Shown: positions 1 through 64,000 of the stretch, piece after piece
Layout of the letters: each line of letters starts with the position of its first letter
How positions within the stretch are numbered: the first letter of the stretch is position 1
From: Streptacidiphilus sp. ASG 303
Lineage (GTDB): Bacteria > Actinomycetota > Actinomycetes > Streptomycetales > Streptomycetaceae
Reading direction: 5' to 3'
DNA length: 64,000 nt
Assembly: GCF_020991365.1 (NCBI RefSeq)
Contig: NZ_JAJLRA010000006.1
Coordinates: 186,001 to 250,000, forward strand
The notes under the pieces: model-generated
Seen by the model: only the letters and a program-made list of their open reading frames with translations
The model's database searches: none
What the model was told of the DNA's origin: nothing
Position numbers and translations under genes: made by a program

Positions 1-12
1 GTTGATAGGGGT

Positions 13-35
13 GGCGGGTCCGCGGGGCACCCGCC
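13..35. terminator. Short hairpin at the left edge
   Basis: A 7-bp GC stem (13-19 with 29-35) with a 9-nt loop lies just before the first gene. It could terminate a gene ending left of the window (the sequence begins gttga, and TGA at 3-5 could be its stop). That gene is not visible, so this is weak. Confidence 0.3.
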
Positions 36-74
36 CCGCCCAGCGGAAGTGCGAGCGCGAGGAGGTCGGTGGGC

Positions 75-581
75 ATGGTCCTCGCCCTTGTGGTGTGTGC
101 GGCGGTCGTCGCGGTGGGCGTCGCCGGCCTGGCGGCCTTCGCGCTGCGCCGCCGGCTCATCCAGCGGGTGGGCGGCACCTTCGACTGCAGCCTGCGCCTG
201 CGCATGCCCGCCCCCGCGTCCCCGGCCCCCGTGCCGGACCCCGCGCCCGACGGCGAGCCCGCCCCCGCCCCGCCCACCCCCGCCGACGGCAAGGGGTGGG
301 TCTTCGGCATCGCCCGCTACAGCGGCGACTCCATCGAGTGGTTCCGCGTCTTCTCCTACGCCCCGCGGCCGCGCCGCGTGCTGCCCCGCTCCGAGATCGA
401 GGTCCTGGGCCGCCGCTACCCGGCCGGCCAGGAGGAGCTCGCCCTCCTCTCCGGCTCCGTCGTGCTGCGCTGCCTGCACCGCGGCGCCCCCCTGGAGCTG
501 GCCATGAGCGAGGACGCCCTGACCGGTTTCCTGGCCTGGCTCGAGGCCGCCCCGCCCGGACAGCGCGTCAACGTCGCCTGA
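75..581 (+). CDS. DUF2550 family single-pass membrane protein
   Basis: 168-residue protein. One N-terminal membrane helix (about residues 3-24) ends in an Arg-rich stop-transfer stretch (RRRLIQR). A Pro/Ala-rich linker follows, then a compact C-terminal domain containing KGWVFGIARYSGDSIEWFRV and REGPIV-like short strands. I recognise this as the DUF2550 family of actinobacteria, which by family knowledge sits close behind the ATP synthase operon; no function is established. The AGGAGG at 60-65 is spaced correctly for ATG 75; GTG 69 is an in-frame alternative but lies too close. It is followed by cobalamin adenosyltransferase, which seems to have its own promoter. Confidence 0.85.
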   Translation: MVLALVVCAAVVAVGVAGLAAFALRRRLIQRVGGTFDCSLRLRMPAPASPAPVPDPAPDGEPAPAPPTPADGKGWVFGIARYSGDSIEWFRVFSYAPRPRRVLPRSEIEVLGRRYPAGQEELALLSGSVVLRCLHRGAPLELAMSEDALTGFLAWLEAAPPGQRVNVA

Positions 582-698
582 GGCCCGTACCGGCCCGGTG
601 GGCCCCCGCCGCGACCGGCCCCCCTTGCCTGCCCTCCCCGGCCCGCCCCCGGGCCCGGCCGGCCGGACACGGGCCTGACAGCCCGCCGTACCGCTGAG

Positions 699-704
699 TA
701 GGCT
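699..704 (+). promoter_or_regulatory. -10 box TAGGCT, leaderless start of the cobalamin adenosyltransferase gene
   Basis: TAGGCT fits the actinobacterial TANNNT -10 pattern. It is followed by 7 nt and then ATG 712, with no Shine-Dalgarno sequence between. Transcription would begin at or next to the ATG, giving a leaderless mRNA. No clear -35 box is seen. Confidence 0.6.
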
Positions 705-711
705 GCGCCCC

Positions 712-1284
712 ATGGTCAACCTCACCCGGATCTACACCCGCACCGGCGACGACGGCACCACGGCGCTCGGCGACATGAGCCGCACCACCAAGACCGACCC
801 CCGGCTGGCCGCCTACGCGGACGCCAACGAGGCCAACGCCGCCATCGGCGTCGCCCTGGCCGCCGGCAGCCTCCCCGAGGACGTCGCCGCCGTCCTGGTC
901 CGGGTGCAGAACGACCTCTTCGACGTCGGCGCCGACCTCGCCACCCCCGTGGTCGAGAACCCGGAGTACCCGCCGCTGCGCGTCCTCCAGACCTACATCG
1001 ACCGGCTGGAGGCCGACTGCGACACCTACCTGGAGCAGCTGGAGAAGCTGCGCAGCTTCATCCTCCCCGGCGGCACCCCCGGCGCCGCCCACCTCCACCT
1101 CGCCTGCACCGTCGTGCGCCGCGCCGAGCGCTCCACGTGGGCCGCGATCGAGGTCCACGGCGACAGCGTCAACCCGCTGACGGCCAAGTACCTCAACCGC
1201 CTCTCCGACCTGCTCTTCATCCTCGCCAGGATCGCCAACAAGGAGCGCGGCGACGTCCTGTGGATCCCCGGCGAGAACCGCTGA
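712..1284 (+). CDS. Cob(I)yrinic acid a,c-diamide adenosyltransferase, PduO type
   Basis: 190 residues. It transfers the 5'-deoxyadenosyl group of ATP to cob(I)alamin, making adenosylcobalamin. The family signature is clear: the ATP-binding N-terminal motif YTRTGDDGTT at residues 8-17, and the helical-bundle motif LPGGTPGAAHLHLACTVVRR near residues 117-136. Length and composition are typical of the PduO trimeric family. In this window its product would serve the isobutyryl-CoA mutase at 32842 and other methylmalonyl-type mutases, whose accessory genes (epimerase, MeaB) are also here. The gene is monocistronic, facing a small membrane-protein gene. Confidence 0.93.
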   Translation: MVNLTRIYTRTGDDGTTALGDMSRTTKTDPRLAAYADANEANAAIGVALAAGSLPEDVAAVLVRVQNDLFDVGADLATPVVENPEYPPLRVLQTYIDRLEADCDTYLEQLEKLRSFILPGGTPGAAHLHLACTVVRRAERSTWAAIEVHGDSVNPLTAKYLNRLSDLLFILARIANKERGDVLWIPGENR

Positions 1285-1296
1285 GGGACACTCCGC

Positions 1297-1346
1297 CCGG
1301 GGAGCCGCCCGGTGCCCCGGGCGGGTCCCGGCGGCGGGCTCCCCGG
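1297..1346. terminator. Possible bidirectional hairpin
   Basis: A 10-bp stem (1297-1306 with 1337-1346) with a 30-nt GC-rich loop lies between two convergent genes. There is no T-tract, as is usual in this genome. Confidence 0.4.
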
Positions 1347-1371
1347 CCGTGCCGGGAGCCCGGCCGAGGCC

Positions 1372-1692
1372 TCAGCCGTCCGGCTCCGCCAGCACGCCCC
1401 GCGCCCGGTCGGCCTCCTGCGGCCACACCATCACCCGGGCGCCCTGGGTGGTGTGCACCACCGTGCTGCGGATGCCCGCGCCGTCCAGCCGCCGGGTCAG
1501 CCGCAGCGCCTCCGCCGCGTCGCGGGGCGCGGCGACGCTCACCAGCAGCCCGTACTCGCCGGGCCGCCCCGTCCGCGGCGGCCGCGCCACCAGCGACCTG
1601 CCGCCGCTGAAGGTCCAGCGCAGCAGCAGCACCATCACGCCCAGCACGCCCAGGGCCAGCAGCAGCGCCGGCAGGGGGTCGAGCCCTTCCAC
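1372..1692 (-). CDS. Small single-pass membrane protein of unknown function
   Basis: 106 residues starting at GTG 1692, preceded by a strong GGGAGGT Shine-Dalgarno sequence about 9 nt away. A hydrophobic helix occupies about residues 8-26. A soluble C-terminal part includes EYGLLVSVAAPRDAAEALRL and GIRSTVVHTTQGARVMVWP. Its beta-alpha-beta look suggests a small ligand- or SPOR-like fold, but I assign no function. It converges with the cobalamin adenosyltransferase and diverges from 3-hydroxybutyryl-CoA dehydrogenase. I regard it as a conserved Streptomyces hypothetical. Confidence 0.7.
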   Translation of the reverse strand: MEGLDPLPALLLALGVLGVMVLLLRWTFSGGRSLVARPPRTGRPGEYGLLVSVAAPRDAAEALRLTRRLDGAGIRSTVVHTTQGARVMVWPQEADRARGVLAEPDG

Positions 1693-1871
1693 CTGAACCC
1701 ACCTCCCGTCCGCACCGGCCGCCCCGTCCGGCGTCGGAACCGGACGGAGATCACACCCTCCATTGTCACCACAGCGCCGCGCCCGGCGTTAGAGTCCCGA
1801 CCGGAGCGGCGCGGCTCGGGCGGTGACCCCTGCCCGTGGGCCGGACGCCGCACGGGACGTGGAGGAGCAGC

Positions 1872-2729
1872 GTGAGCAAGAGGATCGCCGTCGTCGGCGC
1901 CGGCCTGATGGGATCCGGCATCGCCCAGGTGTCCGCGCAGGCCGGGTACGAGGTGGTGCTGAGGGACGTCACCGAGGAGGCGCTGCGGCGCGGCGTGGGC
2001 GGCATCCGGGCCTCCTACGAGCGCTTCGTCGCCAAGGGGAAGCTCTCCGCCGAGGACGCCGAGGCGGCCCTGGGCCGCATCACCACCACCACCGACCTGG
2101 AGGCCGTCGCCGACGCCGACCTGGTCGTCGAGGCCGTCTTCGAGAAGCTGGAGGTCAAGCAGGAGGTCTTCCGCGAGCTGGACCGCATCGCCCGCGACGG
2201 CGCGGTGCTCGCCACCAACACCTCCGCCATCCCGATCACCCGCATCGCCGCCGTCACCGACCGGCCGGAGAGCGTGGTCGGCACCCACTTCTTCTCGCCG
2301 GTCCCGATGATGCAGCTGTGCGAGCTGGTGCGCGGCTACAAGACCGGCGACGAGGCCCTGGCGGCGGCCCGCGCCTTCGCCGAGGGCGTCGGCAAGACCG
2401 TCGTCGTGGTCAACCGCGACGTGGCGGGCTTCGTCACCACCCGGCTGATCACCGCCCTCGTGGTGGAGGCGACGAAGCTGTACGAGTCCGGCGTGGCCTC
2501 CGCCGAGGACATCGACACCGCCTGCCGGCTCGGCTTCGGGCACGCCATGGGCCCGCTCGCCACCGCCGACCTCACCGGTGTCGACATCCTGCTGAACGCG
2601 ACGCGGAACATCTACACCGAGACCCAGGACGAGAAATTCGCGCCGCCGGAGATCATGGCCCGAATGGTCACCGCGGGCGACCTCGGCCGCAAGAGCGGAC
2701 GCGGTTTCTACGGGTACGACGAGAAGTGA
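1872..2729 (+). CDS. 3-hydroxybutyryl-CoA dehydrogenase
   Basis: 285 residues. NAD(P)-dependent oxidoreductase interconverting 3-hydroxybutyryl-CoA and acetoacetyl-CoA. The N-terminal Rossmann fold has the dinucleotide motif GAGLMGSGIA at residues 9-18. The catalytic region HFFSPVPMMQL lies mid-protein, and a C-terminal helical dimerisation domain ends with GRKSGRGFYGY, typical of the family. GTG 1872 is chosen because GGAGGA at 1861-1866 lies directly upstream; an upstream ATG at 1836 lacks this. The length is standard (about 282-290). It pairs logically with the thiolase at 21883 in acetoacetyl-CoA/crotonyl-CoA metabolism. Confidence 0.93.
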   Translation: MSKRIAVVGAGLMGSGIAQVSAQAGYEVVLRDVTEEALRRGVGGIRASYERFVAKGKLSAEDAEAALGRITTTTDLEAVADADLVVEAVFEKLEVKQEVFRELDRIARDGAVLATNTSAIPITRIAAVTDRPESVVGTHFFSPVPMMQLCELVRGYKTGDEALAAARAFAEGVGKTVVVVNRDVAGFVTTRLITALVVEATKLYESGVASAEDIDTACRLGFGHAMGPLATADLTGVDILLNATRNIYTETQDEKFAPPEIMARMVTAGDLGRKSGRGFYGYDEK

Positions 2730-3029
2730 CCCGCGGCGGCCGGGGCCCGGGACGGCCGGGCCCGGCCGCCCGTCGCGCCCGGGGTGAACTTGCTCACCTC
2801 TGCGCCGCCGCGGGGTGACGGCGGCACCGGATGGGCTGTAATCGGATGAGGGCCTGCGAAGGAACCGCCGGTATTCCCCCGGACGGGTGAATTCGTTTCA
2901 GATATCGCCCCCACCAGCAACCTGCACACCTGGTCCCGCGTCAGAGAAGAGAAGTGCCGGGACCGGCACCCGCGGCGTGGCGCCACGGCCGCGCGGGGAC
3001 GTACGGGAGGAAGACGGAGGAGAAGGGGC
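2730..3029. other. 300-bp intergenic region
   Basis: Holds the 3' end of hbd and the upstream region of the STAS gene, including an AT-rich patch around 2886-2905 (gaattcgtttcagatatc) that may be promoter sequence. No ORF is supported. GGAGGAAG/GGAGGAG repeats at 3006-3022 supply the STAS ribosome-binding site. Confidence 0.5.
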
Positions 3030-3446
3030 ATGCGCATCACGGGCGACCACGCCGAGCTGGCCGTCGAGGGGCGTCTCGACGTGCGTACCGCCGCGGACGC
3101 CCGAGCCGTGCTGCACGAGGCGGTGGACGGCGGGCGGGGCGACCTCGTCCTCGACCTCGGCCGCCTCGACTCCTGGGACGCCACCGGACTCGGCGTCATC
3201 ATGGGCACCCACCGGCGGGCCGGGAGGCTCGGCCGGCGGCTGGTCCTGCGGGCCGTGCCGCTCCAGCTCCAGCGGCTGCTGGTCGCCACCCGGCTGCACC
3301 GCATCCTCGCCATCGAGGGCGCCGTCCGCGAGCCCGGCGGGGCCACCCTCCCCGGGTCCGGCGCCGACGCCGAGGCCCTCCCGGCGGCGGGCGCCGCGCT
3401 CCCCGGCGGCGGGTCCGCCCCGTGGCCCGCCCCCGCCCGCGCCTGA
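3030..3446 (+). CDS. STAS-domain anti-sigma factor antagonist
   Basis: 138 residues. A compact STAS domain covers about residues 1-95: LAVEGRLDVRTAADAR and DLVLDLGRLDSWDATGLGV give the beta-alpha-beta order of SpoIIAA/RsbV-like proteins. At the phosphorylation site the usual D-S-S-G is D50-A-T52-G53, so Thr52 would be the phospho-acceptor. The C-terminal 40 residues are Ala/Gly/Pro-rich and probably disordered. Such proteins bind anti-sigma kinases when unphosphorylated and release a sigma factor. No cognate kinase or sigma gene is adjacent, so the partner is unknown. ATG 3030 has a GGAGGAGAAGGGG ribosome-binding region. Confidence 0.88.
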   Translation: MRITGDHAELAVEGRLDVRTAADARAVLHEAVDGGRGDLVLDLGRLDSWDATGLGVIMGTHRRAGRLGRRLVLRAVPLQLQRLLVATRLHRILAIEGAVREPGGATLPGSGADAEALPAAGAALPGGGSAPWPAPARA

Positions 3447-3712
3447 CCGGCCCCTGCCGGCCGTACTCCCCGCGCGGCCCCGCCCTGCGACCGGCCCCGC
3501 CCTGCGACCGGCCCCGCCCTGCTCCCGGGCGCGGACCGCTTCCCGGCCGCCCCAAGTCCCGCCCAGGTCACCGGGCTTCCGCCCCGTCCGCGCCGGGGTC
3601 CGGGGTTGGTCGCAGGTGGGCGAGGGTCTAGGGTTCGCCATCGAGAGGCCCGGACACGCCCGGGCGGCCGACCGGTCCTTCGGCCACGGTCTACAGCGGC
3701 GGAGCGACGACG

Positions 3713-6493
3713 ATGAACCCATCCCCCGGGGGCCCCGGGCCCGGCGAGCCCGGAGGCTCCGAGGAACGCCACCGCGACCTGCCCGCCCTTCCGAGGCGCC
3801 GCACCCCCGCCGCCGCGCAGGACGGGGCCGCAGCGCAGGACGGGGCCGCGCCGTCCCCCGGACGGCCCGCGCTGCCGACGCGCCCCGTGGGCGCCGGCCG
3901 CCCCGCGGGCTTCGACGGCCCCTCGGGGACCGGGAGGCCCGCACCGCCCGCGGACGACCGCCCCGCGCTGCCCAGGCGCCCCGTGGGGGCGGGCCGCCCC
4001 GCCGGGTTCGACGGGCCCCCGCCGCTGTCCGAGCGCCCCGGGGCACCGGCGCGTCCCGTCGGGTTCGGCAAGCCCGGGCCGTCCGCGGACCGCCCGGCCC
4101 TCCCGACGCGCCCCGCGCCGTCCGGCCGCCCGGCGGCGCCCGCCCCCGACCCGCAGTCACCCCGTGAGGCCCCCGCGGCGCCCCGGTCCGTGACCGACAC
4201 CGCCCCCCTTCCCGTCCTCGCGGCCGCCGCCGAGGAGGAGGAGGCGCGGGTGCGCACCGGCGAGGTCGTCGCCGGCCGCTTCCTGGTCGCCGTCCGCGCG
4301 CCGGAGGGCTCCGAGGCCCGGCCCTGCCCCGCGGACCGCCTCCCCGAGCCCCGCCCCGTGGCGCGCACGGCCGGCGAGCGCCGCCCCGCCGGGCCCGTGG
4401 GCCCCGTCGGCCCGGTGGTGCTCGGCTCCGGGCCCGGCGGCGCCGCGCTCCTGGAGCGCGAGGCCGAGGTCGCGCGGCTCCGCGACCTCCTCTCCCGCGG
4501 CCGCTCCATACGGGTGACCGGGCCGTCCGGCTCCGGCCGCAGCGCCCTGCTGCGCGCGGTCGCCGACTCCTGCGCGGGCATCGCCCCCGACGGCGTCGTC
4601 CGGCTGAGCGGGTACCGCCGCACCCCGGCCGACCTGCTGCAGGACCTCTACGCCGCCACCCACCGTGCGCCCGGCCACCGCCCCGACCGCCGCGAACTGC
4701 CGGACCTGCTGGCCGGGGTGGGGGCCCTGGTGGTCGTCGACGACGTGGAGTTCGGCGGCGCCGCGCTCGACGAGTTCCTGGACGCCGCCCCCGAGTGCGC
4801 GTTCCTGGTCGCCACCGCCCCCGACACGGCCGCCCCCGACTCCGGCGCACGCCTGGAGGAGAGCGTCCTCGGCGGGCTCTCCCGCGACGCCTGCCTGGCG
4901 CTCCTCGCCTCGCTCGCCGGGCGCCCCCTGGACGCGGTCGAGCGGGCCTGGGCGGTGGACCTGTGGTTCGAGTCCGAGGGCCTGCCGCTGCGCTTCGTCC
5001 AGGCGGGTGCGCTGCTGCGGCACCGCGACGTCGCCGCCGACGCCCTGGCCGTCACCCGCGAGGAGCGGGCGTCCCTCTTCGGCGGCGGCGCCGACCCCCG
5101 TCCGGACGGCGACCCCGCCCTGCTGGACGAGGAGCTGCGGCAGGCCGTGCCGCTGCCCTCGGTCGCGGAGAGCGCGGCCCCCGCCGTGCGGATCGCCCGC
5201 GGGCTCTCCGACCAGGCGCGGGAGGTGCTCCGGCTCGCCGTGGGCCTCGGCGGCCAGTGCCCCACCGCGCCGCACCTGCCCGCGCTGATCGACGTCGGCC
5301 AGGGCGAGAGCGCCCTGCGCGAACTCGTCGACTGCGGGCTCGCCGTCTCCGCGGGGGAGCACCACCGGCTGACCGCGGGCGTCCGCTCCCTCCTGGCCAT
5401 GGAGTGGCGGACCGGTGACGTCGCCCGCGGGGCGGCGCAGCACTTCGCCTGGTGGGTCGGCCACTCCTCGGTCGTGCCCGAGCAGGTCGCGGCCGAGGCG
5501 GAGGTGCTGGTCGCCGCCCTCTACGCGGACCGGGAGGCGGGCCGGCACGGCTCGGTGGTGCTGCTGGCGCGCGCAGCCGCGCCCGCGCTCGCGCTGAGCC
5601 TGCGCTGGGGTGCCTGGGAGCAGGTCCTCCGGCTGGGACTGGAGGCGGCGCGGACCTCCGGCGCGGTCTCCGACGAGGCGTGGTTCCACCACGAACTCGG
5701 GGTGCTGGCGCTGGTGACGGGCGCGGAGGACCGGGCCCGGACCGAACTGGAGGCGTCCGTCGCGCTGCGCGGCGCGCTCGGCGACACCTCGGCGGGTGCG
5801 GCCCGCCGGATGCTCGCCCTGCTCGCCGGTGCGGGCGGCGCCGCCGGTGCGGCCGGGGCGGTCGGCCGGCCCGTCCAGGGGCGCTCCATGGGCCACCTCC
5901 CCTGGCGGCGCGGCGGTGGCAGTGCGGCGGGCGGGCGCGCCCGGCGGCGCGGCGCCGCCGCGGGCGCCGGCGTCGTGCTGCTCGCGGCGCTGGGCGCGAC
6001 CGCCGGCCTGGTCGCGGCCGGCAGCAGCGCGGGGACGCCGACGCCGCAGCGGACCGTGCCGGGCGTGCCGGCCGACGCGGGGGTCCCGGAGGACCCGGCG
6101 GACCTCGGCGCCTCCCCCTCGGCGGACGCCCCGTCCGCGCCGGCCTCCGGCACCGTCCGCGGCACCTCGCGCCCGCCCTCGGCCTCCTCCTCCGCGACGG
6201 CGGCCTCCGCCCCGCTGCCGGTGCCGGGCGGGTCCGGCGCCCCCTCGGGCTCCGCGGGTCCCGCGGCCCCGACGGCCGGCGCACCGAAGCCCTCCGCCCG
6301 GCCGACGGGCGGGGGCACGCCGTCCCGGCCGCCGAAGCCGTCCCCGTCCGGCACGTCGCCGAAGCCCTCGCCGAGCGGGACGTCGGCGTCGCCGACCGCC
6401 TCCCCGTCGGGCTCCGCCTCGCCGACCGCGACCCCGGTCGACCCCCCGCCGCCGCCCCCGGGCACGTCGCAGAGCGGGACCGGCCTGCCGTAG
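3713..6493 (+). CDS. Large P-loop (STAND/AAA-like) protein with one membrane segment
   Basis: 926 residues. The N-terminus (1-175) is Pro/Gly/Arg-rich with roughly 30-residue degenerate repeats (RPALPTRP, GRPAGFDGP). From about 245 an ATPase-like region begins with RVTGPSGSGRS (Walker A, about 267-277) and LVVVDDVEF (Walker B, about 339-347), followed by helical repeats like a STAND ATPase. A helix near 747-770 (VVLLAALGATAGLVAAG) should cross the membrane. The last 150 residues are Ser/Thr/Pro-rich and low-complexity, presumably extracytoplasmic. The Walker A lysine is replaced by Arg, so nucleotide hydrolysis is uncertain. Similar proteins are annotated as ATP/GTP-binding in Streptomyces; function is unknown. 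A receptor or scaffold role is inference only. Confidence 0.8.
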   Translation: MNPSPGGPGPGEPGGSEERHRDLPALPRRRTPAAAQDGAAAQDGAAPSPGRPALPTRPVGAGRPAGFDGPSGTGRPAPPADDRPALPRRPVGAGRPAGFDGPPPLSERPGAPARPVGFGKPGPSADRPALPTRPAPSGRPAAPAPDPQSPREAPAAPRSVTDTAPLPVLAAAAEEEEARVRTGEVVAGRFLVAVRAPEGSEARPCPADRLPEPRPVARTAGERRPAGPVGPVGPVVLGSGPGGAALLEREAEVARLRDLLSRGRSIRVTGPSGSGRSALLRAVADSCAGIAPDGVVRLSGYRRTPADLLQDLYAATHRAPGHRPDRRELPDLLAGVGALVVVDDVEFGGAALDEFLDAAPECAFLVATAPDTAAPDSGARLEESVLGGLSRDACLALLASLAGRPLDAVERAWAVDLWFESEGLPLRFVQAGALLRHRDVAADALAVTREERASLFGGGADPRPDGDPALLDEELRQAVPLPSVAESAAPAVRIARGLSDQAREVLRLAVGLGGQCPTAPHLPALIDVGQGESALRELVDCGLAVSAGEHHRLTAGVRSLLAMEWRTGDVARGAAQHFAWWVGHSSVVPEQVAAEAEVLVAALYADREAGRHGSVVLLARAAAPALALSLRWGAWEQVLRLGLEAARTSGAVSDEAWFHHELGVLALVTGAEDRARTELEASVALRGALGDTSAGAARRMLALLAGAGGAAGAAGAVGRPVQGRSMGHLPWRRGGGSAAGGRARRRGAAAGAGVVLLAALGATAGLVAAGSSAGTPTPQRTVPGVPADAGVPEDPADLGASPSADAPSAPASGTVRGTSRPPSASSSATAASAPLPVPGGSGAPSGSAGPAAPTAGAPKPSARPTGGGTPSRPPKPSPSGTSPKPSPSGTSASPTASPSGSASPTATPVDPPPPPPGTSQSGTGLP

Positions 6494-6494
6494 A

Positions 6495-6560
6495 GCGGCG
6501 CCGCCGCCTCCCGGGCGGTCCCGCCGGGGGTCCGGCGGTCCGGGGAGGCGGCGGCGCCGC
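6495..6560. terminator. Bidirectional hairpin between P-loop protein and nucS
   Basis: An 18-bp perfect stem (6495-6512 with 6543-6560) encloses a 30-nt loop that can itself fold. It lies between convergent genes and would stop both transcripts. Confidence 0.7.
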
Positions 6561-6598
6561 GGTGCCGGGCCGCCGCGGGGTCGCGGCGGCCCGGCGGG

Positions 6599-7258
6599 TC
6601 AGAACAGCCTCAGCTTGTCGTCGTCGATCCCGCGCAGCCCGTCGTAGTCCAGGACGACGCAGCCGATGCCGCGGTCGGCGGCGAGCACCCGGGCCTGCGG
6701 CTTGATCTCCTGGGCGGCGAAGACGCCCCTGACGGGGGCGAGCAGCGGGTCGCGGTTGAGGAGCTCCAGGTACCGGGTGAGCTGCTCCACGCCGTCGATC
6801 TCGCCGCGCCGCTTGATCTCCACGGCGACGGTCGCCCCGGAGGCGTCCCGGCAGAGGATGTCCACCGGACCGATGGCGGTGGGGTACTCGCGGCGGACGA
6901 GGGACCAGCCCTCGCCGAGGACCTCCATCCGGTCGGCCAGCAGCTCCTGGAGGTGGGCCTCCACGCCGTCCTTGATCAGGCCGGGGTCCACCCCCAGTTC
7001 GTGGGAGGAGTCGTGGAGCACCTCCTCCAGGGTGATGATCAGCTTTTCGCCGGCCTTGTTCTCGACCGTCCAGACGCCCTCGGCCTCCTTGAGGACGCAC
7101 GGCGGCGACATCCAGTTGAGCGGCTTGTAGGCCCGGTCGTCCGCGTGCACGGAGACCGAGCCGTCGGCCTTCAGCAGCAGCAGCCGGGTCGCGGAGGGAA
7201 GGTGGGCGGAGAGCCGTCCGGCGTAGTCGACGGAGCAGCGGGCAATGACGAGACGCAC
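6599..7258 (-). CDS. nucS: Endonuclease NucS (EndoMS), mismatch-specific
   Basis: 219 residues. In actinobacteria lacking MutS/MutL, NucS cleaves both strands near mismatches and interacts with the beta clamp. The N-terminal dimerisation/DNA-binding part starts [16 protein letters not shown]. The C-terminal PD-(D/E)XK nuclease core has Asp133 (GPVDIL), Glu147 and Lys149 (VAVEIK). The C-terminus ends in a leucine-rich KLRLF, compatible with a clamp-binding tail. GTG 7258 matches the family N-terminus and sits 8 nt after a -10 hexamer, so the mRNA is probably leaderless; longer upstream starts would add unrelated residues. Confidence 0.95.
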
Positions 7259-7691
7259 GGTCGACAACGCTAGCCCACCGGGGCCATTCGGTGCGATTCG
7301 CGGGAAGGGCGGCTCCCGGCGGCCCGCGGACCGCGACCCTGGAGGCGGGTGACCACCGGCCGCGGCCCGGCGTCCGACCGGATCTCGGGGCCGATCCCTG
7401 GTGGCCTGCGTGCCCGGTGGCTTACCGTGTGTCACGGAGCCGGGTGAGGGGGACTGCTTCTGACGGAATTTCATATGCTTTTGCGCCATCTTCTCCGTAT
7501 GGCGTCAGGTTTCGGCGAGAGTCGCCGGATTACGGTGGCCCCGCCGACAACCGACTGAGAGCCTGCCGGGGCGTGTCGGCGCCGGCGTCCGTACCGGCCG
7601 ACCGCTCGCCGGCAGCGGCTGAGCACGGCACGGCACCATCCCCCACACCGCACCGTCTCCGGGTCGGCCCGGAGCGGCGAGAGGAGAACCC
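7259..7691. other. Divergent intergenic region, nucS / SCO5389-like gene
   Basis: Contains the nucS promoter and, around 7440-7510, an AT-richer patch (gaatttcatatgctttt) that is the likeliest promoter zone for the gene at 7692. The remainder shows no ORF with coding-like composition. Confidence 0.5.
7267..7272 (-). promoter_or_regulatory. -10 box TAGCGT, leaderless nucS start
   Basis: On the minus strand TAGCGT is followed by 8 nt and GTG 7258, with no Shine-Dalgarno sequence. This predicts transcription starting at the GTG. Confidence 0.6.
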
Positions 7692-8084
7692 ATGTCGCTC
7701 GACGTCTCACCGGCCCTGCTCGAGAAGGCCGAGCGAGGCGAGGTCGACGAGAGGGAGTTCGTCGACTGCGTCCGTACCTCCCTGCCCTACGCCTGGGACA
7801 TGATCAGCTCGCTGGCCGCCCGGCTCCGGGCGGACGGCACCGGCTTCGCCGACAACCAGGTGCCCCCGCCGGACGAGCAGGCCCGCGGCCAGCTCCTCCG
7901 CGCCCTGGCCAGCAACGCCATCCGGGGGGCCCTGGAGCGGCACTTCGGCGTCCGCCTGGCCTTCCAGAACTGCCACCGGGTCGCGGTGTTCGCCCCCGGG
8001 AAGGAGTCCGAGGAGCGCTACGAGCGGTTCACCTCGGTGCGCGGGCAGCTGCTCAACCAGTCGCCGGTCCTGCGCGACTGCTGA
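7692..8084 (+). CDS. SCO5389 family protein of unknown function
   Basis: 130 residues, cytoplasmic, with no membrane segment. It is acidic and helical at the N-terminus (LDVSPALLEKAERGEVDERE, then FVDCVRTSLPYAWDMISSLA). The middle contains ALASNAIRGALERHFG and the C-terminus FQNCHRVAVF. I recall this as a widely conserved Streptomyces family named after SCO5389, without known function. ATG 7692 has a strong GAGAGGAGAA ribosome-binding site 5-6 nt upstream. It stands alone between nucS and an oppositely oriented monooxygenase; two hairpins follow. Confidence 0.85.
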   Translation: MSLDVSPALLEKAERGEVDEREFVDCVRTSLPYAWDMISSLAARLRADGTGFADNQVPPPDEQARGQLLRALASNAIRGALERHFGVRLAFQNCHRVAVFAPGKESEERYERFTSVRGQLLNQSPVLRDC

Positions 8085-8088
8085 TCCC

Positions 8089-8115
8089 GGGCCGCCCCCT
8101 GCGGCGGGGCGGCCC
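8089..8115. terminator. Hairpin after the SCO5389-like gene
   Basis: 10-bp stem (8089-8098 with 8106-8115) with a 7-nt loop, between convergent genes. Confidence 0.65.
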
Positions 8116-8137
8116 CGGCCCGTCCCGGGCGGCCGCA

Positions 8138-8160
8138 CCCCGGCCGGAACACGGCCGGGG
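8138..8160. terminator. Second hairpin, same convergent gap
   Basis: 9-bp stem (8138-8146 with 8152-8160), loop gaaca. In tandem with the preceding hairpin it would insulate the two convergent transcripts. Confidence 0.6.
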
Positions 8161-8196
8161 CCGCCCGGAACGCCCCCGGCCGCCCCGGGCGGCCCG

Positions 8197-9531
8197 TCAC
8201 CGCAGCAGCGGCAGCACCTCCGAGCCGAGCCGGGCGACGTTGTGCAGCGTCGCCGCCCGGTCCCCGGAGCCCTCGACGAGCAGGGCGAACCGCCGGATGC
8301 CGGTGCGCTCCGCGGTGGCCAGCATGCGGTCGGCGCACAGCCGGGGGGTGCCGACCGCATGGAGGTCGCACAGCAGCCGCGTGTACTCGTGCGGGTCGCG
8401 CATCCTCCGCTCCCGGCCGTCCACGGTGCGGTGCGCGCCCAGCCCGTACCGGAACCACTCCGGCATGGCCGCCAGCAGGGTGCCGCGGGCCTCGGAGGCG
8501 CTGTCGCCGACCTGCGCCACCCCGGCGGCCACGTGCTCCCGCTCGACCCGGGCGATCTGCTCCGGCGTGCGCCCCGCGTCCGCCGCGGCGGCCCGGTAGG
8601 CGGCCACCATCTCCGCCTTGTCGTCGTCGCCGGAGTGCATGCCGAGCAGCATCGGCAGCCCGCGTTCGGCCGCCAGCCGGACCGAGCCCCGCGAGGTGCA
8701 GGCGACCACCACCGGGGGCCCGCCGGCGGCGTGCGCCGCCTGCACGGGCACGGTCTGCAGCGGGTGCGGGCGGCCCGCCGGCCCCGGGGCGGGGGAGCCG
8801 GTCCGGCGGCCGGAGCCCGACCGCTGCCGGGGAAGGGCCGCCCGGACGGCGGGGCCCGGCCGGTACCGGACGCCGGACGGCAGGCCGCCCCCGACGAGGG
8901 GGGTCTCCGAGGCGCGCGGCACCACGGCCACCTCGGGGAAGGAGAACGCCGGCCCGTCCGCACCCACCCGGGAGCCGCGCAGCCACCGCAGCAGGAGGTC
9001 GAGCCGCTCGGGGAACTGCGACTCGAAGGCGTCGGCCCCGGAGCCGAAGACGGCCAGGTCCACCCAGGGCCCGCCGCGGCCCACCCCGAGGGTGAAGCGG
9101 CCCCCGGAGGTCAGGTGCAGCAGGGCCGCCTGCTCGCCGAGGGCCACCGGGTGCGCCGTGGACAGGACGCTGACCGCGGTGCCCACCCCGATCCGGCGGG
9201 TCCTGCCGAGCAGCAGCGCGGCCAGCGTCGCGGCGTCCGGGCACACCCCGTACGGCACGAAGTGGTGCTCGGCCAGCCACACGCTGTCCAGTCCGGCGTG
9301 CTCGGCGGCCACGGCGGCGCCCACCGTGCGCTCCAGCGCCTCCGCGTGCCGCTGGCCGGGGAACTGTGCGGAGAGCAGGAACGCGCCGACGCGGAGGGTG
9401 TCGGTGTGCGGGCCGCCGGCGCGGGCGGTGTCGGCGGCGCCCGGGTGCGCGGCGTCGGCACGTCCGGCGTCCCCGGGCGCTTGGGCCGCGGCCCCGGCGC
9501 TGACGGCGGTCGCGGTCGTGGTGTCGGTCAT
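8197..9531 (-). CDS. LLM class flavin-dependent oxidoreductase (luciferase-like monooxygenase)
   Basis: 444 residues. The bacterial luciferase-like TIM barrel is recognisable: HAEALERTVGAAVAAEHAGLDS and VWLAEHHFVPYGV near the N-terminus, then GRFTLGVGRGGPWVD and VVVACTSRGSVRLAAERGLP. Members oxidise substrates with reduced FMN or F420; the substrate cannot be read from sequence. An Arg/Pro-rich insertion of about 60 residues after the FSFPEVAVVPR segment is unusual and may be a loop. ATG 9531 is preceded by GGAGACCC. An inverted repeat sits at 9598-9610 in its upstream region. It is monocistronic. Confidence 0.87.
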   Translation of the reverse strand: MTDTTTATAVSAGAAAQAPGDAGRADAAHPGAADTARAGGPHTDTLRVGAFLLSAQFPGQRHAEALERTVGAAVAAEHAGLDSVWLAEHHFVPYGVCPDAATLAALLLGRTRRIGVGTAVSVLSTAHPVALGEQAALLHLTSGGRFTLGVGRGGPWVDLAVFGSGADAFESQFPERLDLLLRWLRGSRVGADGPAFSFPEVAVVPRASETPLVGGGLPSGVRYRPGPAVRAALPRQRSGSGRRTGSPAPGPAGRPHPLQTVPVQAAHAAGGPPVVVACTSRGSVRLAAERGLPMLLGMHSGDDDKAEMVAAYRAAAADAGRTPEQIARVEREHVAAGVAQVGDSASEARGTLLAAMPEWFRYGLGAHRTVDGRERRMRDPHEYTRLLCDLHAVGTPRLCADRMLATAERTGIRRFALLVEGSGDRAATLHNVARLGSEVLPLLR

Positions 9532-9597
9532 CGGGTCTCCCTCGGTCGTGCAGGGTCCGCGGCCCCGCCTTGTCCCCTCGTGAGTAACCCATGTCAT

Positions 9598-9610
9598 GTG
9601 CCAATGGCAC
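9598..9610. promoter_or_regulatory. Inverted repeat upstream of the LLM oxidoreductase
   Basis: GTGCC-aat-GGCAC is a 5-bp inverted repeat 67-79 nt upstream of the monooxygenase start, in an AT-richer stretch of a divergent region. A regulator-binding role is inference. Confidence 0.35.
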
Positions 9611-9810
9611 GCCGATTGGCGGAACTGCCGGAAGAAGGGATGCATATCGCCGGATTCGCTGACATCCGGGCAGCTTGCCTGCTATAGGGCTGCCGCGACC
9701 CCCTACCCTTGAGGGCGAGGGCGCGCCGCCGTCCGTGCCTCCGCCCCAGCCCCCCCGCGGACAACAGGTCCGGGAGGGACCGCCCCAGGGAACCACGGAA
9801 GGGAACCGCC

Positions 9811-10134
9811 GTGTCGCCGCGCCGCAACCGCCCCCGATCCACCGACGACGGGTCCCGGGAGCCGGCGGCGCCCGCCGGGAGCTCGCTGCTCCAGCGCACC
9901 GAGCCCTACCGCGGCGAGGACTGGGTGGTGCGGACCGTCGCCGGGGCCGCGGACCGCCGCTACCGCTGCCCCGGCTGCGACCAGGAGATCCCGCCCCGCG
10001 TCGGGCACGTCGTCGCCTGGCCCCTGCACGGCGCCGGCGTCGAGGACCGGCGGCACTGGCACCGCGCGTGCTGGAACGCCCGCGAGCGGCGCACCACCGC
10101 CGTCCTGCGCGGCCGCGGGGCGCCCCGGTACTGA
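9811..10134 (+). CDS. Small Cys/His zinc-finger-like protein
   Basis: 107 residues. The basic N-terminus (SPRRNRPRS) is followed by a disordered acidic stretch and then YRCPGCDQEIPPRVGHVVAWP and RRHWHRACWNARERR. The C-x2-C ... H ... H-x3-C spacing looks like a small zinc-binding or HNH-like treble-clef domain. It matches, from memory, a Streptomyces family around SCO5391 usually labelled ATP/GTP-binding; I see no P-loop, so that label looks unfounded. GTG 9811 is preceded by GGAAGGGAA. Possible nucleic-acid binding is inference. Confidence 0.75.
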   Translation: MSPRRNRPRSTDDGSREPAAPAGSSLLQRTEPYRGEDWVVRTVAGAADRRYRCPGCDQEIPPRVGHVVAWPLHGAGVEDRRHWHRACWNARERRTTAVLRGRGAPRY

Positions 10135-10154
10135 CCGGGGTCCCGCCGGGCCGT

Positions 10155-10221
10155 GGACACCTGCCGGGCACGGCCGGACACCCGCCGGGCACTCCGCCGG
10201 ACACCTGCCCGGCGCCCCGCC
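10155..10221. repeat. Three 21-23-nt tandem repeats in a convergent gap
   Basis: Units start at 10155, 10176 and 10199 and share the core ggacacctgccgggc. They fill the space between the Cys/His protein and the ABC permease stop codons. Confidence 0.6.
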
Positions 10222-10232
10222 GCGCCCTCCGG

Positions 10233-11108
10233 TCAGACGTCCCGCCGGACGGCCGCCGCGTACGCGCCCGCCAGCAGCACCGCGGTGAGGCCCGCCAGCG
10301 TCGCCAGCAGCCGCCAGCAGCCGGTGTCCGGGTCGAGACCGCTGCCGAAGAGCGACGCCGAGGTCGCGACCGCCGAGTGCCTGAGCAGGTAGGGGCCCAG
10401 CCGCTCGCCCGCGAAGAGCCCCAGCACGACCGGCAGCAGCACGAAGCCGATCATCGCCGCGATCGCTCCCGCGCCGTGCCGCAGCAGGGTGCCCACCGCC
10501 AGCGACATCAGGGCGACCACCGTCAGGTACAGGCCGCCGCCCGCCACCGCGTCCAGCAGCCGCCCCGCCGGCTGGGGCCCGGCCCCGGGGCCGAGCACGA
10601 GGACCGCCAGCGCGGCGAAGAGCCCGACCGAGGCGGTGCCGGCCACGAGGACCAGGCCGGCGAGGACCGCGGCCTTGGCGGTGAGCACCCGGGTCCGCCG
10701 GGGGCAGACGACCAGCGTCGTGCGGATCATGCCGCTGCCGTACTCGGAGGTGACGGTGAGCACCCCGAGGACGATCACGGCGATCTGCCCGACGAGGAAG
10801 CCGCCCAGGCCCAGGCCCAGGATGTTGTCGCCCGGCCGGGTGCTCCCCCTCGACCAGGCGACCGCCGCCCCGCCGATGCCGACGACGGCGCCGACCGCGA
10901 CGGCCAGCGTCCACACCGTCGACGGGACGCTGCGGATCTTCGTCCACTCCGAGGCCAGCGCGTGGCGCAGGCCGGGCTCCTGCACGGGGGACTCCGGCAG
11001 GGGGCGCCCGTACGGGCCGTCCCCGTGCGCGGCGTCCCCGGACGGGCCGTCCCCGTACGCGGCGTCCGCCCGGGGACCGCCGGCGGGGGAGGGGGTGGGG
11101 TGCGCCAC
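10233..11108 (-). CDS. ABC transporter permease (exporter, module 2)
   Basis: 291 residues, GTG start at 11108, 3 nt after the ATPase gene stop. About the first 50 residues are Gly/Asp/Pro-rich with repeated AAYGDGPSGD-type segments. Then comes LASEWTKIRSVPSTVWTL, the amphipathic entry seen in ABC-2 type permeases, and about six hydrophobic helices. TVTSEYGSGMIRTTL is a conserved cytoplasmic motif of the ABC-2 group. It is paralogous to the permease at 12375. The cargo is unknown. Confidence 0.85.
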   Translation of the reverse strand: MAHPTPSPAGGPRADAAYGDGPSGDAAHGDGPYGRPLPESPVQEPGLRHALASEWTKIRSVPSTVWTLAVAVGAVVGIGGAAVAWSRGSTRPGDNILGLGLGGFLVGQIAVIVLGVLTVTSEYGSGMIRTTLVVCPRRTRVLTAKAAVLAGLVLVAGTASVGLFAALAVLVLGPGAGPQPAGRLLDAVAGGGLYLTVVALMSLAVGTLLRHGAGAIAAMIGFVLLPVVLGLFAGERLGPYLLRHSAVATSASLFGSGLDPDTGCWRLLATLAGLTAVLLAGAYAAAVRRDV

Positions 11109-11111
11109 GGC

Positions 11112-12158
11112 TCAGGCCTCGCTCTCGCGCCCGCCCGCGGCGGCCGCGGCGGTGTCGTACGGGTGGGGGACGGCGCCCGGGGCGTGCCCGGGGGCCGCGG
11201 GCGGCCAGGGGCCCGGCGCCGCGGGCCCGCCGGCCGCCGGCGCGGCCGAGCGGTACTCGACGGCCCCCTGGGTCAGGCGCATGTACGCCTCCTCCAGCGA
11301 CGCGTGGTGCGGCGCCAGTTCGTGCAGCCGCACCCCGTGCCCGTGCGCCAGGTCGCTGATGCGCGCCGCCGTCAGCCCGGTCACCCGCAGCGCGCCGTCG
11401 GGCTCCGGCTCGGCGTGCGCACCCGCCCGGACGAGGACGCCGGCCAGCCTGGCGCGCTGCTCCCCGGCCCCGTCGGGCGTGCGGACCCGCACGAAGCCCG
11501 CGGAGTGGCGCTCGACGAACTCGCGCACGCTCGTGTCGGCGAGCAGCCGCCCCCGGCCGATGACGACCAGGTGGTCGGCGGTGAGGGCCATCTCGCTCAT
11601 CAGGTGGGAGGAGACGAGGACGGTGCGGCCCTCGGCGGCCAGGCCCCTCATCAGGGTGCGCACCCAGTGGATGCCCTCCGGGTCCAGCCCGTTGACCGGT
11701 TCGTCGAGGAGCAGCACCTCCGGGTCGCCCAGCAGGGCGGCGGCGATGCCGAGGCGCTGGCCCATGCCGAGCGAGAAGCCGCCGCAGCGCCGGCCCGCGA
11801 CCTCCGACAGGCCCACCAGCGCCAGCACCTCGTCCACCCGCCGTGCGCCGATGCCCGCCAGCTGCGCCAGGCACAGCAGGTGATTGCGGGCGCTCCGGCC
11901 GCCGTGGACGGCCCTGGCGTCCAGCAGGGCGCCCACCGTGCGGGCCGCGTTCGGCAGCTCCCGGTAGGGGACGCCGCCGACGGTGACCGTCCCCGACGTG
12001 GGCGCCTCCAGGCCGACGGCCATCCGCATGGTGGTCGACTTGCCCGAGCCGTTGGGGCCCAGGAAGCCGGTGACGACGCCGGGGCGCACCCGGAAGGTGA
12101 GCCCGTCGACGGCGGTCCTGGGACCGTAGCGCTTGGTGAGGCCGTGTGCCTCGATCAT
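11112..12158 (-). CDS. ABC transporter ATP-binding protein (module 2)
   Basis: 348 residues. Walker A GPNGSGKST (about residue 39), signature GGFSLGMGQRLG, and Walker B VLLLDEPVNGLDPEG, with the downstream switch His in VLVSSHLMSEM. These place it in the drug-exporter-like ABC-2 ATPases. The C-terminal 60 residues are Pro/Ala/Gly-rich. It is translationally coupled to the permease at 10233. The signature and Walker B regions are very close at DNA level to those of the paralogue at 13147, indicating tandem duplication. Confidence 0.93.
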   Translation of the reverse strand: MIEAHGLTKRYGPRTAVDGLTFRVRPGVVTGFLGPNGSGKSTTMRMAVGLEAPTSGTVTVGGVPYRELPNAARTVGALLDARAVHGGRSARNHLLCLAQLAGIGARRVDEVLALVGLSEVAGRRCGGFSLGMGQRLGIAAALLGDPEVLLLDEPVNGLDPEGIHWVRTLMRGLAAEGRTVLVSSHLMSEMALTADHLVVIGRGRLLADTSVREFVERHSAGFVRVRTPDGAGEQRARLAGVLVRAGAHAEPEPDGALRVTGLTAARISDLAHGHGVRLHELAPHHASLEEAYMRLTQGAVEYRSAAPAAGGPAAPGPWPPAAPGHAPGAVPHPYDTAAAAAGGRESEA

Positions 12159-12374
12159 CCGGTGCGTCCTCGGTCGTCTCGGTGGGCGGGCGGCCCCGTC
12201 CGGCGCGGCGGCCCCGGCGGGTGCCGGACGGGCACAGCCCATCACACCGGCCGGGTCCCGCGCAGCCCGCCGGCCGGTTCCGTGTCCCGCCGTTGCACGG
12301 TCATGACCTGCCCCGGCCCGCCGTGCCCCCGGGCCTGCCGGCCCCGCCCGCGGCGGACCCGGCCGCTCCGCCGC

Positions 12375-13145
12375 TCAGGCGTCCCTGCGCCGCAGCACCA
12401 GCCAGCCGCCGAGCAGGGCCGCCGCCGTCCACAGCGCGCAGATCCCCAGCCCCGTCCACGGCCCGTAGGGGGCGTCCGGCTGCTGGAGCACCGAGGTGAC
12501 GCGGGAGCCCGCCGTGTCGGGGAAGTACCGCGCCACCGTCTTCACCTTGGGCACGTTCGACAGGATCGGCGACACCAGGAAGAAGAACGGCATCAGCACG
12601 CCCAGCGCCAGCGTCTGGTTGCGCAGCATCGCCGTCACGCCCACCGAGAAGAGGCAGATCAGCGCCATGTAGAGCGCCGCGCCGACCACCGCCCGCAGCA
12701 CGTGCGGCGCGTCCAGCGAGGTGCGGTGCGGGCCCAGCAGCGCCTGGCCGAGCAGGAACGAGCTGAAGCTCGTCAGCGCCGCCACCGCCAGCACCAGGGC
12801 CAGCACGACGGCGGTCTTCCCCGCCAGCAGCGCCCCCCGCCGCGGCACGGCCGCCAGCGACACCCGGATCATGCCGCTGCTGTACTCGTTGCCGACCGCC
12901 AGCACGCCGAAGACGATCACCGCCAGCTGGCCCAGGAACACCCCCGCGAAGCTGGTCGACGTCGGGTCGAAGACGGCGTTCCGGCCGTTGCGGGTGGCCT
13001 CGGTGAAGTTGGCGTTGGTCAGGGCGCAGACGACCGCGGAGAGGCCGACCGTCACCACGAAGGCGGCGGCCAGCGTCACGGTGGTGGACCGCACGGTGCG
13101 GATCTTGGTCCACTCGGAGAGCAGGACCGGTCCGGGTGCCGCCAT
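12375..13145 (-). CDS. ABC transporter permease (exporter, module 1)
   Basis: 256 residues, about six membrane helices. It starts LLSEWTKIRTVRSTTVTLAA and has AVGNEYSSGMIRVSLAAVP, the ABC-2 permease motif also found in its paralogue. ATG 13145 is 1 nt beyond the stop codon of the upstream ATPase gene, so the pair is coupled (TGACATG). It lacks the long N-terminal tail of the other permease. Export substrate unknown. Confidence 0.87.
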   Translation of the reverse strand: MAAPGPVLLSEWTKIRTVRSTTVTLAAAFVVTVGLSAVVCALTNANFTEATRNGRNAVFDPTSTSFAGVFLGQLAVIVFGVLAVGNEYSSGMIRVSLAAVPRRGALLAGKTAVVLALVLAVAALTSFSSFLLGQALLGPHRTSLDAPHVLRAVVGAALYMALICLFSVGVTAMLRNQTLALGVLMPFFFLVSPILSNVPKVKTVARYFPDTAGSRVTSVLQQPDAPYGPWTGLGICALWTAAALLGGWLVLRRRDA

Positions 13146-13146
13146 G

Positions 13147-14199
13147 TCAGGACTCCTCCGTCTTCCGCCGGCCGCGCCGCCCGCCGCCGGACCGCTGCCC
13201 CCAGTCCGCGCCCCAGCCCGCGGACCCGCCGGCCGCGGACCCCTCGGCCGTGGACCCGCCGGGCGCCGGCGGCCCGGCCGCCGCGGTCCCGGACCCGCCG
13301 CCCGCCTGGTACTCCACCGACTCGGCGGTCATCCGCATGAACGCCTCCTCCAGCGACGCCCGCTGCGGGCTCAGCTCGTGCAGCACGACGCCCGCCGCCG
13401 CCGCCAGCTCGCCGATCTTCGCCGCGTCGCCGCCCGCCACCTCGTACGCGCCGTCCCCCACCGGCTCCGCCGTGACCGCCGCACCGGCGAGGGCGTCCAG
13501 CAGCGCCTCGGGCTGCGGCGTGCGGATCCGCACGGCGGAGCGCGAGTTGCGGTCGATGAACTCCGTCATCGGCAGGTCGGCCAGCAGCCGGCCCCGCCCG
13601 ATGACGACCAGGTGGTCGGCGGTGAGCGCCATCTCGCTCATCAGGTGGGAGGAGACGAAGACGGTGCGGCCCTCGGCGGCCAGCCGCTTCATCAGGTTGC
13701 GGACCCAGAGGATCCCCTCCGGGTCCAGCCCGTTGACCGGCTCGTCGAACATGAGGATCCGCGGGTCGCCCAGCAGGGCGGCGGCGATGCCGAGACGCTG
13801 CCCCATGCCCAGCGAGAACCCGCCCGACCGCTTGTCCGCCACCTCCGACAGGCCCACCAGCGCCAGCACCTCGTCGACCCGGCGGACGGGGACGCGGTTG
13901 CTCTGCGCCAGCCACAGCAGGTGGTTGCGGGCGCTGCGCCCGGGGTGGAGCGCCTTCGCCTCCAGCAGCGCCCCGATGTACTTCACCGGCTCGCGCAGCT
14001 GCGCGTAGTGCCTGCCGTCGATGAGGACCCGGCCTGAGGTCGGCCGGTCCAGGTCGAGGATCATGCGCATCGTCGTGGACTTGCCCGCGCCGTTGGGGCC
14101 GAGGAAGCCCGTCACCACGCCGGGCGGGATGGCGAAGCTCAGCCGGTCCACCGCCAGCTTGTCCCCGTAGCGCTTGGTCAGCTCGTGCAGCTCGATCAT
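13147..14199 (-). CDS. ABC transporter ATP-binding protein (module 1)
   Basis: 350 residues. Walker A GPNGAGKST, signature SGGFSLGMGQRLG, Walker B ILMFDEPVNGLDPEG and H-loop VFVSSHLMSEM are intact. The C-terminal region has LHELSPQRASLEEAFMRMT, the conserved end of this exporter subfamily, then a Gly/Ser/Ala-rich tail. It is first in a four-gene minus-strand run ending at 10233. Its product would energise the permease at 12375. A divergent alpha/beta hydrolase begins 77 bp away. Confidence 0.93.
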   Translation of the reverse strand: MIELHELTKRYGDKLAVDRLSFAIPPGVVTGFLGPNGAGKSTTMRMILDLDRPTSGRVLIDGRHYAQLREPVKYIGALLEAKALHPGRSARNHLLWLAQSNRVPVRRVDEVLALVGLSEVADKRSGGFSLGMGQRLGIAAALLGDPRILMFDEPVNGLDPEGILWVRNLMKRLAAEGRTVFVSSHLMSEMALTADHLVVIGRGRLLADLPMTEFIDRNSRSAVRIRTPQPEALLDALAGAAVTAEPVGDGAYEVAGGDAAKIGELAAAAGVVLHELSPQRASLEEAFMRMTAESVEYQAGGGSGTAAAGPPAPGGSTAEGSAAGGSAGWGADWGQRSGGGRRGRRKTEES

Positions 14200-14263
14200 C
14201 GGTGCTCGCTCCCTGACGGGCGTCGGCGGCCGTGGCACCCCACGCGCTGTCAGACTACGCCGC

Positions 14264-14269
14264 TACGGT
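14264..14269 (+). promoter_or_regulatory. -10 box TACGGT, leaderless hydrolase start
   Basis: TACGGT is followed by six G residues and ATG 14276. The poly-G could act as a weak ribosome-binding site, but spacing to the -10 box favours a leaderless mRNA. Confidence 0.55.
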
Positions 14270-14275
14270 GGGGGG

Positions 14276-15085
14276 ATGAGCGAACCGCAGCACGTCCGCG
14301 AGTCCGGCACCGGCACCCCGCTCGTGCTGCTGCACGCCTTCCCCCTGTCGTCCCGGATGTGGGAGCGCCAGCTCGCCGTACTGCCCGGCCCGGACGGCAC
14401 GGCGGCTCGGGTCCTCGCCCCCGACCTGCGCGGCTTCGGCGCCGCCCCGCAGGGCGGCGAGGAGCCCTCGCTGGACGTGCTCGCCGACGACGTCGCCCGG
14501 CTGCTGGACCGGTCCGGCGTCGGACGGGCGGTGGTCGGCGGCCTGTCCATGGGCGGGTACGTCGCCCTGGCCTTCGCCCGCCGCCACGGCGACCGGCTCG
14601 CCGGGCTGCTGCTCGCCGACACCAAGGCCGACCCCGACACCGGGGAGGCCCGGGCCAACCGGGAGCGGATCGCCCGCGCCGTCCTGGCCCGCGACAGCGT
14701 CCGGCTGCTGGTGGACGAGCAGCTCCCGCAGCCCCAGCTCTCCGCCACCACCGTCCGGGAGCGGCCGGAGGTCGTGGACCGGGTCCGCGCGCTGATGTCC
14801 GAGGCCGCGCCCGCGGCGGTCGCCTGGGCGCAGCGGGCGATGGCCGCCCGACCCGGCAGCCGCGACGTGCTGCCCGCGGTCTCCGTGCCGGCGCTGGTGG
14901 TGGTCGGCGAGGAGGACGCCATCACGCCCGTGGGCGACGCCCGGGCGATGGCCGGGGCCCTGCCCGACGCGGAGCTGCGGATCGTCCCCGGGGCGGGGCA
15001 CCTCACCCCGCTGGAGGCCCCCGACGCCTTCGACGACGCCGTGCGCGCGCTGCTGGCCCGCGTCACCGCGGCGGACCGCCCGTAG
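14276..15085 (+). CDS. Alpha/beta hydrolase
   Basis: 269 residues, one alpha/beta-hydrolase domain. The oxyanion region is LVLLHAFPLSSRMW, the nucleophile elbow is GGLSMGGYV (Ser in GLSMG), the acid is the Asp in VVGEEDAITP, and the His lies in GAGHLTPLE. All triad residues are present, so it should be active as an esterase, lactonase or similar; the substrate cannot be predicted. It is monocistronic, with a -10 box just before the ATG and a 17-bp perfect terminator hairpin downstream. Confidence 0.88.
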   Translation: MSEPQHVRESGTGTPLVLLHAFPLSSRMWERQLAVLPGPDGTAARVLAPDLRGFGAAPQGGEEPSLDVLADDVARLLDRSGVGRAVVGGLSMGGYVALAFARRHGDRLAGLLLADTKADPDTGEARANRERIARAVLARDSVRLLVDEQLPQPQLSATTVRERPEVVDRVRALMSEAAPAAVAWAQRAMAARPGSRDVLPAVSVPALVVVGEEDAITPVGDARAMAGALPDAELRIVPGAGHLTPLEAPDAFDDAVRALLARVTAADRP

Positions 15086-15120
15086 ACCCCGCAGACCCCC
15101 GTAGCCCTCCGCAGGCCGCG

Positions 15121-15171
15121 GCCCGTGGACCGCGCCCGTGGACCGCGCCCGTGGACCGCGCCCGCGGACCC
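15121..15171. repeat. 13-nt tandem repeat
   Basis: The unit gcccgtggaccgc occurs three times exactly (15121-15159) plus one degenerate copy, in the non-coding gap between the hydrolase and filP. Confidence 0.8.
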
Positions 15172-15281
15172 GGCCTGCGGCCCCCCGCGCCCCCGGCAGC
15201 CCCCTTCAGGCCCCGCCCGCGGAGGCGCCGCCCGTCCGGACCGCTCCCGCCCCCGCTCCGCCCCGCATCCTCCCCGGACGC

Positions 15282-15318
15282 AGGTGATCCCCGGCCGCGT
15301 GGCGGCCGGGGATCACCT
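15282..15318. terminator. 17-bp perfect hairpin between hydrolase and filP
   Basis: Arms 15282-15298 and 15302-15318 pair perfectly around a 3-nt loop. It sits between convergent genes and should stop transcription both ways. Confidence 0.85.
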
Positions 15319-15335
15319 CAGGAACCGACCCCGGG

Positions 15336-16268
15336 TCAGCGGCTCTGCTGCGCCGGGACGCTGCGGCCCAGGTCGTCGTCGCTGCTGCCGGCCGCGGCCA
15401 CCGCCGCACCGGTCAGCGTCGCCAGCATCTCGCGGACGTTGGTGAGCTGGGCGTTGATGGAGTCGCGGCGGTTGGTCAGCGCCGCCAGCTCACGCTCGGA
15501 CTCGCTGCGGATGCGGTCGGCCTTGGCGTTGGCGTCCGCCACGATGTCCTCGGACTGCCGCTGCGCGGTCTCCACCGTCTGGCGGGCCCGGCGCTCGGCG
15601 TCGGTCCGCAGCTTCTCCGCCTCCAGGCGGAGCTGCTCGGCGCGGTGCTCGATCTCCGCCAGCCGCTTCTCCGCCTTGGCCTGGCGGGCCGCCAGGTCGC
15701 GCTCGGACTGCTCGCGCCGCTTCGCCAGGTTGGTCTCGAAGTCGGCCGCGGCCTGGGCGGCCTTGGCGCGGGTCTCCTCGAAGAGGGCGTCCGCCTCCTC
15801 GCGCTTGTTCTGCGCGTCCTTGGTGGCCTCGGCCCGCAGCTGGGCGGCGTCGGAGTCGGCCTTGTCGACGATGCGCCGGCCCTCCTCCTCGGCCTTCGCC
15901 TTGCGGTCCTTCGCGTAGGCCTCGGCCTCCGAGCGGACCTGCTGCGCCGCGGCCTCGGCCAGCTCGCGGTGCTGCTCGGCGGCCCGGTGCGCCTCGTCCC
16001 GCAGGTCCTTGGCCTCCTCCTCGGCCAGCCGCAGGATCTTCTCCACGCGCGCGCCGAGGCCGGCGTACGAGGGCTCGGCGTCGGTGACGGCCGCCTGCGC
16101 GTTCTGCGTCTCGAGGTGCAGCTCCTCGATGCGCTTCTCCAGGGCCGTGATGCGCGAGAGGGCACTGTCCCGGTCGCTGACCAGCTTGGTGATGCGCTCG
16201 TCGACCTGGGCGCGCTCGTACCCGCGGCGCACGACGTCGAAGCCGTGCGGAGAGTGAGTGTCGCTCAT
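15336..16268 (-). CDS. filP: FilP, intermediate-filament-like coiled-coil protein
   Basis: 310 residues, the same length I recall for S. coelicolor FilP. Nearly the whole protein is Ala/Glu/Arg/Lys-rich heptad coiled coil, with segments such as EEAKDLRDEAHRAAEQHREL. The N-terminus FDVVRRGYERAQVDERITKL resembles the DivIVA lipid-binding/entry region. FilP forms cytoskeletal filaments near hyphal tips, giving cells rigidity, and interacts with Scy and DivIVA. Older annotation calls it a cellulose-binding protein. ATG 16268 is preceded by an AGGAA-type ribosome-binding site. It lies 105 bp downstream of scy in the same direction. Confidence 0.93.
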   Translation of the reverse strand: MSDTHSPHGFDVVRRGYERAQVDERITKLVSDRDSALSRITALEKRIEELHLETQNAQAAVTDAEPSYAGLGARVEKILRLAEEEAKDLRDEAHRAAEQHRELAEAAAQQVRSEAEAYAKDRKAKAEEEGRRIVDKADSDAAQLRAEATKDAQNKREEADALFEETRAKAAQAAADFETNLAKRREQSERDLAARQAKAEKRLAEIEHRAEQLRLEAEKLRTDAERRARQTVETAQRQSEDIVADANAKADRIRSESERELAALTNRRDSINAQLTNVREMLATLTGAAVAAAGSSDDDLGRSVPAQQSR

Positions 16269-16373
16269 GGGGATGGGGTTCCTGTCGTAAGACCGGTGAG
16301 GTGATAGGGGGAATCCTGGCACGAATCCGGAGTGTCATCGAGCGGAAGCCGGGGGTTGGTGCACAATGTCCGC

Positions 16374-19300
16374 TCAATCGGGTGGTGGGCCGTCGGCCCG
16401 CTTTCCACCCGACCGTGCGGAGCCGACCCCGGCCCCTGCCCTGGCGCCCCCGTCGCGGCCTCCGGGACCGCCGCCCGTCCTGCCCGTACCGCTTCCCCCG
16501 TTGGTCCCCCCGCTGCGCTGACCGGCAGCTGGCGGGGCCTCGAAGGCCTCCAGCGCCGACAGCACGTCCTGGACGCGCGCGATCTCGGTGTTGATGTCCT
16601 TGCGGCGCCGCACCAGCTCGTCCAGCTCGCGCTTCCCCGCCTGCGTGGTGCGGTCGGCCTCCCCGCGGGCCTCCGCCACGATCCGCTCCGCCTCCTCGCG
16701 CGCGAGGCGCAGCTCCTCCTCGGCCTTCTCCCCGGCCTCCCGCAGCCGCTCCTCGACCTCGGCCGCCGCCTTCTCCAGCCGCTCCTCCGCCTCCTCCTGG
16801 GCGGCGGAGAGCCGCTCGTCGGCCTCGGTGCGGCGCCGCTCGGCCTCCGCCTCGGAGTCGGCGAGCTTCTGCTCGGCCTCCTTCAGCAGGGCCTCCGCCT
16901 TGCGCACGGCGGCGATGCGGACCTTGCTGGCCTCCGCGGACGCCTCGGAGTTCAGCTCCGACGCCCGCTCCTCCGCGGCGGCGACCAGCGCGGCGGCCCG
17001 CTCCTCGGCCTCCGCCACGGTCTCCACCGCCTGCTCCTCGGCCTCGGTGAGCTGCTCCTGAGCCGCCGTCACCAGCTTGTCGACCCGCTCGCCGGCCGAC
17101 CGCAGCGCCTCCGCGGCCTCCTTGCGGGCCCGCTCGTGCAGCTCCTCGACCTCCGCGTGCGTCCGGTCGCGCAGCTCCTCGGCCCGCTCCCGGATCGCCG
17201 TGGAGTCCCGGCGGACCTCCGCGAGCAGCGCGTCGGCGTCCGCCCTGGCGCGCTCCACCGCGGTGCGGCCCTCGGCGGCGCCCTCGGCGACCAGCCGGTC
17301 GGCCTCCTTGCGGGCGGCCGCCACCATGGCGTCCGCCTGCTCCTCGGCGGCGGCGGTGGTCGCCAGCGCGGCCGTCTGGGCCTCCCCGGTCAGCGCCTCG
17401 GCCTCCGCCCGCGCCTGTGCGACCAGGGACGCCGCCCGCTCCTCCGCCTCGGCGAGGGTCCGGGCCGCCGCGGCCCGGGTGGCGACGGCGTACTCGTCGG
17501 CCTCGGACCGCGCGGCGGCCGCCAGCTCCTCGGCCTCGGCCAGCAGCCGCGTGGCGTCCGCGTCGGCCGCGGCCCGCTGGTCGCGGCCGTACGCCTCGGC
17601 GGACCGCCGGTCCGCGTCGGCCTCCGCCCGCACCCGGGCGGCGTAGCCGTCGGCCTCGGCGTGCAGCCGGGAGGCGGCCTCCGCGGCCTCCTCGCGGACC
17701 CGCTCCGCCTCGGCGCCGGCCCGCGACCGCAGCTCGGCGACCTCCCGGGCGGCGGTCTCCCGCAGCTCCGCGGTCTCCCGCCCGGCCGCGGTCCGCACCT
17801 CGGCGGACTCCCGCTCGGCGTCCGCCCGCAGCTGGGCCGTCTGCCGCTCCGCCGCCTCGTACAGGCCCGCCACCGACTGGCGCACCTGGGCGGCCTCGTC
17901 CTCGGCGGCGGCCACCAGCTCGGCGGCGCGCCGCTCGGCCTCGCCGAGGGCGCGGGCGGCCTCGCTCCGGGCCCCCTCCAGCCGCTCGGCGGCCTCGGCG
18001 GAGAGCCGCGCCGCCTCCTCGCGGGCCGCGATGCGCTCCTGCTCCGCCTCGGCGGCCAGCGCGGCGGCGCGCGCCTCGGCCTCCGCCATCAGCTCGGCGC
18101 CCAGCTGCTCCGCGGTCTCCTGCGCCTGGCGGGCCTCCTCGCGCAGCCGGGCGGTCTCCACCTCGGCGTCCGCCCGCAGCCGCTCGGACTCCTCCCGGGC
18201 ACCGGCCCGCAGCTCCTCGGCCTCGGCCTGCGCGTCGGCCCGCAGCCGGACCGCCTCGCCCTCGGCGTCGGCCCGCGAGGCGGCCACCTCGGCGGCGACC
18301 CGGCCCCGCAGCTCCTCCGCCTCGGCGGCGGCCGCCGCCCGGACCTCCTCGGCCTCCCGGGCCGTCCGCTCCGCCAGCTCCGCCGCCGCCTGCTCCGCCT
18401 CGCGGGCGGCCTGCTCGGCGGCCGCCAGCAGCGCCGCGGTCTCGGCCTGCTCGCGCTGCAGCCCCTCCGAGGCGGCCTCCCGCTCCCGGGCGGCCTCCTC
18501 GCGCAGGGCCGCGGCGTAGGCCTCGGCCTCCTCGCGCTGCGTCCGCACCACGGAGTCCGTCTCGGCCCGCAGCGCCCGCGCCTCCGCGTCCGCCTCGGCG
18601 CGGACCCGGGCGGAGAACTCCTCGGCCTCCCGGCGCACCGCCTCCGCGTGCTCCGCGGCCTGCCGCGCCAGCCGCTCGGCCTCCTGCCCGGCGGCCTCCC
18701 GCTCCTGGTCGCGCAGCCGCTCGGCCTCGGCGGTGATCTTCTCGGCCTCGTCGCGGGCCCGCGCCAGCACCTGCTCGGCGCGGCCCTGGACCTCCGCCGC
18801 CCGCTCCTTGGCCTGCTCGCGCAGCCGCTCCACCTCGCCGGCGGCGCCGGCCCGCAGGTCGTCGGCGTCGGCCTTGGCCCGGGTCAGCAGCTCCTCGGCG
18901 CTGCGGGCGGACTCCTCGATCTGCACCACGGCCTGGCGCCGGGCCTCGCTGCGGGCCCGCTCGGCCTCCGCGGCGGCCTCGGCCCGCAGCTGCTCGGCCT
19001 CGGCGCGGAACCGGGCCGCCTCGTCCTGCATGTCCTGGATGCGGGCGCGGATGTCCGCGGTCTCGCCCAGGACGGCGCTCTGCGCCTGCTCGGCGGCGGC
19101 CTCCGCCTCGGCGCGGAGCCGCTCCACCTCCGCCTTGGCCTCGGCCCGGATCCGCTCCGCCTCGGCGGCGGCCTCCGCCCGGGTCTCCTCGGCCGCGGCG
19201 GTGGCACGGGCCACCACGTCCTCGGCGGTGCGGGCGGCCTTGGCCAGGTGCACCGTGGCGTCCTTGGCGCCCTCGCTGCGGCCCTGCTCCAGGGCCTCGG

Positions 19301-20456
19301 CCCGCAGCGCCTCCGCGGTGGCCTCGGCCTCGGCGCGGAGCCGCTCCGCCTCCGCCTCCGCGGCGGCCCTGGCCTCGGCGGCCTCGGCCTTGATGCGGTC
19401 CGCCTCCCTGGTGGCGTTGGCCACCATGCGGGCGATCTCCGCCTTCGCGGTCGCGGTCCGCTGCTCGCTGGCGGCCTCGGTGTCGGCCACCCGGCGCTCG
19501 GCGGCGGCCTCGGCGTCCGCCTGCAGCTGCTCGGCGGACCGCTCGGCCTCGGCGCGCAGCTCGGCGGCCTCGCGGCGGGCCCGCTCCGCCTCGGCGGCGG
19601 CCTCCGCCCGCAGCCGCTCCACCTCGGCCCGGGACCGGGCCAGGGCCTGCTCGGCGGCGGCCTCCGCCTCGGCGGCCTCGCGCTTGAGCCGCGCGATCTC
19701 GTCCTGGGCGGCGGCCAGGCGGCCCTCCGCCTCGCTGGCGGCGCTGCCGCGCAGCCGCTCGGCCTGCGAGGCGGCCTCCTGGGCCTGCTCGGCGGCGGCC
19801 TTCAGCAGCCGCTCGGCCTGCTCCTGGGCGCGCTGCAGGGCGCGCTCCGCCTCGGCGCGGGTCGACTCGACGTCGGCGGCGGTCTGGGCGCGGGCCTGGT
19901 CGGCGATGGCGGCCGCCTCGGCACGGGCGGCGGCCAGCAGCCGCTCCGCCTCCAGCCGGGACTCCTGGAGGAGCCGCTGGGACTCCTGCTCCGTGCCGGC
20001 GCGGGCCTGCTCGGCCCAGTTGACGTTCTCGCTGACGTGCCGTTCGGCGTTGCGCCGCAGCTCCGCCAGCTCCTCCTCCAGGCGCTGCCGGCGGGCACGG
20101 GCCTCGGCCTGCATCTCGGCGTCCAGCCGGGCGCTGCGCTCGGCGGCCTCGGCCATCAGGCGCTGGGTGGCCGCCTGGGACTCGCGCAGCTGCCGCTCGG
20201 CGTCCGCCCGCAGCTGCTGGGCCTGCATCTCCGCGGTGCGCAGCAGCTGCTCGGCCTGCCCGGTGACGGAGTCGAAGGCGCGCGGCTGGGCGAGCTGCCG
20301 ACGGGACTCGTGCAGCTTGGCCCTGAGGACCTCCACCTGGTAGCCGAGGTCCTCGGCATGCTCGACGGCCTTGTCCCGCTCCGTCCGAAGCCGGTCCATC
20401 TCGGCCTCGAACTTGGAGAGGTGATCGTCAACCTCGTAGCGGTCGTAGCCCCGCAC
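16374..20456 (-). CDS. scy: Scy, long coiled-coil polarity scaffold
   Basis: About 1360 residues, close to the 1326 I recall for S. coelicolor Scy. After a short DivIVA-like head (RGYDRYEVDDHLSKFEAEM) the protein is almost uninterrupted Ala/Glu/Arg coiled coil, with long-period repeats such as AEAERLRAEAEA, corresponding to the 51-residue hendecad pattern described for Scy. The C-terminus is Gly-rich and disordered. Scy sequesters DivIVA at tips and helps create new polarity centres. The start is taken at GTG 20456, which gives the conserved head; an AGGAG lies somewhat far upstream, so the exact start is not settled. The open frame continues to 20906 without family-like sequence. Confidence 0.92.
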   Translation of the reverse strand: MRGYDRYEVDDHLSKFEAEMDRLRTERDKAVEHAEDLGYQVEVLRAKLHESRRQLAQPRAFDSVTGQAEQLLRTAEMQAQQLRADAERQLRESQAATQRLMAEAAERSARLDAEMQAEARARRQRLEEELAELRRNAERHVSENVNWAEQARAGTEQESQRLLQESRLEAERLLAAARAEAAAIADQARAQTAADVESTRAEAERALQRAQEQAERLLKAAAEQAQEAASQAERLRGSAASEAEGRLAAAQDEIARLKREAAEAEAAAEQALARSRAEVERLRAEAAAEAERARREAAELRAEAERSAEQLQADAEAAAERRVADTEAASEQRTATAKAEIARMVANATREADRIKAEAAEARAAAEAEAERLRAEAEATAEALRAEALEQGRSEGAKDATVHLAKAARTAEDVVARATAAAEETRAEAAAEAERIRAEAKAEVERLRAEAEAAAEQAQSAVLGETADIRARIQDMQDEAARFRAEAEQLRAEAAAEAERARSEARRQAVVQIEESARSAEELLTRAKADADDLRAGAAGEVERLREQAKERAAEVQGRAEQVLARARDEAEKITAEAERLRDQEREAAGQEAERLARQAAEHAEAVRREAEEFSARVRAEADAEARALRAETDSVVRTQREEAEAYAAALREEAAREREAASEGLQREQAETAALLAAAEQAAREAEQAAAELAERTAREAEEVRAAAAAEAEELRGRVAAEVAASRADAEGEAVRLRADAQAEAEELRAGAREESERLRADAEVETARLREEARQAQETAEQLGAELMAEAEARAAALAAEAEQERIAAREEAARLSAEAAERLEGARSEAARALGEAERRAAELVAAAEDEAAQVRQSVAGLYEAAERQTAQLRADAERESAEVRTAAGRETAELRETAAREVAELRSRAGAEAERVREEAAEAASRLHAEADGYAARVRAEADADRRSAEAYGRDQRAAADADATRLLAEAEELAAAARSEADEYAVATRAAAARTLAEAEERAASLVAQARAEAEALTGEAQTAALATTAAAEEQADAMVAAARKEADRLVAEGAAEGRTAVERARADADALLAEVRRDSTAIRERAEELRDRTHAEVEELHERARKEAAEALRSAGERVDKLVTAAQEQLTEAEEQAVETVAEAEERAAALVAAAEERASELNSEASAEASKVRIAAVRKAEALLKEAEQKLADSEAEAERRRTEADERLSAAQEEAEERLEKAAAEVEERLREAGEKAEEELRLAREEAERIVAEARGEADRTTQAGKRELDELVRRRKDINTEIARVQDVLSALEAFEAPPAAGQRSGGTNGGSGTGRTGGGPGGRDGGARAGAGVGSARSGGKRADGPPPD

Positions 20457-21023
20457 TCCGCGGTCCCATCCATCTCCTGGTCGCGTCCTCGACCCGCGCG
20501 GGACAACCGGATCCCCTGCCCTGACTGGGATCGGTCCCGACGGACCCTTGCACCCGCGGCCGGTGGACGGCACCCCGGGGACGAGGGCCCTCCGCCACGG
20601 ACGGAGCCGTCCGGCCGGTGGGCGGCCGTCCTGCGCCGCTCCGCCGTCCGGGTGAACTCCTCGGCGAAACTGTTGCCTTACCGGAGCATGGTGACAGATT
20701 CCGGCGCGACCTTCACCGGCCCGCTGCCGCCGCCCCTCCGGTCCGGCCGTCCCGGCGGCTCCGCCGCCGGGCACCGTCCGCCGCCCGCACGCTGCTGCCC
20801 TGCTCGTCCCCTTCGTCCGCGTGCCTGCCGGCCTGCGTCCCAGCGGCCCGTCCTCCACGGGCTTGGGCGCACCCGGGCATTGTAGTCGTGTCACGGGGGC
20901 CCCCACCGGCCACCTCCGGCTTTTTCCCTGGTTACCGGCGGGTTCCGCACCTTCTGCGGTGTCCGGCCCGGCGGGTGGGGGCCTCCCGTGGAGGTCCGGC
21001 GAAGGATTCGTGGGGTCCGGCGC
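20457..21023. other. 567-bp region upstream of scy
   Basis: No convincing ORF. On the minus strand a TACAAT hexamer (20884-20879) resembles a -10 box but has no obvious -35; if used, the scy leader would be about 420 nt. The region otherwise separates scy from the epimerase gene on the same strand. Confidence 0.4.
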
Positions 21024-21470
21024 TCAGTGGCCGCCGGTCTCCCCCTGGGCCTTCGCCGAGGTCACCAGCTCGGTGAGGACGCCGCCGCAGTCCTTGGGGT
21101 GCAGGAAGGTGATGCGGGACCCCATGGAGCCCGTGCGCGGCTCGTCGTACAGCACCCGCACGCCCTTGGCGCGGACGTCCGCGGCGTCGGCGTCCACGTC
21201 CGCGGTGCCGAAGGCGATGTGGTGGACCCCCTCGCCGTTCTTCGCCAGCCACTTGGCGACGGTGGAGTCCTCGCGGGTGGGCTCCAGCAGCTGGAGGTAG
21301 GAGGCGCCGCCGTCGTCGGTGCCGTTGATGCGCAGCATCGCCTCGCGCACCCCCTGCTCCTCGTTGACCTCGCTGTGGAAGACCTCGAAGCCGTAGGTGG
21401 AGCGGTAGAACTCCACCGTCCGGTCGAGGTCGAAGCAGGCGATGCCGATGTGGTCGATGCGGGTGAGCAA
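21024..21470 (-). CDS. mce: Methylmalonyl-CoA epimerase
   Basis: 148 residues, vicinal-oxygen-chelate (glyoxalase) fold with two beta-alpha-beta-beta-beta repeats. Metal-ligand motifs: DHIGIACFDL near the N-terminus (His), YLQLLEP and GVHHIAFGTADVD in the middle, and HPKDCGGVLTELV at the C-terminus. It interconverts (R)- and (S)-methylmalonyl-CoA, supplying the mutase pathway. TTG 21470 is chosen because AGGAGG stands 5-6 nt upstream and the resulting LLTRIDHIG matches family N-termini. It is divergent from the thiolase; MeaB lies 1.8 kb away. Confidence 0.95.
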   Translation of the reverse strand: MLTRIDHIGIACFDLDRTVEFYRSTYGFEVFHSEVNEEQGVREAMLRINGTDDGGASYLQLLEPTREDSTVAKWLAKNGEGVHHIAFGTADVDADAADVRAKGVRVLYDEPRTGSMGSRITFLHPKDCGGVLTELVTSAKAQGETGGH

Positions 21471-21882
21471 GGCGGCCTCCTGAGGGTGGGGCCGGGGCCC
21501 GGGAAGCGGGCCGGCCGGGGCGGGTGCGGACCGGCGGGCCGGGACCGCACGGTCACCAGTCCAGCGCATCCGGCGGCGGGGCGGCCAGTAGGGCGCCCTG
21601 CGAGTCTGCTCACACCCCGTGCGGGACGGATCACCCCGGGTGCCCCCATAGCGGACGCGCCGCCGCGCCGGGACCCGGTCGGCCGGGCGGGCGAAACCGG
21701 CCCGCGACGTGCCCGTGATCACACCCCGGCTGCGGTGACGGCGGGGATACGGCTCAGTACATTGGGCGAAAACCCTCACCCGGGCCCCGCCCGCCCGGCC
21801 GCCGCGGCCGCCCGGCCCGCCGGGACGGCCGGTGCCCGCCGCGCCGGGGCCCGTGGCCATGACGTGCGAAGGGGCTCGTTCC
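21471..21882. other. Divergent region, mce / thiolase
   Basis: 412 bp without a supported ORF. A GTGATCAC palindrome lies near 21716-21723, and TACATT near 21758 could be a -10 box for the thiolase with a leader of about 110 nt. The composition is otherwise uniform. Confidence 0.4.
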
Positions 21883-23085
21883 ATGACCGGATCCGCAGGC
21901 ACCACCTCTGTCATCGTCGCAGGTGCGCGCACCCCGATGGGCCGTCTGCTCGGCTCCCTCAAGTCCTTCTCCGGTGCGGACCTCGGCGGCTTCGCCATCA
22001 AGGCGGCCCTGGAGCGGGCCGGCATCACCGGCGAGCAGGTCCAGTACGTGATCATGGGCCAGGTGCTCCAGGCCGGCGCCGGCCAGATCCCCGCGCGCCA
22101 GGCCGCCGTCAAGGCCGGCATCCCGATGAACGTGCCCGCCCTGACCGTCAACAAGGTCTGCCTCTCCGGTCTGGACGCCATCGCCCTGGCCGACCAGCTG
22201 ATCCGGGCCGGCGAGTTCGACGTCGTCGTGGCCGGCGGCCAGGAGTCGATGACCAACGCCCCGCACCTGCTGCCGAAGTCCCGCGAGGGCTACAAGTACG
22301 GCGCCGTGCAGATGCTCGACGCGATGGCGCACGACGGCCTCACCGACGCCTTCGAGAACATCGCCATGGGCGAGTCCACCGAGAAGCACAACACCCGGCT
22401 GGGCATCGGCCGCGCCGAGCAGGACGAGATCGCCGCCCTCTCCCACCAGCGCGCCGCCGCCGCCCAGAAGAACGGCCTCTTCGACGCCGAGATCGCCCCC
22501 GTGGAGATCCCGCAGCGCAAGGGCGACCCGGTGCTCTTCTCCCAGGACGAGGGCATCCGCCCCGAGACCACCGCGGAGTCGCTGGGCCGGCTGCGCCCCG
22601 CCTTCAGCAAGGACGGCACCATCACCGCCGGCACCTCCTCGCAGATCTCCGACGGCGCCGCCGCGGTGGTCGTGATGAGCAGGGCGAAGGCCGAGGAGCT
22701 GGGCCTGTCCTGGATCGCCGAGATCGGCGCGCACGGCAACGTCGCCGGCCCCGACAACTCCCTCCAGTCGCAGCCGTCCAACGCGATCGCCCACGCGCTC
22801 GCCAAGGAGGGCCTGACCGTCGCCGACCTCGACCTGATCGAGATCAACGAGGCCTTCGCCGCGGTCGCCGTGCAGTCCATGAAGGACCTGGGCGTCACCC
22901 CCGAGAAGGTCAACGTCAACGGCGGCGCCATCGCGCTCGGCCACCCGATCGGCATGTCCGGCGCCCGCATCGTGCTGCACCTGGCGCTGGAGCTGCAGCG
23001 CCGCGGCGGCGGCGTCGGCGCGGCCGCCCTGTGCGGCGGCGGCGGCCAGGGCGACGCCCTGGTCATCCGGGTGCCGAGGGCCTGA
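21883..23085 (+). CDS. Acetyl-CoA C-acetyltransferase (thiolase)
   Basis: 400 residues. Condenses two acetyl-CoA to acetoacetyl-CoA or runs in reverse. The thiolase features are complete: nucleophile Cys in [14 protein letters not shown], the loop [14 protein letters not shown], the His in [19 protein letters not shown], and the second Cys in [14 protein letters not shown] 21883 follows GAAGGGG. It is immediately followed by a strong terminator hairpin and then meaB. It partners functionally with 3-hydroxybutyryl-CoA dehydrogenase at 1872. Confidence 0.95.
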
Positions 23086-23090
23086 CCGCG

Positions 23091-23131
23091 CGGGCGGCGC
23101 CCCGGGACCGCCGGTCCCGGGGCGCCGCCCG
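23091..23131 (+). terminator. Strong hairpin after the thiolase gene
   Basis: A 19-bp perfect stem (from 23091 to 23131) with a 3-nt loop begins 6 nt beyond the stop codon. It separates the thiolase from meaB. Confidence 0.8.
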
Positions 23132-23232
23132 CCCCAGGGGCCGGTCCACGGTCCGACGTACGGTCGGGGGTGCACGCGGGTACGGTCCCGCATGCGCCCC
23201 CTCGCCGCCGACTGCCAAGAGAGATGACCTTC

Positions 23233-24189
23233 ATGATCGATGTGCCGACGCTGGTGGAGCAGGCGCGGCAGGGCCGCCCGCGGGCGGTGGCCCGGCTGAT
23301 CTCCCTGGTGGAGAACGCCGCGCCGCAGCTGCGGGAGGCGATGGCGGCGCTCGCGCCGCACACCGGCCGCGCGTACACGGTGGGGCTGACCGGCTCCCCG
23401 GGCGTGGGCAAGTCCACCTCCACCTCCGCGCTGGTCGCCGCCTACCGCCGGCGCGGCAAGCGGGTCGGCGTGCTGGCGGTGGACCCGTCCTCGCCGTTCT
23501 CCGGCGGGGCGCTGCTCGGCGACCGGGTGCGCATGCAGGAGCACGCCACCGACCCCGAGGTCTACATCCGCTCCATGGCCACCCGCGGCCACCTCGGCGG
23601 CCTGTCCTGGGCCGCCCCGCAGGCGCTGCGGGTGCTGGACGCGGCCGGCTGCGACGTGGTCCTGGTGGAGACGGTCGGCGTCGGCCAGTCCGAGGTGGAG
23701 GTCGCCGCCCAGGCCGACACCACCGTGGTGCTGCTGGCGCCCGGCATGGGCGACGGCATCCAGGCCGCGAAGGCGGGCATCCTGGAGATCGGCGACGTCT
23801 TCGTGGTCAACAAGGCGGACCGGGACGGCGCCGACGCGACCGCCCGCGAGCTGAACCACATGCTGGGCCTGGGGGAGTCCCGCGCGCCCGGCGACTGGCG
23901 GCCGCCGATCGTCAAGACGGTCGCGGCGCGCGGCGAGGGCGTGGACGAGGTCGTCGAGGCGCTGGAGAAGCACCGCGCCTGGATGGAGGAGCACGGCGAG
24001 CTGGCGGCCCGCCGCCGGCGCCGGGCGGCCGACGAGGTCGAGGCGATCGCGGTGGCGGCGCTGCGCAGCCGGATGGGCGACCTGCACGGCGACCGGCGGC
24101 TGGACGCGCTGGCCGAGCGGGTCGCGGCGGGCACGCTGGACCCGTACGCGGCCGCCGACGGCCTGGTCGACGGCCTCACCGGGGCCTGA
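23233..24189 (+). CDS. meaB: MeaB, G-protein chaperone of methylmalonyl-CoA mutase
   Basis: 318 residues. GTPase that protects and reloads adenosylcobalamin-dependent mutases. P-loop GSPGVGKST, the conserved DPSSPFSGGALLGDRVRM switch region, ETVGVGQSEVEVA, and the NKAD guanine-specificity motif are all present. The C-terminal helices close the dimer. ATG 23233 is preferred over ATG 23224 because AGAGAG lies about 9 nt upstream of it but directly abuts the other; family N-termini begin like MIDVPTLV. The partner mutase subunit is at 32842. Confidence 0.94.
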   Translation: MIDVPTLVEQARQGRPRAVARLISLVENAAPQLREAMAALAPHTGRAYTVGLTGSPGVGKSTSTSALVAAYRRRGKRVGVLAVDPSSPFSGGALLGDRVRMQEHATDPEVYIRSMATRGHLGGLSWAAPQALRVLDAAGCDVVLVETVGVGQSEVEVAAQADTTVVLLAPGMGDGIQAAKAGILEIGDVFVVNKADRDGADATARELNHMLGLGESRAPGDWRPPIVKTVAARGEGVDEVVEALEKHRAWMEEHGELAARRRRRAADEVEAIAVAALRSRMGDLHGDRRLDALAERVAAGTLDPYAAADGLVDGLTGA

Positions 24190-24252
24190 CCCGCCCGGGC
24201 GCCCGCGTGCGGCGCGGCCCGGCGGCGGCGCGGGCTCCTGCGGGCCGGCGGA

Positions 24253-24310
24253 GTGCGGCGCGGGCGCCTGCGGGGTGCGGTGCGGGCGCCTGCGTGGTGC
24301 GGTGCGGCGG
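24253..24310. repeat. 22-23-nt tandem repeat between meaB and marR
   Basis: About 2.5 copies of a unit with core gtgcggtgcgggcgcctgcg fill the convergent gap, in place of an obvious terminator hairpin. Confidence 0.6.
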
Positions 24311-24315
24311 GCGGC

Positions 24316-24834
24316 TCAGCCGCGGCCGCGCAGCGACCTCAGGTGCTCGGCGACGGGGGCCAGCGCCTCGTAGAGGGCGGCGACCTGGTCCTCGTCGAAC
24401 CGGTCGATGAAGTGGTGGCGGACGCTGCGGACGTGGTCCGGGGCCACCTTCTGCAGCGTCTCCCAGCCCTTGTCGGTCAGCACCGCGTACAGGCCGCGGC
24501 GGTCGCCCGGGCACCCCTCCCGGACGACCAGGCCGGCCTTCTCCATCCGGGTGACCTGGTGGGAGAGGCGGCTCTTGGACTGCAGGGTGGCGGTGGCCAG
24601 GTCGGTCATCCGCATCCGCCGCTTGGGCTCCTCCGAGAGCACCACGAGGATCTCGTAGTCGTTCATCGCCAGGCCGTGCGGCTGGAGCTCCCGGCCCAGC
24701 TGGTGCTCCAGCAGCCTGCTCACGTCGAGGTGGGCGCGCCACAGCTGCTGCTCCCGCACGGAGAGCCAGGGGGCCCTGCCCTCGGCGTCGGCGTCGGGGG
24801 CGGCGGGGTCCTGGGAGGCGGTGTCGGCGTCCAT
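24316..24834 (-). CDS. MarR family transcriptional regulator
   Basis: 172 residues. A winged-helix domain spans about residues 30-145: MNDYEILVVLSEEPKRRMRM, then LATATLQSKSRLSHQVTRME as recognition helix, and the wing GLVVREGCPGDRRGLYAVLT. The Asp-x-Arg wing motif (DRRG) is conserved. The N-terminal 25 residues are acidic and Ala/Pro-rich. Targets are unknown; an AT-rich stretch at its own promoter suggests autoregulation. It is separated by 94 bp from the AIM24 cluster on the same strand. Confidence 0.9.
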   Translation of the reverse strand: MDADTASQDPAAPDADAEGRAPWLSVREQQLWRAHLDVSRLLEHQLGRELQPHGLAMNDYEILVVLSEEPKRRMRMTDLATATLQSKSRLSHQVTRMEKAGLVVREGCPGDRRGLYAVLTDKGWETLQKVAPDHVRSVRHHFIDRFDEDQVAALYEALAPVAEHLRSLRGRG

Positions 24835-24840
24835 GGGGAC

Positions 24841-24846
24841 ATGATA
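24841..24846 (-). promoter_or_regulatory. -10 box TATCAT and AT-rich candidate operator for marR
   Basis: On the minus strand TATCAT is followed by 6 nt and ATG 24834, so a leaderless mRNA is likely. Immediately upstream, 24850-24870, is the most AT-rich patch nearby (ttgtttaactttgta), suitable for MarR binding; its symmetry is imperfect. Confidence 0.55.
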
Positions 24847-24928
24847 CCCAAGGTTGTTTAACTTTGTACGAAGAGTGGGGCCCGCCTGTGACGGACCCCA
24901 CTCCCGGCCGTGTCGCAGGCCGGCCGTG

Positions 24929-25921
24929 TCACAGGCCGAAGCGGCGCCCCAGGTCCCCCAGGTTGCCCAGTCCCGGGATGTTCACGTTGGGCAGCTGCTG
25001 CCCGCCGTACTGCTGCGGGGTGTGGGAGGGCGCGCCCGCGCCCGGGATGCCCGCCTCGTTCGGCACGTGCCCGGTGTTGATCTCCGCCATCAGCTTCTCC
25101 GACGACTGCAGCAGCACCTGGCCCGCGCCGATGAACTCGAACTGGTGCTCCTCGCCGGAGACCCCGCCGAGCCCGGTCAGCTGCCGGATGCCGCCCAGCA
25201 CGCCCCGCATGTAGCTGTGGTCGTAGTGGTGGCACGGCGACGGACAGTCCGCCCAGCCCACCAGGGCCTGCGGGTCCACCCGGACCGGCGGCTCCACGAA
25301 GTGCACCGGCCCGTTGGACGCCGCCACGAACTTGCCCGTGCCGATCAGGGTGAGGAACCCCGGGATGATCGACTGCTTCAGCGACAGGCTCGGGTCGAAC
25401 GCCAGCAGGTTGCCCGAGCGGACGGTGAGGTTGCCGTCCTCCAGGTCGTAGGAGTTCAGGTCGAACGCCCGGTCGGCCAGGATCATCCTCCCCTGGCCCT
25501 CGGCCACCACCCAGTCCGCGGCGTGCAGCGGCGAGTGGAAGCTCCGCCCCACCAGCTGGTCCAGCGGGCCGTGCCCGATGCCGTGGAACTGGATGTTCCC
25601 GTAGTACGCGACCATCTTCCCCTTCTGCAGGAAGTACTGGCCGTTGAGGTCCACGGAGAAGGCGTACGGGTTGACGTTGTCGTTCGCCGGCAGGGTGTGC
25701 GCGTCGTGCACCACCGGGCCGCCGACCGCCGTCTGCGGCAGGGGCGCCTGCGGGCCGCCGTACTGCTGCGGCTGCGGGGGCGGGTAGCCCCCCTGGGGCG
25801 GCGGATACCCCTGCTGCGGCGGATACCCCTGCTGGGGCGGATAGCCCTGCTGCGGGGGGTAGCCCTGCTGCGGCGGGTAGCCCGGCTGCCCGTACGGCGG
25901 CGGCTGCGGCGGGTAGGACAT
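24929..25921 (-). CDS. AIM24 family protein with Pro/Gln/Tyr repeat N-terminus
   Basis: 330 residues. The first 75 residues are GYPPQQ repeats (at least five), a flexible prion- or annexin-like tail. From about residue 85 comes an AIM24 (DUF124) beta-barrel-like domain with NPYAFSVDLNGQYFLQKGKM, LVGRSFHSPLHAADW and GEEHQFEFIGAGQVLLQSSE. The family is named after a yeast mitochondrial protein and is related in fold to TerD/TRAP-like beta proteins; bacterial function is unknown. It is the last gene of a three-gene run: its ATG overlaps the preceding stop codon as TGATG. Confidence 0.85.
   Translation of the reverse strand: MSYPPQPPPYGQPGYPPQQGYPPQQGYPPQQGYPPQQGYPPPQGGYPPPQPQQYGGPQAPLPQTAVGGPVVHDAHTLPANDNVNPYAFSVDLNGQYFLQKGKMVAYYGNIQFHGIGHGPLDQLVGRSFHSPLHAADWVVAEGQGRMILADRAFDLNSYDLEDGNLTVRSGNLLAFDPSLSLKQSIIPGFLTLIGTGKFVAASNGPVHFVEPPVRVDPQALVGWADCPSPCHHYDHSYMRGVLGGIRQLTGLGGVSGEEHQFEFIGAGQVLLQSSEKLMAEINTGHVPNEAGIPGAGAPSHTPQQYGGQQLPNVNIPGLGNLGDLGRRFGL
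25800..25900. repeat. Tandem repeat encoding GYPPQQ units
   Basis: An 18-nt unit with core ccctgctgcggcggata recurs with small variations, encoding the repeat tail of the AIM24 protein at 24929. Confidence 0.8.
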
Positions 25922-26571
25922 CAGAGCTTCTCCTCACTGGCCTGCACGTACACCGCTCCGTGGCCGGACAGCTCCAGCTGGAACGCCTCGCCCGAGCCGC
26001 GCCCCACCATGTCGCGCCAGCCCAGCGCCGTGGACAGCTTGTTCTGCACCTGGCCCCGGTGCGCCACGTACGCCTGCGGGTCGACGTGGACCGGCTGCTG
26101 GGGCGTGATCGGCAGCTCGATGACGCCGCCGTGGGCCATCACCGCCACCGAGCCCTGGCCGCTCAGCTGGGTGGTGAACAGGCCCTGCCCGGTCACCTGG
26201 CCGCGCACCATGCCCATCACGCCGCCCTGCGAGCCCATGAACATCGTCGACTGCTGCAGCGTGCCGTCGAAGGCGAGCAGCCGGTCGGCCTCCACGTAGA
26301 GGGTGTCGCCGGCCAGGTCGATCACGTGGACGTTGTGGCCCCCGTGCCCGAACATCACCCGGCCCTGCCCCTCGACCGTCATGAGCGGGGTGTCCTCGTT
26401 GGCCACCCGGCGGCCGATCATCGACATCAGGCCGCCCTGGCCGCCCGCCATGTTGGGCGTGAAGGTGACCTGGCCGCTGTAGGCGAGCATCGCGCCGCGC
26501 TGGCTGAACACCTTCTGGCCGGGGAGGACCTGCGCCTCGACCATCTTGCCGTTGATCTTCGTGAACGGCAT
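25921..26571 (-). CDS. AIM24 family protein (middle gene)
   Basis: 216 residues, a single AIM24 domain without extra tail. Characteristic stretches: GQKVFSQRGAMLAYSGQVTF, GVMGMVRGQVTGQGLFTTQL and GRGSGEAFQLELSGHGAVYV. It starts at ATG 26571, overlapping the upstream stop by 1 nt (TGATG), and ends in the same way into the next gene, so the three paralogues are translationally coupled and probably form one hetero-complex. No signal peptide or membrane segment. Confidence 0.87.
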   Translation of the reverse strand: MPFTKINGKMVEAQVLPGQKVFSQRGAMLAYSGQVTFTPNMAGGQGGLMSMIGRRVANEDTPLMTVEGQGRVMFGHGGHNVHVIDLAGDTLYVEADRLLAFDGTLQQSTMFMGSQGGVMGMVRGQVTGQGLFTTQLSGQGSVAVMAHGGVIELPITPQQPVHVDPQAYVAHRGQVQNKLSTALGWRDMVGRGSGEAFQLELSGHGAVYVQASEEKL

Positions 26572-27209
26572 CAGACGTCACCGCCGACCGTCACGCGCTC
26601 CGACGGCTGCACGTACACCAGTCCGTCGCCGACGAACTCGATCTGCATCGCCTCGCCGCCCCCCTCGCCGAAGAAGGTGCTGAAGCCCGCACCCGACCTG
26701 AAGTTCCGGTTGAGGTTGCCGGTGTGCGCGATGTACGCCCCCGGGTCGACCCGCAGCGGCATCCCCTGCGAGACCCGCAGGATGATCGCCGGACCGTCCG
26801 ACATCACCGCCGCCCAGCCGTGGCCCTCCACCTTGGTGGTGAACAGCCCGTTGCCGGAGGCCGCGCCGTGCAGTCCGGTGAACGACGTGCCGGTGTGCAG
26901 CGTCGCCTCGGTGCAGAGCAGGTTGTCGGCCTCGACGAAGAGCGCCTCCCCGTTCAGCCGCACCAGGTTCACCTCGGTGGCGCGCTCCGCGAAGTAGCAG
27001 GTCCCCTGCCCCTTGACCTCCATCACCACCATCTGCTCGCCGGTCAGGCGGCGCGCGACCATGCCGCGCAGTCCCTCACCGCCGCCGGAGAGCTTCTTGA
27101 AGTTCATCTGGCCGGTGTACGCGACCATGGACCCGTTCCGGGCCTTCACGGCGTCGCCCGTCATGTCGACGGCGAGCACCTTGGACCCCTGCAGTCGAAA
27201 CTGTGCCAC
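26571..27209 (-). CDS. AIM24 family protein (first gene)
   Basis: 212 residues. AIM24 domain with QGSKVLAVDMTGDAVKARNG, EGLRGMVARRLTGEQMVVME, SFTGLHGAASGNGLFTTKVE and GEAMQIEFVGDGLVYVQPS. GTG 27209 gives the family-typical short N-terminus; the open frame extends to 27281 but contains no better start, and a -10 box sits exactly 7 nt upstream of this GTG. It leads the operon of three. A perfect 18-bp palindrome lies 63 nt upstream. Confidence 0.87.
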   Translation of the reverse strand: MAQFRLQGSKVLAVDMTGDAVKARNGSMVAYTGQMNFKKLSGGGEGLRGMVARRLTGEQMVVMEVKGQGTCYFAERATEVNLVRLNGEALFVEADNLLCTEATLHTGTSFTGLHGAASGNGLFTTKVEGHGWAAVMSDGPAIILRVSQGMPLRVDPGAYIAHTGNLNRNFRSGAGFSTFFGEGGGEAMQIEFVGDGLVYVQPSERVTVGGDV

Positions 27210-27216
27210 GGGCGAC

Positions 27217-27222
27217 AAGGTA
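27217..27222 (-). promoter_or_regulatory. -10 box TACCTT, leaderless AIM24 operon start
   Basis: On the minus strand TACCTT is followed by 7 nt and GTG 27209, with no Shine-Dalgarno sequence. Confidence 0.55.
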
Positions 27223-27271
27223 GCCCGCATCCGGCCGATCGGGCGAGGGGCGCGCGCCGCACCGGTACCGA

Positions 27272-27289
27272 TCCGGGACATGTCCCGGA
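27272..27289. promoter_or_regulatory. Perfect 18-bp palindrome upstream of the AIM24 operon
   Basis: TCCGGGACATGTCCCGGA is fully self-complementary with no spacer. It lies about 50 nt upstream of the -10 box of the AIM24 operon and 28 nt downstream of the DUF2127 stop. The absence of a loop fits a protein-binding site better than a terminator. Confidence 0.5.
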
Positions 27290-27317
27290 CCGCCCGGGCA
27301 CGGCGCGCGGCCGGCGG

Positions 27318-28112
27318 TCAGCCGGCCGCCGGGCCCCCCGACACGCCGGCGGGGTGCGTCCCGGCGGCCTCCTCGACCTCCAGCAGCGACGCCGAGTGCC
27401 GCTCGGCCTCGAACGCCGCCCGGCCGCCGCGCAGCCCGAACAGCCGCTTGGAGAGCGCGATCCACAGCACCGCCAGCACGTTGACGACGAGGGTGGCGAT
27501 CTTCAGCCAGCTGACCCGCTCGGTGAGCTCGTAGACCTCCAGCGGCAGGAAGGCCGCGGTGGCCACCACCGTCAGGTACTCCGCCCAGCGCCTCGCCATC
27601 CACAGGCCGACGCCCTCGACGATCTCGACCAGGGCGTAGACGAGCAGCGCCCCCGCCACGACCAGCAGGGTGGAGTGCCTGTACTCGAAGGTCTTCCGGA
27701 TGGTGTCCACGACGGGGGAGTGGTCGATGTCGTAGTGGAAGTGGTCCGCCACCGGGCGCAGGACGGTGAGGTCCTCGTCGAAGAGCCGGTGCACCGCGTC
27801 CCGGCTGTTGGAGAACCGCCACACCGCCCAGGCGGCCAGCACGATGAAGACGCCGCGCACCGCCCGCTCCACGGCCAGGAACCGCAGGATGAACAGGTCC
27901 CGCAGCGCCTTGCCGCGCGGCACCAGCGGCGCCTCCCCGGCCGGGCCCGAGCCGTGCGGCTCGCCCAGCGCGAAGTCGCCGCAGCGCAGGCAGCGCCAGG
28001 CGTCGCCGACGGCGGTCACCGCGTGCAGCCGCTCGCGCAGTTCCTGCTCGACCGGCGCGTAGGTGATGTGGCCGCGGCGTGCGCAGGTCCGCCGGTCCCA
28101 GTCCAGTGCCAT
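27318..28112 (-). CDS. DUF2127 family membrane protein
   Basis: 264 residues. The N-terminus has a Cys motif (RTCARRGH and WRCLRCGDFAL; Cys pairs that may bind zinc), followed by about four to five membrane helices: FIVLAAWAVWRFS, LLVVAGALLVYALVEIVEGV, YLTVVATAAFLPLEVYEL and ATLVVNVLAVLWIALS. The last three match DUF2127. The C-terminal 45 residues are polar. No function is known. ATG 28112 is preceded by GGGGAG at 9 nt. It precedes the AIM24 operon by 108 bp on the same strand but is probably separate. Confidence 0.82.
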   Translation of the reverse strand: MALDWDRRTCARRGHITYAPVEQELRERLHAVTAVGDAWRCLRCGDFALGEPHGSGPAGEAPLVPRGKALRDLFILRFLAVERAVRGVFIVLAAWAVWRFSNSRDAVHRLFDEDLTVLRPVADHFHYDIDHSPVVDTIRKTFEYRHSTLLVVAGALLVYALVEIVEGVGLWMARRWAEYLTVVATAAFLPLEVYELTERVSWLKIATLVVNVLAVLWIALSKRLFGLRGGRAAFEAERHSASLLEVEEAAGTHPAGVSGGPAAG

Positions 28113-28230
28113 CGTCGTCCGCTCCCCGTTCCGCTGCGGGCCGGGGGGTCGGCCCGCGCCGCACGGCCGAGGATAGGCGCCGTCGCGGACGCCGGACCAG
28201 GCGCTTCCCCCGGGCGGGGGGTTCTGCGGC

Positions 28231-28252
28231 GCGGCTGTGACGCGGCTGTGAC
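28231..28252. repeat. Two 11-nt direct repeats in a divergent promoter region
   Basis: gcggctgtgac occurs twice (28231-28241 and 28242-28252) between the DUF2127 and DUF3817 genes. It may be two half-sites of a regulator. Confidence 0.4.
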
Positions 28253-28366
28253 GTCGCTCGCAGCGGACGCCCCGGGCGGGGCGGGCGGGCCGGACGCGGT
28301 GATAATGGGCGGGAGTTTGTGCGCCCGTTCACAAGCAGTGCCGTCCACCCTGTGAGGTCAGCCGCC

Positions 28367-28783
28367 GTGCCCACCCCCGCTGCCGCCCAGAACGCCCCCG
28401 ACCGGAACGCCCCCGCCACCGCGGACGGCGCCCCCGCACCCGCCGGGAGCAGCGCCGTCCACCGCCTGCGCCTCGTCTCCGCCCCCGAGGCGGTCTCCTT
28501 CCTCGTCCTGCTGGTCTGCTCGGTGCTCAAGCGCACCACCGAGTTCAACGCGGTCCCGGTGATGGGCGGCGTCCACGGCCTGCTCTTCGTCCTCTACGTG
28601 CTCTTCCTCCTCGACGCCTGGAAGAAGCAGGGGTGGGGCCTGCGCCGCGCCGCCGTGATGTTCGTGCTCTCGGTGCTGCCGACCGGCGGCTTCTTCGCCG
28701 AGCGGATGCTGGCCCGCGAGGAGCGCGAGGGCCTCGCCCCGGCGGGTGCGGCCGGGGGCGCCGCGGAGAGGGCGGCGGCCTGA
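28367..28783 (+). CDS. DUF3817 membrane protein (first copy)
   Basis: 138 residues. The 40-residue Ala/Pro-rich N-terminus precedes three membrane helices: [36 protein letters not shown] and [18 protein letters not shown]. The motif FFAER closing the third helix is shared with the second copy at 32363. GTG 28367 has GAGGT about 9 nt upstream. Its stop codon overlaps the next ATG (TGATG), so it is coupled to the thiamine-binding protein. Function unknown. Confidence 0.85.
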
Positions 28784-29079
28784 TGATCGTCGCCTTCTCG
28801 GTCACCCCGCTGGGTGTGGGGGAGGACGTCGGCGCGTACGTCGCCGAGGCGGTCCGGGTCGTCCGCGAGTCCGGCCTGCCCAACCGCACCGACGCGATGT
28901 TCACCTCCGTCGAGGGGGAGTGGGACGAGGTGATGGCCGTGGTCAAGCAGGCCGTGGACGCCGTCGCCGCCCGCGCGCCCCGGGTCAGCGTGGTGCTCAA
29001 GGCGGACGTCCGCCCGGGGGTCGTCGACGGCCTCACCGCCAAGGTCGACACCGTCGAGCGGCATCTCGCGGAGTCGTGA
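28783..29079 (+). CDS. MTH1187/YkoF family thiamine-binding protein
   Basis: 98 residues. A ferredoxin-like alpha-beta domain: [53 protein letters not shown] and [13 protein letters not shown]. Family members form tetramers and some bind thiamine or hydroxymethylpyrimidine; the ligand here is inferred. It is translationally coupled to the DUF3817 membrane protein and terminated by a strong hairpin shared with the M4 protease. Confidence 0.88.
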
Positions 29080-29183
29080 GGACGGGTCCCGGCGGCAGGC
29101 CCCGATGGCGGGTCCTGAGGGCGGGGCCCGAGGGCGTGCTGCCACGGCGCGGCCGTGCAGGGGCCTGCCCCCCCCGCACGCCG

Positions 29184-29227
29184 GAGGGCCGGCCGGCTCC
29201 CGTGGTCGCGGGAGCCGGCCGGCCCTC
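29184..29227. terminator. 19-bp bidirectional terminator hairpin
   Basis: Arms 29184-29202 and 29209-29227 pair perfectly around a 6-nt loop, between the convergent thiamine-binding and M4 protease genes. Confidence 0.85.
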
Positions 29228-29255
29228 ATGGAGAAACGTTCCTCCTGGCGTCGTG

Positions 29256-30896
29256 TCAGTTGACGTTCACGGCCGTCCAGGTCGCGGCGACCGCGTTGTA
29301 CTCCGCGCTGCCGCTGCCGTAGAGGTCCGCGGCGGCGCTCAGCGTGGCGGTGCGGGCCGCCTTGTAGTTGGTGGTCGAGGTCATGTAGACCGTCAGCGCC
29401 CGGTACCAGATCGCGGCGGCCTTGTCGCGGCCGATGCCCGCCAGGGTGGCGCCGTTGTAGGTCGGGCTGTTGTAGCTGACGCCGTTGACGGTCTTGGCGC
29501 CGCTGCCCTCGGACAGCAGGTAGAAGAAGTGGTTGGCGACGCCCGAGGAGTAGTGGACGTCCAGGCTGCCGACGCCGGAGGACCAGTAGTCCGCCGACGC
29601 GCCGTCCCTCGAGGGCTTGTCCATGTAGCGCAGCGGCGTGCCGTTGCCGTTGAGGTCGATCAGCTCGCCGATCAGGTAGTCCGGCTTGTCGGTGGTGAGG
29701 TTCGCGGAGAACTCCACCATGGTGCCGAAGATGTCGGAGGTGGCCTCGTTGAGGCCGCCCGACTCACCGGAGTAGGCGAGGTTGGCGGTGCGGCTGGTGA
29801 CGCCGTGGCTCATCTCGTGGCCCGAGACGTCCAGCTCGGTCAGCGGGTGGGTGTTGCTCGACCCGTCGCCGTACGTCATGCAGAAGCAGGAGTCGCTCCA
29901 GAAGGCGTTGACGTAGTTGCGGCCGTAGTGGACGCGGCTGTAGGCGCCCTTGCCGTCGTTGGCTATGCCGTTCCGGCCGAAGGTGTTCTTGTAGTAGTCC
30001 CAGGTGGCGGCCGCGCCGAACTGGGCGTCCACGGCGGCGGACTGGCCGTTGGAGACGGTGCCGTCGCCCCACGCGTTGTCCGCGTCGGTGTAGAGGGTGC
30101 CGGCGCCGGAGGTCTTGTTGGACAGGTTCGTCGTGTACTGGTTGCCGCGGGTGGCGTCCTTGAGCTGGTACGTGGAGCCCGAGAGGGTCGTGTTCAGCGG
30201 CACCGAGCCCACGAAGACGCCCTTGCCGGTGCCGGCGACGGTCTGGACCGCCTCGTGCCGGGAGAGGACGGCGCCCGAGGCGGCGTCGGTGACGACGTGC
30301 TGCTCGCTGGGGGTGCCGTCGGCGCGGGTGCCGGTGACGACGGTCTCGTAGGCCAGGCGCGGGGTGCCGGAGGCGGCCCAGACGACCAGCTTCGGGGCGG
30401 CCGCGGCGCCGACCGACCTCAGCGGGGACGCGTCCTTGTCGGAGGTGTCGCCCACCAGCGACCTCACCGCGCTCGACGCCTCGCCCGCGGCCTTGGCCGG
30501 GGCGAGGGCCGGGGTGAGGCTCTTTAGTGCGATCCGCTTCGAGACGGCGCGGTCGACCGACTTCACGGCGCCGCCGGCGACCTGGTGGACGACCAGGTCG
30601 CCGCCGAGCACCGGCAGGCCGCCGTAGGTGCGGTCGTAGCGCACGTGGCGGGTGCCGTCGGCGTCCACCACGACGTCCTTGACGACCAGCTTCTCCTGGC
30701 TGCCGAGGGCCAGCGTCCGGGCCAGGGCGGGAGCCTGGGTGCGGGCCAGCTCCACCGCCGCGGCGCGCTGGGCGGAGGCGGCCGGCGCGGCGGACGCGCC
30801 GACGGCGGCGTTGGCCGTTCCGGTGCCCGCCTGGATGCCCACGACGAGCATGGTGGAGGCGGAGAGGAGGGCTCCGGCGGTCAGCTTTCGCTTCAC
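29256..30896 (-). CDS. Secreted M4 family zinc metallopeptidase (thermolysin-like)
   Basis: 546 residues. Signal peptide residues 1-30 (VKRKLTAGALLSASTMLVVG, cleavage after AxA in TANA), then a propeptide of about 200 residues with FTP/PepSY-like segments (YGGLPVLGGDLVVHQ). The catalytic domain carries His360-Glu361-x2-His364 and the third zinc ligand Glu384 (GGLNEATSDIF). The C-terminus ends AATWTAVNVN, as in Streptomyces neutral proteases without extra domains. It digests extracellular protein. GTG 30896 follows AAAGGGA. The upstream 489 bp contain an AT-rich promoter-like stretch near 31060. Confidence 0.95.
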   Translation of the reverse strand: MKRKLTAGALLSASTMLVVGIQAGTGTANAAVGASAAPAASAQRAAAVELARTQAPALARTLALGSQEKLVVKDVVVDADGTRHVRYDRTYGGLPVLGGDLVVHQVAGGAVKSVDRAVSKRIALKSLTPALAPAKAAGEASSAVRSLVGDTSDKDASPLRSVGAAAAPKLVVWAASGTPRLAYETVVTGTRADGTPSEQHVVTDAASGAVLSRHEAVQTVAGTGKGVFVGSVPLNTTLSGSTYQLKDATRGNQYTTNLSNKTSGAGTLYTDADNAWGDGTVSNGQSAAVDAQFGAAATWDYYKNTFGRNGIANDGKGAYSRVHYGRNYVNAFWSDSCFCMTYGDGSSNTHPLTELDVSGHEMSHGVTSRTANLAYSGESGGLNEATSDIFGTMVEFSANLTTDKPDYLIGELIDLNGNGTPLRYMDKPSRDGASADYWSSGVGSLDVHYSSGVANHFFYLLSEGSGAKTVNGVSYNSPTYNGATLAGIGRDKAAAIWYRALTVYMTSTTNYKAARTATLSAAADLYGSGSAEYNAVAATWTAVNVN

Positions 30897-31273
30897 TGTG
30901 TTCCCTTTCGGTACCACCGCGTGTGCGCGGTCGCGCGTCGCTCCGGGGGCGTCGGGTGTGCGCCTTCGAGGGCGGAGCGGGCGCGGACGTGCAGCTCCGT
31001 GCGGTTTCACGGCGCTCGCGGTGGGTGGACGCGGGCGCCGTACGGGGCTGACCGGAAGCATGACAATTGAATAAGTGAAATGACAGGGTCCGCTCAGTGG
31101 TTGGCGGACTTTCGCCACAACCCCGTCGCCCGCCGTTCGTCCTCCGGTCGCCCGCCGGGGCTCCGAACCGGACGAAGCGGGTGCGGACGGCCGGTTCCGC
31201 CTGCGATCGAGGGGCTGCAACCGGCCAATCCCCCGCGGAGTGCGGCCTGCCGTTGACACGCGGCGGCCCCGCG

Positions 31274-31302
31274 TGATCGTCGATCATGCTGGTCCGGACC
31301 AG
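31274..31302. promoter_or_regulatory. Two adjacent palindromes upstream of marR
   Basis: TGATC-gtc-GATCA (31274-31286) is followed 2 nt later by the perfect 14-bp palindrome CTGGTCCGGACCAG (31289-31302), roughly 85-110 nt upstream of the MarR start. They are candidate operators. Confidence 0.45.
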
Positions 31303-31373
31303 TCCCGCCCGCGGCGGCGCCCCGCCACCGCCCGCCCTGTGGACAGGGCCTCGGCCGTCCGCCGGACCGCCGG

Positions 31374-31379
31374 TACGGT
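31374..31379 (+). promoter_or_regulatory. -10 box TACGGT, leaderless marR start
   Basis: TACGGT, 6 nt, then GTG 31386. No Shine-Dalgarno sequence in between beyond a GGGG. Confidence 0.55.
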
Positions 31380-31385
31380 GGGGAC

Positions 31386-31973
31386 GTGCCCAAGCAGCTC
31401 AGCCTCGACTTCGACCCGATCGCCCGCGCCGACGACCTGTGGACCCGGCGCTGGGGGGCCGTGCCCTCCATGGCCGCGATCACGTCGGTCATGCGCGCCC
31501 ACCAGATCCTGCTCGGCCGGGTCGACGCGGTCGTCAAGCCGTACGGGCTGACCTTCGCCCGCTACGAGGCCCTGGTGCTGCTCACCTTCAGCCGCACCGG
31601 CGAGCTCTCCCTCTCCAAGATCGGCGAGCGGCTCATGGTGCACCCCACGAGCGTCACCAACACCGTCGACCGCCTGGAGCGCGCCGGCCTGGTCTCCCGC
31701 CGCCCCAACCCCCTCGACGGCCGCGGCGTCCTCGCCGCCATCACCGACCGCGGGCGCGCGGTGGTGGAGGACGCCACCCGCGACCTCATGGCCATGGACT
31801 TCGGCCTGGACGAGTACGACGCCGACCGGTGCCGCGAGATCTTCGACCTGCTGCGGCCGCTCCGCGTCGCCGCCGGCGACTTCACCGAGCCGGAGCCGGA
31901 GCCGGAACCGGAACCGGAACCCGAGCCCGAGCCCGCGTCCGGGAAGGCCGCCGCGGCGGCGAGCAGCGGCTGA
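31386..31973 (+). CDS. MarR family transcriptional regulator with Glu-Pro tail
   Basis: 195 residues. Winged-helix MarR domain about residues 45-150: GLTFARYEALVLLTFSRTGE, LSKIGERLMVHPTSVTNTVD as HTH, and wing GLVSRRPNPLDGRGVLAAIT. The C-terminus has eight Glu-Pro dipeptides in a row, followed by an Ala/Ser-rich end; such a tail is rigid, acidic and not part of the fold. Placement before DUF3817 and icmA makes acyl-CoA or phenolic ligands plausible, but this is not shown. Confidence 0.9.
   Translation: MPKQLSLDFDPIARADDLWTRRWGAVPSMAAITSVMRAHQILLGRVDAVVKPYGLTFARYEALVLLTFSRTGELSLSKIGERLMVHPTSVTNTVDRLERAGLVSRRPNPLDGRGVLAAITDRGRAVVEDATRDLMAMDFGLDEYDADRCREIFDLLRPLRVAAGDFTEPEPEPEPEPEPEPEPASGKAAAAASSG
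31887..31934 (+). repeat. Hexanucleotide repeat encoding (Glu-Pro)8
   Basis: Eight gagccg-type hexamers in tandem at the 3' end of marR. Such arrays slip easily, so tail length may vary among strains. Confidence 0.85.
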
Positions 31974-32362
31974 CCGCCCCCCGCGGACGCCCGCCGCACG
32001 CACGGGTGCAGGGGCCGGCGGCCGGCCCGGCCGGCCCGGCCGTACCGGCAGGGCGCGCCCCTCCCCGGCGGCCGCCTGCCGGGCGCTCTCGGCATGCGCG
32101 CTCCGGGCCGAGGACCGCAGAGGAGTGCGGACGGTGCGATCGACTGCTGTCCGCCCGGTCCGGGGGAGGCCGCCCGGCCGGCTCCGCGGGACCGGTGCGG
32201 GGAGAGGGCCGGCTCCCGTGTCCGGCTGTCGGCGAAGCCGCTCTGCGAAGGGTCCCGCCCCGGGGGCGTGCGCAGGGTCCGCAGGGGCCGGGGTTACCCT
32301 CGGGGAGGCGGTGCCGAGTCCGGACACACCGCCCCGAACCCCTGGCATGTGAGGCGAACGCG
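31974..32362. other. 389-bp region between marR and DUF3817 gene
   Basis: GC-rich, no ORF with clear support. TTACCCT near 32294-32300 might be a -10 box for the DUF3817 gene with a leader of about 60 nt. Confidence 0.35.
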
Positions 32363-32692
32363 GTGAAGTCGAACCCCCTGCTGACCTGGTACCGGGTGCT
32401 GGCCTACGCCACCGGCTGCGCGCTGCTGCTGCTGTGCGGCTTCATGGTCGCCAAGTACGGCTTCGGCGCGGGCAGGGACGCCACCCTCTACGTGGCGCAG
32501 CTGCACGGCTACCTGTACATGGCCTACTTCGTGGTGGCCTTCCTGCTGGGCATGAAGCTCAAGTGGCCGCTCGGCAAGCTGGTGCTGGTCCTGGTCGCCG
32601 GCACCGTCCCGCTGGCCTCGTTCTTCGCCGAGCGCCGGGTCGTGCGGGACGCCGCGCCGCAGGAGCGGGAGCCGCAGCCGGTCCGCGCCTGA
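32363..32692 (+). CDS. DUF3817 membrane protein (second copy)
   Basis: 109 residues, three membrane helices: WYRVLAYATGCALLLLCGFM, LHGYLYMAYFVVAFLLG and LVLVLVAGTVPLASFFAERR. The HGYLYMAYFV and ASFFAER motifs parallel the first copy ([17 protein letters not shown]), showing paralogy. GTG 32363 has GAGGCGA about 9 nt upstream. A strong terminator follows. It sits between marR and icmA; function unknown. Confidence 0.87.
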   Translation: MKSNPLLTWYRVLAYATGCALLLLCGFMVAKYGFGAGRDATLYVAQLHGYLYMAYFVVAFLLGMKLKWPLGKLVLVLVAGTVPLASFFAERRVVRDAAPQEREPQPVRA

Positions 32693-32703
32693 CCCCTCCG
32701 CCT

Positions 32704-32746
32704 GCCGCGGGCGGTTCCTCCCTCCGGGGGAGGGACCGCCCGCGGC
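32704..32746 (+). terminator. Hairpin terminator after the second DUF3817 gene
   Basis: Stem of 12 perfect base pairs (32704-32715 with 32735-32746), extended inwards by about 7 more pairs including one G-U, followed by gcgtttggg. Confidence 0.8.
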
Positions 32747-32776
32747 GCGTTTGGGCCGGAATGCGCCCGTCGACAA

Positions 32777-32796
32777 TTACTAGGACGTCCGAGTAA
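32777..32796. promoter_or_regulatory. 20-bp near-perfect palindrome upstream of icmA
   Basis: TTACTaGGACGTCCgAGTAA is symmetric at 18 of 20 positions and lies 46-65 nt upstream of ATG 32842 in an AT-richer segment. It has the size and symmetry of a TetR- or GntR-type operator; the regulator is unknown. Confidence 0.6.
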
Positions 32797-32841
32797 ATTG
32801 TGGGGACGTACTGGCAGTCGCACGGGAGCGGGGTTCACGGC

Positions 32842-34539
32842 ATGGATGCCGAGGAGATCGAGGCCGGCCGGAGCCGCTGGCAGCAGCGGTACGACGCGGC
32901 GCGCAAGCGCGACGCCGACTTCACCACGCTGTCCGGGGACCCGGTCGAGCCCGTGTACGGGCCGCCGCCCGGGCAGCCCGTCGAGGGCTTCGAGCGGATC
33001 GGCTGGCCCGGCGAGTACCCCTTCACCCGCGGGCTGCACCCCACCGGGTACCGGGGCCGCTCCTGGACCATCCGGCAGTTCGCCGGCTTCGGCAACGCCC
33101 GGCAGACCAACGAGCGCTACCGGATGATCCTCGACGCGGGCGGCGGCGGCCTCTCCGTCGCCTTCGACATGCCGACCCTGATGGGCCGCGACTCCGACGA
33201 CCCGCGCTCGCTCGGCGAGGTCGGCCACTGCGGCGTCGCCATCGACTCCGCCGCCGACATGGACGTCCTCTTCGAGGGCATCCCGCTCGGCGAGGTCACC
33301 ACCTCGATGACCATCTCCGGCCCGGCCGTCCCGGTCTTCTGCATGTACCTGGTGGCCGCCGAGCGCCAGGGCGTCGACCCGGGCACCCTCAACGGGACCC
33401 TGCAGACCGACATCTTCAAGGAGTACATCGCCCAGAAGGAGTGGCTCTTCGCGCCCGAGCCGCACCTGCGCCTGATCGGCGACCTCATGGAGTACTGCGC
33501 GGCCGGCATCCCCGCCTACAAGCCGCTCTCGGTCTCCGGCTACCACATCCGCGAGGCCGGGGCCACGGCCGCGCAGGAGCTGGCCTTCACGCTCGCCGAC
33601 GGCTTCGGCTACGTCGAGCTCGGCCTCTCCCGGGGCCTGGACGTCGACGCCTTCGCCCCCGGCCTCTCCTTCTTCTTCGACGCGCACCTCGACTTCTTCG
33701 AGGAGATCGCCAAGTTCCGCGCCGCCCGCCGCATCTGGGCCCGCTGGATGCGCGACGTGTACGGGGCGAGGACCGACAAGGCGCAGTGGCTGCGGTTCCA
33801 CACCCAGACGGCCGGCGTCTCCCTCACCGCCCAGCAGCCGTACAACAACGTGGTCCGCACCGCCGTCGAGGCGCTCTCCGCGATCCTCGGCGGCACCAAC
33901 TCCCTGCACACCAACGCCCTGGACGAGACCCTCGCCCTGCCCTCCGCCCAGGCCGCCGAGATCGCCCTGCGCACCCAGCAGGTGCTGATGGAGGAGACCG
34001 GCGTCGCCAACGTCGCCGACCCGCTGGGCGGCTCCTGGTACGTGGAGGCGCTGACCGACCGCATCGAGGCCGAGGCGGAGAAGATCTTCGAGCGGATCCG
34101 CCGCATGGGCGAGCGCGACGGCGGCGCCGAGCACCCGGTCGGGCCGATGACGGCGGGCATCCTGCGTGGCATCGAGGACGGCTGGTTCACCGGCGAGACC
34201 GCCGAGTCGGCCTTCCGGTACCAGCAGGCCGTTGAGAAGGGCGAGAAGCGGGTCGTCGGCGTCAACTGCCACACCTCCACCGTCACCTCCGACCTGGAGA
34301 TCCTCCGGGTCAGCCACGAGGTCGAGACGGAGCAGGTGAAGCTGCTCGCCGAGCGGCGGGCGGGGCGCGACGAGGCGGCCGTGCGCGCGGGGATCGCCGC
34401 GATGCTGGACGCCGCCCGGTCCGGGGCCAACATGGTGCCGCCCATGCTGGAGGCGGTGCGGGCGGAGGCCACGCTGGGCGAGATCTGCGACGCGCTGCGC
34501 GAGGAGTGGGGCGTCTACACCGAGCCGCCCGGCTTCTGA
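32842..34539 (+). CDS. icmA: Isobutyryl-CoA mutase / methylmalonyl-CoA mutase-like large subunit
   Basis: 565 residues, the length of IcmA from S. cinnamonensis/S. coelicolor. It is the TIM-barrel substrate-binding subunit of an adenosylcobalamin-dependent mutase interconverting isobutyryl-CoA and n-butyryl-CoA. Family stretches include EYPFTRGLHPTGYRGRSWTI, GGGGLSVAFDMPTLMGRDSD, KPLSVSGYHIREAGATAAQE and FHTQTAGVSLTAQQPYNN. The C-terminal B12-binding domain of full-length mutases (D-x-H-x2-G) is absent, so it needs a separate small subunit (IcmB), which is not in this window. ATG 32842 gives the family N-terminus MDAEEIEAGR. Confidence 0.93.
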   Translation: MDAEEIEAGRSRWQQRYDAARKRDADFTTLSGDPVEPVYGPPPGQPVEGFERIGWPGEYPFTRGLHPTGYRGRSWTIRQFAGFGNARQTNERYRMILDAGGGGLSVAFDMPTLMGRDSDDPRSLGEVGHCGVAIDSAADMDVLFEGIPLGEVTTSMTISGPAVPVFCMYLVAAERQGVDPGTLNGTLQTDIFKEYIAQKEWLFAPEPHLRLIGDLMEYCAAGIPAYKPLSVSGYHIREAGATAAQELAFTLADGFGYVELGLSRGLDVDAFAPGLSFFFDAHLDFFEEIAKFRAARRIWARWMRDVYGARTDKAQWLRFHTQTAGVSLTAQQPYNNVVRTAVEALSAILGGTNSLHTNALDETLALPSAQAAEIALRTQQVLMEETGVANVADPLGGSWYVEALTDRIEAEAEKIFERIRRMGERDGGAEHPVGPMTAGILRGIEDGWFTGETAESAFRYQQAVEKGEKRVVGVNCHTSTVTSDLEILRVSHEVETEQVKLLAERRAGRDEAAVRAGIAAMLDAARSGANMVPPMLEAVRAEATLGEICDALREEWGVYTEPPGF

Positions 34540-34610
34540 GCCGCCGGTCCCGGGCCCTCCGGCCCCCTGACCCCGGGCCCCCGGGGTCCGGGTGCGACCC
34601 CCACGAGCCC

Positions 34611-34648
34611 GCAGGGGCGCCGCGGAGCCTGTCCCGCGGCGCCCCTGC
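34611..34648. terminator. 15-bp hairpin between icmA and tetR
   Basis: Arms 34611-34625 and 34634-34648 pair perfectly around an 8-nt loop, between convergent genes. Confidence 0.8.
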
Positions 34649-34729
34649 GGCGTGCCGCGCCCCCGCGCCCCCGATGCCCGGCGCCTCCCGCGCCCCGCGT
34701 CCCCGGCCCCCGTCCGGGGCCCGGCCCCG

Positions 34730-35380
34730 TCAGGGCCGCTGCGCCGGGCGCCCCGCGGAGAGGCCGGAGAGCGGGGCGAGCAGCAGCGTGGTGAAGCGGT
34801 GGATCCACGCCTCGCCGACGGACTCGCCGCTGACCAGGATGCGGTGCTCCACGGTGCCCGCGATCGTGTCGAAGATGAGGTCCACCTCCTCGCGCGCGGC
34901 GGCCTCGTCCGCGTCCGGCGGCAGCTCGCCGCGCTCCTGGGCGCGGGCCCGCCCGCAGCGCACCAGCTCCTTCTGCGGGTCCACGATGGCCTCCCGGATG
35001 CGGCGCCGCAGCAGCGGGTCGCGGGTGCCCTCGGCGAACAGCGCCAGCAGCGCGGCCTGGGTCTCGGGGCGCGAGAGCAGCGCGGCGAACCGCTGCACCA
35101 CGGCCTCGATGTCGGCCTGCAGGCTGCCGAGGTCGACGATCTCCAGGTCCTCGAAGAGGTCGGCGACGGCGTCGACCACCAGCTCGTTCCGGGAGGGCCA
35201 GCGCCGGTAGAGGGTGGTCTTGGCCACGCCCGCGCGCTCCGCGACGTGGCCCATGGTCAGGCCGCCCCAGCCGAGTTCGGCGAGGGCCGCGCGGGTGGCG
35301 TCGAGGATGGCGCGGTCGGCCGCGGCGCTGCGCGGCCGGCCCTTGGCCGGGGAGGGGGGTCCGGTGGGTGCGGCGGCCAC
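34730..35380 (-). CDS. TetR family transcriptional regulator
   Basis: 216 residues. N-terminal HTH: AILDATRAALAELGWGGLTM, GHVAERAGVAKTTLYRRWPS, typical TetR. The C-terminal ligand domain is helical with DLFEDLEIVDLGSLQADIEA and FAEGTRDPLLRRRIREAIVD, resembling the TetR_C_11-like group. GTG 35380 is supported by AGGAG 7 nt upstream. A perfect 9+9 inverted repeat at 35622-35642 lies between it and the divergent thioredoxin-like gene and is the obvious operator, suggesting autoregulation and control of that gene. Confidence 0.92.
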   Translation of the reverse strand: MAAAPTGPPSPAKGRPRSAAADRAILDATRAALAELGWGGLTMGHVAERAGVAKTTLYRRWPSRNELVVDAVADLFEDLEIVDLGSLQADIEAVVQRFAALLSRPETQAALLALFAEGTRDPLLRRRIREAIVDPQKELVRCGRARAQERGELPPDADEAAAREEVDLIFDTIAGTVEHRILVSGESVGEAWIHRFTTLLLAPLSGLSAGRPAQRP

Positions 35381-35621
35381 GTGCGGTCTCCTGGGTGGGG
35401 AGGGGGACGTGTGGGGAGGGGGACGTGCGGGGAGCGGCGTGCGGGGCGGTGCCCCGGGGCGGTGCCCCGGGGCGGGGATCCGGCGGGCGCGGCCGGGTCG
35501 GAGCCGCCGGGTGAGCGTATCCGCAGGCAGGCGGTGCCGCGGTACCGGGAGGGCGCGGGGAGTGAGCCGTCTCACGCCGCCGGTTGCCCCCGCGCTGTGT
35601 CCACCGGGGGCGCCGGGCATA

Positions 35622-35642
35622 TACGCTACGGCTCGTAGCGTA
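35622..35642. promoter_or_regulatory. Perfect inverted repeat, candidate TetR operator
   Basis: TACGCTACG-gct-CGTAGCGTA, 9-bp arms with a 3-nt spacer, in the divergent tetR/cnoX region. Sites of this form are common targets of TetR proteins in actinobacteria. Confidence 0.7.
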
Positions 35643-35794
35643 AAGAGCGGCAACCAGGGCGCGGGTGGGGACCCGCGCCGCATGCGGTGCATCAGGGGGC
35701 GGCGGCCCGGCTTCCGGGCGGCCGCGACACACGGGTGCGGCGGACGTCGGAGGAGATGGCGTCGGCACCCCTGCGGACGGGGGAGGATAGAGCC

Positions 35795-36769
35795 ATGCAG
35801 CCACGGAACATGTCCATGCGCGGCGTGGTCGACCTCGCCGCGGTGAAGGCGGCCGGAGAAGCCGCCCAGAAGGCGGAGCAGGCCCGGGCCGAGCGCGCCC
35901 GCCGCGCCGACGCCGGGGAGGCCCCGCCGGCCGTCCAGGGGTCGCTCGTCGTCGACGTCACCGAGGAGACCTTCGAGGCGGAGGTCGTCCAGCGCTCGGC
36001 CGAGGCCCCGGTCGTGGTCGACTTCTGGGCCGAGTGGTGCGGGCCCTGCAAGCAGCTGAGCCCCATCCTGGAGCGGCTGGCCGAGGAGTACGCGGGCCGG
36101 TTCGTCCTCGCCAAGATCGACGTCGACGCCAACCAGATGCTGGCCGCCCAGTTCGGCATCCAGTCCATCCCCTCGGTGATGGCGGTGGTGGCGGGGCAGC
36201 TCGTGCCGCTCTTCCAGGGCGCGGTGAACGAGGCCCAGGCCCGCCAGTACCTCGACCAGCTCGTCCTGGTCGCCGAGCAGCGGTTCGGCATCACCGGCCT
36301 GGCCGGGGCGTCCGGCGCCGGCGAGCCCGGCGGGGCGGCCGCACCGGCCGTGCCGGAGGACCCGACGCTCGCGGCGGCGCACGACGCGCTCGACCGCGGC
36401 GACCTGGGCGGGGCGATCCAGGCGTACCGCAACGTCCTCTCCGACCGCCCGGGCAACGAGGAGGCGAAGCTGGGCCTGGCCCAGGCGGAGCTGCTGCAGC
36501 GGGTCCAGGACCTGGACCCGCAGGCGGTGCGCAAGGCCGCCGCCGAGGACCCGAAGGACGTCGGGGCGCAGCTCGACGCGGCCGACCTGGACCTGGTGGG
36601 CGGCCATGTGGAGGACGCCTTCGGCCGGCTCGTGGACACCGTGGGCCGCACGGCGGGCGAGGACCGGGACCGGGTCCGGGTGCACCTGCTGGGGCTCTTC
36701 GAGGTGATCGGGTCCGACGACCCGCGGGTCGGCAGGGCCCGGACGGCGCTGGCCAGGGTGCTCTTCTGA
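35795..36769 (+). CDS. Thioredoxin-TPR protein (CnoX/YbbN-like co-chaperone)
   Basis: 324 residues. Residues 48-155 form a thioredoxin domain with active site W81-C82-G-P-C85 (VVDFWAEWCGPCKQLSPILE). After a Gly/Ala linker the C-terminal 140 residues are TPR-like helices (DALDRGDLGGAIQAYRNVLS, AKLGLAQAELLQRV), as in YbbN/CnoX. That family holds oxidised or unfolded proteins and passes them to chaperonins. Unlike E. coli CnoX (SxxC), both cysteines are present, so it may be redox-active. ATG 35795 has GGGAGGA 7 nt upstream. Probably controlled by the divergent TetR. Confidence 0.92.
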   Translation: MQPRNMSMRGVVDLAAVKAAGEAAQKAEQARAERARRADAGEAPPAVQGSLVVDVTEETFEAEVVQRSAEAPVVVDFWAEWCGPCKQLSPILERLAEEYAGRFVLAKIDVDANQMLAAQFGIQSIPSVMAVVAGQLVPLFQGAVNEAQARQYLDQLVLVAEQRFGITGLAGASGAGEPGGAAAPAVPEDPTLAAAHDALDRGDLGGAIQAYRNVLSDRPGNEEAKLGLAQAELLQRVQDLDPQAVRKAAAEDPKDVGAQLDAADLDLVGGHVEDAFGRLVDTVGRTAGEDRDRVRVHLLGLFEVIGSDDPRVGRARTALARVLF

Positions 36770-36837
36770 GGCACGCAGTGCAGCCGCCGGTGCCACGGTG
36801 ATTTGGCGACATTCGGCCACCTTTACCAAATCTTGAT

Positions 36838-36880
36838 AACACCCCGGGACGGTTGCGGCACGTGACCGTCCCGGGGTGTT
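36838..36880 (+). terminator. 16-bp terminator after cnoX
   Basis: Arms 36838-36853 and 36865-36880 pair perfectly around an 11-nt loop, followed by a T-richer tail (tcgtccttgtttcg). Confidence 0.85.
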
Positions 36881-36980
36881 TCGTCCTTGTTTCGCGGCTC
36901 TTCCGCCTCCTGTGCGTCCACGGATCGCTACGCAGGGTGTCCGGTGGTTGCGTGCTGTGATCATGTCACGCGGCTGTTGG

Positions 36981-36996
36981 ATTACTCGTCAGTAAT
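36981..36996. promoter_or_regulatory. Inverted repeat ATTACT-cgtc-AGTAAT
   Basis: 6-bp perfect arms around 4 nt in an AT-rich island of a GC-rich gap. It lies 362 nt upstream of the DUF6230 start. It shares the TTACT/AGTAA ends with the icmA palindrome but with a different spacing. Likely a regulator site. Confidence 0.5.
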
Positions 36997-37358
36997 GGAG
37001 GCCTTGTGTTCAGCCGTGGTTTGGACCACGATCGGCCACGCTCGGTCCCTTGCTCCCCAGCCCGGCCGCCTGCCGGACGGGAGGCGCAGGGGGTCCCCAC
37101 CGGGCAGGTTCCGGCCCCGGCCGGCACCTCGAGGACAGGGGGGTCTCCGTCCTACCCGGCGGAGCCTGTCCTCACCGGCCGCGTACCCTGCGCGGCCGCT
37201 GGTTGTCGCTCGGGGGTGATCGCCGATGACGTCGGTCGGACGCCGTGCCGACGGAGTCGACGGCGCTCTCCTTCCCGAGGACGTAGCTCTTCTCCCCATC
37301 TGAGGCCGTGACCCCGCGGGGCCCGGCCGGAGATGTACGTCCGAGAAGGAGGACATGC

Positions 37359-38003
37359 ATGTCCCAGACTTACGGCAAGACCCGCTGGAAGCGGTTCGCC
37401 GTCGTGATGGTGCCGAGCATCGCGGCCACCGCCGCGATCGGCGTGAGCCTGGCCCAGGGCGCGCTCGCCGCGTCGTTCAACGTCTCCGGCCAGCAGTTCA
37501 AGGTCGGTGCGGGCCACCTCGAGGGCAACGGCTTCGCCCAGTACGGCTCGCTGGACGTCGAGAAGGCGGGCGTCCCGCACCCCGTCGCGGTCTCGTCGTT
37601 CCGCAGCGCGACCATCAACAACCTCTGCCAGTCGGTCGTGCTGGACGCGCCGCTCATCGGCAAGGTGTCGCTCAACATCAACGCGGGCGGCGACCCGAAG
37701 AACCCCGTCGAGGCGAAGAACCTCTTCATCGACCTCGACGACCTGAACGCCGACGCGACGTTCAGCAACATCAACATCGGCGTCGCCACCGGCTCCATCA
37801 CCAAGGGCGACGTCAACGCGGCCGACCGGGCCGCCGCGCAGAAGCTGGGCTTCGGCGACAAGTTCGAGAACTCCTTCGCGCAGGAGGCCGACAAGGCCGT
37901 CCTCGACGGTGTCCAGCAGACCGCGTGGGCGACCTCGGCCGGCACCTTCAAGCTGAGCGGCCTGCACCTGGCCGTGAAGAAGGGCGTCTCCGAGTGCTTC
38001 TGA
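37359..38003 (+). CDS. DUF6230 family secreted/membrane-anchored protein
   Basis: 214 residues. An N-terminal hydrophobic segment (residues 12-36, FAVVMVPSIAATAAIGVSLA) is a signal peptide or anchor. The rest is a beta-rich domain: FNVSGQQFKVGAGHLEGNGF, NNLCQSVVLDAPLIGKVSLN, AKNLFIDLDDLNADATFSNI, ending GTFKLSGLHLAVKKGVSECF with two Cys overall. I recognise it as DUF6230, sometimes mislabelled cholesterol esterase; there is no hydrolase motif. AAGGAGGA 5 nt before ATG 37359 is a very strong ribosome-binding site, suggesting high expression. First gene of a three-gene operon. Confidence 0.85.
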   Translation: MSQTYGKTRWKRFAVVMVPSIAATAAIGVSLAQGALAASFNVSGQQFKVGAGHLEGNGFAQYGSLDVEKAGVPHPVAVSSFRSATINNLCQSVVLDAPLIGKVSLNINAGGDPKNPVEAKNLFIDLDDLNADATFSNINIGVATGSITKGDVNAADRAAAQKLGFGDKFENSFAQEADKAVLDGVQQTAWATSAGTFKLSGLHLAVKKGVSECF

Positions 38004-38153
38004 TCCGCCTCCGCGCGGACCGGCACCACGCACCACCCCCCGAAGGCCCCGGGTCCGAAACCTTCCGGGCCTGACGGCTCCTGGCGGGGAGGGGCCCCTC
38101 CCGGCTCCTCCCCGCCCTGCACCACCAGCTGCTACTCCACAGGGAGCTGCAAC

Positions 38154-38744
38154 GTGACCAGCGCGACCGCCCCCGCGCGGCCCGACGACACCAGCGCCTT
38201 CGACCGGAACCGCCGCAGGTTCCGGGACTGGCGCCACCGCCGACCCTTCTGGGGCGGACTGCTGGCGATCATCGCTGGACTGCCCATCCTGTACTTCCCG
38301 TACGCCCACCTGAGCCTCGGCGGCCTCACCTTCGCCATGGCGACCACCGGCGGCGCCGGGGCCCTGATCATCGGCATCCTGATGATCGTGCTCGGGATCA
38401 GCGCGTGGCTGCAGCCGATGTCCCGGGTCTTCGCCGGCGTGGCGACCATCCTGCTCTCCCTGGTCTCCATCCCGGTCTCGAACCTCGGCGGCTTCGGGTT
38501 CGGCCTGCTGCCCGGCCTCATCGGCGGCGGCCTGATGGTCGCCTGGGCGCCCCTCAGGGAGCAGACCGCCGTGGCGCCCAAGGCGCCCGCGGCGCCCGTG
38601 GCCGAACCGGTCGCACCCGCCCCCGTCGCGGAACCCGCGGGGGAGCCCGCGACCGCGCAGCTGCCCGCCCAGCGCGCCGAGGCGGCCGACACGGACGCCG
38701 ACGCGGAGCCCGGCGGACCGGGAGCCGCCGGGGAGGCCCGGTGA
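38154..38744 (+). CDS. DUF6114 family membrane protein
   Basis: 196 residues. About four membrane helices: RPFWGGLLAIIAGLPILYF, GLTFAMATTGGAGALIIGI, LMIVLGISAWLQP and FAGVATILLSLVSIPVSNLG, then GFGFGLLPGLIGGGLMVAW. A 60-residue Ala/Pro/Glu-rich cytoplasmic-like tail follows. DUF6114 genes typically follow DUF6230 genes, as here (150-bp gap). Its GTGA overlap with the next gene shows coupling. It may anchor or export the operon's beta-domain proteins; that is inference. Confidence 0.87.
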   Translation: MTSATAPARPDDTSAFDRNRRRFRDWRHRRPFWGGLLAIIAGLPILYFPYAHLSLGGLTFAMATTGGAGALIIGILMIVLGISAWLQPMSRVFAGVATILLSLVSIPVSNLGGFGFGLLPGLIGGGLMVAWAPLREQTAVAPKAPAAPVAEPVAPAPVAEPAGEPATAQLPAQRAEAADTDADAEPGGPGAAGEAR

Positions 38745-40147
38745 CGGGCGGCGACGGGACCGAGAGCCGGACCGCCGTGCCGAGCGGCCCGCGCCACGCC
38801 GCGCCGCGCCGCCAGCTGCGCTCGCGCATCCAGGTGCCCGCCGGCAAGGTGCTGGCCATGGCCGCCGTGCCCACGGCCCTGCTGATGGGCGCGGGCTACA
38901 CGCCGACCCTGGCGATGGCCGACGACGCCGCGGCCAAGGACACGGCCAAGCCCTGCGCCACCGCCGCGGACACCCCGGTCCCGGACGCCACCCCGTCCGC
39001 CGCGGGCAGCGGCACCCCCGCTCCCGACACTTCCCCGACGTCCGGTCCCACGGGCCGGCCCGCCCCGGAGCAGTCGTCGCCCGCCCCGGCGCAGAGCGAT
39101 CCCGCCACGGCCACCGCCACCCCGGCGCCGACCGCGTCGGACGCCGCCGCCCCGGCCGCCGCGCCGACGGCGGCCCGCAGCGCCGCCGGGCGGACGGTGG
39201 CCCCGGCCCCGTCCACCACGGCGCCCGCACCCACCGCCTCCCAGCACCAGGGCGTGCTCGGCGGCCTCCTGGGCGGGGTCCACGACGTGCTGACCGGCAC
39301 CACGACCGGGGGAGGCACCACCTCCCCCTCGCCGTCGGCGACGCCGTCCTCCGACGCGCCGAAGCCCGCACCCTCGTCCTCGGCGCCCGCCCCGAGCCCG
39401 TCGCACGTCCCGGCGCACGTCCCGGCGGCGCCCTCGGCGGGCGGCACGGTCCGGACCACCCGGCCCGCTCCTCTCGCCACCGCCCCGGTCCGCAGGGCCG
39501 CCGGGACGGCGTCGGCCGCCGCCGCCAGGGCCGCCGCCAGGGCTGCCGCCGACGCCACCGCGACCCCCTCGCCCTCACCCTCCGCAAGCACCGGCGCCGA
39601 CGCGCTGTGCGCCACCGACGCCTCGGGCCTCCGGGCGAGGGCCGAGTCCACCGCGGCCGGCGTCATCCCGGACCAGTCCTGGACGCTGAGGTCCAGCAGG
39701 CTGGCCCTGCACGGCGCGGTCTTCGGCGGCGTGGTCGAGGTGAAGACGCGGTCGGGCGCCACCAAGCGGGTGCTGAAGTTCACCGTCAGCAGCATCGACA
39801 TCGGGGACCTCGACATGTCGACGATCGAGGACAACGGGAAGACCACGCACGTGAAGGGGCGCACCGGCTCCACCTCCACGCTGCGCGAGGGCCCGATCGT
39901 GATGTACACCGAGAAGCTGACCGGCCACCTCTCCAAGGTCGTCGGCATCCCGCTGCCCGACCTCGGCGCCGTCACCCTGACCCCCGACACCCTGCCGAAG
40001 TTCCTCTACGACCTCATCGGCGCGGTGCCGATCCCGCTGGACCTGGAGCTGACGGACGTCAAGGCCGTCCAGGCCGGGCAGTTCGGCGGCACCCTGAAGA
40101 TCCCGGGCATGCACCTCTACACGGACGACGAGCCCTACGGCGGCTGA
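38741..40147 (+). CDS. Secreted protein with long Pro/Ser/Thr/Ala stalk and C-terminal beta domain
   Basis: 468 residues. N-terminal basic segment and hydrophobic signal (residues 36-60, LAMAAVPTALLMGAGYTPTL, AMA cleavage-like site). About 230 residues of Ala/Pro/Ser/Thr-rich stalk follow, then a C-terminal domain of about 170 residues (LCATDASGLRARAES onward) ending GGTLKIPGMHLYTDDE. That ending parallels GTFKLSGLHL of the DUF6230 protein, so the two may share a fold. It starts at GTG 38741 overlapping the DUF6114 stop by 4 nt. Probably a cell-wall-spanning surface protein. Confidence 0.82.
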   Translation: MTGGDGTESRTAVPSGPRHAAPRRQLRSRIQVPAGKVLAMAAVPTALLMGAGYTPTLAMADDAAAKDTAKPCATAADTPVPDATPSAAGSGTPAPDTSPTSGPTGRPAPEQSSPAPAQSDPATATATPAPTASDAAAPAAAPTAARSAAGRTVAPAPSTTAPAPTASQHQGVLGGLLGGVHDVLTGTTTGGGTTSPSPSATPSSDAPKPAPSSSAPAPSPSHVPAHVPAAPSAGGTVRTTRPAPLATAPVRRAAGTASAAAARAAARAAADATATPSPSPSASTGADALCATDASGLRARAESTAAGVIPDQSWTLRSSRLALHGAVFGGVVEVKTRSGATKRVLKFTVSSIDIGDLDMSTIEDNGKTTHVKGRTGSTSTLREGPIVMYTEKLTGHLSKVVGIPLPDLGAVTLTPDTLPKFLYDLIGAVPIPLDLELTDVKAVQAGQFGGTLKIPGMHLYTDDEPYGG

Positions 40148-40174
40148 ACCGGCCGCCCCGGGCACCCCGTACGA

Positions 40175-40214
40175 CGGCGCGGGCCGCCTCCCCACCGGGA
40201 GGCGGCCCGCGCCG
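40175..40214. terminator. 18-bp bidirectional terminator
   Basis: Arms 40175-40192 and 40197-40214 pair perfectly around the loop cacc, between the secreted-protein operon and pyk (convergent). Confidence 0.85.
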
Positions 40215-40230
40215 CGTCGCTGAGCAGCCG

Positions 40231-41661
<1,431 letters not shown>

Positions 41662-41668
41662 ATGGATC

Positions 41669-41674
41669 ATTCTA
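41669..41674 (-). promoter_or_regulatory. -10 box TAGAAT, leaderless pyk start
   Basis: On the minus strand TAGAAT is followed by 7 nt and ATG 41661. It supports the shorter start and a leaderless mRNA separate from ackA. Confidence 0.6.
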
Positions 41675-41742
41675 TCCGTTCGTGCTATAGGTGCATTCCG
41701 GTCGCTTTCGGCTGCGATCGCCTGCGAACCGTTCCGGAATGC

Positions 41743-41772
41743 GGGACGACTGGTGGGACGACTGGTGGGACG
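41743..41772. repeat. 12-nt tandem repeat upstream of pyk
   Basis: gggacgactggt occurs twice exactly and partially a third time in the 316-bp gap between pyk and ackA. The rest of that gap (41662-41977) shows no ORF; it includes the pyk promoter. Confidence 0.65.
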
Positions 41773-41977
41773 GCGGGCGGGACCACGGGTGGGGCCGCGG
41801 GCCGGACGGGCGGTCACCCGCCGGGCGGTGCGGAGGCCCGACCACCGCGCGGCGTGCGGGCGTGCGACGGCCCCGGACCTCCTCCCGCGCGCCTCCCCCC
41901 GGGGGCCGGGACGCCGCGAGGACCGGACCACCGGGAGGACCCGGGCCGCGGGACGCCCCGGCCGCCGCACGGCCTCC

Positions 41978-43357
41978 TCACCGCGGGGACCGGCCCACCA
42001 GGGCGAAGGCCTGCCGGGCGATCTCGAACTCCTCGTCCGTCGGCACCACCGCCACCGGGACCCGCGCGCCGGGCGGCGAGACCAGCCGGGCGCCCCCGCC
42101 CCGCCCGGCGTTCAGCTCCGGGTCCACCGTGATGCCCAGCCCCTCCAGGCCCGCCGTCGCGGCCGCCCGCACCGGGGCGGAGTTCTCGCCCACCCCCGCG
42201 GTGAAGACCAGGGCGTCCACCCGGCCCAGCACGGCCGTGTAGGCGCCGATGTACTTCCGCAGCCGGTGGACGTACACGTCGAAGGCGACCGCGGCCTCCC
42301 GGTCGCCCTCCTCCCGGCGGCGGACGATCTCCCGCATGTCGTTGTCCCCGCAGAGCCCCACCAGCCCGCTGCGGCGGTTGAGCAGGTCGTCGACCTCGTC
42401 CATCGTCAGCCCGCCGACCCGGCTCAGGTGGAACACCACCGCCGGGTCCAGGTCGCCCGAGCGGGTGCCCATGACCAGGCCCTCCAGCGGTGTCATGCCC
42501 ATCGACGTCTCCACGCAGACGCCGCCCGCCACCGCCGACGCCGACGCGCCGTTGCCCAGGTGCAGCACGATCACGTTCACCTCGGACGGCTCCCGCCCCA
42601 GCAGCCCGGCCGCGGCCCGCGACACGTACTGGTGCGACGTGCCGTGGAAGCCGTACCGGCGCACCGAGAACCGGTCGGCCACCGCCCGGTCCACCGCGTA
42701 GCGGGCCGCGGCCTCCGGCAGGGTGGCGTGGAACGCGGTGTCGAAGACCGCCACCTGCGGCAGGTCGGGGCGCAGCGCGCGGGCGGTCTCGATGCCGGTG
42801 ACGTTCGCCGGGTTGTGCAGCGGGGCCAGCGGGGTCAGGGCGCGGACCTCCTCCAGCACCTCGTCGGTGACCAGCGTCGGCTCGGTGAAGCGGGTGCCGC
42901 CGTGCACCACCCGGTGGCCCACCGCGGCCAGGCCGGGGGAGTCCAGGCCCAGGCCGTCGGCGCGCAGCTCCTCGCCGACCGCCCCCAGCGCCGCGGCGTG
43001 GTCCGGGAAGGGCAGGGTCCGCTCGCGCCGCCCCCCGTCGCCGGACGTGTGGACGATGCGTCCGCCGCCCCCGGACTCGCCGATCCGCTCGGCCAGGCCG
43101 CCGGCCAGCCGCCGGCCGTCCGCCATGTCCAGCAGCTGGTACTTGACCGACGACGAGCCGGAGTTCAGGACCAGCACCCGGGTGGCGGCGCCGTCCGGCC
43201 CGCGGACGCCCCCGGCGGACGCGTCCCCGTCCGCCCGCGGTGCTCCTGCCGGCCCGGGGGCGGCCGCGCGCGCCGCCGCGGGGGCCGCGGCGGAGGAGGT
43301 GACGGGGGCCGTGGCGGCCGTGCTCTCGGCGGCTCCGTCGGCGGGGACTGGACTCAC
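41978..43357 (-). CDS. ackA: Acetate kinase with N-terminal extension
   Basis: 459 residues. Interconverts acetate/ATP and acetyl-phosphate/ADP. The kinase core begins at about residue 60 with RVLVLNSGSSSVKYQLLD (phosphate-binding), followed by VGHRVVHGGTRF, FDTAFHATLPEAAARYAVD, HGTSHQYVSRAA and GTRSGDLDP. The first 59 residues are Ala/Pro/Gly-rich and have no counterpart in ordinary AckA. GTG 43357 has GAGGAG 8 nt upstream and no usable start lies closer to the core, so the extension seems real. Pta is 55 bp upstream on the same strand, giving a pta-ackA operon. Confidence 0.94.
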   Translation of the reverse strand: MSPVPADGAAESTAATAPVTSSAAAPAAARAAAPGPAGAPRADGDASAGGVRGPDGAATRVLVLNSGSSSVKYQLLDMADGRRLAGGLAERIGESGGGGRIVHTSGDGGRRERTLPFPDHAAALGAVGEELRADGLGLDSPGLAAVGHRVVHGGTRFTEPTLVTDEVLEEVRALTPLAPLHNPANVTGIETARALRPDLPQVAVFDTAFHATLPEAAARYAVDRAVADRFSVRRYGFHGTSHQYVSRAAAGLLGREPSEVNVIVLHLGNGASASAVAGGVCVETSMGMTPLEGLVMGTRSGDLDPAVVFHLSRVGGLTMDEVDDLLNRRSGLVGLCGDNDMREIVRRREEGDREAAVAFDVYVHRLRKYIGAYTAVLGRVDALVFTAGVGENSAPVRAAATAGLEGLGITVDPELNAGRGGGARLVSPPGARVPVAVVPTDEEFEIARQAFALVGRSPR

Positions 43358-43412
43358 TGGGTTCGCTCCTCGGCTGGTCGGGACGGCCGTGCCGCTGCCG
43401 GCCGGCCGCCGG

Positions 43413-45533
43413 TCAACGCCCGTCCCGGCCCTGGGCCTGGACGGCGGTGATGGCGACGGTGTTGACGATGTCCTGCACCAGGGCGCCGCGTGACAGGTCG
43501 TTGACCGGCTTGCGCAGCCCCTGCAGCACCGGGCCCACCGCGACGGCCCCGGCCGAGCGCTGCACGGCCTTGTAGGTGTTGTTGCCGGTGTTCAGGTCCG
43601 GGAAGACCAGGACGGTCGCCCGGCCCGCCACCTTCGACCCCGGCAGCTTGGTGGCGGCCACCCCCGGGTCCACGGCGGCGTCGTACTGGATCGGCCCCTC
43701 CACCAGCAGGTCCGGGCGCTGAGCGCGGACCAGCTCCGTCGCCTCGCGGACCTTGTCCACGTCCGCGCCCGAGCCGGAGGTGCCCGTGGAGTAGGAGAGC
43801 ATCGCGATCCGCGGCTCCACCCCGAACTGGGCGGCGGTCCCCGCCGACTGGATCGCGATGTCGGCGAGCTGCCGGGCGTCCGGGTCCGGGTTGACCGCGC
43901 AGTCGCCGTAGACCAGCACCCGGTCGGCCAGGCACATGAAGAAGACCGACGAGACGATGGCGGCGCCCGGCGCCGTCTTGATGACCTCGAAGGCGGGCCG
44001 GATGGTGGCCGCGGTGGAGTGCACCGCGCCTGAGACCATGCCGTCGGCCAGGCCCTCCTGCACCATCAGGGTCCCGAAGTAGCTGACGTCGGCCACCACG
44101 TCGTAGGCCAGCTCCACGCTGACGCCCCGGTGCGCCCGCAGCTTCGCGTACACCTCGGCGAAGCGGTCCCGCAGCGGGGAGGACACCGGGTCCACGATGC
44201 GGGCGACCGCGCCGGAGGACTCCCGGTCCAGGCCCAGGTCCACGCCGAGGTCGGCGGCGCGGCGGCGCACCGCGTCCTCGTCGCCGAGCAGGGTGAGGTC
44301 GCAGATGTTGCGGCGCAGCAGCACCTCGGCGGCGCGCAGCACCCGCTCCTCGGTGCCCTCGGGCAGCACCACGTGGCGGCGGTCCCCGCGGGCCCGCTCC
44401 AGCAGCACGTGCTCGAACATCATCGGGGTGACCCGCTCCGAGCGGCTCAGCTCGATCCGGTCCAGCAGCTCGGCGGTGTCCACGTGCAGCTCGAAGAGGC
44501 CGAGGGCGGTCTCCGCCTTGCGGGGGCTCGCCGCGGTCAGGCGGCCCTCCAGGCCCGACAGCGAGGCCGCGGTCGGCCAGCTGCCCGCAGGCGCCACCAG
44601 CACCGGCGTGCCCGGGGCCAGCCGGCCGGCCAGCGCCATCACCGCCGCGTCGGGGCGGATGCCGAGGGTGAGCAGCACGCCGGAGATCGACGGGGCGCCG
44701 GCGGCGTGCGCGGCCAGGGTGCCGATCAGCAGGTCGGCGCGGTCCCCGGGGGTGACCACCAGGGCCCCCTCGGTGAGGGCGGCCAGGAAGGTCGGCAGCG
44801 TGGCCCCGCCGAAGACGAAGCCCCGCACGTCGCGGGCCAGGCCGGCCGGGTCGCCGAGCAGCACCTCCGCGCCGGTGGCCTGCACGACCTGGGTGACGGT
44901 GGGCGCGGCGAGCGCCTGGTCCTCCGGGAGGATGTAGGACGGCACGGACGGCCGCCCCGCCAGGCGGCGGGCGATCTGCTGCTTGTCCGCGGGCGTCACC
45001 CGGTTGGCGACCATCGCCAGGATGTTGCATCCCAGGTCGGAGTAGGCGCGGTAGGCGTTGCGGACCTCGGCGACCACGGCGTCGGGCCCCTCCCGCAGGC
45101 CGCCGACCACGGGCAGCACCCAGGCGCCGAACTCGTTCGCCAGCCGCGCGTTGAAGGACAGCTCGTCCGGGATGCTGGTGTCGGCGAAGTCGGTGCCGAG
45201 CACCAGCATCGCCTGGCACTTGCGCTCCAGTGTCCTGAACCTGTCCACCAGGACGGACACCAGCTCGTCCACCCCGCGCTCCGCCTGCAGCGCCGTGGCC
45301 TCCTCGTAGCTGAGGCCGTAGAGGTCCTCCAGGGGGAGGTCGATCCGGTACCGGCCGCGCAGCAGCTCCACCACGTGGTCGGAGCCCGGGCCGCCCGGGG
45401 CCGCGGCGTGGACCAGCGGACGGAACACCCCGACCCGGTCCACGTGGCGGGTCAGCAGCTCCATGACCCCCAGCTCGACCACCTGCCGGCCGTCCCCGCG
45501 GCCGATACCGGTCACGTACACGCTGCGCGCCAC
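43413..45533 (-). CDS. pta: Phosphate acetyltransferase, long form with DRTGG domain
   Basis: About 706 residues. Converts acetyl-CoA and phosphate to acetyl-phosphate. Three parts: an N-terminal domain starting VARSVYVTGIGRGDGRQVVE (dethiobiotin-synthetase-like but with the P-loop degenerate), a DRTGG domain (VLLGDPAGLARDVRGFVFGG, GDRADLLIGTLAAH), and the C-terminal PTA domain with SGAVHSTAATIRPAFEVIKT and FPDLNTGNNTYKAVQR. GTG 45533 matches the family; GTG 45542 is possible. Followed by ackA with 55 bp between. Confidence 0.95.
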   Translation of the reverse strand: MARSVYVTGIGRGDGRQVVELGVMELLTRHVDRVGVFRPLVHAAAPGGPGSDHVVELLRGRYRIDLPLEDLYGLSYEEATALQAERGVDELVSVLVDRFRTLERKCQAMLVLGTDFADTSIPDELSFNARLANEFGAWVLPVVGGLREGPDAVVAEVRNAYRAYSDLGCNILAMVANRVTPADKQQIARRLAGRPSVPSYILPEDQALAAPTVTQVVQATGAEVLLGDPAGLARDVRGFVFGGATLPTFLAALTEGALVVTPGDRADLLIGTLAAHAAGAPSISGVLLTLGIRPDAAVMALAGRLAPGTPVLVAPAGSWPTAASLSGLEGRLTAASPRKAETALGLFELHVDTAELLDRIELSRSERVTPMMFEHVLLERARGDRRHVVLPEGTEERVLRAAEVLLRRNICDLTLLGDEDAVRRRAADLGVDLGLDRESSGAVARIVDPVSSPLRDRFAEVYAKLRAHRGVSVELAYDVVADVSYFGTLMVQEGLADGMVSGAVHSTAATIRPAFEVIKTAPGAAIVSSVFFMCLADRVLVYGDCAVNPDPDARQLADIAIQSAGTAAQFGVEPRIAMLSYSTGTSGSGADVDKVREATELVRAQRPDLLVEGPIQYDAAVDPGVAATKLPGSKVAGRATVLVFPDLNTGNNTYKAVQRSAGAVAVGPVLQGLRKPVNDLSRGALVQDIVNTVAITAVQAQGRDGR

Positions 45534-45761
45534 GCGTTCCACTCCGTTCCCTGGGCCTGCCGGGCCGGGCCCGCGCTGCGGTCCCGCGATCCCGCGGTGC
45601 CGCCGGGGACGTGCCGTCGGGCACGTTCCGGGACACCTGTCGACCATACCCGCGTACCCGAGCCGGACGCCGGGCACGGGTGGTCCCGGGCCCGGCGGGA
45701 CGGTCGGCCCGGGACGCCGGGCCGACGGGGGCGGCCGTGGGCGGCCGGGACCGGCGGGCGT

Positions 45762-45801
45762 CGGGAGCGGACGGGAGCGACCGGGAGCGACCGGGAGCGC
45801 C
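45762..45801. repeat. 10-nt tandem repeat
   Basis: cgggagcgac-type unit repeated four times in non-coding DNA upstream of pta. Confidence 0.65.
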
Positions 45802-45833
45802 CGTGCCGACGTCGACGTCCTGGGCCGAGGGCC

Positions 45834-45897
45834 CAGGGCCGGTCGGAGGGGTGGCCCCGGCCGCGGCGGGCCCGGCCCGCCCCTCCGACCGGCCCTG
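45834..45897. terminator. 18-bp stem hairpin in the pta / TasA-like gap
   Basis: Arms 45834-45851 and 45880-45897 pair perfectly around a 28-nt GC-rich loop. It lies about 300 bp upstream of pta and about 400 bp after the TasA-like gene on the same strand, so it could terminate that gene, or form an attenuator. Confidence 0.55.
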
Positions 45898-46294
45898 CAG
45901 GACCACACCCTTGCCGGACCACGCCCCTAACCACCGGCTCGTGCCGGGCGGCGCCGCACCGCCCCCGTCGGCACCCACCCCGCGCTGTCCCCGCCCGCGC
46001 CACACCCGTCCTGGTGTCCCTGCGTCCCGCCGCAACGCCGACGGCCGCCCGGAGTCTCCTCCGGGCGGCCGCCCACGTCTCGCCCCCTCGGTTCCCCCTC
46101 GGCGAGTCTCCCCCCTCGGAGTCCCTCTCCCCCCGGATCCCCCCGGCGGGACTCCTTCCCCCGCGCGGCCTCCCCTGCCGTGCGCGGGATCCTCGGTACC
46201 GGGTCCGGCGCCCGCCGGACGGTTCCCCAACCGCCCGCGGCCCCCCGGCCGTACGGCCGGACCCTGCACCAGGTCTGCTGCTGCCTCCGCCCCG

Positions 46295-46960
46295 CTACCC
46301 GGCCACCGTCGCGTCGGGTGCCTGGAGCTGGATCAGCGTGGCCGTCAGGCTGTAGGCCAGGGACTTGCCCTGGATGCTGTTGCCGGCCTGCTCGTCGATG
46401 CGCCCGGTGACCGTCACCCGCTGCTGGTCCCCCGGATCGAGCCTGAAGTACTCCGCGAACCCGGCGTAGTCGCCGTCGGTCCGCGTGTACGGCACGTCAC
46501 CCGACTGCGGGCCGTTGGGCCCCAGGCTGTGGGCGAACGCGTCGTCGAGGTCGATGTCGAACTCCTTGTCGCCGAGGTCGCGGCCCGTGCTGCTGCGCCG
46601 CTCGATGGCGACGTGCAGGTGGAAGTACTTGAGGTCCGCGTCCCGGACCGCCTCCTCGCCGGACCCGACGCCGTCCCGGTGCAGGGCGAGGCGCACCTTG
46701 CCGCTCAGCGAGCCGCCGCCGCTGAACACCGCGCTGAGCGTCGGCAGCGGACTGCCCGGGACGAGGTCCGTCGCCGACGGCGCCGAGGTGGTGGACGCTG
46801 ACCCGAGGGTGAGGGTGCCGGTCTGGACGGTGGTGGAGCCGGTGTTCTGGGTGTCGGTGAACCACGCGTAGGTCCCTCCGGTGACGGCCACGGCGGCGGC
46901 GGCCAGGGATACCGATCCGGCGAGCGCGGCGACCTTCCTGCTGCTCCTGAACACGCTCAT
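46295..46960 (-). CDS. TasA/camelysin-like protein with SipW-dependent-type signal peptide
   Basis: 221 residues. Basic start (MSVFRSSRK), hydrophobic core AALAGSVSLAAAAVAVTGG and then TYAWFTDTQNTGSTTVQTG, the hallmark of signal peptides cleaved by SipW-type peptidases. The mature part is acidic and beta-rich (SLSGKVRLALHRDG, DADLKYFHLHVAIE, GDYAGFAEYFRLDPGDQQRV, SLAYSLTATLIQLQ), similar in layout to TasA/CalY fibre proteins. Its partner peptidase is the divergent gene at 47262. Probably a secreted surface or fibre subunit; that is by family analogy. Confidence 0.83.
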   Translation of the reverse strand: MSVFRSSRKVAALAGSVSLAAAAVAVTGGTYAWFTDTQNTGSTTVQTGTLTLGSASTTSAPSATDLVPGSPLPTLSAVFSGGGSLSGKVRLALHRDGVGSGEEAVRDADLKYFHLHVAIERRSSTGRDLGDKEFDIDLDDAFAHSLGPNGPQSGDVPYTRTDGDYAGFAEYFRLDPGDQQRVTVTGRIDEQAGNSIQGKSLAYSLTATLIQLQAPDATVAG

Positions 46961-47261
46961 CCCGTCCCGACCGTCCTCATGTCCGTCCACGTCCGCGCGG
47001 TGGTCCGCCGCTGCACGCCACGTGCGTTCCGCCCGCACCTCCCTGCCGGTGCGGCATCTGACGACAAGACTGCCGAGGGGCCGCCCCCGCCACATCACCA
47101 AAGCGCAGTAAGCGCCTATCCCCACTTTTGACGATGCGCCGGACCAGCCCCCGCGGAAGGATCGGAAGGGCGACTGGTGTCAGGGCCCCCGGTCGCGACG
47201 CACACGCCGCCGGCCGACCACGGGCCGCGCGGAAGGGGAAGGCACGGGCGGGAGATCAACT
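46961..47261. other. Divergent promoter region of the SipW-type module
   Basis: 301 bp. AT-richer around 47090-47130 (gcagtaagcgcctatccc, cacttttgacgatg). TTTTGAC near 47128 resembles a -35 element for the peptidase gene. No ORF supported. Confidence 0.45.
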
Positions 47262-48035
47262 GTGGCGACCACGGCTCCCCGGGCGAGGGGATCGCACCGC
47301 CGTCCCGCGGCCGGCCCCCCGGTGCCGGGCAGGGCCTCCGGGGGGCGCCGGGGCCGCCGCGGGCGGGGCCGCGGCGGCCCCTCCCGCACCACCGGCTCGC
47401 CGCGCGGCCGGGGCAGGGCGCCGCGGGGCCCCGGGGGCGCCCTGCGCGTCGCGGCCCAGGTCCTGGTCCTGCTCGCCGCGGCGGGGGCCGTCGCCCTGGC
47501 CCTGGCGCTGACCGTGCTCCCGCTGGCCGTGCACGGCTCGGTGCTGACCGTCCTCACCGGGAGCATGGACCCGGCGATCCCGCCCGGGTCCGTGGTGGTG
47601 GACCGCCCGGTGCAGCCCGGATCCATCAGACGCGGCGACGTGGTCACCTTCCGGTCCGGCCGCTCCCCGTCCGGCGGGGAGCAGCTGGTCACCCACCGGG
47701 TGGTGGCGGTCCACAGCAGCCGCGTCGGGCTGTCGTTCACCACGAAGGGCGACGCCAACCGCGTCGACGACCCCGGCCGCCGTGACGCGTCCGACGTCCG
47801 GGGCCGGGTCTGGTTCCACCTGCCGCAGATCGGCCTCTGGCGGCAGCGGCTGCTCTCCGGGGCCGGCGCACTCGTCGTCGGCGGCCTCGCCCTCGGCGTC
47901 TGGGGGGCGCGGACGCTCGCCTGGGCGCTCCGCCCGGCGGAGGGGGGCGCCGGGGCGCCGCAGGAGGGGGGCGCAGGCCCGGAGCCCGGCCGCAGGCGCG
48001 GGCACGGCACGGTGGAGTGGGACGGCGGTGCCTGA
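47262..48035 (+). CDS. SipW-type (S26B, Ser/His) signal peptidase
   Basis: 257 residues. An Arg/Gly/Pro-rich basic head (1-65), a membrane helix (about 70-90), then catalytic motifs: LTGSMDPAIPPGS with Ser101, QLVTHRVVAV with His145 in place of the Lys of ordinary bacterial signal peptidase I, and TKGDAN...DD (Asp164, Asp169/170). A second helix (about 196-218) follows and the C-terminus is cytoplasmic and polar. This is the archaeal/ER-type dyad found in SipW, which processes TasA-like substrates. GTG 47262 has GGGAG 8 nt upstream. It overlaps the next gene by 8 nt. Confidence 0.88.
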   Translation: MATTAPRARGSHRRPAAGPPVPGRASGGRRGRRGRGRGGPSRTTGSPRGRGRAPRGPGGALRVAAQVLVLLAAAGAVALALALTVLPLAVHGSVLTVLTGSMDPAIPPGSVVVDRPVQPGSIRRGDVVTFRSGRSPSGGEQLVTHRVVAVHSSRVGLSFTTKGDANRVDDPGRRDASDVRGRVWFHLPQIGLWRQRLLSGAGALVVGGLALGVWGARTLAWALRPAEGGAGAPQEGGAGPEPGRRRGHGTVEWDGGA

Positions 48036-48636
48036 CCGCGGGCGCCACCGCAGGCGGCCCGCCCCCGCCGCCGCACCGAGCCCGCTGCTGCGCCGCCTCG
48101 CCGCCGCGGTCCTCTTCGGCGCGGCCGGGACCGCCGCCTCCACACCGCTCTGGGGCACCACCGGCGCCTGGCTCACCGACACCGCGGACTCCGGCACCGT
48201 CCGCGTCGACACGGCCCCCGACCCCGAGATCCCCGACCCCGAAACCCCCCACGCCGAAACCCCCCACGCCGAAACCCCCCGCTCCGAGGCGGCCGCGCCT
48301 GCGGCCGCCGCTCCCGGTGCGGCCGGCTCCCCGGACCGGTCCCCGGCCCCCGGCCCCGCCGCCCGGAGCGGCCCAGCCCCGCAGGGCGCGCACCCGGACG
48401 CCGCCGGACCGGCGGGGACCGGCCGGCCGGCGGACACCGGACAGGCCGGCGCCGGGCGGACAGGGGGCGGACGGACGACCGGCGGGAGCGGGGGCACCGG
48501 CAGGCACCGGGCCGTGCCCCCGGGCGGCCCTGCCCCGGGCAGTGCTGCCCCGGCGGATGGTGCCCCGGCCGGCGGTGCCGCGGACGGCGCCGGCCGGTCC
48601 GGTGCGCAGGGAGGCACCGGGGGGCGCGGACGATAG
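48028..48636 (+). CDS. Second SipW-substrate-like secreted protein, low-complexity mature region
   Basis: 202 residues. Basic start, hydrophobic segment LRRLAAAVLFGAAGTAAST and then TTGAWLTDTADSGTVRVDT, matching the AWFTDTxxxG motif of SipW-type substrates. After that the protein is almost entirely low-complexity: HAETP repeats, then Ala/Gly/Pro/Arg-rich sequence, with no folded TasA domain. GTG 48028 overlaps the peptidase stop, so the two are co-translated. It may be a minor fibre anchor or adaptor (like TapA in Bacillus), or a decayed substrate. Confidence 0.68.
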   Translation: MPDRGRHRRRPAPAAAPSPLLRRLAAAVLFGAAGTAASTPLWGTTGAWLTDTADSGTVRVDTAPDPEIPDPETPHAETPHAETPRSEAAAPAAAAPGAAGSPDRSPAPGPAARSGPAPQGAHPDAAGPAGTGRPADTGQAGAGRTGGGRTTGGSGGTGRHRAVPPGGPAPGSAAPADGAPAGGAADGAGRSGAQGGTGGRGR

Positions 48637-48820
48637 CGGGAGTTCCGGTCGGAGGGGGGAATACGCCGGTTCGGCGCCGTCTGTCAGCGGCCTGGACTAC
48701 GATCCGTCACGCTGCGGTGCCGAACGGTTGCACCGCGTCGATCTGCCCGCCTGCGGGCCGCGCTCCTGCCTGCCACCTGCGCGTCCGGGCCGGGCCGGGG
48801 ACCGCGTCGGCAGCTGGGGG

Positions 48821-50347
48821 ATGCGTATGACAGCAGGACACCAGACCTCCGCCCGCCGGATCCACCGCGCCCCGCGGCGGTCCCGGCCCCGGCTCCGGGC
48901 CGTCCTGCGCCGCGGACCGGCCCGCTGGGGCGCGACCGGCGACACCGCGGCGGTGGCCGCCGCCACGGCCGCCGCCCTGCTGCTCGCCGCCGGTCCCGCC
49001 GACCGCCTGCTCCCGCTGCGGCAGACCCACCTCCTGCTCGTCCTCGCCGCCGCCGGCACCGGCGCGGCCGCGGTCGGCGTCGCCGCGCTGACCCCGCGGC
49101 TGGCCGGCGGGGGCGGCCGGCCGCACCCGGTCGTCGCGGCGGCGCTGCTCCTGCACAGCCTCGTCCTGATGCCCGCCTCGGTGGTCGACACCGGGTCCGA
49201 CGAGGCGCTGCGCTGGCTGGCCGCCATCCGCTTCACCGCCTCGGTCTGCTTCGTCCTGCTGCTGGCCGCCGCGCTCCGCACCCGCCCGCTCCGCTGGGCC
49301 CGGGGCCTGCGCGGAGTCCTGGCCGCGGTGGCCGCGACCGCGGCCGGCGGCCTGCTCGGACCATCCCTCCTGCCGCCGCTGCAGTCCTCGTCCGGCGACC
49401 GGCCGCCCGCCCTGGCGCTGGCGGCGGCCTGGCTCGCCGTCTCGCTGGCGCACCTCGGCACCGGGCTCCGCCGCGGCGACCGGCTGCGCACCCGGCTCGG
49501 CCTCGGGCTCTCCGTGGCCGCGGCCGCCCAGCTGGGGAGGGTGCTGGCGGGCCACCCGGTCTGGGCGCCGGACCTGGTCTCCGCCGCGCTCCGGCTGCTG
49601 GGCCTGCTCGTCGTGCTGGCGGCGCTGACCGCCGACTTCCTCCACCAGGCCGACCGGGTCGAGGGGCGCCTGCGTGCCTCCGACCGCCGGGCCCGGCAGG
49701 CCGCCGAGCGCGACCACGAGATGCGCAACGTCCTGGCCGGCCTGTCCGGCGCCGCCTACCTGCTGCGGGCCGCGGGCGCCCGGCTGGGCCCCGGCGAGCA
49801 GGCCGAGCTGGGCGCCGCCGTCCAGGCCGAGCTGGAGCGCCTCCGGGAGCTGCTGGCCCGCGACGGCAGCCGCCCGTCCGACGACCCGGACGGCCACGAG
49901 GTGGAGCCGGTGCTGCGCCGGCTGGTGGTGCTGCGCCGCACGGTGGGCGCCGACGTCGAGCTGGCGGCCGAGCCGGGGCTGCGCACCACCGTTCCCGCCT
50001 CCGTCCTCGCCCAGGTGGCCAGCAACCTCCTGGCGAACTGCGAGCGCCACGCCCCCGGCGCCCGGGTGCGGGTGGCGGCCCGGAGGGAGGGCGGCGCGGT
50101 CCTGGTGGAGGTCGCCGACGACGGCCCGGGGCTGGCCCCGGGCGCCGAGCGGCGGGTGATGCGGCGCGGGGTGCGCGACACCGGTGCGGGCGGCAGCGGG
50201 CTCGGCCTGTACGTCAGCTCCCGGCTGCTCGCGGAGCACGGCGGCGCGGTCCGTCTCCTGCCCCGCGACCCGCTGCGGCCCGGCTGCACGGCGGTGGTGG
50301 AACTGCCCGCCGCCGGGGAGCCGGACGCCCGGGTGTCCGCCGCCTGA
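48821..50347 (+). CDS. Sensor histidine kinase with multi-pass membrane domain
   Basis: 508 residues (506 if ATG 48827 is used, which has GGGGG at better spacing). About eight hydrophobic segments in residues 40-275. A short coiled linker leads to the H-box AERDHEMRNVLAGLSGAAYL (phospho-His in DHEMR), then a HATPase domain with N-box NLLANCERH, G1 VADDGPGLAPG and G2 GSGLGLYVSSRL. No extracellular sensor domain or HAMP is seen, so the membrane bundle probably senses the signal. The response-regulator gene follows after 204 bp. The SipW-type module lies 184 bp upstream. Confidence 0.9.
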   Translation: MRMTAGHQTSARRIHRAPRRSRPRLRAVLRRGPARWGATGDTAAVAAATAAALLLAAGPADRLLPLRQTHLLLVLAAAGTGAAAVGVAALTPRLAGGGGRPHPVVAAALLLHSLVLMPASVVDTGSDEALRWLAAIRFTASVCFVLLLAAALRTRPLRWARGLRGVLAAVAATAAGGLLGPSLLPPLQSSSGDRPPALALAAAWLAVSLAHLGTGLRRGDRLRTRLGLGLSVAAAAQLGRVLAGHPVWAPDLVSAALRLLGLLVVLAALTADFLHQADRVEGRLRASDRRARQAAERDHEMRNVLAGLSGAAYLLRAAGARLGPGEQAELGAAVQAELERLRELLARDGSRPSDDPDGHEVEPVLRRLVVLRRTVGADVELAAEPGLRTTVPASVLAQVASNLLANCERHAPGARVRVAARREGGAVLVEVADDGPGLAPGAERRVMRRGVRDTGAGGSGLGLYVSSRLLAEHGGAVRLLPRDPLRPGCTAVVELPAAGEPDARVSAA

Positions 50348-50387
50348 CCTCCCCCCGGCCGGACGGATCCGTCCCGCCGCCGGTCCG

Positions 50388-50429
50388 CCACCCGCCGGTC
50401 CCACCCGCCGGTTCCACCCGCCGGGTCCG
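50388..50429. repeat. 13-nt tandem repeat between kinase and regulator genes
   Basis: Three to four copies of a unit with core acccgccggttcc in the 204-bp intergenic space. Confidence 0.6.
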
Positions 50430-50551
50430 CCCCATGGACCCGGCCCCGGGGCCACCGGTCCGGGCGCCGTCCGCCCCGCGGCCCCGTCCCGCCCGCGCCG
50501 GCCCCTCCTCCCGCACGACGAACCGCCCCTCCGCCCTCTCCGGGGAAGACC

Positions 50552-51229
50552 GTGACCGTACTCGTCATCGACGACCACCGACTCGTCGGCACCAGCCTGG
50601 TCCTCGCCCTGCGCGGACACGGGCTGGACGCCTGCACCGCCGTCGGCCGCACCCTCGCCGCCCTGCTCGACGAGGCGGCCGGGCTGCCCCCGGGCCTCGC
50701 CCTCCTGGACCTCGACCTCGGGCGCGGCGACGACGGCACCGAACTGGACGGCGTCGAACTGGTGGCCCCGCTCTGCGCGGCGGGCTGGACGGTGCTGGTG
50801 GTCACCGGCACCACCGACCGCGCCCGGATCGCCGCCGCGGTCTGCCGCGGCGCGGTGGGCTGGGTCGCCAAGTCCGCCCCCTTCGAGGACCTGGTCCGCA
50901 CCGCGCTCGACGCCGCGGCGGGCTTCCCGGTGCTCGCCCCCGCCGAGCGCGCCGAGCTGGTCGACCTGCACCGCCGCACCGTCGCCGACCGGCCCGCGGC
51001 GGGGGCCGCCGACCGGTCCCGCCTGCTGGAGCGCCTGACCCCGCGCGAGGCGGCGGTGCTGCGCGCCCTCGCGGAGGGCCGCCGGGCCCGGGCCATCGCC
51101 GAGGAGTCCTGGGTCGCGCTCTCCACCGTGCGCAGCCAGATCCGGTCGATCCTCGTCAAACTGGAGGTCAACTCCCAGCTGGAGGCGGCCGCCCTGGGCC
51201 GCGAGCTGTTCCCCCCGTCCCGGTCCTGA
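50552..51229 (+). CDS. NarL/LuxR-type response regulator
   Basis: 225 residues. Receiver domain: VLVIDDHRLVG (acidic pair), phospho-acceptor Asp in ALLDLDLGRGDDG, Thr in VVTGTT and Lys in VAKSAP. A GerE/LuxR HTH follows at the C-terminus: LTPREAAVLRALAEGRRARA, IAEESWVALSTVRSQIRSIL. The D-G-T-E-L insertion after the phospho-site is slightly long. GTG 50552 has GGGGAA nearby. It forms a two-component pair with the kinase upstream. Confidence 0.92.
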   Translation: MTVLVIDDHRLVGTSLVLALRGHGLDACTAVGRTLAALLDEAAGLPPGLALLDLDLGRGDDGTELDGVELVAPLCAAGWTVLVVTGTTDRARIAAAVCRGAVGWVAKSAPFEDLVRTALDAAAGFPVLAPAERAELVDLHRRTVADRPAAGAADRSRLLERLTPREAAVLRALAEGRRARAIAEESWVALSTVRSQIRSILVKLEVNSQLEAAALGRELFPPSRS

Positions 51230-51352
51230 CCCGTGCCGGCCGGACTGCCGGGGCGTCCCGGCCGCGGGGACCCCGCCCGGCGCACCCCCGGCGCATCCCC
51301 GGTGCACGTCCGGCCCGCCACCGGACGGACAGCGGGCCGGGCGGCTCCCCGC

Positions 51353-51379
51353 GCCGGGACCGGACGGACCGGTCCCGGC
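51353..51379. terminator. 11-bp hairpin between response regulator and glgB
   Basis: Arms 51353-51363 and 51369-51379 around loop acgga, between convergent genes. Confidence 0.7.
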
Positions 51380-51388
51380 ACAGGCGGC

Positions 51389-53758
51389 TCAGGCGGGCCG
51401 GAGCCAGATCGTCGCCAGCGGCGGCAGGACCAGCTCGGCGCTGACGTCGCGCCCGTGCCGGCTGTCGGCCTCGGCCTTGACCGGGTCCGGGTTGCCGACC
51501 CCGCTGCCGCCGTAGACGGCCGCGTCGGTGTTGAGCACCTCGGTCCACAGCCCGTGCGACCCGGCGGGGGCGTGCGGCAGCCCCACCCGGTAGCCCCGCC
51601 GGACGACGGGGGAGAGGTTGCTGACCATCACCAGCGGGTTCCCGGCGGTGTCGTGGCGGACGAAGGAGAAGACGTTGTCCTCGGCCGCGCCGCCGTCCAG
51701 CCAGGAGAAGCCCGCCGGGTCGGTGTCCCGCTCCCACAGGGCCGGGGTGTCCCGGTAGACCCGGTTGAGGGCGGCCACCAGCCGCTGCACGCCCCTGTGG
51801 TCCTCGGCGGCCGGCCACTTCTCGTCCAGCACCCACCACTGCGGCCCGGCGTCGTGGTCGAACTCGGAGCCCTGCGCGAACTCCTGCCCCATGAAGAGCA
51901 GCTGCTTGCCCGGGTGCGCCCACATGAAGGCGAGGTAGGCCCGCAGGTTGGCCCGCTGCTGCCACCAGTCGCCGGGCATCTTGGAGACGAGCGAGCCCTT
52001 GCCGTGCACCACCTCGTCGTGCGAGATCGGCAGGATGTAGTTCTCCGAGTAGGCGTACACCATCGAGAAGGTCATCTCGTTGTGGTGGTACCTGCGGTGC
52101 ACCGGGTCCTTGGACATGTACTCCAGGGAGTCGTGCATCCAGCCCATGTTCCACTTCAGGCCGAAGCCGAGGCCGCCGGTGCCGCCCGGGCCGACGGCGT
52201 GGGTGGGCCGGGTGACGCCGTCCCAGGCGGTGGACTCCTCGGCGATGGTGACCGCGCCGGGGCAGCGCCGGTAGACGGTCGCGTTCATCTCCTGGAGGAA
52301 GGCGACGGCGTCCAGGTTCTCCCTGCCCCCGTACTGGTTGGGGGTCCACTGCCCGTGCTCGCGCGAGTAGTCGAGGTAGAGCATGGAGGCCACCGCGTCC
52401 ACCCGCAGCCCGTCCACGTGGTACTCCTGGCACCAGAAGACGGCGTTGGCGACCAGGAAGTTGCGGACCTCGGTGCGGCCGTAGTCGAACTCCAGGGTCC
52501 CCCAGTCGGGGTGCTCGGCCCGCAGCGGGTCGGCGGGCTCGTACAGCGGCTCGCCGTCGTAGCGGGCCAGCGCGAAGTCGTCCTTGGGGAAGTGCGCCGG
52601 CACCCAGTCGACGATCACGCCGATGCCCGCCCGGTGCAGGGCGTCCACCAGGAACCTGAAGTCGTCGGGCCCGCCCATCCGGGCGGTCGGCGCGTAGTAG
52701 TAGGAGACCTGGTAGCCCCACGAGCCGCCGAAGGGGTGCTCCATCACCGGCAGGAACTCCACGTGGGTGAAGCCCAGCTCCTTCACGTACTCCGGCAGCG
52801 CCTCGGCGAGCTCCCGGTAGGAGAGCCCCGGCCGCCAGGACGGCAGGTGCACCTCGTAGACCGACATGGGCTCCCGGTGGTGCTGCCCGGCCTCCCGGGC
52901 GGCCATCCACTCCCCGTCGCCCCACGTGTACCGCGAGGTGTGCACGACCGACGCGGTGCCCGGCGGGCACTCGGCGGACTGCGCCAGCGGGTCGGCCTTC
53001 TGGATCAGCCGGCCGTCGCGGGTGCGGATCTCGTACTTGTACCGGGTGCCCTCGCCCATGCCGGGCACGAAGAGCTCCCACACGCCGGAGGCGCCCAGCG
53101 AGCGCATGGGGTGGCAGCAGCCGTTCCACCCGTTGAAGTCGCCGACGAGCCGCACGCCCACCGCGTTGGGCGCCCACACGGCGAAGGTCGTGCCGGTGAC
53201 GGTGCCGAACGCGCTCTCGTAGCTGCGGACGTGCGAGCCGAGGGCCTCCCACAGCTGCTCGTGCCGGCCCTCGCGGATGAGGTGCAGGTCGATCTCGCCG
53301 AGGCTGGGCAGGAAGCGGTAGCCGTCCTCCTGGACGTGCTCGGTGCCGCCGTAGGTCACCCGCAGCCGGTAGTCCGGGACGAGGTCCACCGGCAGCATGC
53401 CGGTGAACAGGCCGTCCCGCTGGTGGACCAGTTCCGCGCGGCCGATGGTCGTCTCCACCACGACCCGCTCGGCCATGGGCCGCAGCGCCCGGACCGCCAC
53501 CCCGCCCTGCACCGGGTGCGCCCCGAGGACGCCGTGGGGGTCGTGGTGGGCGCCGGAGACCAGCCGGTCGATCTCGCCGGGGGAGAGCGGCGCCTCCGGC
53601 AGCCGGATCGGCTCCGACTCCCGTCCGCCGCCGGCGGCGGACGGCCCGGCGGGCGCGTCCCCGGCGGGAGCGGACTCCGTATCGGGTCGGGGCGCCACCA
53701 CGGACGGCTGCTGCCGCTGGAGCTGCGAAGTCGGGCGGGTCGGGTCGGACGCGGTCAC
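51389..53758 (-). CDS. glgB: 1,4-alpha-glucan branching enzyme
   Basis: 789 residues. Introduces alpha-1,6 branches into alpha-glucan. A Pro/Ala-rich head (1-50) precedes N1/N2 carbohydrate-binding domains ([32 protein letters not shown]) and the GH13 barrel with Asp in [18 protein letters not shown], Glu in TIAEESTAW and Asp in [14 protein letters not shown]. The C-terminal beta domain ends [15 protein letters not shown] 53758 has GAGGAGG 8 nt upstream; the frame is open farther up only because of composition. It is the last gene of the glgE-treS-mak-glgB run. Confidence 0.96.
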
Positions 53759-53773
53759 GGCCGATGCCTCCTC

Positions 53774-53877
53774 GGGCGGGTCGGTGTCGCGGGGTTCGGG
53801 TCGCGCGGGTCGGTGTCGCGGGGTTCGGGTCGCGGGGGTTCGGGTCGCGCGGGTCGGTGTCGCGGGGGTTCGGGTCA
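53774..53877. repeat. 29-nt tandem repeats between mak and glgB
   Basis: Three near-identical 29-nt units (core gcgggtcggtgtcgcgg) plus a 15-nt partial unit directly upstream of the glgB ribosome-binding site. Confidence 0.8.
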
Positions 53878-53967
53878 CGGGGCGCGGGCCGCCGGGGCGG
53901 CCCGCCGGTCGGGCGTGGGGTGTCGGGTCCGCGGGCGGGCCGGCTCCGGGGAACCGGCCCGCTGCCG

Positions 53968-55539
53968 TCACGCCGGGGCGGCGCCCGCGGCGAGGCGGCG
54001 GACGGCGGACATCGGGATGGGCAGCCAGTCGGGCCGGTGCCGGGCCTCGTACACGACCTCGTACACGGCCTTGTCGATCTCGAAGGCCCGCATCAGCGCC
54101 GGGTCGGTGCGCGGGTCCTCGCCGCCGCCCGCCGCGTACCCGGCGCAGAAGGCCGCCCGGTTGCGGACCGCCCAGGCGGTGGCCAGCCGCGCCAGGTGGT
54201 CGCGGTCGGCGGACTGGCGGCCGCCGCCGCGCGGGTCGGGCACGGTCGCGGGCTGCTCGGCGAGCAGGTGGGCGGCCGCGTAGTCGAAGGAGCGCAGCAT
54301 CGCCGCCACGTCCTGCACGGCGGGCCGCAGCCGGCGCCGCTCGGCGAGGGTCTTGGCGGGCTCGCCCTCGAAGTCCAGCAGCACCCAGCCGTCGGCGGTC
54401 CGCATGGACTGGCCGAGGTGCAGGTCGCCGTGGATGCGCTGGATGCGCAGCGGGCGCCCGTCGCGGCCCGGGTCGGCCAGGGCCCGGAAGGCGTCCTGGA
54501 GGGCGGGCCGGTAGGGCAGCAGGTCGGGCACGGCCACGGTGGCCGCGTCCAGCCGCCGGGCCATGGCGGCGGCCAGCTGGTCGGTCTGCGCCCGGTCGAG
54601 GACGCCGACGGGCAGGGTGCGGGCGAGGGCCAGGTGGACCTCGGCGGTGGCCCGGCCCAGCAGGAACGCCTCGGCGGAGAAGTTGCCGCTGACGTGGTCG
54701 GCGGGCCGCCCGTCGCGGCCGCTGGACCACTCCGGCTCGGTGCACAGCCGCTGCACGTGCTCCAGGGCCAGCTCCCAGCCGTCGCGGGCGCCCGCCAGGA
54801 ACTGCTGGAGCAGGCCCAGGGTGGCCGGGTCGGAGTCGCCGCTGCCGGCCAGCCGCGTCTCGAACCAGGCGGCCGGGCGGGGGATGCGGGTGGACCCGGC
54901 CCGGGCGAGGGCCAGCGACAGCTCCAGGTCGGGGTTGACGCCGGGGCTGACCCGCCGGAAGAGCTTGAGGATCAGGGCGTTGCCGTAGACCAGCGAGGTG
55001 TTGCTCTGCTCGGCGGTGACGGCCCGGCCGACGAGTCCGGCCGGGATCTGCGCGCCGGGCAGCCGCCGGAACGCCAGCGGGCCCACGTCGCCCGGCTCGG
55101 CGAACCGGGTGAGCAGCCAGCGGGTGAGGTCGGTGTCGTGGGCCCCGTCGTAGACGACGGTGCCGTCGTAGGGGCCTCCGGAGAGGCGGCCGATGACGGC
55201 GCCGCCGAGCCGCCCCGGCAGTTCGGCGCCGGCGGCCAGCAGCAGCTGGTAGACGTCCGCGGTGGACTGGTCGTCGCCGCCCGTGCGCTGTTCGACCCGC
55301 AGCAGCAGGTGGACGAGGGCGGGGTCGCCCTCCAGCAGGAGGGTGGCGCCGATCGGTGTGATCCCGGTGACCGGCCGCCCCTTGCCGGCGAACCAGCGCT
55401 GACCGGGCAGCCAGGACTGCAGCAGCGGCAGTGCTGCTTCGACCAGGGCGTCGGTTCCGGCACGGGTGCCTGGACGGGCCGCGGGGCCGCTGCGCGGTCC
55501 GCTGTTGACGGTGGCTCGAGACCGGGAGGTGTCCGACAT
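53968..55539 (-). CDS. mak: Maltokinase
   Basis: 523 residues. Phosphorylates maltose to maltose 1-phosphate, the GlgE substrate. The aminoglycoside-phosphotransferase-like fold shows [11 protein letters not shown] in the N-lobe, the catalytic loop [12 protein letters not shown] (Asp and downstream residues) and the metal-binding DFE in [20 protein letters not shown]. The first 28 residues are flexible. ATG 55539 has GGGAG close upstream. It is separated by 231 bp from treS with a small hairpin in between, so it may have partly independent expression. Confidence 0.94.
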
Positions 55540-55713
55540 GGCTCCCTTTCCCCGGATGAGACGGTATGCCCGGCTCGGGTGGGTTAGCCGGATTTGCCAG
55601 TCTTCCGGATTTCAGCGGCGCGGCGGCTCCGGCACGCGGTCCGGGACCGCATGTCACGCCTTGGGCGGGTGTGGTGGGTTCCTGGTATGTCTCCGTACGG
55701 TGGTGCGGTGGGC

Positions 55714-55746
55714 CCTCCCGGCACGGCCCGTCGCCGCGCCGGGAGG
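55714..55746 (-). terminator. Hairpin between treS and mak
   Basis: 9-bp stem (55714-55722 with 55738-55746), 15-nt loop, in the 231-bp gap. Could reduce read-through from treS into mak. Confidence 0.4.
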
Positions 55747-55770
55747 CCCCGCGGTCCGGGGTCCGCCGGG

Positions 55771-57470
<1,700 letters not shown>

Positions 57471-57474
<4 letters not shown>

Positions 57475-59966
57475 TCTGCGGTCCTCCGAACCGTGAGGAT
57501 GTGCGCCGGCTGCTGGGACGGGTCGAGCCGGACGTAGTTGTGCTGACCCCAGCGATACGTGGCACCGGTGAGCTCGTCGCGCACCGTCAGGTGGTCGTGC
57601 CACTCCAGCCCGAGTGCGGGCAGGTCCAGGGAGACGGTCGCCTCCTGCGCGTGGTGGGGGTCGAGGTTGACCACCACCAGCACGGCGTCGTCGTGGTCGG
57701 ACGGGGCCCCGGCGCCGCCGACCCCGGCGCCCGTGGTGCGCTTGGAGAAGGCCAGCACGGAGTCGTTGTCCGCGTGGTGGAAGCGGATGTTGCGCAGCTC
57801 GCGCAGCGCCGGGTGGCGCCGGCGCAGCCGGTTGAGCGCGGTGATCAGCGGGGCCAGGGTGCGGCCCTCGGCCTCGGCGGCGGCCCAGTCGCGCGGCCGC
57901 AGCTGGTACTTCTCCGAGTCCAGGTACTCCTCCGACCCCGGCCGCACGGCGGTCCCCTCGTACAGCTCGTAGCCCGCGTACACCCCCCAGGAGGGCGAGA
58001 GGGCGGCGCCCAGCACCGCCCGCAGCGCGAAGGCCGCCGGGCCGCCGTGCTGCAGCACGGCGTGCAGGATGTCCGGGGTGTTCACGAAGAAGTTCGGCCG
58101 CATGTAGGAGGCCGCCTCCCCGCTCAGCTCGGTCAGGTACTCCGTCAGCTCCTGCTTGCCGTTGCGCCAGGTGAAGTAGGTGTACGACTGGTGGAAGCCG
58201 ATCTTGCCCAGGGTGTGCATCATCGCGGGGCGGGTGAACGCCTCGGCGAGGAAGAGCACGTCCGGGTCGGTGCGGGCGATGTCGGCCAGCACCCGCTCCC
58301 AGAAGAGCACCGGCTTGGTGTGCGGGTTGTCCACGCGGAAGATGCGCACGCCGTGGTCCATCCAGAAGCGCAGCACCCGCAGCGTCTCGCGGACCAGGCC
58401 GTCGAAGTCCCGGTCGAAGTCGATCGGGTAGATGTCCTGGTACTTCTTCGGGGGGTTCTCCGCGTAGGCGATGGAGCCGTCGGCGCGGTGCCGGAACCAC
58501 TCCGGGTGCTTCTCCACCCACGGGTGGTCCGGCGAGCACTGGAGCGCGAAGTCCAGCGCCACCTCCATGCCCAGCTCCCGGGCGCGGGCGGTGAAGGCGT
58601 CGAAGTCCTCGATCGTGCCCAGGTCCGGGTGGACCGCGTCGTGGCCGCCCTCGGGCGAGCCGATCGCCCATGGCGAGCCCACGTCGTGCGGGCCCGCGGT
58701 CAGCGTGTTGTTGGGGCCCTTGCGGAACGCCCGGCCGATCGGGTGGATCGGCGGCAGGTACACGACGTCGAAGCCCATCTCCGCGACGGCCGGCAGCCGC
58801 TCCGCGGCGGTGCGCAGCGTGCCGCTGCGCGGCGGCTCCAGCCCGGCCGGGTCGACGACCGCGCCCTCGGAGCGCGGGAAGAACTCGTACCAGGAGCCGA
58901 ACAGCGCCCGCGGGCGGTCCACCTGCAGCGGCAGCGGCCGCGAGGAGGTCACCAGCTCCCGCAGCGGGTGGCGGACCAGGACGGCGGCGACCTCGGCGGA
59001 GACCGCCGCGGCCAGCCGGGTCATCGGGGGCAGCCCGGAGTCGCGCAGCGCGGTGACGGCGGCGAGCACCGCGGCCCGGCCGTCGTCCTCGGGCACGCCC
59101 GCGGCGGCCCGCTCCAGCAGCAGGGCGCCCTCCTCCAGCACCAGCTCGGTGTCCATCCCCACGGGGATCTTCACCTTGGCGTGGTGCCGCCAGGTCTCCA
59201 CCGGGTCGCTCCACGCCTCCACCGCGTACGTCCACAGGCCCTCGCCGGTGGGCGTCACGTCGGCGCCCCACCGGTCGGTGCCGGGGGCGAGCTCGCGCAT
59301 GGGCGTCCAGGGCCCGGCCTGGCCGTTGGGGCCGCGCAGCACCACGTTCGCGTTGACCGCGTCGTGGCCCTCGCGGAACACCGTGGCCGTCACGGGGAAG
59401 GTCTCGCCCGCCACCGCCTTGGCGGGGCGGCGGCCGCAGTCGACCAGCGGCCGCACGTCCAGGACGGGGATGCGCCCCACCATGGTGCCGCCGTCCGCTG
59501 TGCCGCCCGCCGGGGCCGCCGCCTGTGCCACCGCCGGGGCGGCGGGGCGCCGGGCGGGGGCCTTCTTCGCCGCGGGCCGCTTCGCCGGGGCCTTCTTCGC
59601 CGGGGCCTTCTCGGCCGTCTTCCTCACCGCCGTCTTCCTCACCGCCGCCTGCTTCGCGGCGGCCCTCCCCGCGGGGGCCTCCCCCGCAGAGGTCTTCTCG
59701 GAGGGGGTCTTCTTCGCAGCCGTCTTCTTCGCCACCGGTGTCTTCTCCGCAGCCGTCGCCGTCGCCGTCTTCCGCGTCCCGGCGGCGCCCACCGGGGCGC
59801 CCGCCGTCTCCGCGGCCTTCAGGGCCGGAACCGTCCCCCCGGACGGAGGCGCCTGCTGCGCCGGCACCGCGGGGGTCTGGTCGGCCTGCGGAACCCGTCC
59901 GGTGGTGCGGCCGGAGGTCTCCGGCGGGGTCGTGGGGACGGACGGTGTCCGCTTCTCGTCGTGCAT
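57471..59966 (-). CDS. glgE: Alpha-1,4-glucan:maltose-1-phosphate maltosyltransferase with Lys/Ala-rich N-terminal tail
   Basis: 831 residues. Elongates alpha-1,4-glucan from maltose 1-phosphate. The enzyme part starts near residue 162 ([20 protein letters not shown]) and is the usual length (about 670). Catalytic Asp lies in [15 protein letters not shown] and acid Glu in [15 protein letters not shown]. Residues 1-161 are extra: a Pro/Thr-rich part, then a Lys/Ala/Pro tail of histone-H1/HU-like AKKTP, AVRKT and KKAPAKR repeats. ATG 59966 has AGGAG 7 nt upstream, while the internal ATG at codon 162 has none, so the tail should be translated. First gene of the operon. Confidence 0.93.
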
Positions 59967-60692
59967 GGCGAAGCTCCTGCCCGCGATCGGCGGCAGCTCC
60001 CACCGCGGGGCCCACCGCGTCCGGAACGGGGCGGCGGGGCCGGGAGGAGTACCGGGAGGACTGGTTTCGGGACGAAGGACCGGATGCGGTTGCGGTCCCG
60101 GAGAGCCTTCCCCCGCCTCTCCGTCCGGCAACCTGTCGGCGGCCGGGCCCCCGGCCGCGCGCCCCCGGCGGGGGCCGGACGCACTCCGGCGCACGCTCCG
60201 GTCGGGAGCGCCCCGACAGCCGTCCCGGAGGGTGGTCCGGACGGGCAGCCGTACCCGACTCGAGAACGAGCGCGCACGGAGCGAGGACACGCAGACATCA
60301 GCCACCGGTGATCATGTCGACGCGGAAGCGGATCCGGGCGGGAGCGAGGGGGAGGAACAGGGGAAACGGGAAACAGGGACATCCGGGCACGGAGCCCCGA
60401 CGGAACCGGCGTCCGGCCGGACCTCCGCGGGGAGCCTTCGCCCCGCACGCATCCTCGCACCGGCGTCCGCCGCCACGCAGCAGTTTGGTCCTGTCTGCGG
60501 CGTGTCTCGGCCGCAGCCGGACGCTCCGGGCGGACCCCCGCGCGCCCGGCGCGCGGACGGAGCAGACCGCGCGCCCCCTGCGCCGCCGCGTGCGGCCCCG
60601 CGCCCGCAGTGATCTCCGACGCTGGGCCGAACGGCCCCCGGACGACGAGTTGACGCTGCCCGCGCGCCACCCCCGCGGCTAGGCTTCCGAGG
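59967..60692. other. Divergent region, glgE / glgP
   Basis: 726 bp, no supported ORF despite long open frames caused by composition. Holds the promoters of both operons. A TTGACG near 60651 is 24 nt from the glgP -10 box, too far for a normal -35. No strong palindrome was found. Confidence 0.5.
60680..60685 (+). promoter_or_regulatory. -10 box TAGGCT, leaderless glgP start
   Basis: TAGGCT, 7 nt, GTG 60693. Same hexamer and spacing as at the cobalamin adenosyltransferase gene. Confidence 0.6.
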
Positions 60693-63395
60693 GTGAAGGC
60701 AATCCGCAGATTCACAGTCCGCACCGTCCTGCCCGAGCAACTCCAGCCGCTGCACGACCTCGCTCTCAACCTGCGGTGGTCCTGGCACCCGGAGACCCGG
60801 GAACTCTTCCGCTCCGTGGACCCTGAGGTCTGGGAGGCCACCGGCGAGGACCCGGTCCGCCTCCTCGGCGAGGTCCCCGCGGCCAGGCTGGCGGCCCTCG
60901 CCGCCGACCGGCGCTTCCTGCGCCGCCTCCACGACACCGCCGACGAGCTCCACGACTACCTCACCGGCCCCCGCTGGTACCAGGGCGCCCCGCCCGGCAC
61001 CGACGGCGAGCCGCTCCCCGCCGCCGTCGCCTACTTCTCCCCCGAGTACGGGATCGCCGCCGCCCTGCCGCAGTACTCCGGCGGCCTCGGCATCCTCGCC
61101 GGCGACCACCTCAAGGCCGCCAGCGACCTCGGCGTGCCCATCGTCGGCGTCGGCCTGTTCTACCGGCACGGGTACTTCCGCCAGTCCCTCTCCCGGGACG
61201 GCTGGCAGCAGGAGCGCTACCCGCTGCTCGACCCCAACGAACTCGCCGTCAGCCTCCTCCGCGAGCCCGACGGCAGCCCCTGCCGCGTCGTCCTCACCCT
61301 GCCCGGCGGCCGTCGGCTGCACGCCCACATCTGGAAGGCCCAGGTGGGACGCGTGCCGCTGCTGCTCCTCGACTCCGACATCGAGGAGAACTCCGCCGCC
61401 GAGCGCGACGTCACCGACCGCCTCTACGGCGGCGGCAGCGAGCACCGGCTGCTCCAGGAGATGCTGCTCGGCATCGGCGGCGTCCGCGCCGTCCGCACCT
61501 TCTGCCGCCTCACCGGCCACCCCGAGCCCGAGGTCTTCCACACCAACGAGGGCCACGCCGGCTTCCTCGGCGTGGAGCGCATCAGCGAACTCGCCCACGG
61601 CACCGGCCTCGACTTCGACGCCGCCCTGGAGGCGGTCCGCGCCGGCACCGTCTTCACCACCCACACGCCCGTCCCGGCGGGCATCGACCGGTTCGACCGC
61701 GACCTGGTCGCCCGCCACTTCGGCGGCGACGCGGCCCTGCCCGGCGTCCCCGCCGACCGGGTCCTCGCGCTCGGCGCCGAGTCCTGGGAGGGGGGCGACC
61801 CCCGCCTGTTCAACATGGCCGCGATGGGCCTGCGCCTGGCCCAGCGCGCCAACGGCGTCTCCACCCTCCACGGCGAGGTCAGCCGCCGGATGTTCAACGG
61901 CCTGTGGCCGGGCTTCGACGCCCCGGAGGTGCCCATCACCTCCATCACCAACGGCGTCCACGCCCCCACCTGGATCGACCCCGCCGTGGTCCGGCTGGGC
62001 GCCCGCGAGATCGGCGCCGCCCACGCCGAGAACGCCATGATCACCGGCGAGGCCAAGCGCTGGCACGGCGTCGAGGCCATCGCCGACGCCGACATCTGGG
62101 AGCTGCGCCGCGCCCTGCGCGCCCAGCTCGTCGACGAGGCCCGCCGCCGGCTGCGCACCTCCTGGCGGCAGCGCGGCGCCGGCGACGCCGAACTCGGCTG
62201 GACCGAGTCCGCGCTCGACCCCGACGTCCTCACCATCGGCTTCGCCCGCCGGGTGCCCTCCTACAAGCGGCTCACCCTGATGCTGCGCGACCCCGAGCGG
62301 CTGCGCCGCCTGCTGCTCCACCCCGAGCGGCCGGTGCAGATCGTCATCGCCGGCAAGGCCCACCCGGCCGACGACGGCGGCAAGCGGCTCATCCAGGAGA
62401 TGGTCCGCTTCTCCGACGACCCCGCGGTGCGCCACCGCATCGTCTTCCTGCCCGACTACGACATGGCCATGGCGCAGCACCTCTACCCCGGCTGCGACGT
62501 CTGGCTCAACAACCCCCTCCGCCCGCTGGAGGCCTGCGGCACCTCCGGGATGAAGGCCGCCCTCAACGGCTGCCTCAACCTCTCGGTGCTCGACGGCTGG
62601 TGGGACGAGTGGTTCGACGGGTCCAACGGCTGGGCGATCCCCACCGCCGAGGGCACCGGCGTGGGCGGCAACGTCCACGGCGCCGGCATGACCGGCGGCC
62701 AGGGCATCGACGCCGACCGCCGGGACGACCTGGAGGCCTCGGCGCTGTACGACCTGATCGAGCACCAGGTCGCCGCCCGCTTCTACGACCGCGGGCCCGG
62801 CGGGCTGCCGCACCGCTGGATCGAGATGGTCCGCCACACCCTGGTCCACCTCGGCCCCAAGGTGCTCGCCGGGCGCATGGTCCGCGAGTACGTCGACCGG
62901 CTCTACGCCCCCGCCGCGGCCGCCCAGCGGCGCCTCGCCGGGACGGTCCCCGACGGGGAGGCGTACTCCGGCGCCCGCGAGCTCGCCGGCTGGAAGTCCC
63001 GCGTGCGGGAGGCCTGGTCGGCGGTCCGGGTGGAGCACGTGGAGGCCGGGGGACCCGCCGACGCCCCCGAACTCGGCTCCACCCTCGCGCTGCGGGTCCA
63101 GGTCGCGCTCGGCGCGCTGGAGCCGTCGGACGTGGACGTCCAGGTGGTCGCCGGCCGGGTCGACGACAGCGACCGCATCACCGACGCGGCCGTCGTCTCG
63201 CTCAAGCCCTCCGGCAGGCCCGGCCTCGACGGCCGCTGGCTCTACGAGGGACCGCTGGAACTCGCCCGCACCGGCCCCTTCGGGTACACCGTTCGGGTGC
63301 TTCCCTCGCACCCCCTGCTGGCCTCCACCGCCGAGCTCGGGCTCGTCGCCGTCCCGCCGGAGTCGGCGGGCATGGACGCCGGCCTGCTGCGCTGA
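60693..63395 (+). CDS. glgP: Alpha-glucan (glycogen/maltodextrin) phosphorylase
   Basis: 900 residues. Releases glucose 1-phosphate from alpha-glucan. It belongs to the shorter actinobacterial/archaeal GT35 group: N-terminal DUF3417-type segment (LHDLALNLRWSWHPETRELF), YFSPEYGIAAALPQYSGGLG, HTNEGHAGFLGVERISELAH, THTPVPAGIDRF, and the PLP-lysine motif EACGTSGMKAALNGCLNLSV. Divergent from the glgE operon, so synthesis and breakdown can be controlled oppositely. GTG 60693 fits the family start and the -10 box spacing. Confidence 0.95.
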   Translation: MKAIRRFTVRTVLPEQLQPLHDLALNLRWSWHPETRELFRSVDPEVWEATGEDPVRLLGEVPAARLAALAADRRFLRRLHDTADELHDYLTGPRWYQGAPPGTDGEPLPAAVAYFSPEYGIAAALPQYSGGLGILAGDHLKAASDLGVPIVGVGLFYRHGYFRQSLSRDGWQQERYPLLDPNELAVSLLREPDGSPCRVVLTLPGGRRLHAHIWKAQVGRVPLLLLDSDIEENSAAERDVTDRLYGGGSEHRLLQEMLLGIGGVRAVRTFCRLTGHPEPEVFHTNEGHAGFLGVERISELAHGTGLDFDAALEAVRAGTVFTTHTPVPAGIDRFDRDLVARHFGGDAALPGVPADRVLALGAESWEGGDPRLFNMAAMGLRLAQRANGVSTLHGEVSRRMFNGLWPGFDAPEVPITSITNGVHAPTWIDPAVVRLGAREIGAAHAENAMITGEAKRWHGVEAIADADIWELRRALRAQLVDEARRRLRTSWRQRGAGDAELGWTESALDPDVLTIGFARRVPSYKRLTLMLRDPERLRRLLLHPERPVQIVIAGKAHPADDGGKRLIQEMVRFSDDPAVRHRIVFLPDYDMAMAQHLYPGCDVWLNNPLRPLEACGTSGMKAALNGCLNLSVLDGWWDEWFDGSNGWAIPTAEGTGVGGNVHGAGMTGGQGIDADRRDDLEASALYDLIEHQVAARFYDRGPGGLPHRWIEMVRHTLVHLGPKVLAGRMVREYVDRLYAPAAAAQRRLAGTVPDGEAYSGARELAGWKSRVREAWSAVRVEHVEAGGPADAPELGSTLALRVQVALGALEPSDVDVQVVAGRVDDSDRITDAAVVSLKPSGRPGLDGRWLYEGPLELARTGPFGYTVRVLPSHPLLASTAELGLVAVPPESAGMDAGLLR

Positions 63396-63410
63396 CGCAC
63401 CCCCTCCCGA

Positions 63411-63442
63411 GCGCCCCCCGTCCCCACTCGGGCGGGGGGCGC
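63411..63442 (+). terminator. Hairpin terminator after glgP
   Basis: 10-bp stem (63411-63420 with 63433-63442), 12-nt loop, starting 16 nt after the stop codon. Confidence 0.7.
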
Positions 63443-63456
63443 CCGTGCGCCTGTGG

Positions 63457-63462
63457 TTAGGA
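63457..63462 (+). promoter_or_regulatory. Possible -10 box TAGGAT for the WXG100-like gene
   Basis: TAGGAT lies about 70 nt upstream of GTG 63530; the T-run gttttt follows. No clear -35. Confidence 0.35.
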
Positions 63463-63529
63463 TGGCACGCGTTTTTCCCGGCCCGTCCACGGCGCCGGGC
63501 CTGCCGCCGACCACACCGAGGGGGAACGG

Positions 63530-64000
63530 GTGTCGGGATCGTTCAGCGTGGACGTCCAGCAGTTGGACGCGCTGGCCAGGGAGTTGAAGGAGAGCGTCGC
63601 GGCGATGACCGCCGCCCGGCACTCCATGGAGACCACCGGTCCGAGGACCACCGGCAGCAAGAACCTGGACCACGCCTGCGACGACTTCCAGGACACATGG
63701 GGCTACGGGCTCCAGCAGATCCGGGAGACCGCCGAGGCCGTCACCCAGGGCCTGGAGGCCACCGCCAAGGCCTACCGTGCGACGGAGGACGCCCTGAGCG
63801 GCATGTTCCGCAGCGCCCTCGACGGCGGCGCGGGGCCGGGGCCGCGGCCGGGGCCGGGCCGGATCGAGCACGGCGGCGGGCAGCACCTGCCGCCGGACCC
63901 GCGGTCGCTGGACGGCGGACCGGCGCTGCTCCCCGACCAGGGCCGGGGGCACGGCCAGGACCAGGGGCACGGCCAGGGCGCGGGCCCCGGGGACGTGCAG
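63530..64000 (+). CDS. WXG100/ESX-like protein, truncated by the window edge
   Basis: 157 codons visible and the frame is open at the right end. GTG 63530 follows GAGGGGGAA. Residues 1-95 are helical: VDVQQLDALARELKESVAAM, an inter-helix turn around FQDTWGYGLQQI and ETAEAVTQGLEATAKAYRAT, the layout of WXG100 (type VII secretion) helical hairpins, with W-G-Y-G rather than strict W-x-G. A Gly/Pro/His-rich stretch follows, so the protein is longer than the 100-residue class. Type VII secretion is inference; the neighbours to the right are not visible. Confidence 0.65.
   Translation, partial: MSGSFSVDVQQLDALARELKESVAAMTAARHSMETTGPRTTGSKNLDHACDDFQDTWGYGLQQIRETAEAVTQGLEATAKAYRATEDALSGMFRSALDGGAGPGPRPGPGRIEHGGGQHLPPDPRSLDGGPALLPDQGRGHGQDQGHGQGAGPGDVQ

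What the first reader, a model, noticed from the sequence alone, without database searches (positions are those of the whole stretch)
46295..48636. SipW-type alternative secretion module: two substrate-like genes around a Ser/His signal peptidase
A TasA-like protein (46295-46960) with the TYAWFTDTQNTG motif is divergent from a signal peptidase whose general base is His145 instead of Lys. A second protein overlapping the peptidase gene repeats the motif as TTGAWLTDTADSG but lacks a folded TasA domain. In Bacillus, SipW processes TasA and TapA to build amyloid-like matrix fibres. A comparable pathway in a hyphal actinomycete could build a surface fibre. The low-complexity second substrate looks like an accessory or anchor unlike TapA in sequence.
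Basis: partly seen in the sequence, partly recalled or inferred. Interest (0 to 1): 0.72.

Follow-up and report, generated by a model that had tools for sequence, protein, structure and literature searches.

The report
TasA-type fibre module in a chaplin-bearing actinomycete
A chaplin-bearing actinomycete carries a compact five-gene set that looks able to cut and export a relative of the Bacillus biofilm-fibre protein TasA, plus a tiny helper that resembles only the fibre's linking strand, which suggests a biofilm-type fibre outside its usual home; the parts are well supported but the fibre itself is inferred.

Summary
The peptidase (47262-48035 +) is a Ser/His/Asp signal peptidase of the SipW/SEC11/archaeal class: TIGR02228 73 bits against a cut-off of 51.85, and S101/H145/D164 align with human SEC11. 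Three of the genome's four other S26 enzymes are Lys-type. The divergent gene (46295-46960 -) is a TasA/camelysin relative: TIGR04088 and PF12389 above cut-off; profile comparison E 1.4e-14 to independent camelysin-like proteins; the predicted fold's top PDB matches are TasA (Z 9.3). Three of TasA's four 'proline box' interface residues are kept.

The second substrate (48028-48636 +) keeps a signal peptide and a TasA-like mature N-terminus under purifying selection, followed by a fast-evolving Ala/Gly/Pro tail. In B. subtilis the 14 N-terminal mature residues of TapA suffice for biofilm, so I read this protein as a natural 'donor-strand-only' initiator (inferred).

These three genes and a downstream histidine kinase/response regulator pair were found in all three genomes of the genus and in no other sampled genome of the family. 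SipW-camelysin pairs are known, also in other Actinomycetota. New is the variant: the minimal accessory, the linked two-component system, and the chaplin-bearing host. Processing and fibre formation are not shown.

The parts
46295..46960 (-). TasA/camelysin-family protein, 221 aa (presumed major fibre subunit)
   Evidence: TIGR04088 24.9 bits (cut-off 19), PF12389 23.2 (22.5); hhalign to independent camelysin-like proteins E 1.4e-14; predicted fold matches TasA 8AUR, Z 9.3; conserved in three species, pN/pS 0-0.3
46865..46960 (-). SipW-type signal peptide, residues 1-32, predicted cleavage TYA|WFTD
   Evidence: TIGR04088 match at residues 18-50; cleavage placed by analogy with TasA (mature protein starts at residue 28, PMC10151520)
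46826..46864 (-). predicted N-terminal donor strand (mature residues 33-45, WFTDTQNTGSTTV)
   Evidence: position equivalent to TasA donor strand 28-38 (PMC9674648); alignment A3
46961..47261 (.). divergent intergenic region; 47116-47138 is a 23-bp block invariant in three genomes
   Evidence: alignment of three species
47262..48035 (+). SipW-class signal peptidase (Ser101/His145/Asp164), two predicted TM segments 67-85 and 197-215
   Evidence: TIGR02228 73.1 bits (cut-off 51.85); phmmer to SEC11A/C; TM estimate; core pN/pS 0.22-0.31
47562..47564 (+). catalytic Ser101 codon
   Evidence: TGSMDP aligned to SEC11 SGSMEP
47694..47696 (+). His145 codon, general base in place of Lys
   Evidence: THRVV aligned to SEC11 VHRVI; own Lys-type paralogues read VKRVV/IKRVI
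47751..47753 (+). Asp164 codon, third catalytic residue
   Evidence: TKGDAN aligned to SEC11 TKGDNN
48028..48636 (+). second SipW-type substrate, 202 aa, no folded domain; candidate donor-strand-only initiator
   Evidence: no family match; residues 1-64 pN/pS 0.25-0.55, tail about 0.82 and total length 149-202 aa in three species
48169..48207 (+). mature N-terminus WLTDTADSGTVRV, resembling the TasA-like mature N-terminus
   Evidence: best non-self 14-mer in the window by a wide margin
48220..48633 (+). Ala/Gly/Pro-rich low-complexity tail, no LPxTG motif, no TM segment
   Evidence: composition and motif check; near-neutral divergence
48827..50347 (+). sensor histidine kinase with about 7 predicted TM helices
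   Evidence: PF02518 61.8 bits; TM estimate; in 3/3 genus genomes and 0/38 other family genomes at E<=1e-20
50552..51229 (+). LuxR/NarL-type response regulator
   Evidence: PF00196, PF00072; same genus restriction

Best explanation
This is a SipW-type export and fibre-assembly module. The Ser/His/Asp membrane peptidase removes alternative signal peptides (cleavage inferred at TYA|WFTD and TGA|WLTD) from two secreted proteins. The first is a TasA/camelysin-fold subunit that probably polymerises outside the cell by donor-strand exchange, its freed N-terminal strand filling the groove of the next subunit. The second keeps only a signal peptide and a donor-strand-like N-terminus on a disordered Ala/Gly/Pro tail; it probably gives the first strand, as TapA does, while the tail tethers or spaces it at the cell surface. 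The adjacent, co-inherited histidine kinase/response regulator pair probably controls the module. Shown here: peptidase class and catalytic residues, TasA family and fold, conservation of the three-gene order, restriction of the five genes to the genus, and selection on the N-terminus of the second protein. Inferred: actual cleavage, fibre formation, the initiator role, and regulation.
For: Peptidase: TIGR02228 above cut-off, TIGR02227 far below; SEC11 alignment with Ser/His/Asp; three own paralogues are Lys-type. Subunit: TIGR04088 and PF12389 above cut-off; A1 vs A4 hhalign probability 98.3, E 1.4e-14 over 178 columns, where A4 excludes the window family; A4 alone finds TasA 5OF1 at 4.3e-11, and a profile that includes the window family scores higher, 53.1 bits; AlphaFold2 core pLDDT mostly 73-89, with the top three VIA rows all TasA, Z 9.3-8.4 against 6.1 for the next; Foldseek 8AUR E 7.1e-6. 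TasA proline-box residues F29, P62, Q232 (PMC10151520) correspond to F34, P68, Q211, and F200 to I188 (alignments). Second substrate; TapA residues 44-57 suffice and AFHDI resembles AFNDI (PMC10151520). Five-gene linkage.
Against: No experimental evidence of cleavage or fibres. The first 49 residues of the model have low confidence, so the donor strand was not modelled. W-[FL]-T-D may simply be what the peptidase recognises, so its presence in the second substrate need not mean strand donation; the similarity after the Asp is modest. The peptidase does not reach the Bacillus SipW equivalog cut-off (54 of 190 bits), nor does the subunit reach the TasA equivalog cut-off (16 of 450). No binding site linking the response regulator to the promoters was shown; inverted repeats there are not above chance.
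Confidence: 0.6

Rival explanations
1. The second substrate is only a shared-signal cargo: its W-[FL]-T-D motif is the peptidase's recognition sequence and its secreted tail does something unrelated (a wall spacer or released peptide).
For: The strongest similarity to the TasA-like protein is at the cleavage site; the rest is modest (2,881 of 200,000 shuffles). No folded domain and a near-neutral tail.
Against: Conservation runs to about residue 64, some 17 residues past the predicted cleavage site, with pN/pS 0.38-0.55 over residues 46-64. It overlaps the peptidase gene, as tapA and sipW overlap in B. subtilis (PMC10151520).
Confidence: 0.35
2. The second substrate is a decaying remnant of a duplicated tasA-like gene.
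For: Shares only the N-terminal part; the tail evolves near-neutrally and total length varies from 149 to 202 aa.
Against: The frame is open in three species and the N-terminal 64 residues are under purifying selection; no trace of the TasA domain remains.
Confidence: 0.12
3. The TasA-like protein is a secreted, non-polymerising protein or a camelysin-type protease rather than a fibre subunit.
For: PF12389 is named after a metallo-endopeptidase; family membership does not prove polymerisation.
Against: No HExxH zinc motif in the sequence; interface residues most conserved in TasA filaments are kept; best fold match is the TasA fibre.
Confidence: 0.25
4. The histidine kinase/response regulator pair is an unrelated neighbour that only shares the locus.
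For: Separated from the second substrate by about 190 bp; no shared operator shown.
Against: Both genes are as genus-restricted as the module and sit beside it in G001.
Confidence: 0.4

Closest known systems
Bacillus subtilis tapA-sipW-tasA
   Same: Ser/His signal peptidase, TasA-fold subunit, a second SipW-type substrate whose mature N-terminus resembles that of the subunit, and gene overlap between peptidase and accessory.
   Different: Subunit gene is divergent instead of downstream; accessory follows the peptidase and lacks TapA's Ig domain; linked to a two-component system; host genome carries chaplins.
Bacillus cereus sipW-tasA-capP-calY
   Same: SipW with camelysin subunit(s) and an accessory whose C-terminal part is repetitive and disordered and gives wall retention (PMC13082335).
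   Different: CapP has a conserved DUF4047 N-domain; the second substrate here has none. One camelysin here, two there.
Other actinomycetal SipW-camelysin loci (e.g. Rhodococcus L012, Blastococcus L009, Curtobacterium L011, G047 of the same family L049)
   Same: SipW-class peptidase with nearby TIGR04088-like substrates.
   Different: No low-complexity, donor-strand-only partner was seen next to the peptidase in these loci with the signal searches used (which detect the second substrate itself only weakly); identity to this peptidase 38-48%.
Archaeal bundling pili (AbpX)
   Same: Profile match to AbpX (E 0.001; 0.00023); archaeal bundling pili are donor-strand-complemented fibres in the literature (PMC9674648).
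   Different: Distant; archaeal; no corresponding accessory known to me.

Membership tests
SipW/SEC11/archaeal (S26B) signal peptidase, TIGR02228 | curated model score above cut-off | tested here: met
   73.1 bits against 51.85
SipW/SEC11/archaeal (S26B) signal peptidase, TIGR02228 | His, not Lys, as general base; Ser and Asp in place | tested here: met
   S101/H145/D164 align with SEC11A/C
Bacillus SipW equivalog NF046067 | score above 190 bits | tested here: not met
   54.4 bits: same class, not the Bacillus equivalog
Lys-type bacterial SPase I, TIGR02227 | score above 47 bits and catalytic Lys | tested here: not met
   19 bits; His at the Lys position
SipW-dependent signal peptide, TIGR04088 | score above 19 bits (TasA-like protein) | tested here: met
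   24.9 bits
SipW-dependent signal peptide, TIGR04088 | score above 19 bits (second substrate) | tested here: not met
   no match up to E 1; resemblance rests and on conservation
TasA/camelysin superfamily (PF12389) | gathering score | tested here: met
   23.2 against 22.5, N-terminal part only
TasA/camelysin superfamily (PF12389) | TasA jelly-roll fold | tested here: met
   8AUR Z 9.3 over 162 residues, rmsd 3.9; Foldseek E 7.1e-6, on a model of mean pLDDT 64
TasA equivalog NF046066 | score above 450 bits | tested here: not met
   16.3 bits
TasA-type donor-strand fibre | polymerisation by donor-strand exchange | not testable with these tools
   interface residues F34, P68, Q211 kept; needs biochemistry or cryo-EM
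TapA | Ig domain after the N-terminus | tested here: not met
   no family match to the second substrate; low-complexity tail
TapA | mature N-terminus resembling that of the fibre subunit | tested here: met
   AWLTDTADSGTVRV vs AWFTDTQNTGSTTV; modest beyond the Asp

The most novel reading that the evidence does not exclude
The second substrate is a natural donor-strand-only initiator: a secreted protein reduced to a signal peptide, a strand that fits the TasA-like groove and a disordered tether. It would be a naturally minimal TapA that starts a TasA-type fibre in a chaplin-bearing actinomycete under its own two-component system.
Probability: 0.4. Interest if true: 0.68.

Novelty: new variant of a known kind. 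Interest (0 to 1): 0.52.

Why it matters
TasA fibres are studied almost only in Bacillus, and TapA is not conserved even within that genus (PMC10151520), so how such fibres start elsewhere is open. A natural accessory reduced to the strand alone would let the strand-donation model be tested without a folded domain. It would also suggest that an organism with chaplins carries a second, unrelated fibre system.

Tried and rejected
AlphaFold2 with only the three genus sequences gave pLDDT 47; the 17-sequence alignment gave 64. phmmer of the TasA-like protein alone, and a three-row profile, found no TasA in the PDB; the link needed the wider profile, so it was checked with a profile that excludes the window family. 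Conserved 7-bp inverted repeats in both promoters looked like operators, but such repeats occur about 1.2 times per 301 bp in this window. The promoter and terminator scans found nothing. Two family searches with the peptidase failed on the machine and were replaced by TIGR02228. Tree of SipW cores: the genus trio is one clade, but deeper placement is unsupported, so horizontal or vertical origin is undecided. The papers listed by four searches of the held library showed, by title and abstract, no description of a SipW/TasA module in Streptomyces or other Actinobacteria; subscription papers are mostly missing, so this absence is weak.

Full report
WHAT IS THERE. The TasA-like gene runs on the minus strand (46960 to 46295); the peptidase gene starts 301 bp away on the plus strand (GTG 47262) and ends at 48035; the second substrate starts at GTG 48028, overlapping it by 8 bp, and ends at 48636. 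Downstream lie a histidine kinase (48827-50347) and a LuxR-type response regulator (50552-51229). The flanks are ackA and pta on one side (named from sequence by inspection; pta has strong matches across the family) and glgB on the other (named by inspection; matches in the same interval of other genera).

PEPTIDASE. It scores 73.1 bits with TIGR02228 (cut-off 51.85), 54.4 with the Bacillus SipW equivalog (cut-off 190) and 19 with the Lys-type TIGR02227 (cut-off 47). phmmer finds human SEC11C and SEC11A; Ser101, His145 and Asp164 fall on SEC11's SGSM, VHRV and KGDN. The genome has four other S26 stretches: three carry the KRV motif of Lys-type enzymes, and one has Thr at that place. So this is the genome's only match above the TIGR02228 cut-off. 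Two hydrophobic segments fit a membrane enzyme.

TASA-LIKE PROTEIN. TIGR04088 and PF12389 score above cut-off. A direct search of the PDB with this protein or its genus profile does not find TasA, so I built a wider alignment from SipW-linked and related proteins of other phyla. To avoid circularity, the genus alignment A1 was compared with alignment A4 of twelve such proteins without the window family: probability 98.3, E 1.4e-14, 178 columns. A4 on its own finds TasA 5OF1 at E 4.3e-11, 46.6 bits; the wider profile that includes the window family scores 53.1 bits. AlphaFold2 with the 17-row alignment gives a beta-sandwich core (pLDDT mostly 73-89; the first 49 residues are low). Its best PDB matches are the TasA fibre 8AUR (Foldseek E 7.1e-6; VIA Z 9.3, 162 residues) and the TasA crystal structures; the next unrelated row is at Z 6.1. 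Roske et al. (PMC10151520) describe a 'proline box' with F29, P62, F200 and Q232 at the filament interface as the most conserved part of TasA and camelysins. By the alignments these are F34, P68, I188 and Q211 here.

SECOND SUBSTRATE. It has no family match, no LPxTG motif and no strong TM segment. In three species the first 64 residues are under purifying selection (pN/pS 0.25-0.55), while the tail is nearly neutral (0.81-0.84) and the total length varies between 149 and 202 aa. Its junction AWLTDTADSGTVRV matches the TasA-like junction AWFTDTQNTGSTTV far better than anything else in the window (42 against 24). In B. subtilis, TapA residues 44-57 alone allow biofilm formation, TapA starts AFHDI where TasA starts AFNDI, and tapA and sipW overlap (PMC10151520); TasA's strand 28-38 is the donor strand of the fibre (PMC9674648). 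In B. cereus the accessory CapP has a disordered C-domain that retains it at the wall and is dispensable for biofilm (PMC13082335). The second substrate looks like the minimal common part of such accessories. Caution: the motif may be conserved for cleavage rather than strand donation, and the match after the Asp is modest.

DISTRIBUTION. The TasA-like protein is in 3/3 genomes of the genus and in none of 98 others of the family sample; the kinase and regulator are in 3/3 and 0/38 at E 1e-20. TIGR02228 above cut-off occurs in 5 of 101 family genomes, three of them this genus. The order of all genes is the same in G001. In G002 the four genes on one contig keep the order; its regulator lies on another contig. 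In five other genera the pta-glgB interval holds none of the module genes; four were read and hold other genes. Elsewhere, SipW-class peptidases sit beside TasA-type substrates in many phyla, including other Actinomycetota and one other member of this family (G047). In a tree the genus trio is one clade; its deeper origin is unresolved. The genome has seven chaplin matches, which fits an aerial-hypha-forming actinomycete by known biology.

MECHANISM. Best-supported reading: alternative signal peptides are removed by the dedicated peptidase, the TasA-like subunit polymerises by donor-strand exchange, and the second substrate gives the first strand with its tail as tether, under control of the neighbouring two-component system. 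Class, fold, linkage and selection are shown here; cleavage, fibre, initiation and regulation are inferred.

VERDICT. SipW-camelysin modules are a known kind; this is a variant with a minimal accessory and a linked two-component system, in a family where the module is rare.

Noticed in passing
L005 (own genome contig C134, about 5815-6030): An S26 signal-peptidase paralogue with Thr where the catalytic Lys is expected (GGASMQPT ... VVTRVVGVGGD); possibly inactive or using another base.
   Followed up: no
window 46961-47261: A 23-bp block (47116-47138, CTATCCCCACTTTTGACGATGCG) is invariant in three species within the divergent promoter region.
   Followed up: partly
window 48637-48826: The region just upstream of the histidine kinase is strongly conserved in three species although the preceding coding tail is not.
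   Followed up: partly
interval between pta and glgB (L095-L099 in other genera): This interval is a variable spot: other genera of the family carry a phosphofructokinase-like gene, a permease-like gene or others there (names by inspection), none of the module genes.
   Followed up: partly
L052 and G022 (same family): Another genome of the family has two further TIGR02228 matches above cut-off; its neighbourhood was not worked out.
   Followed up: no
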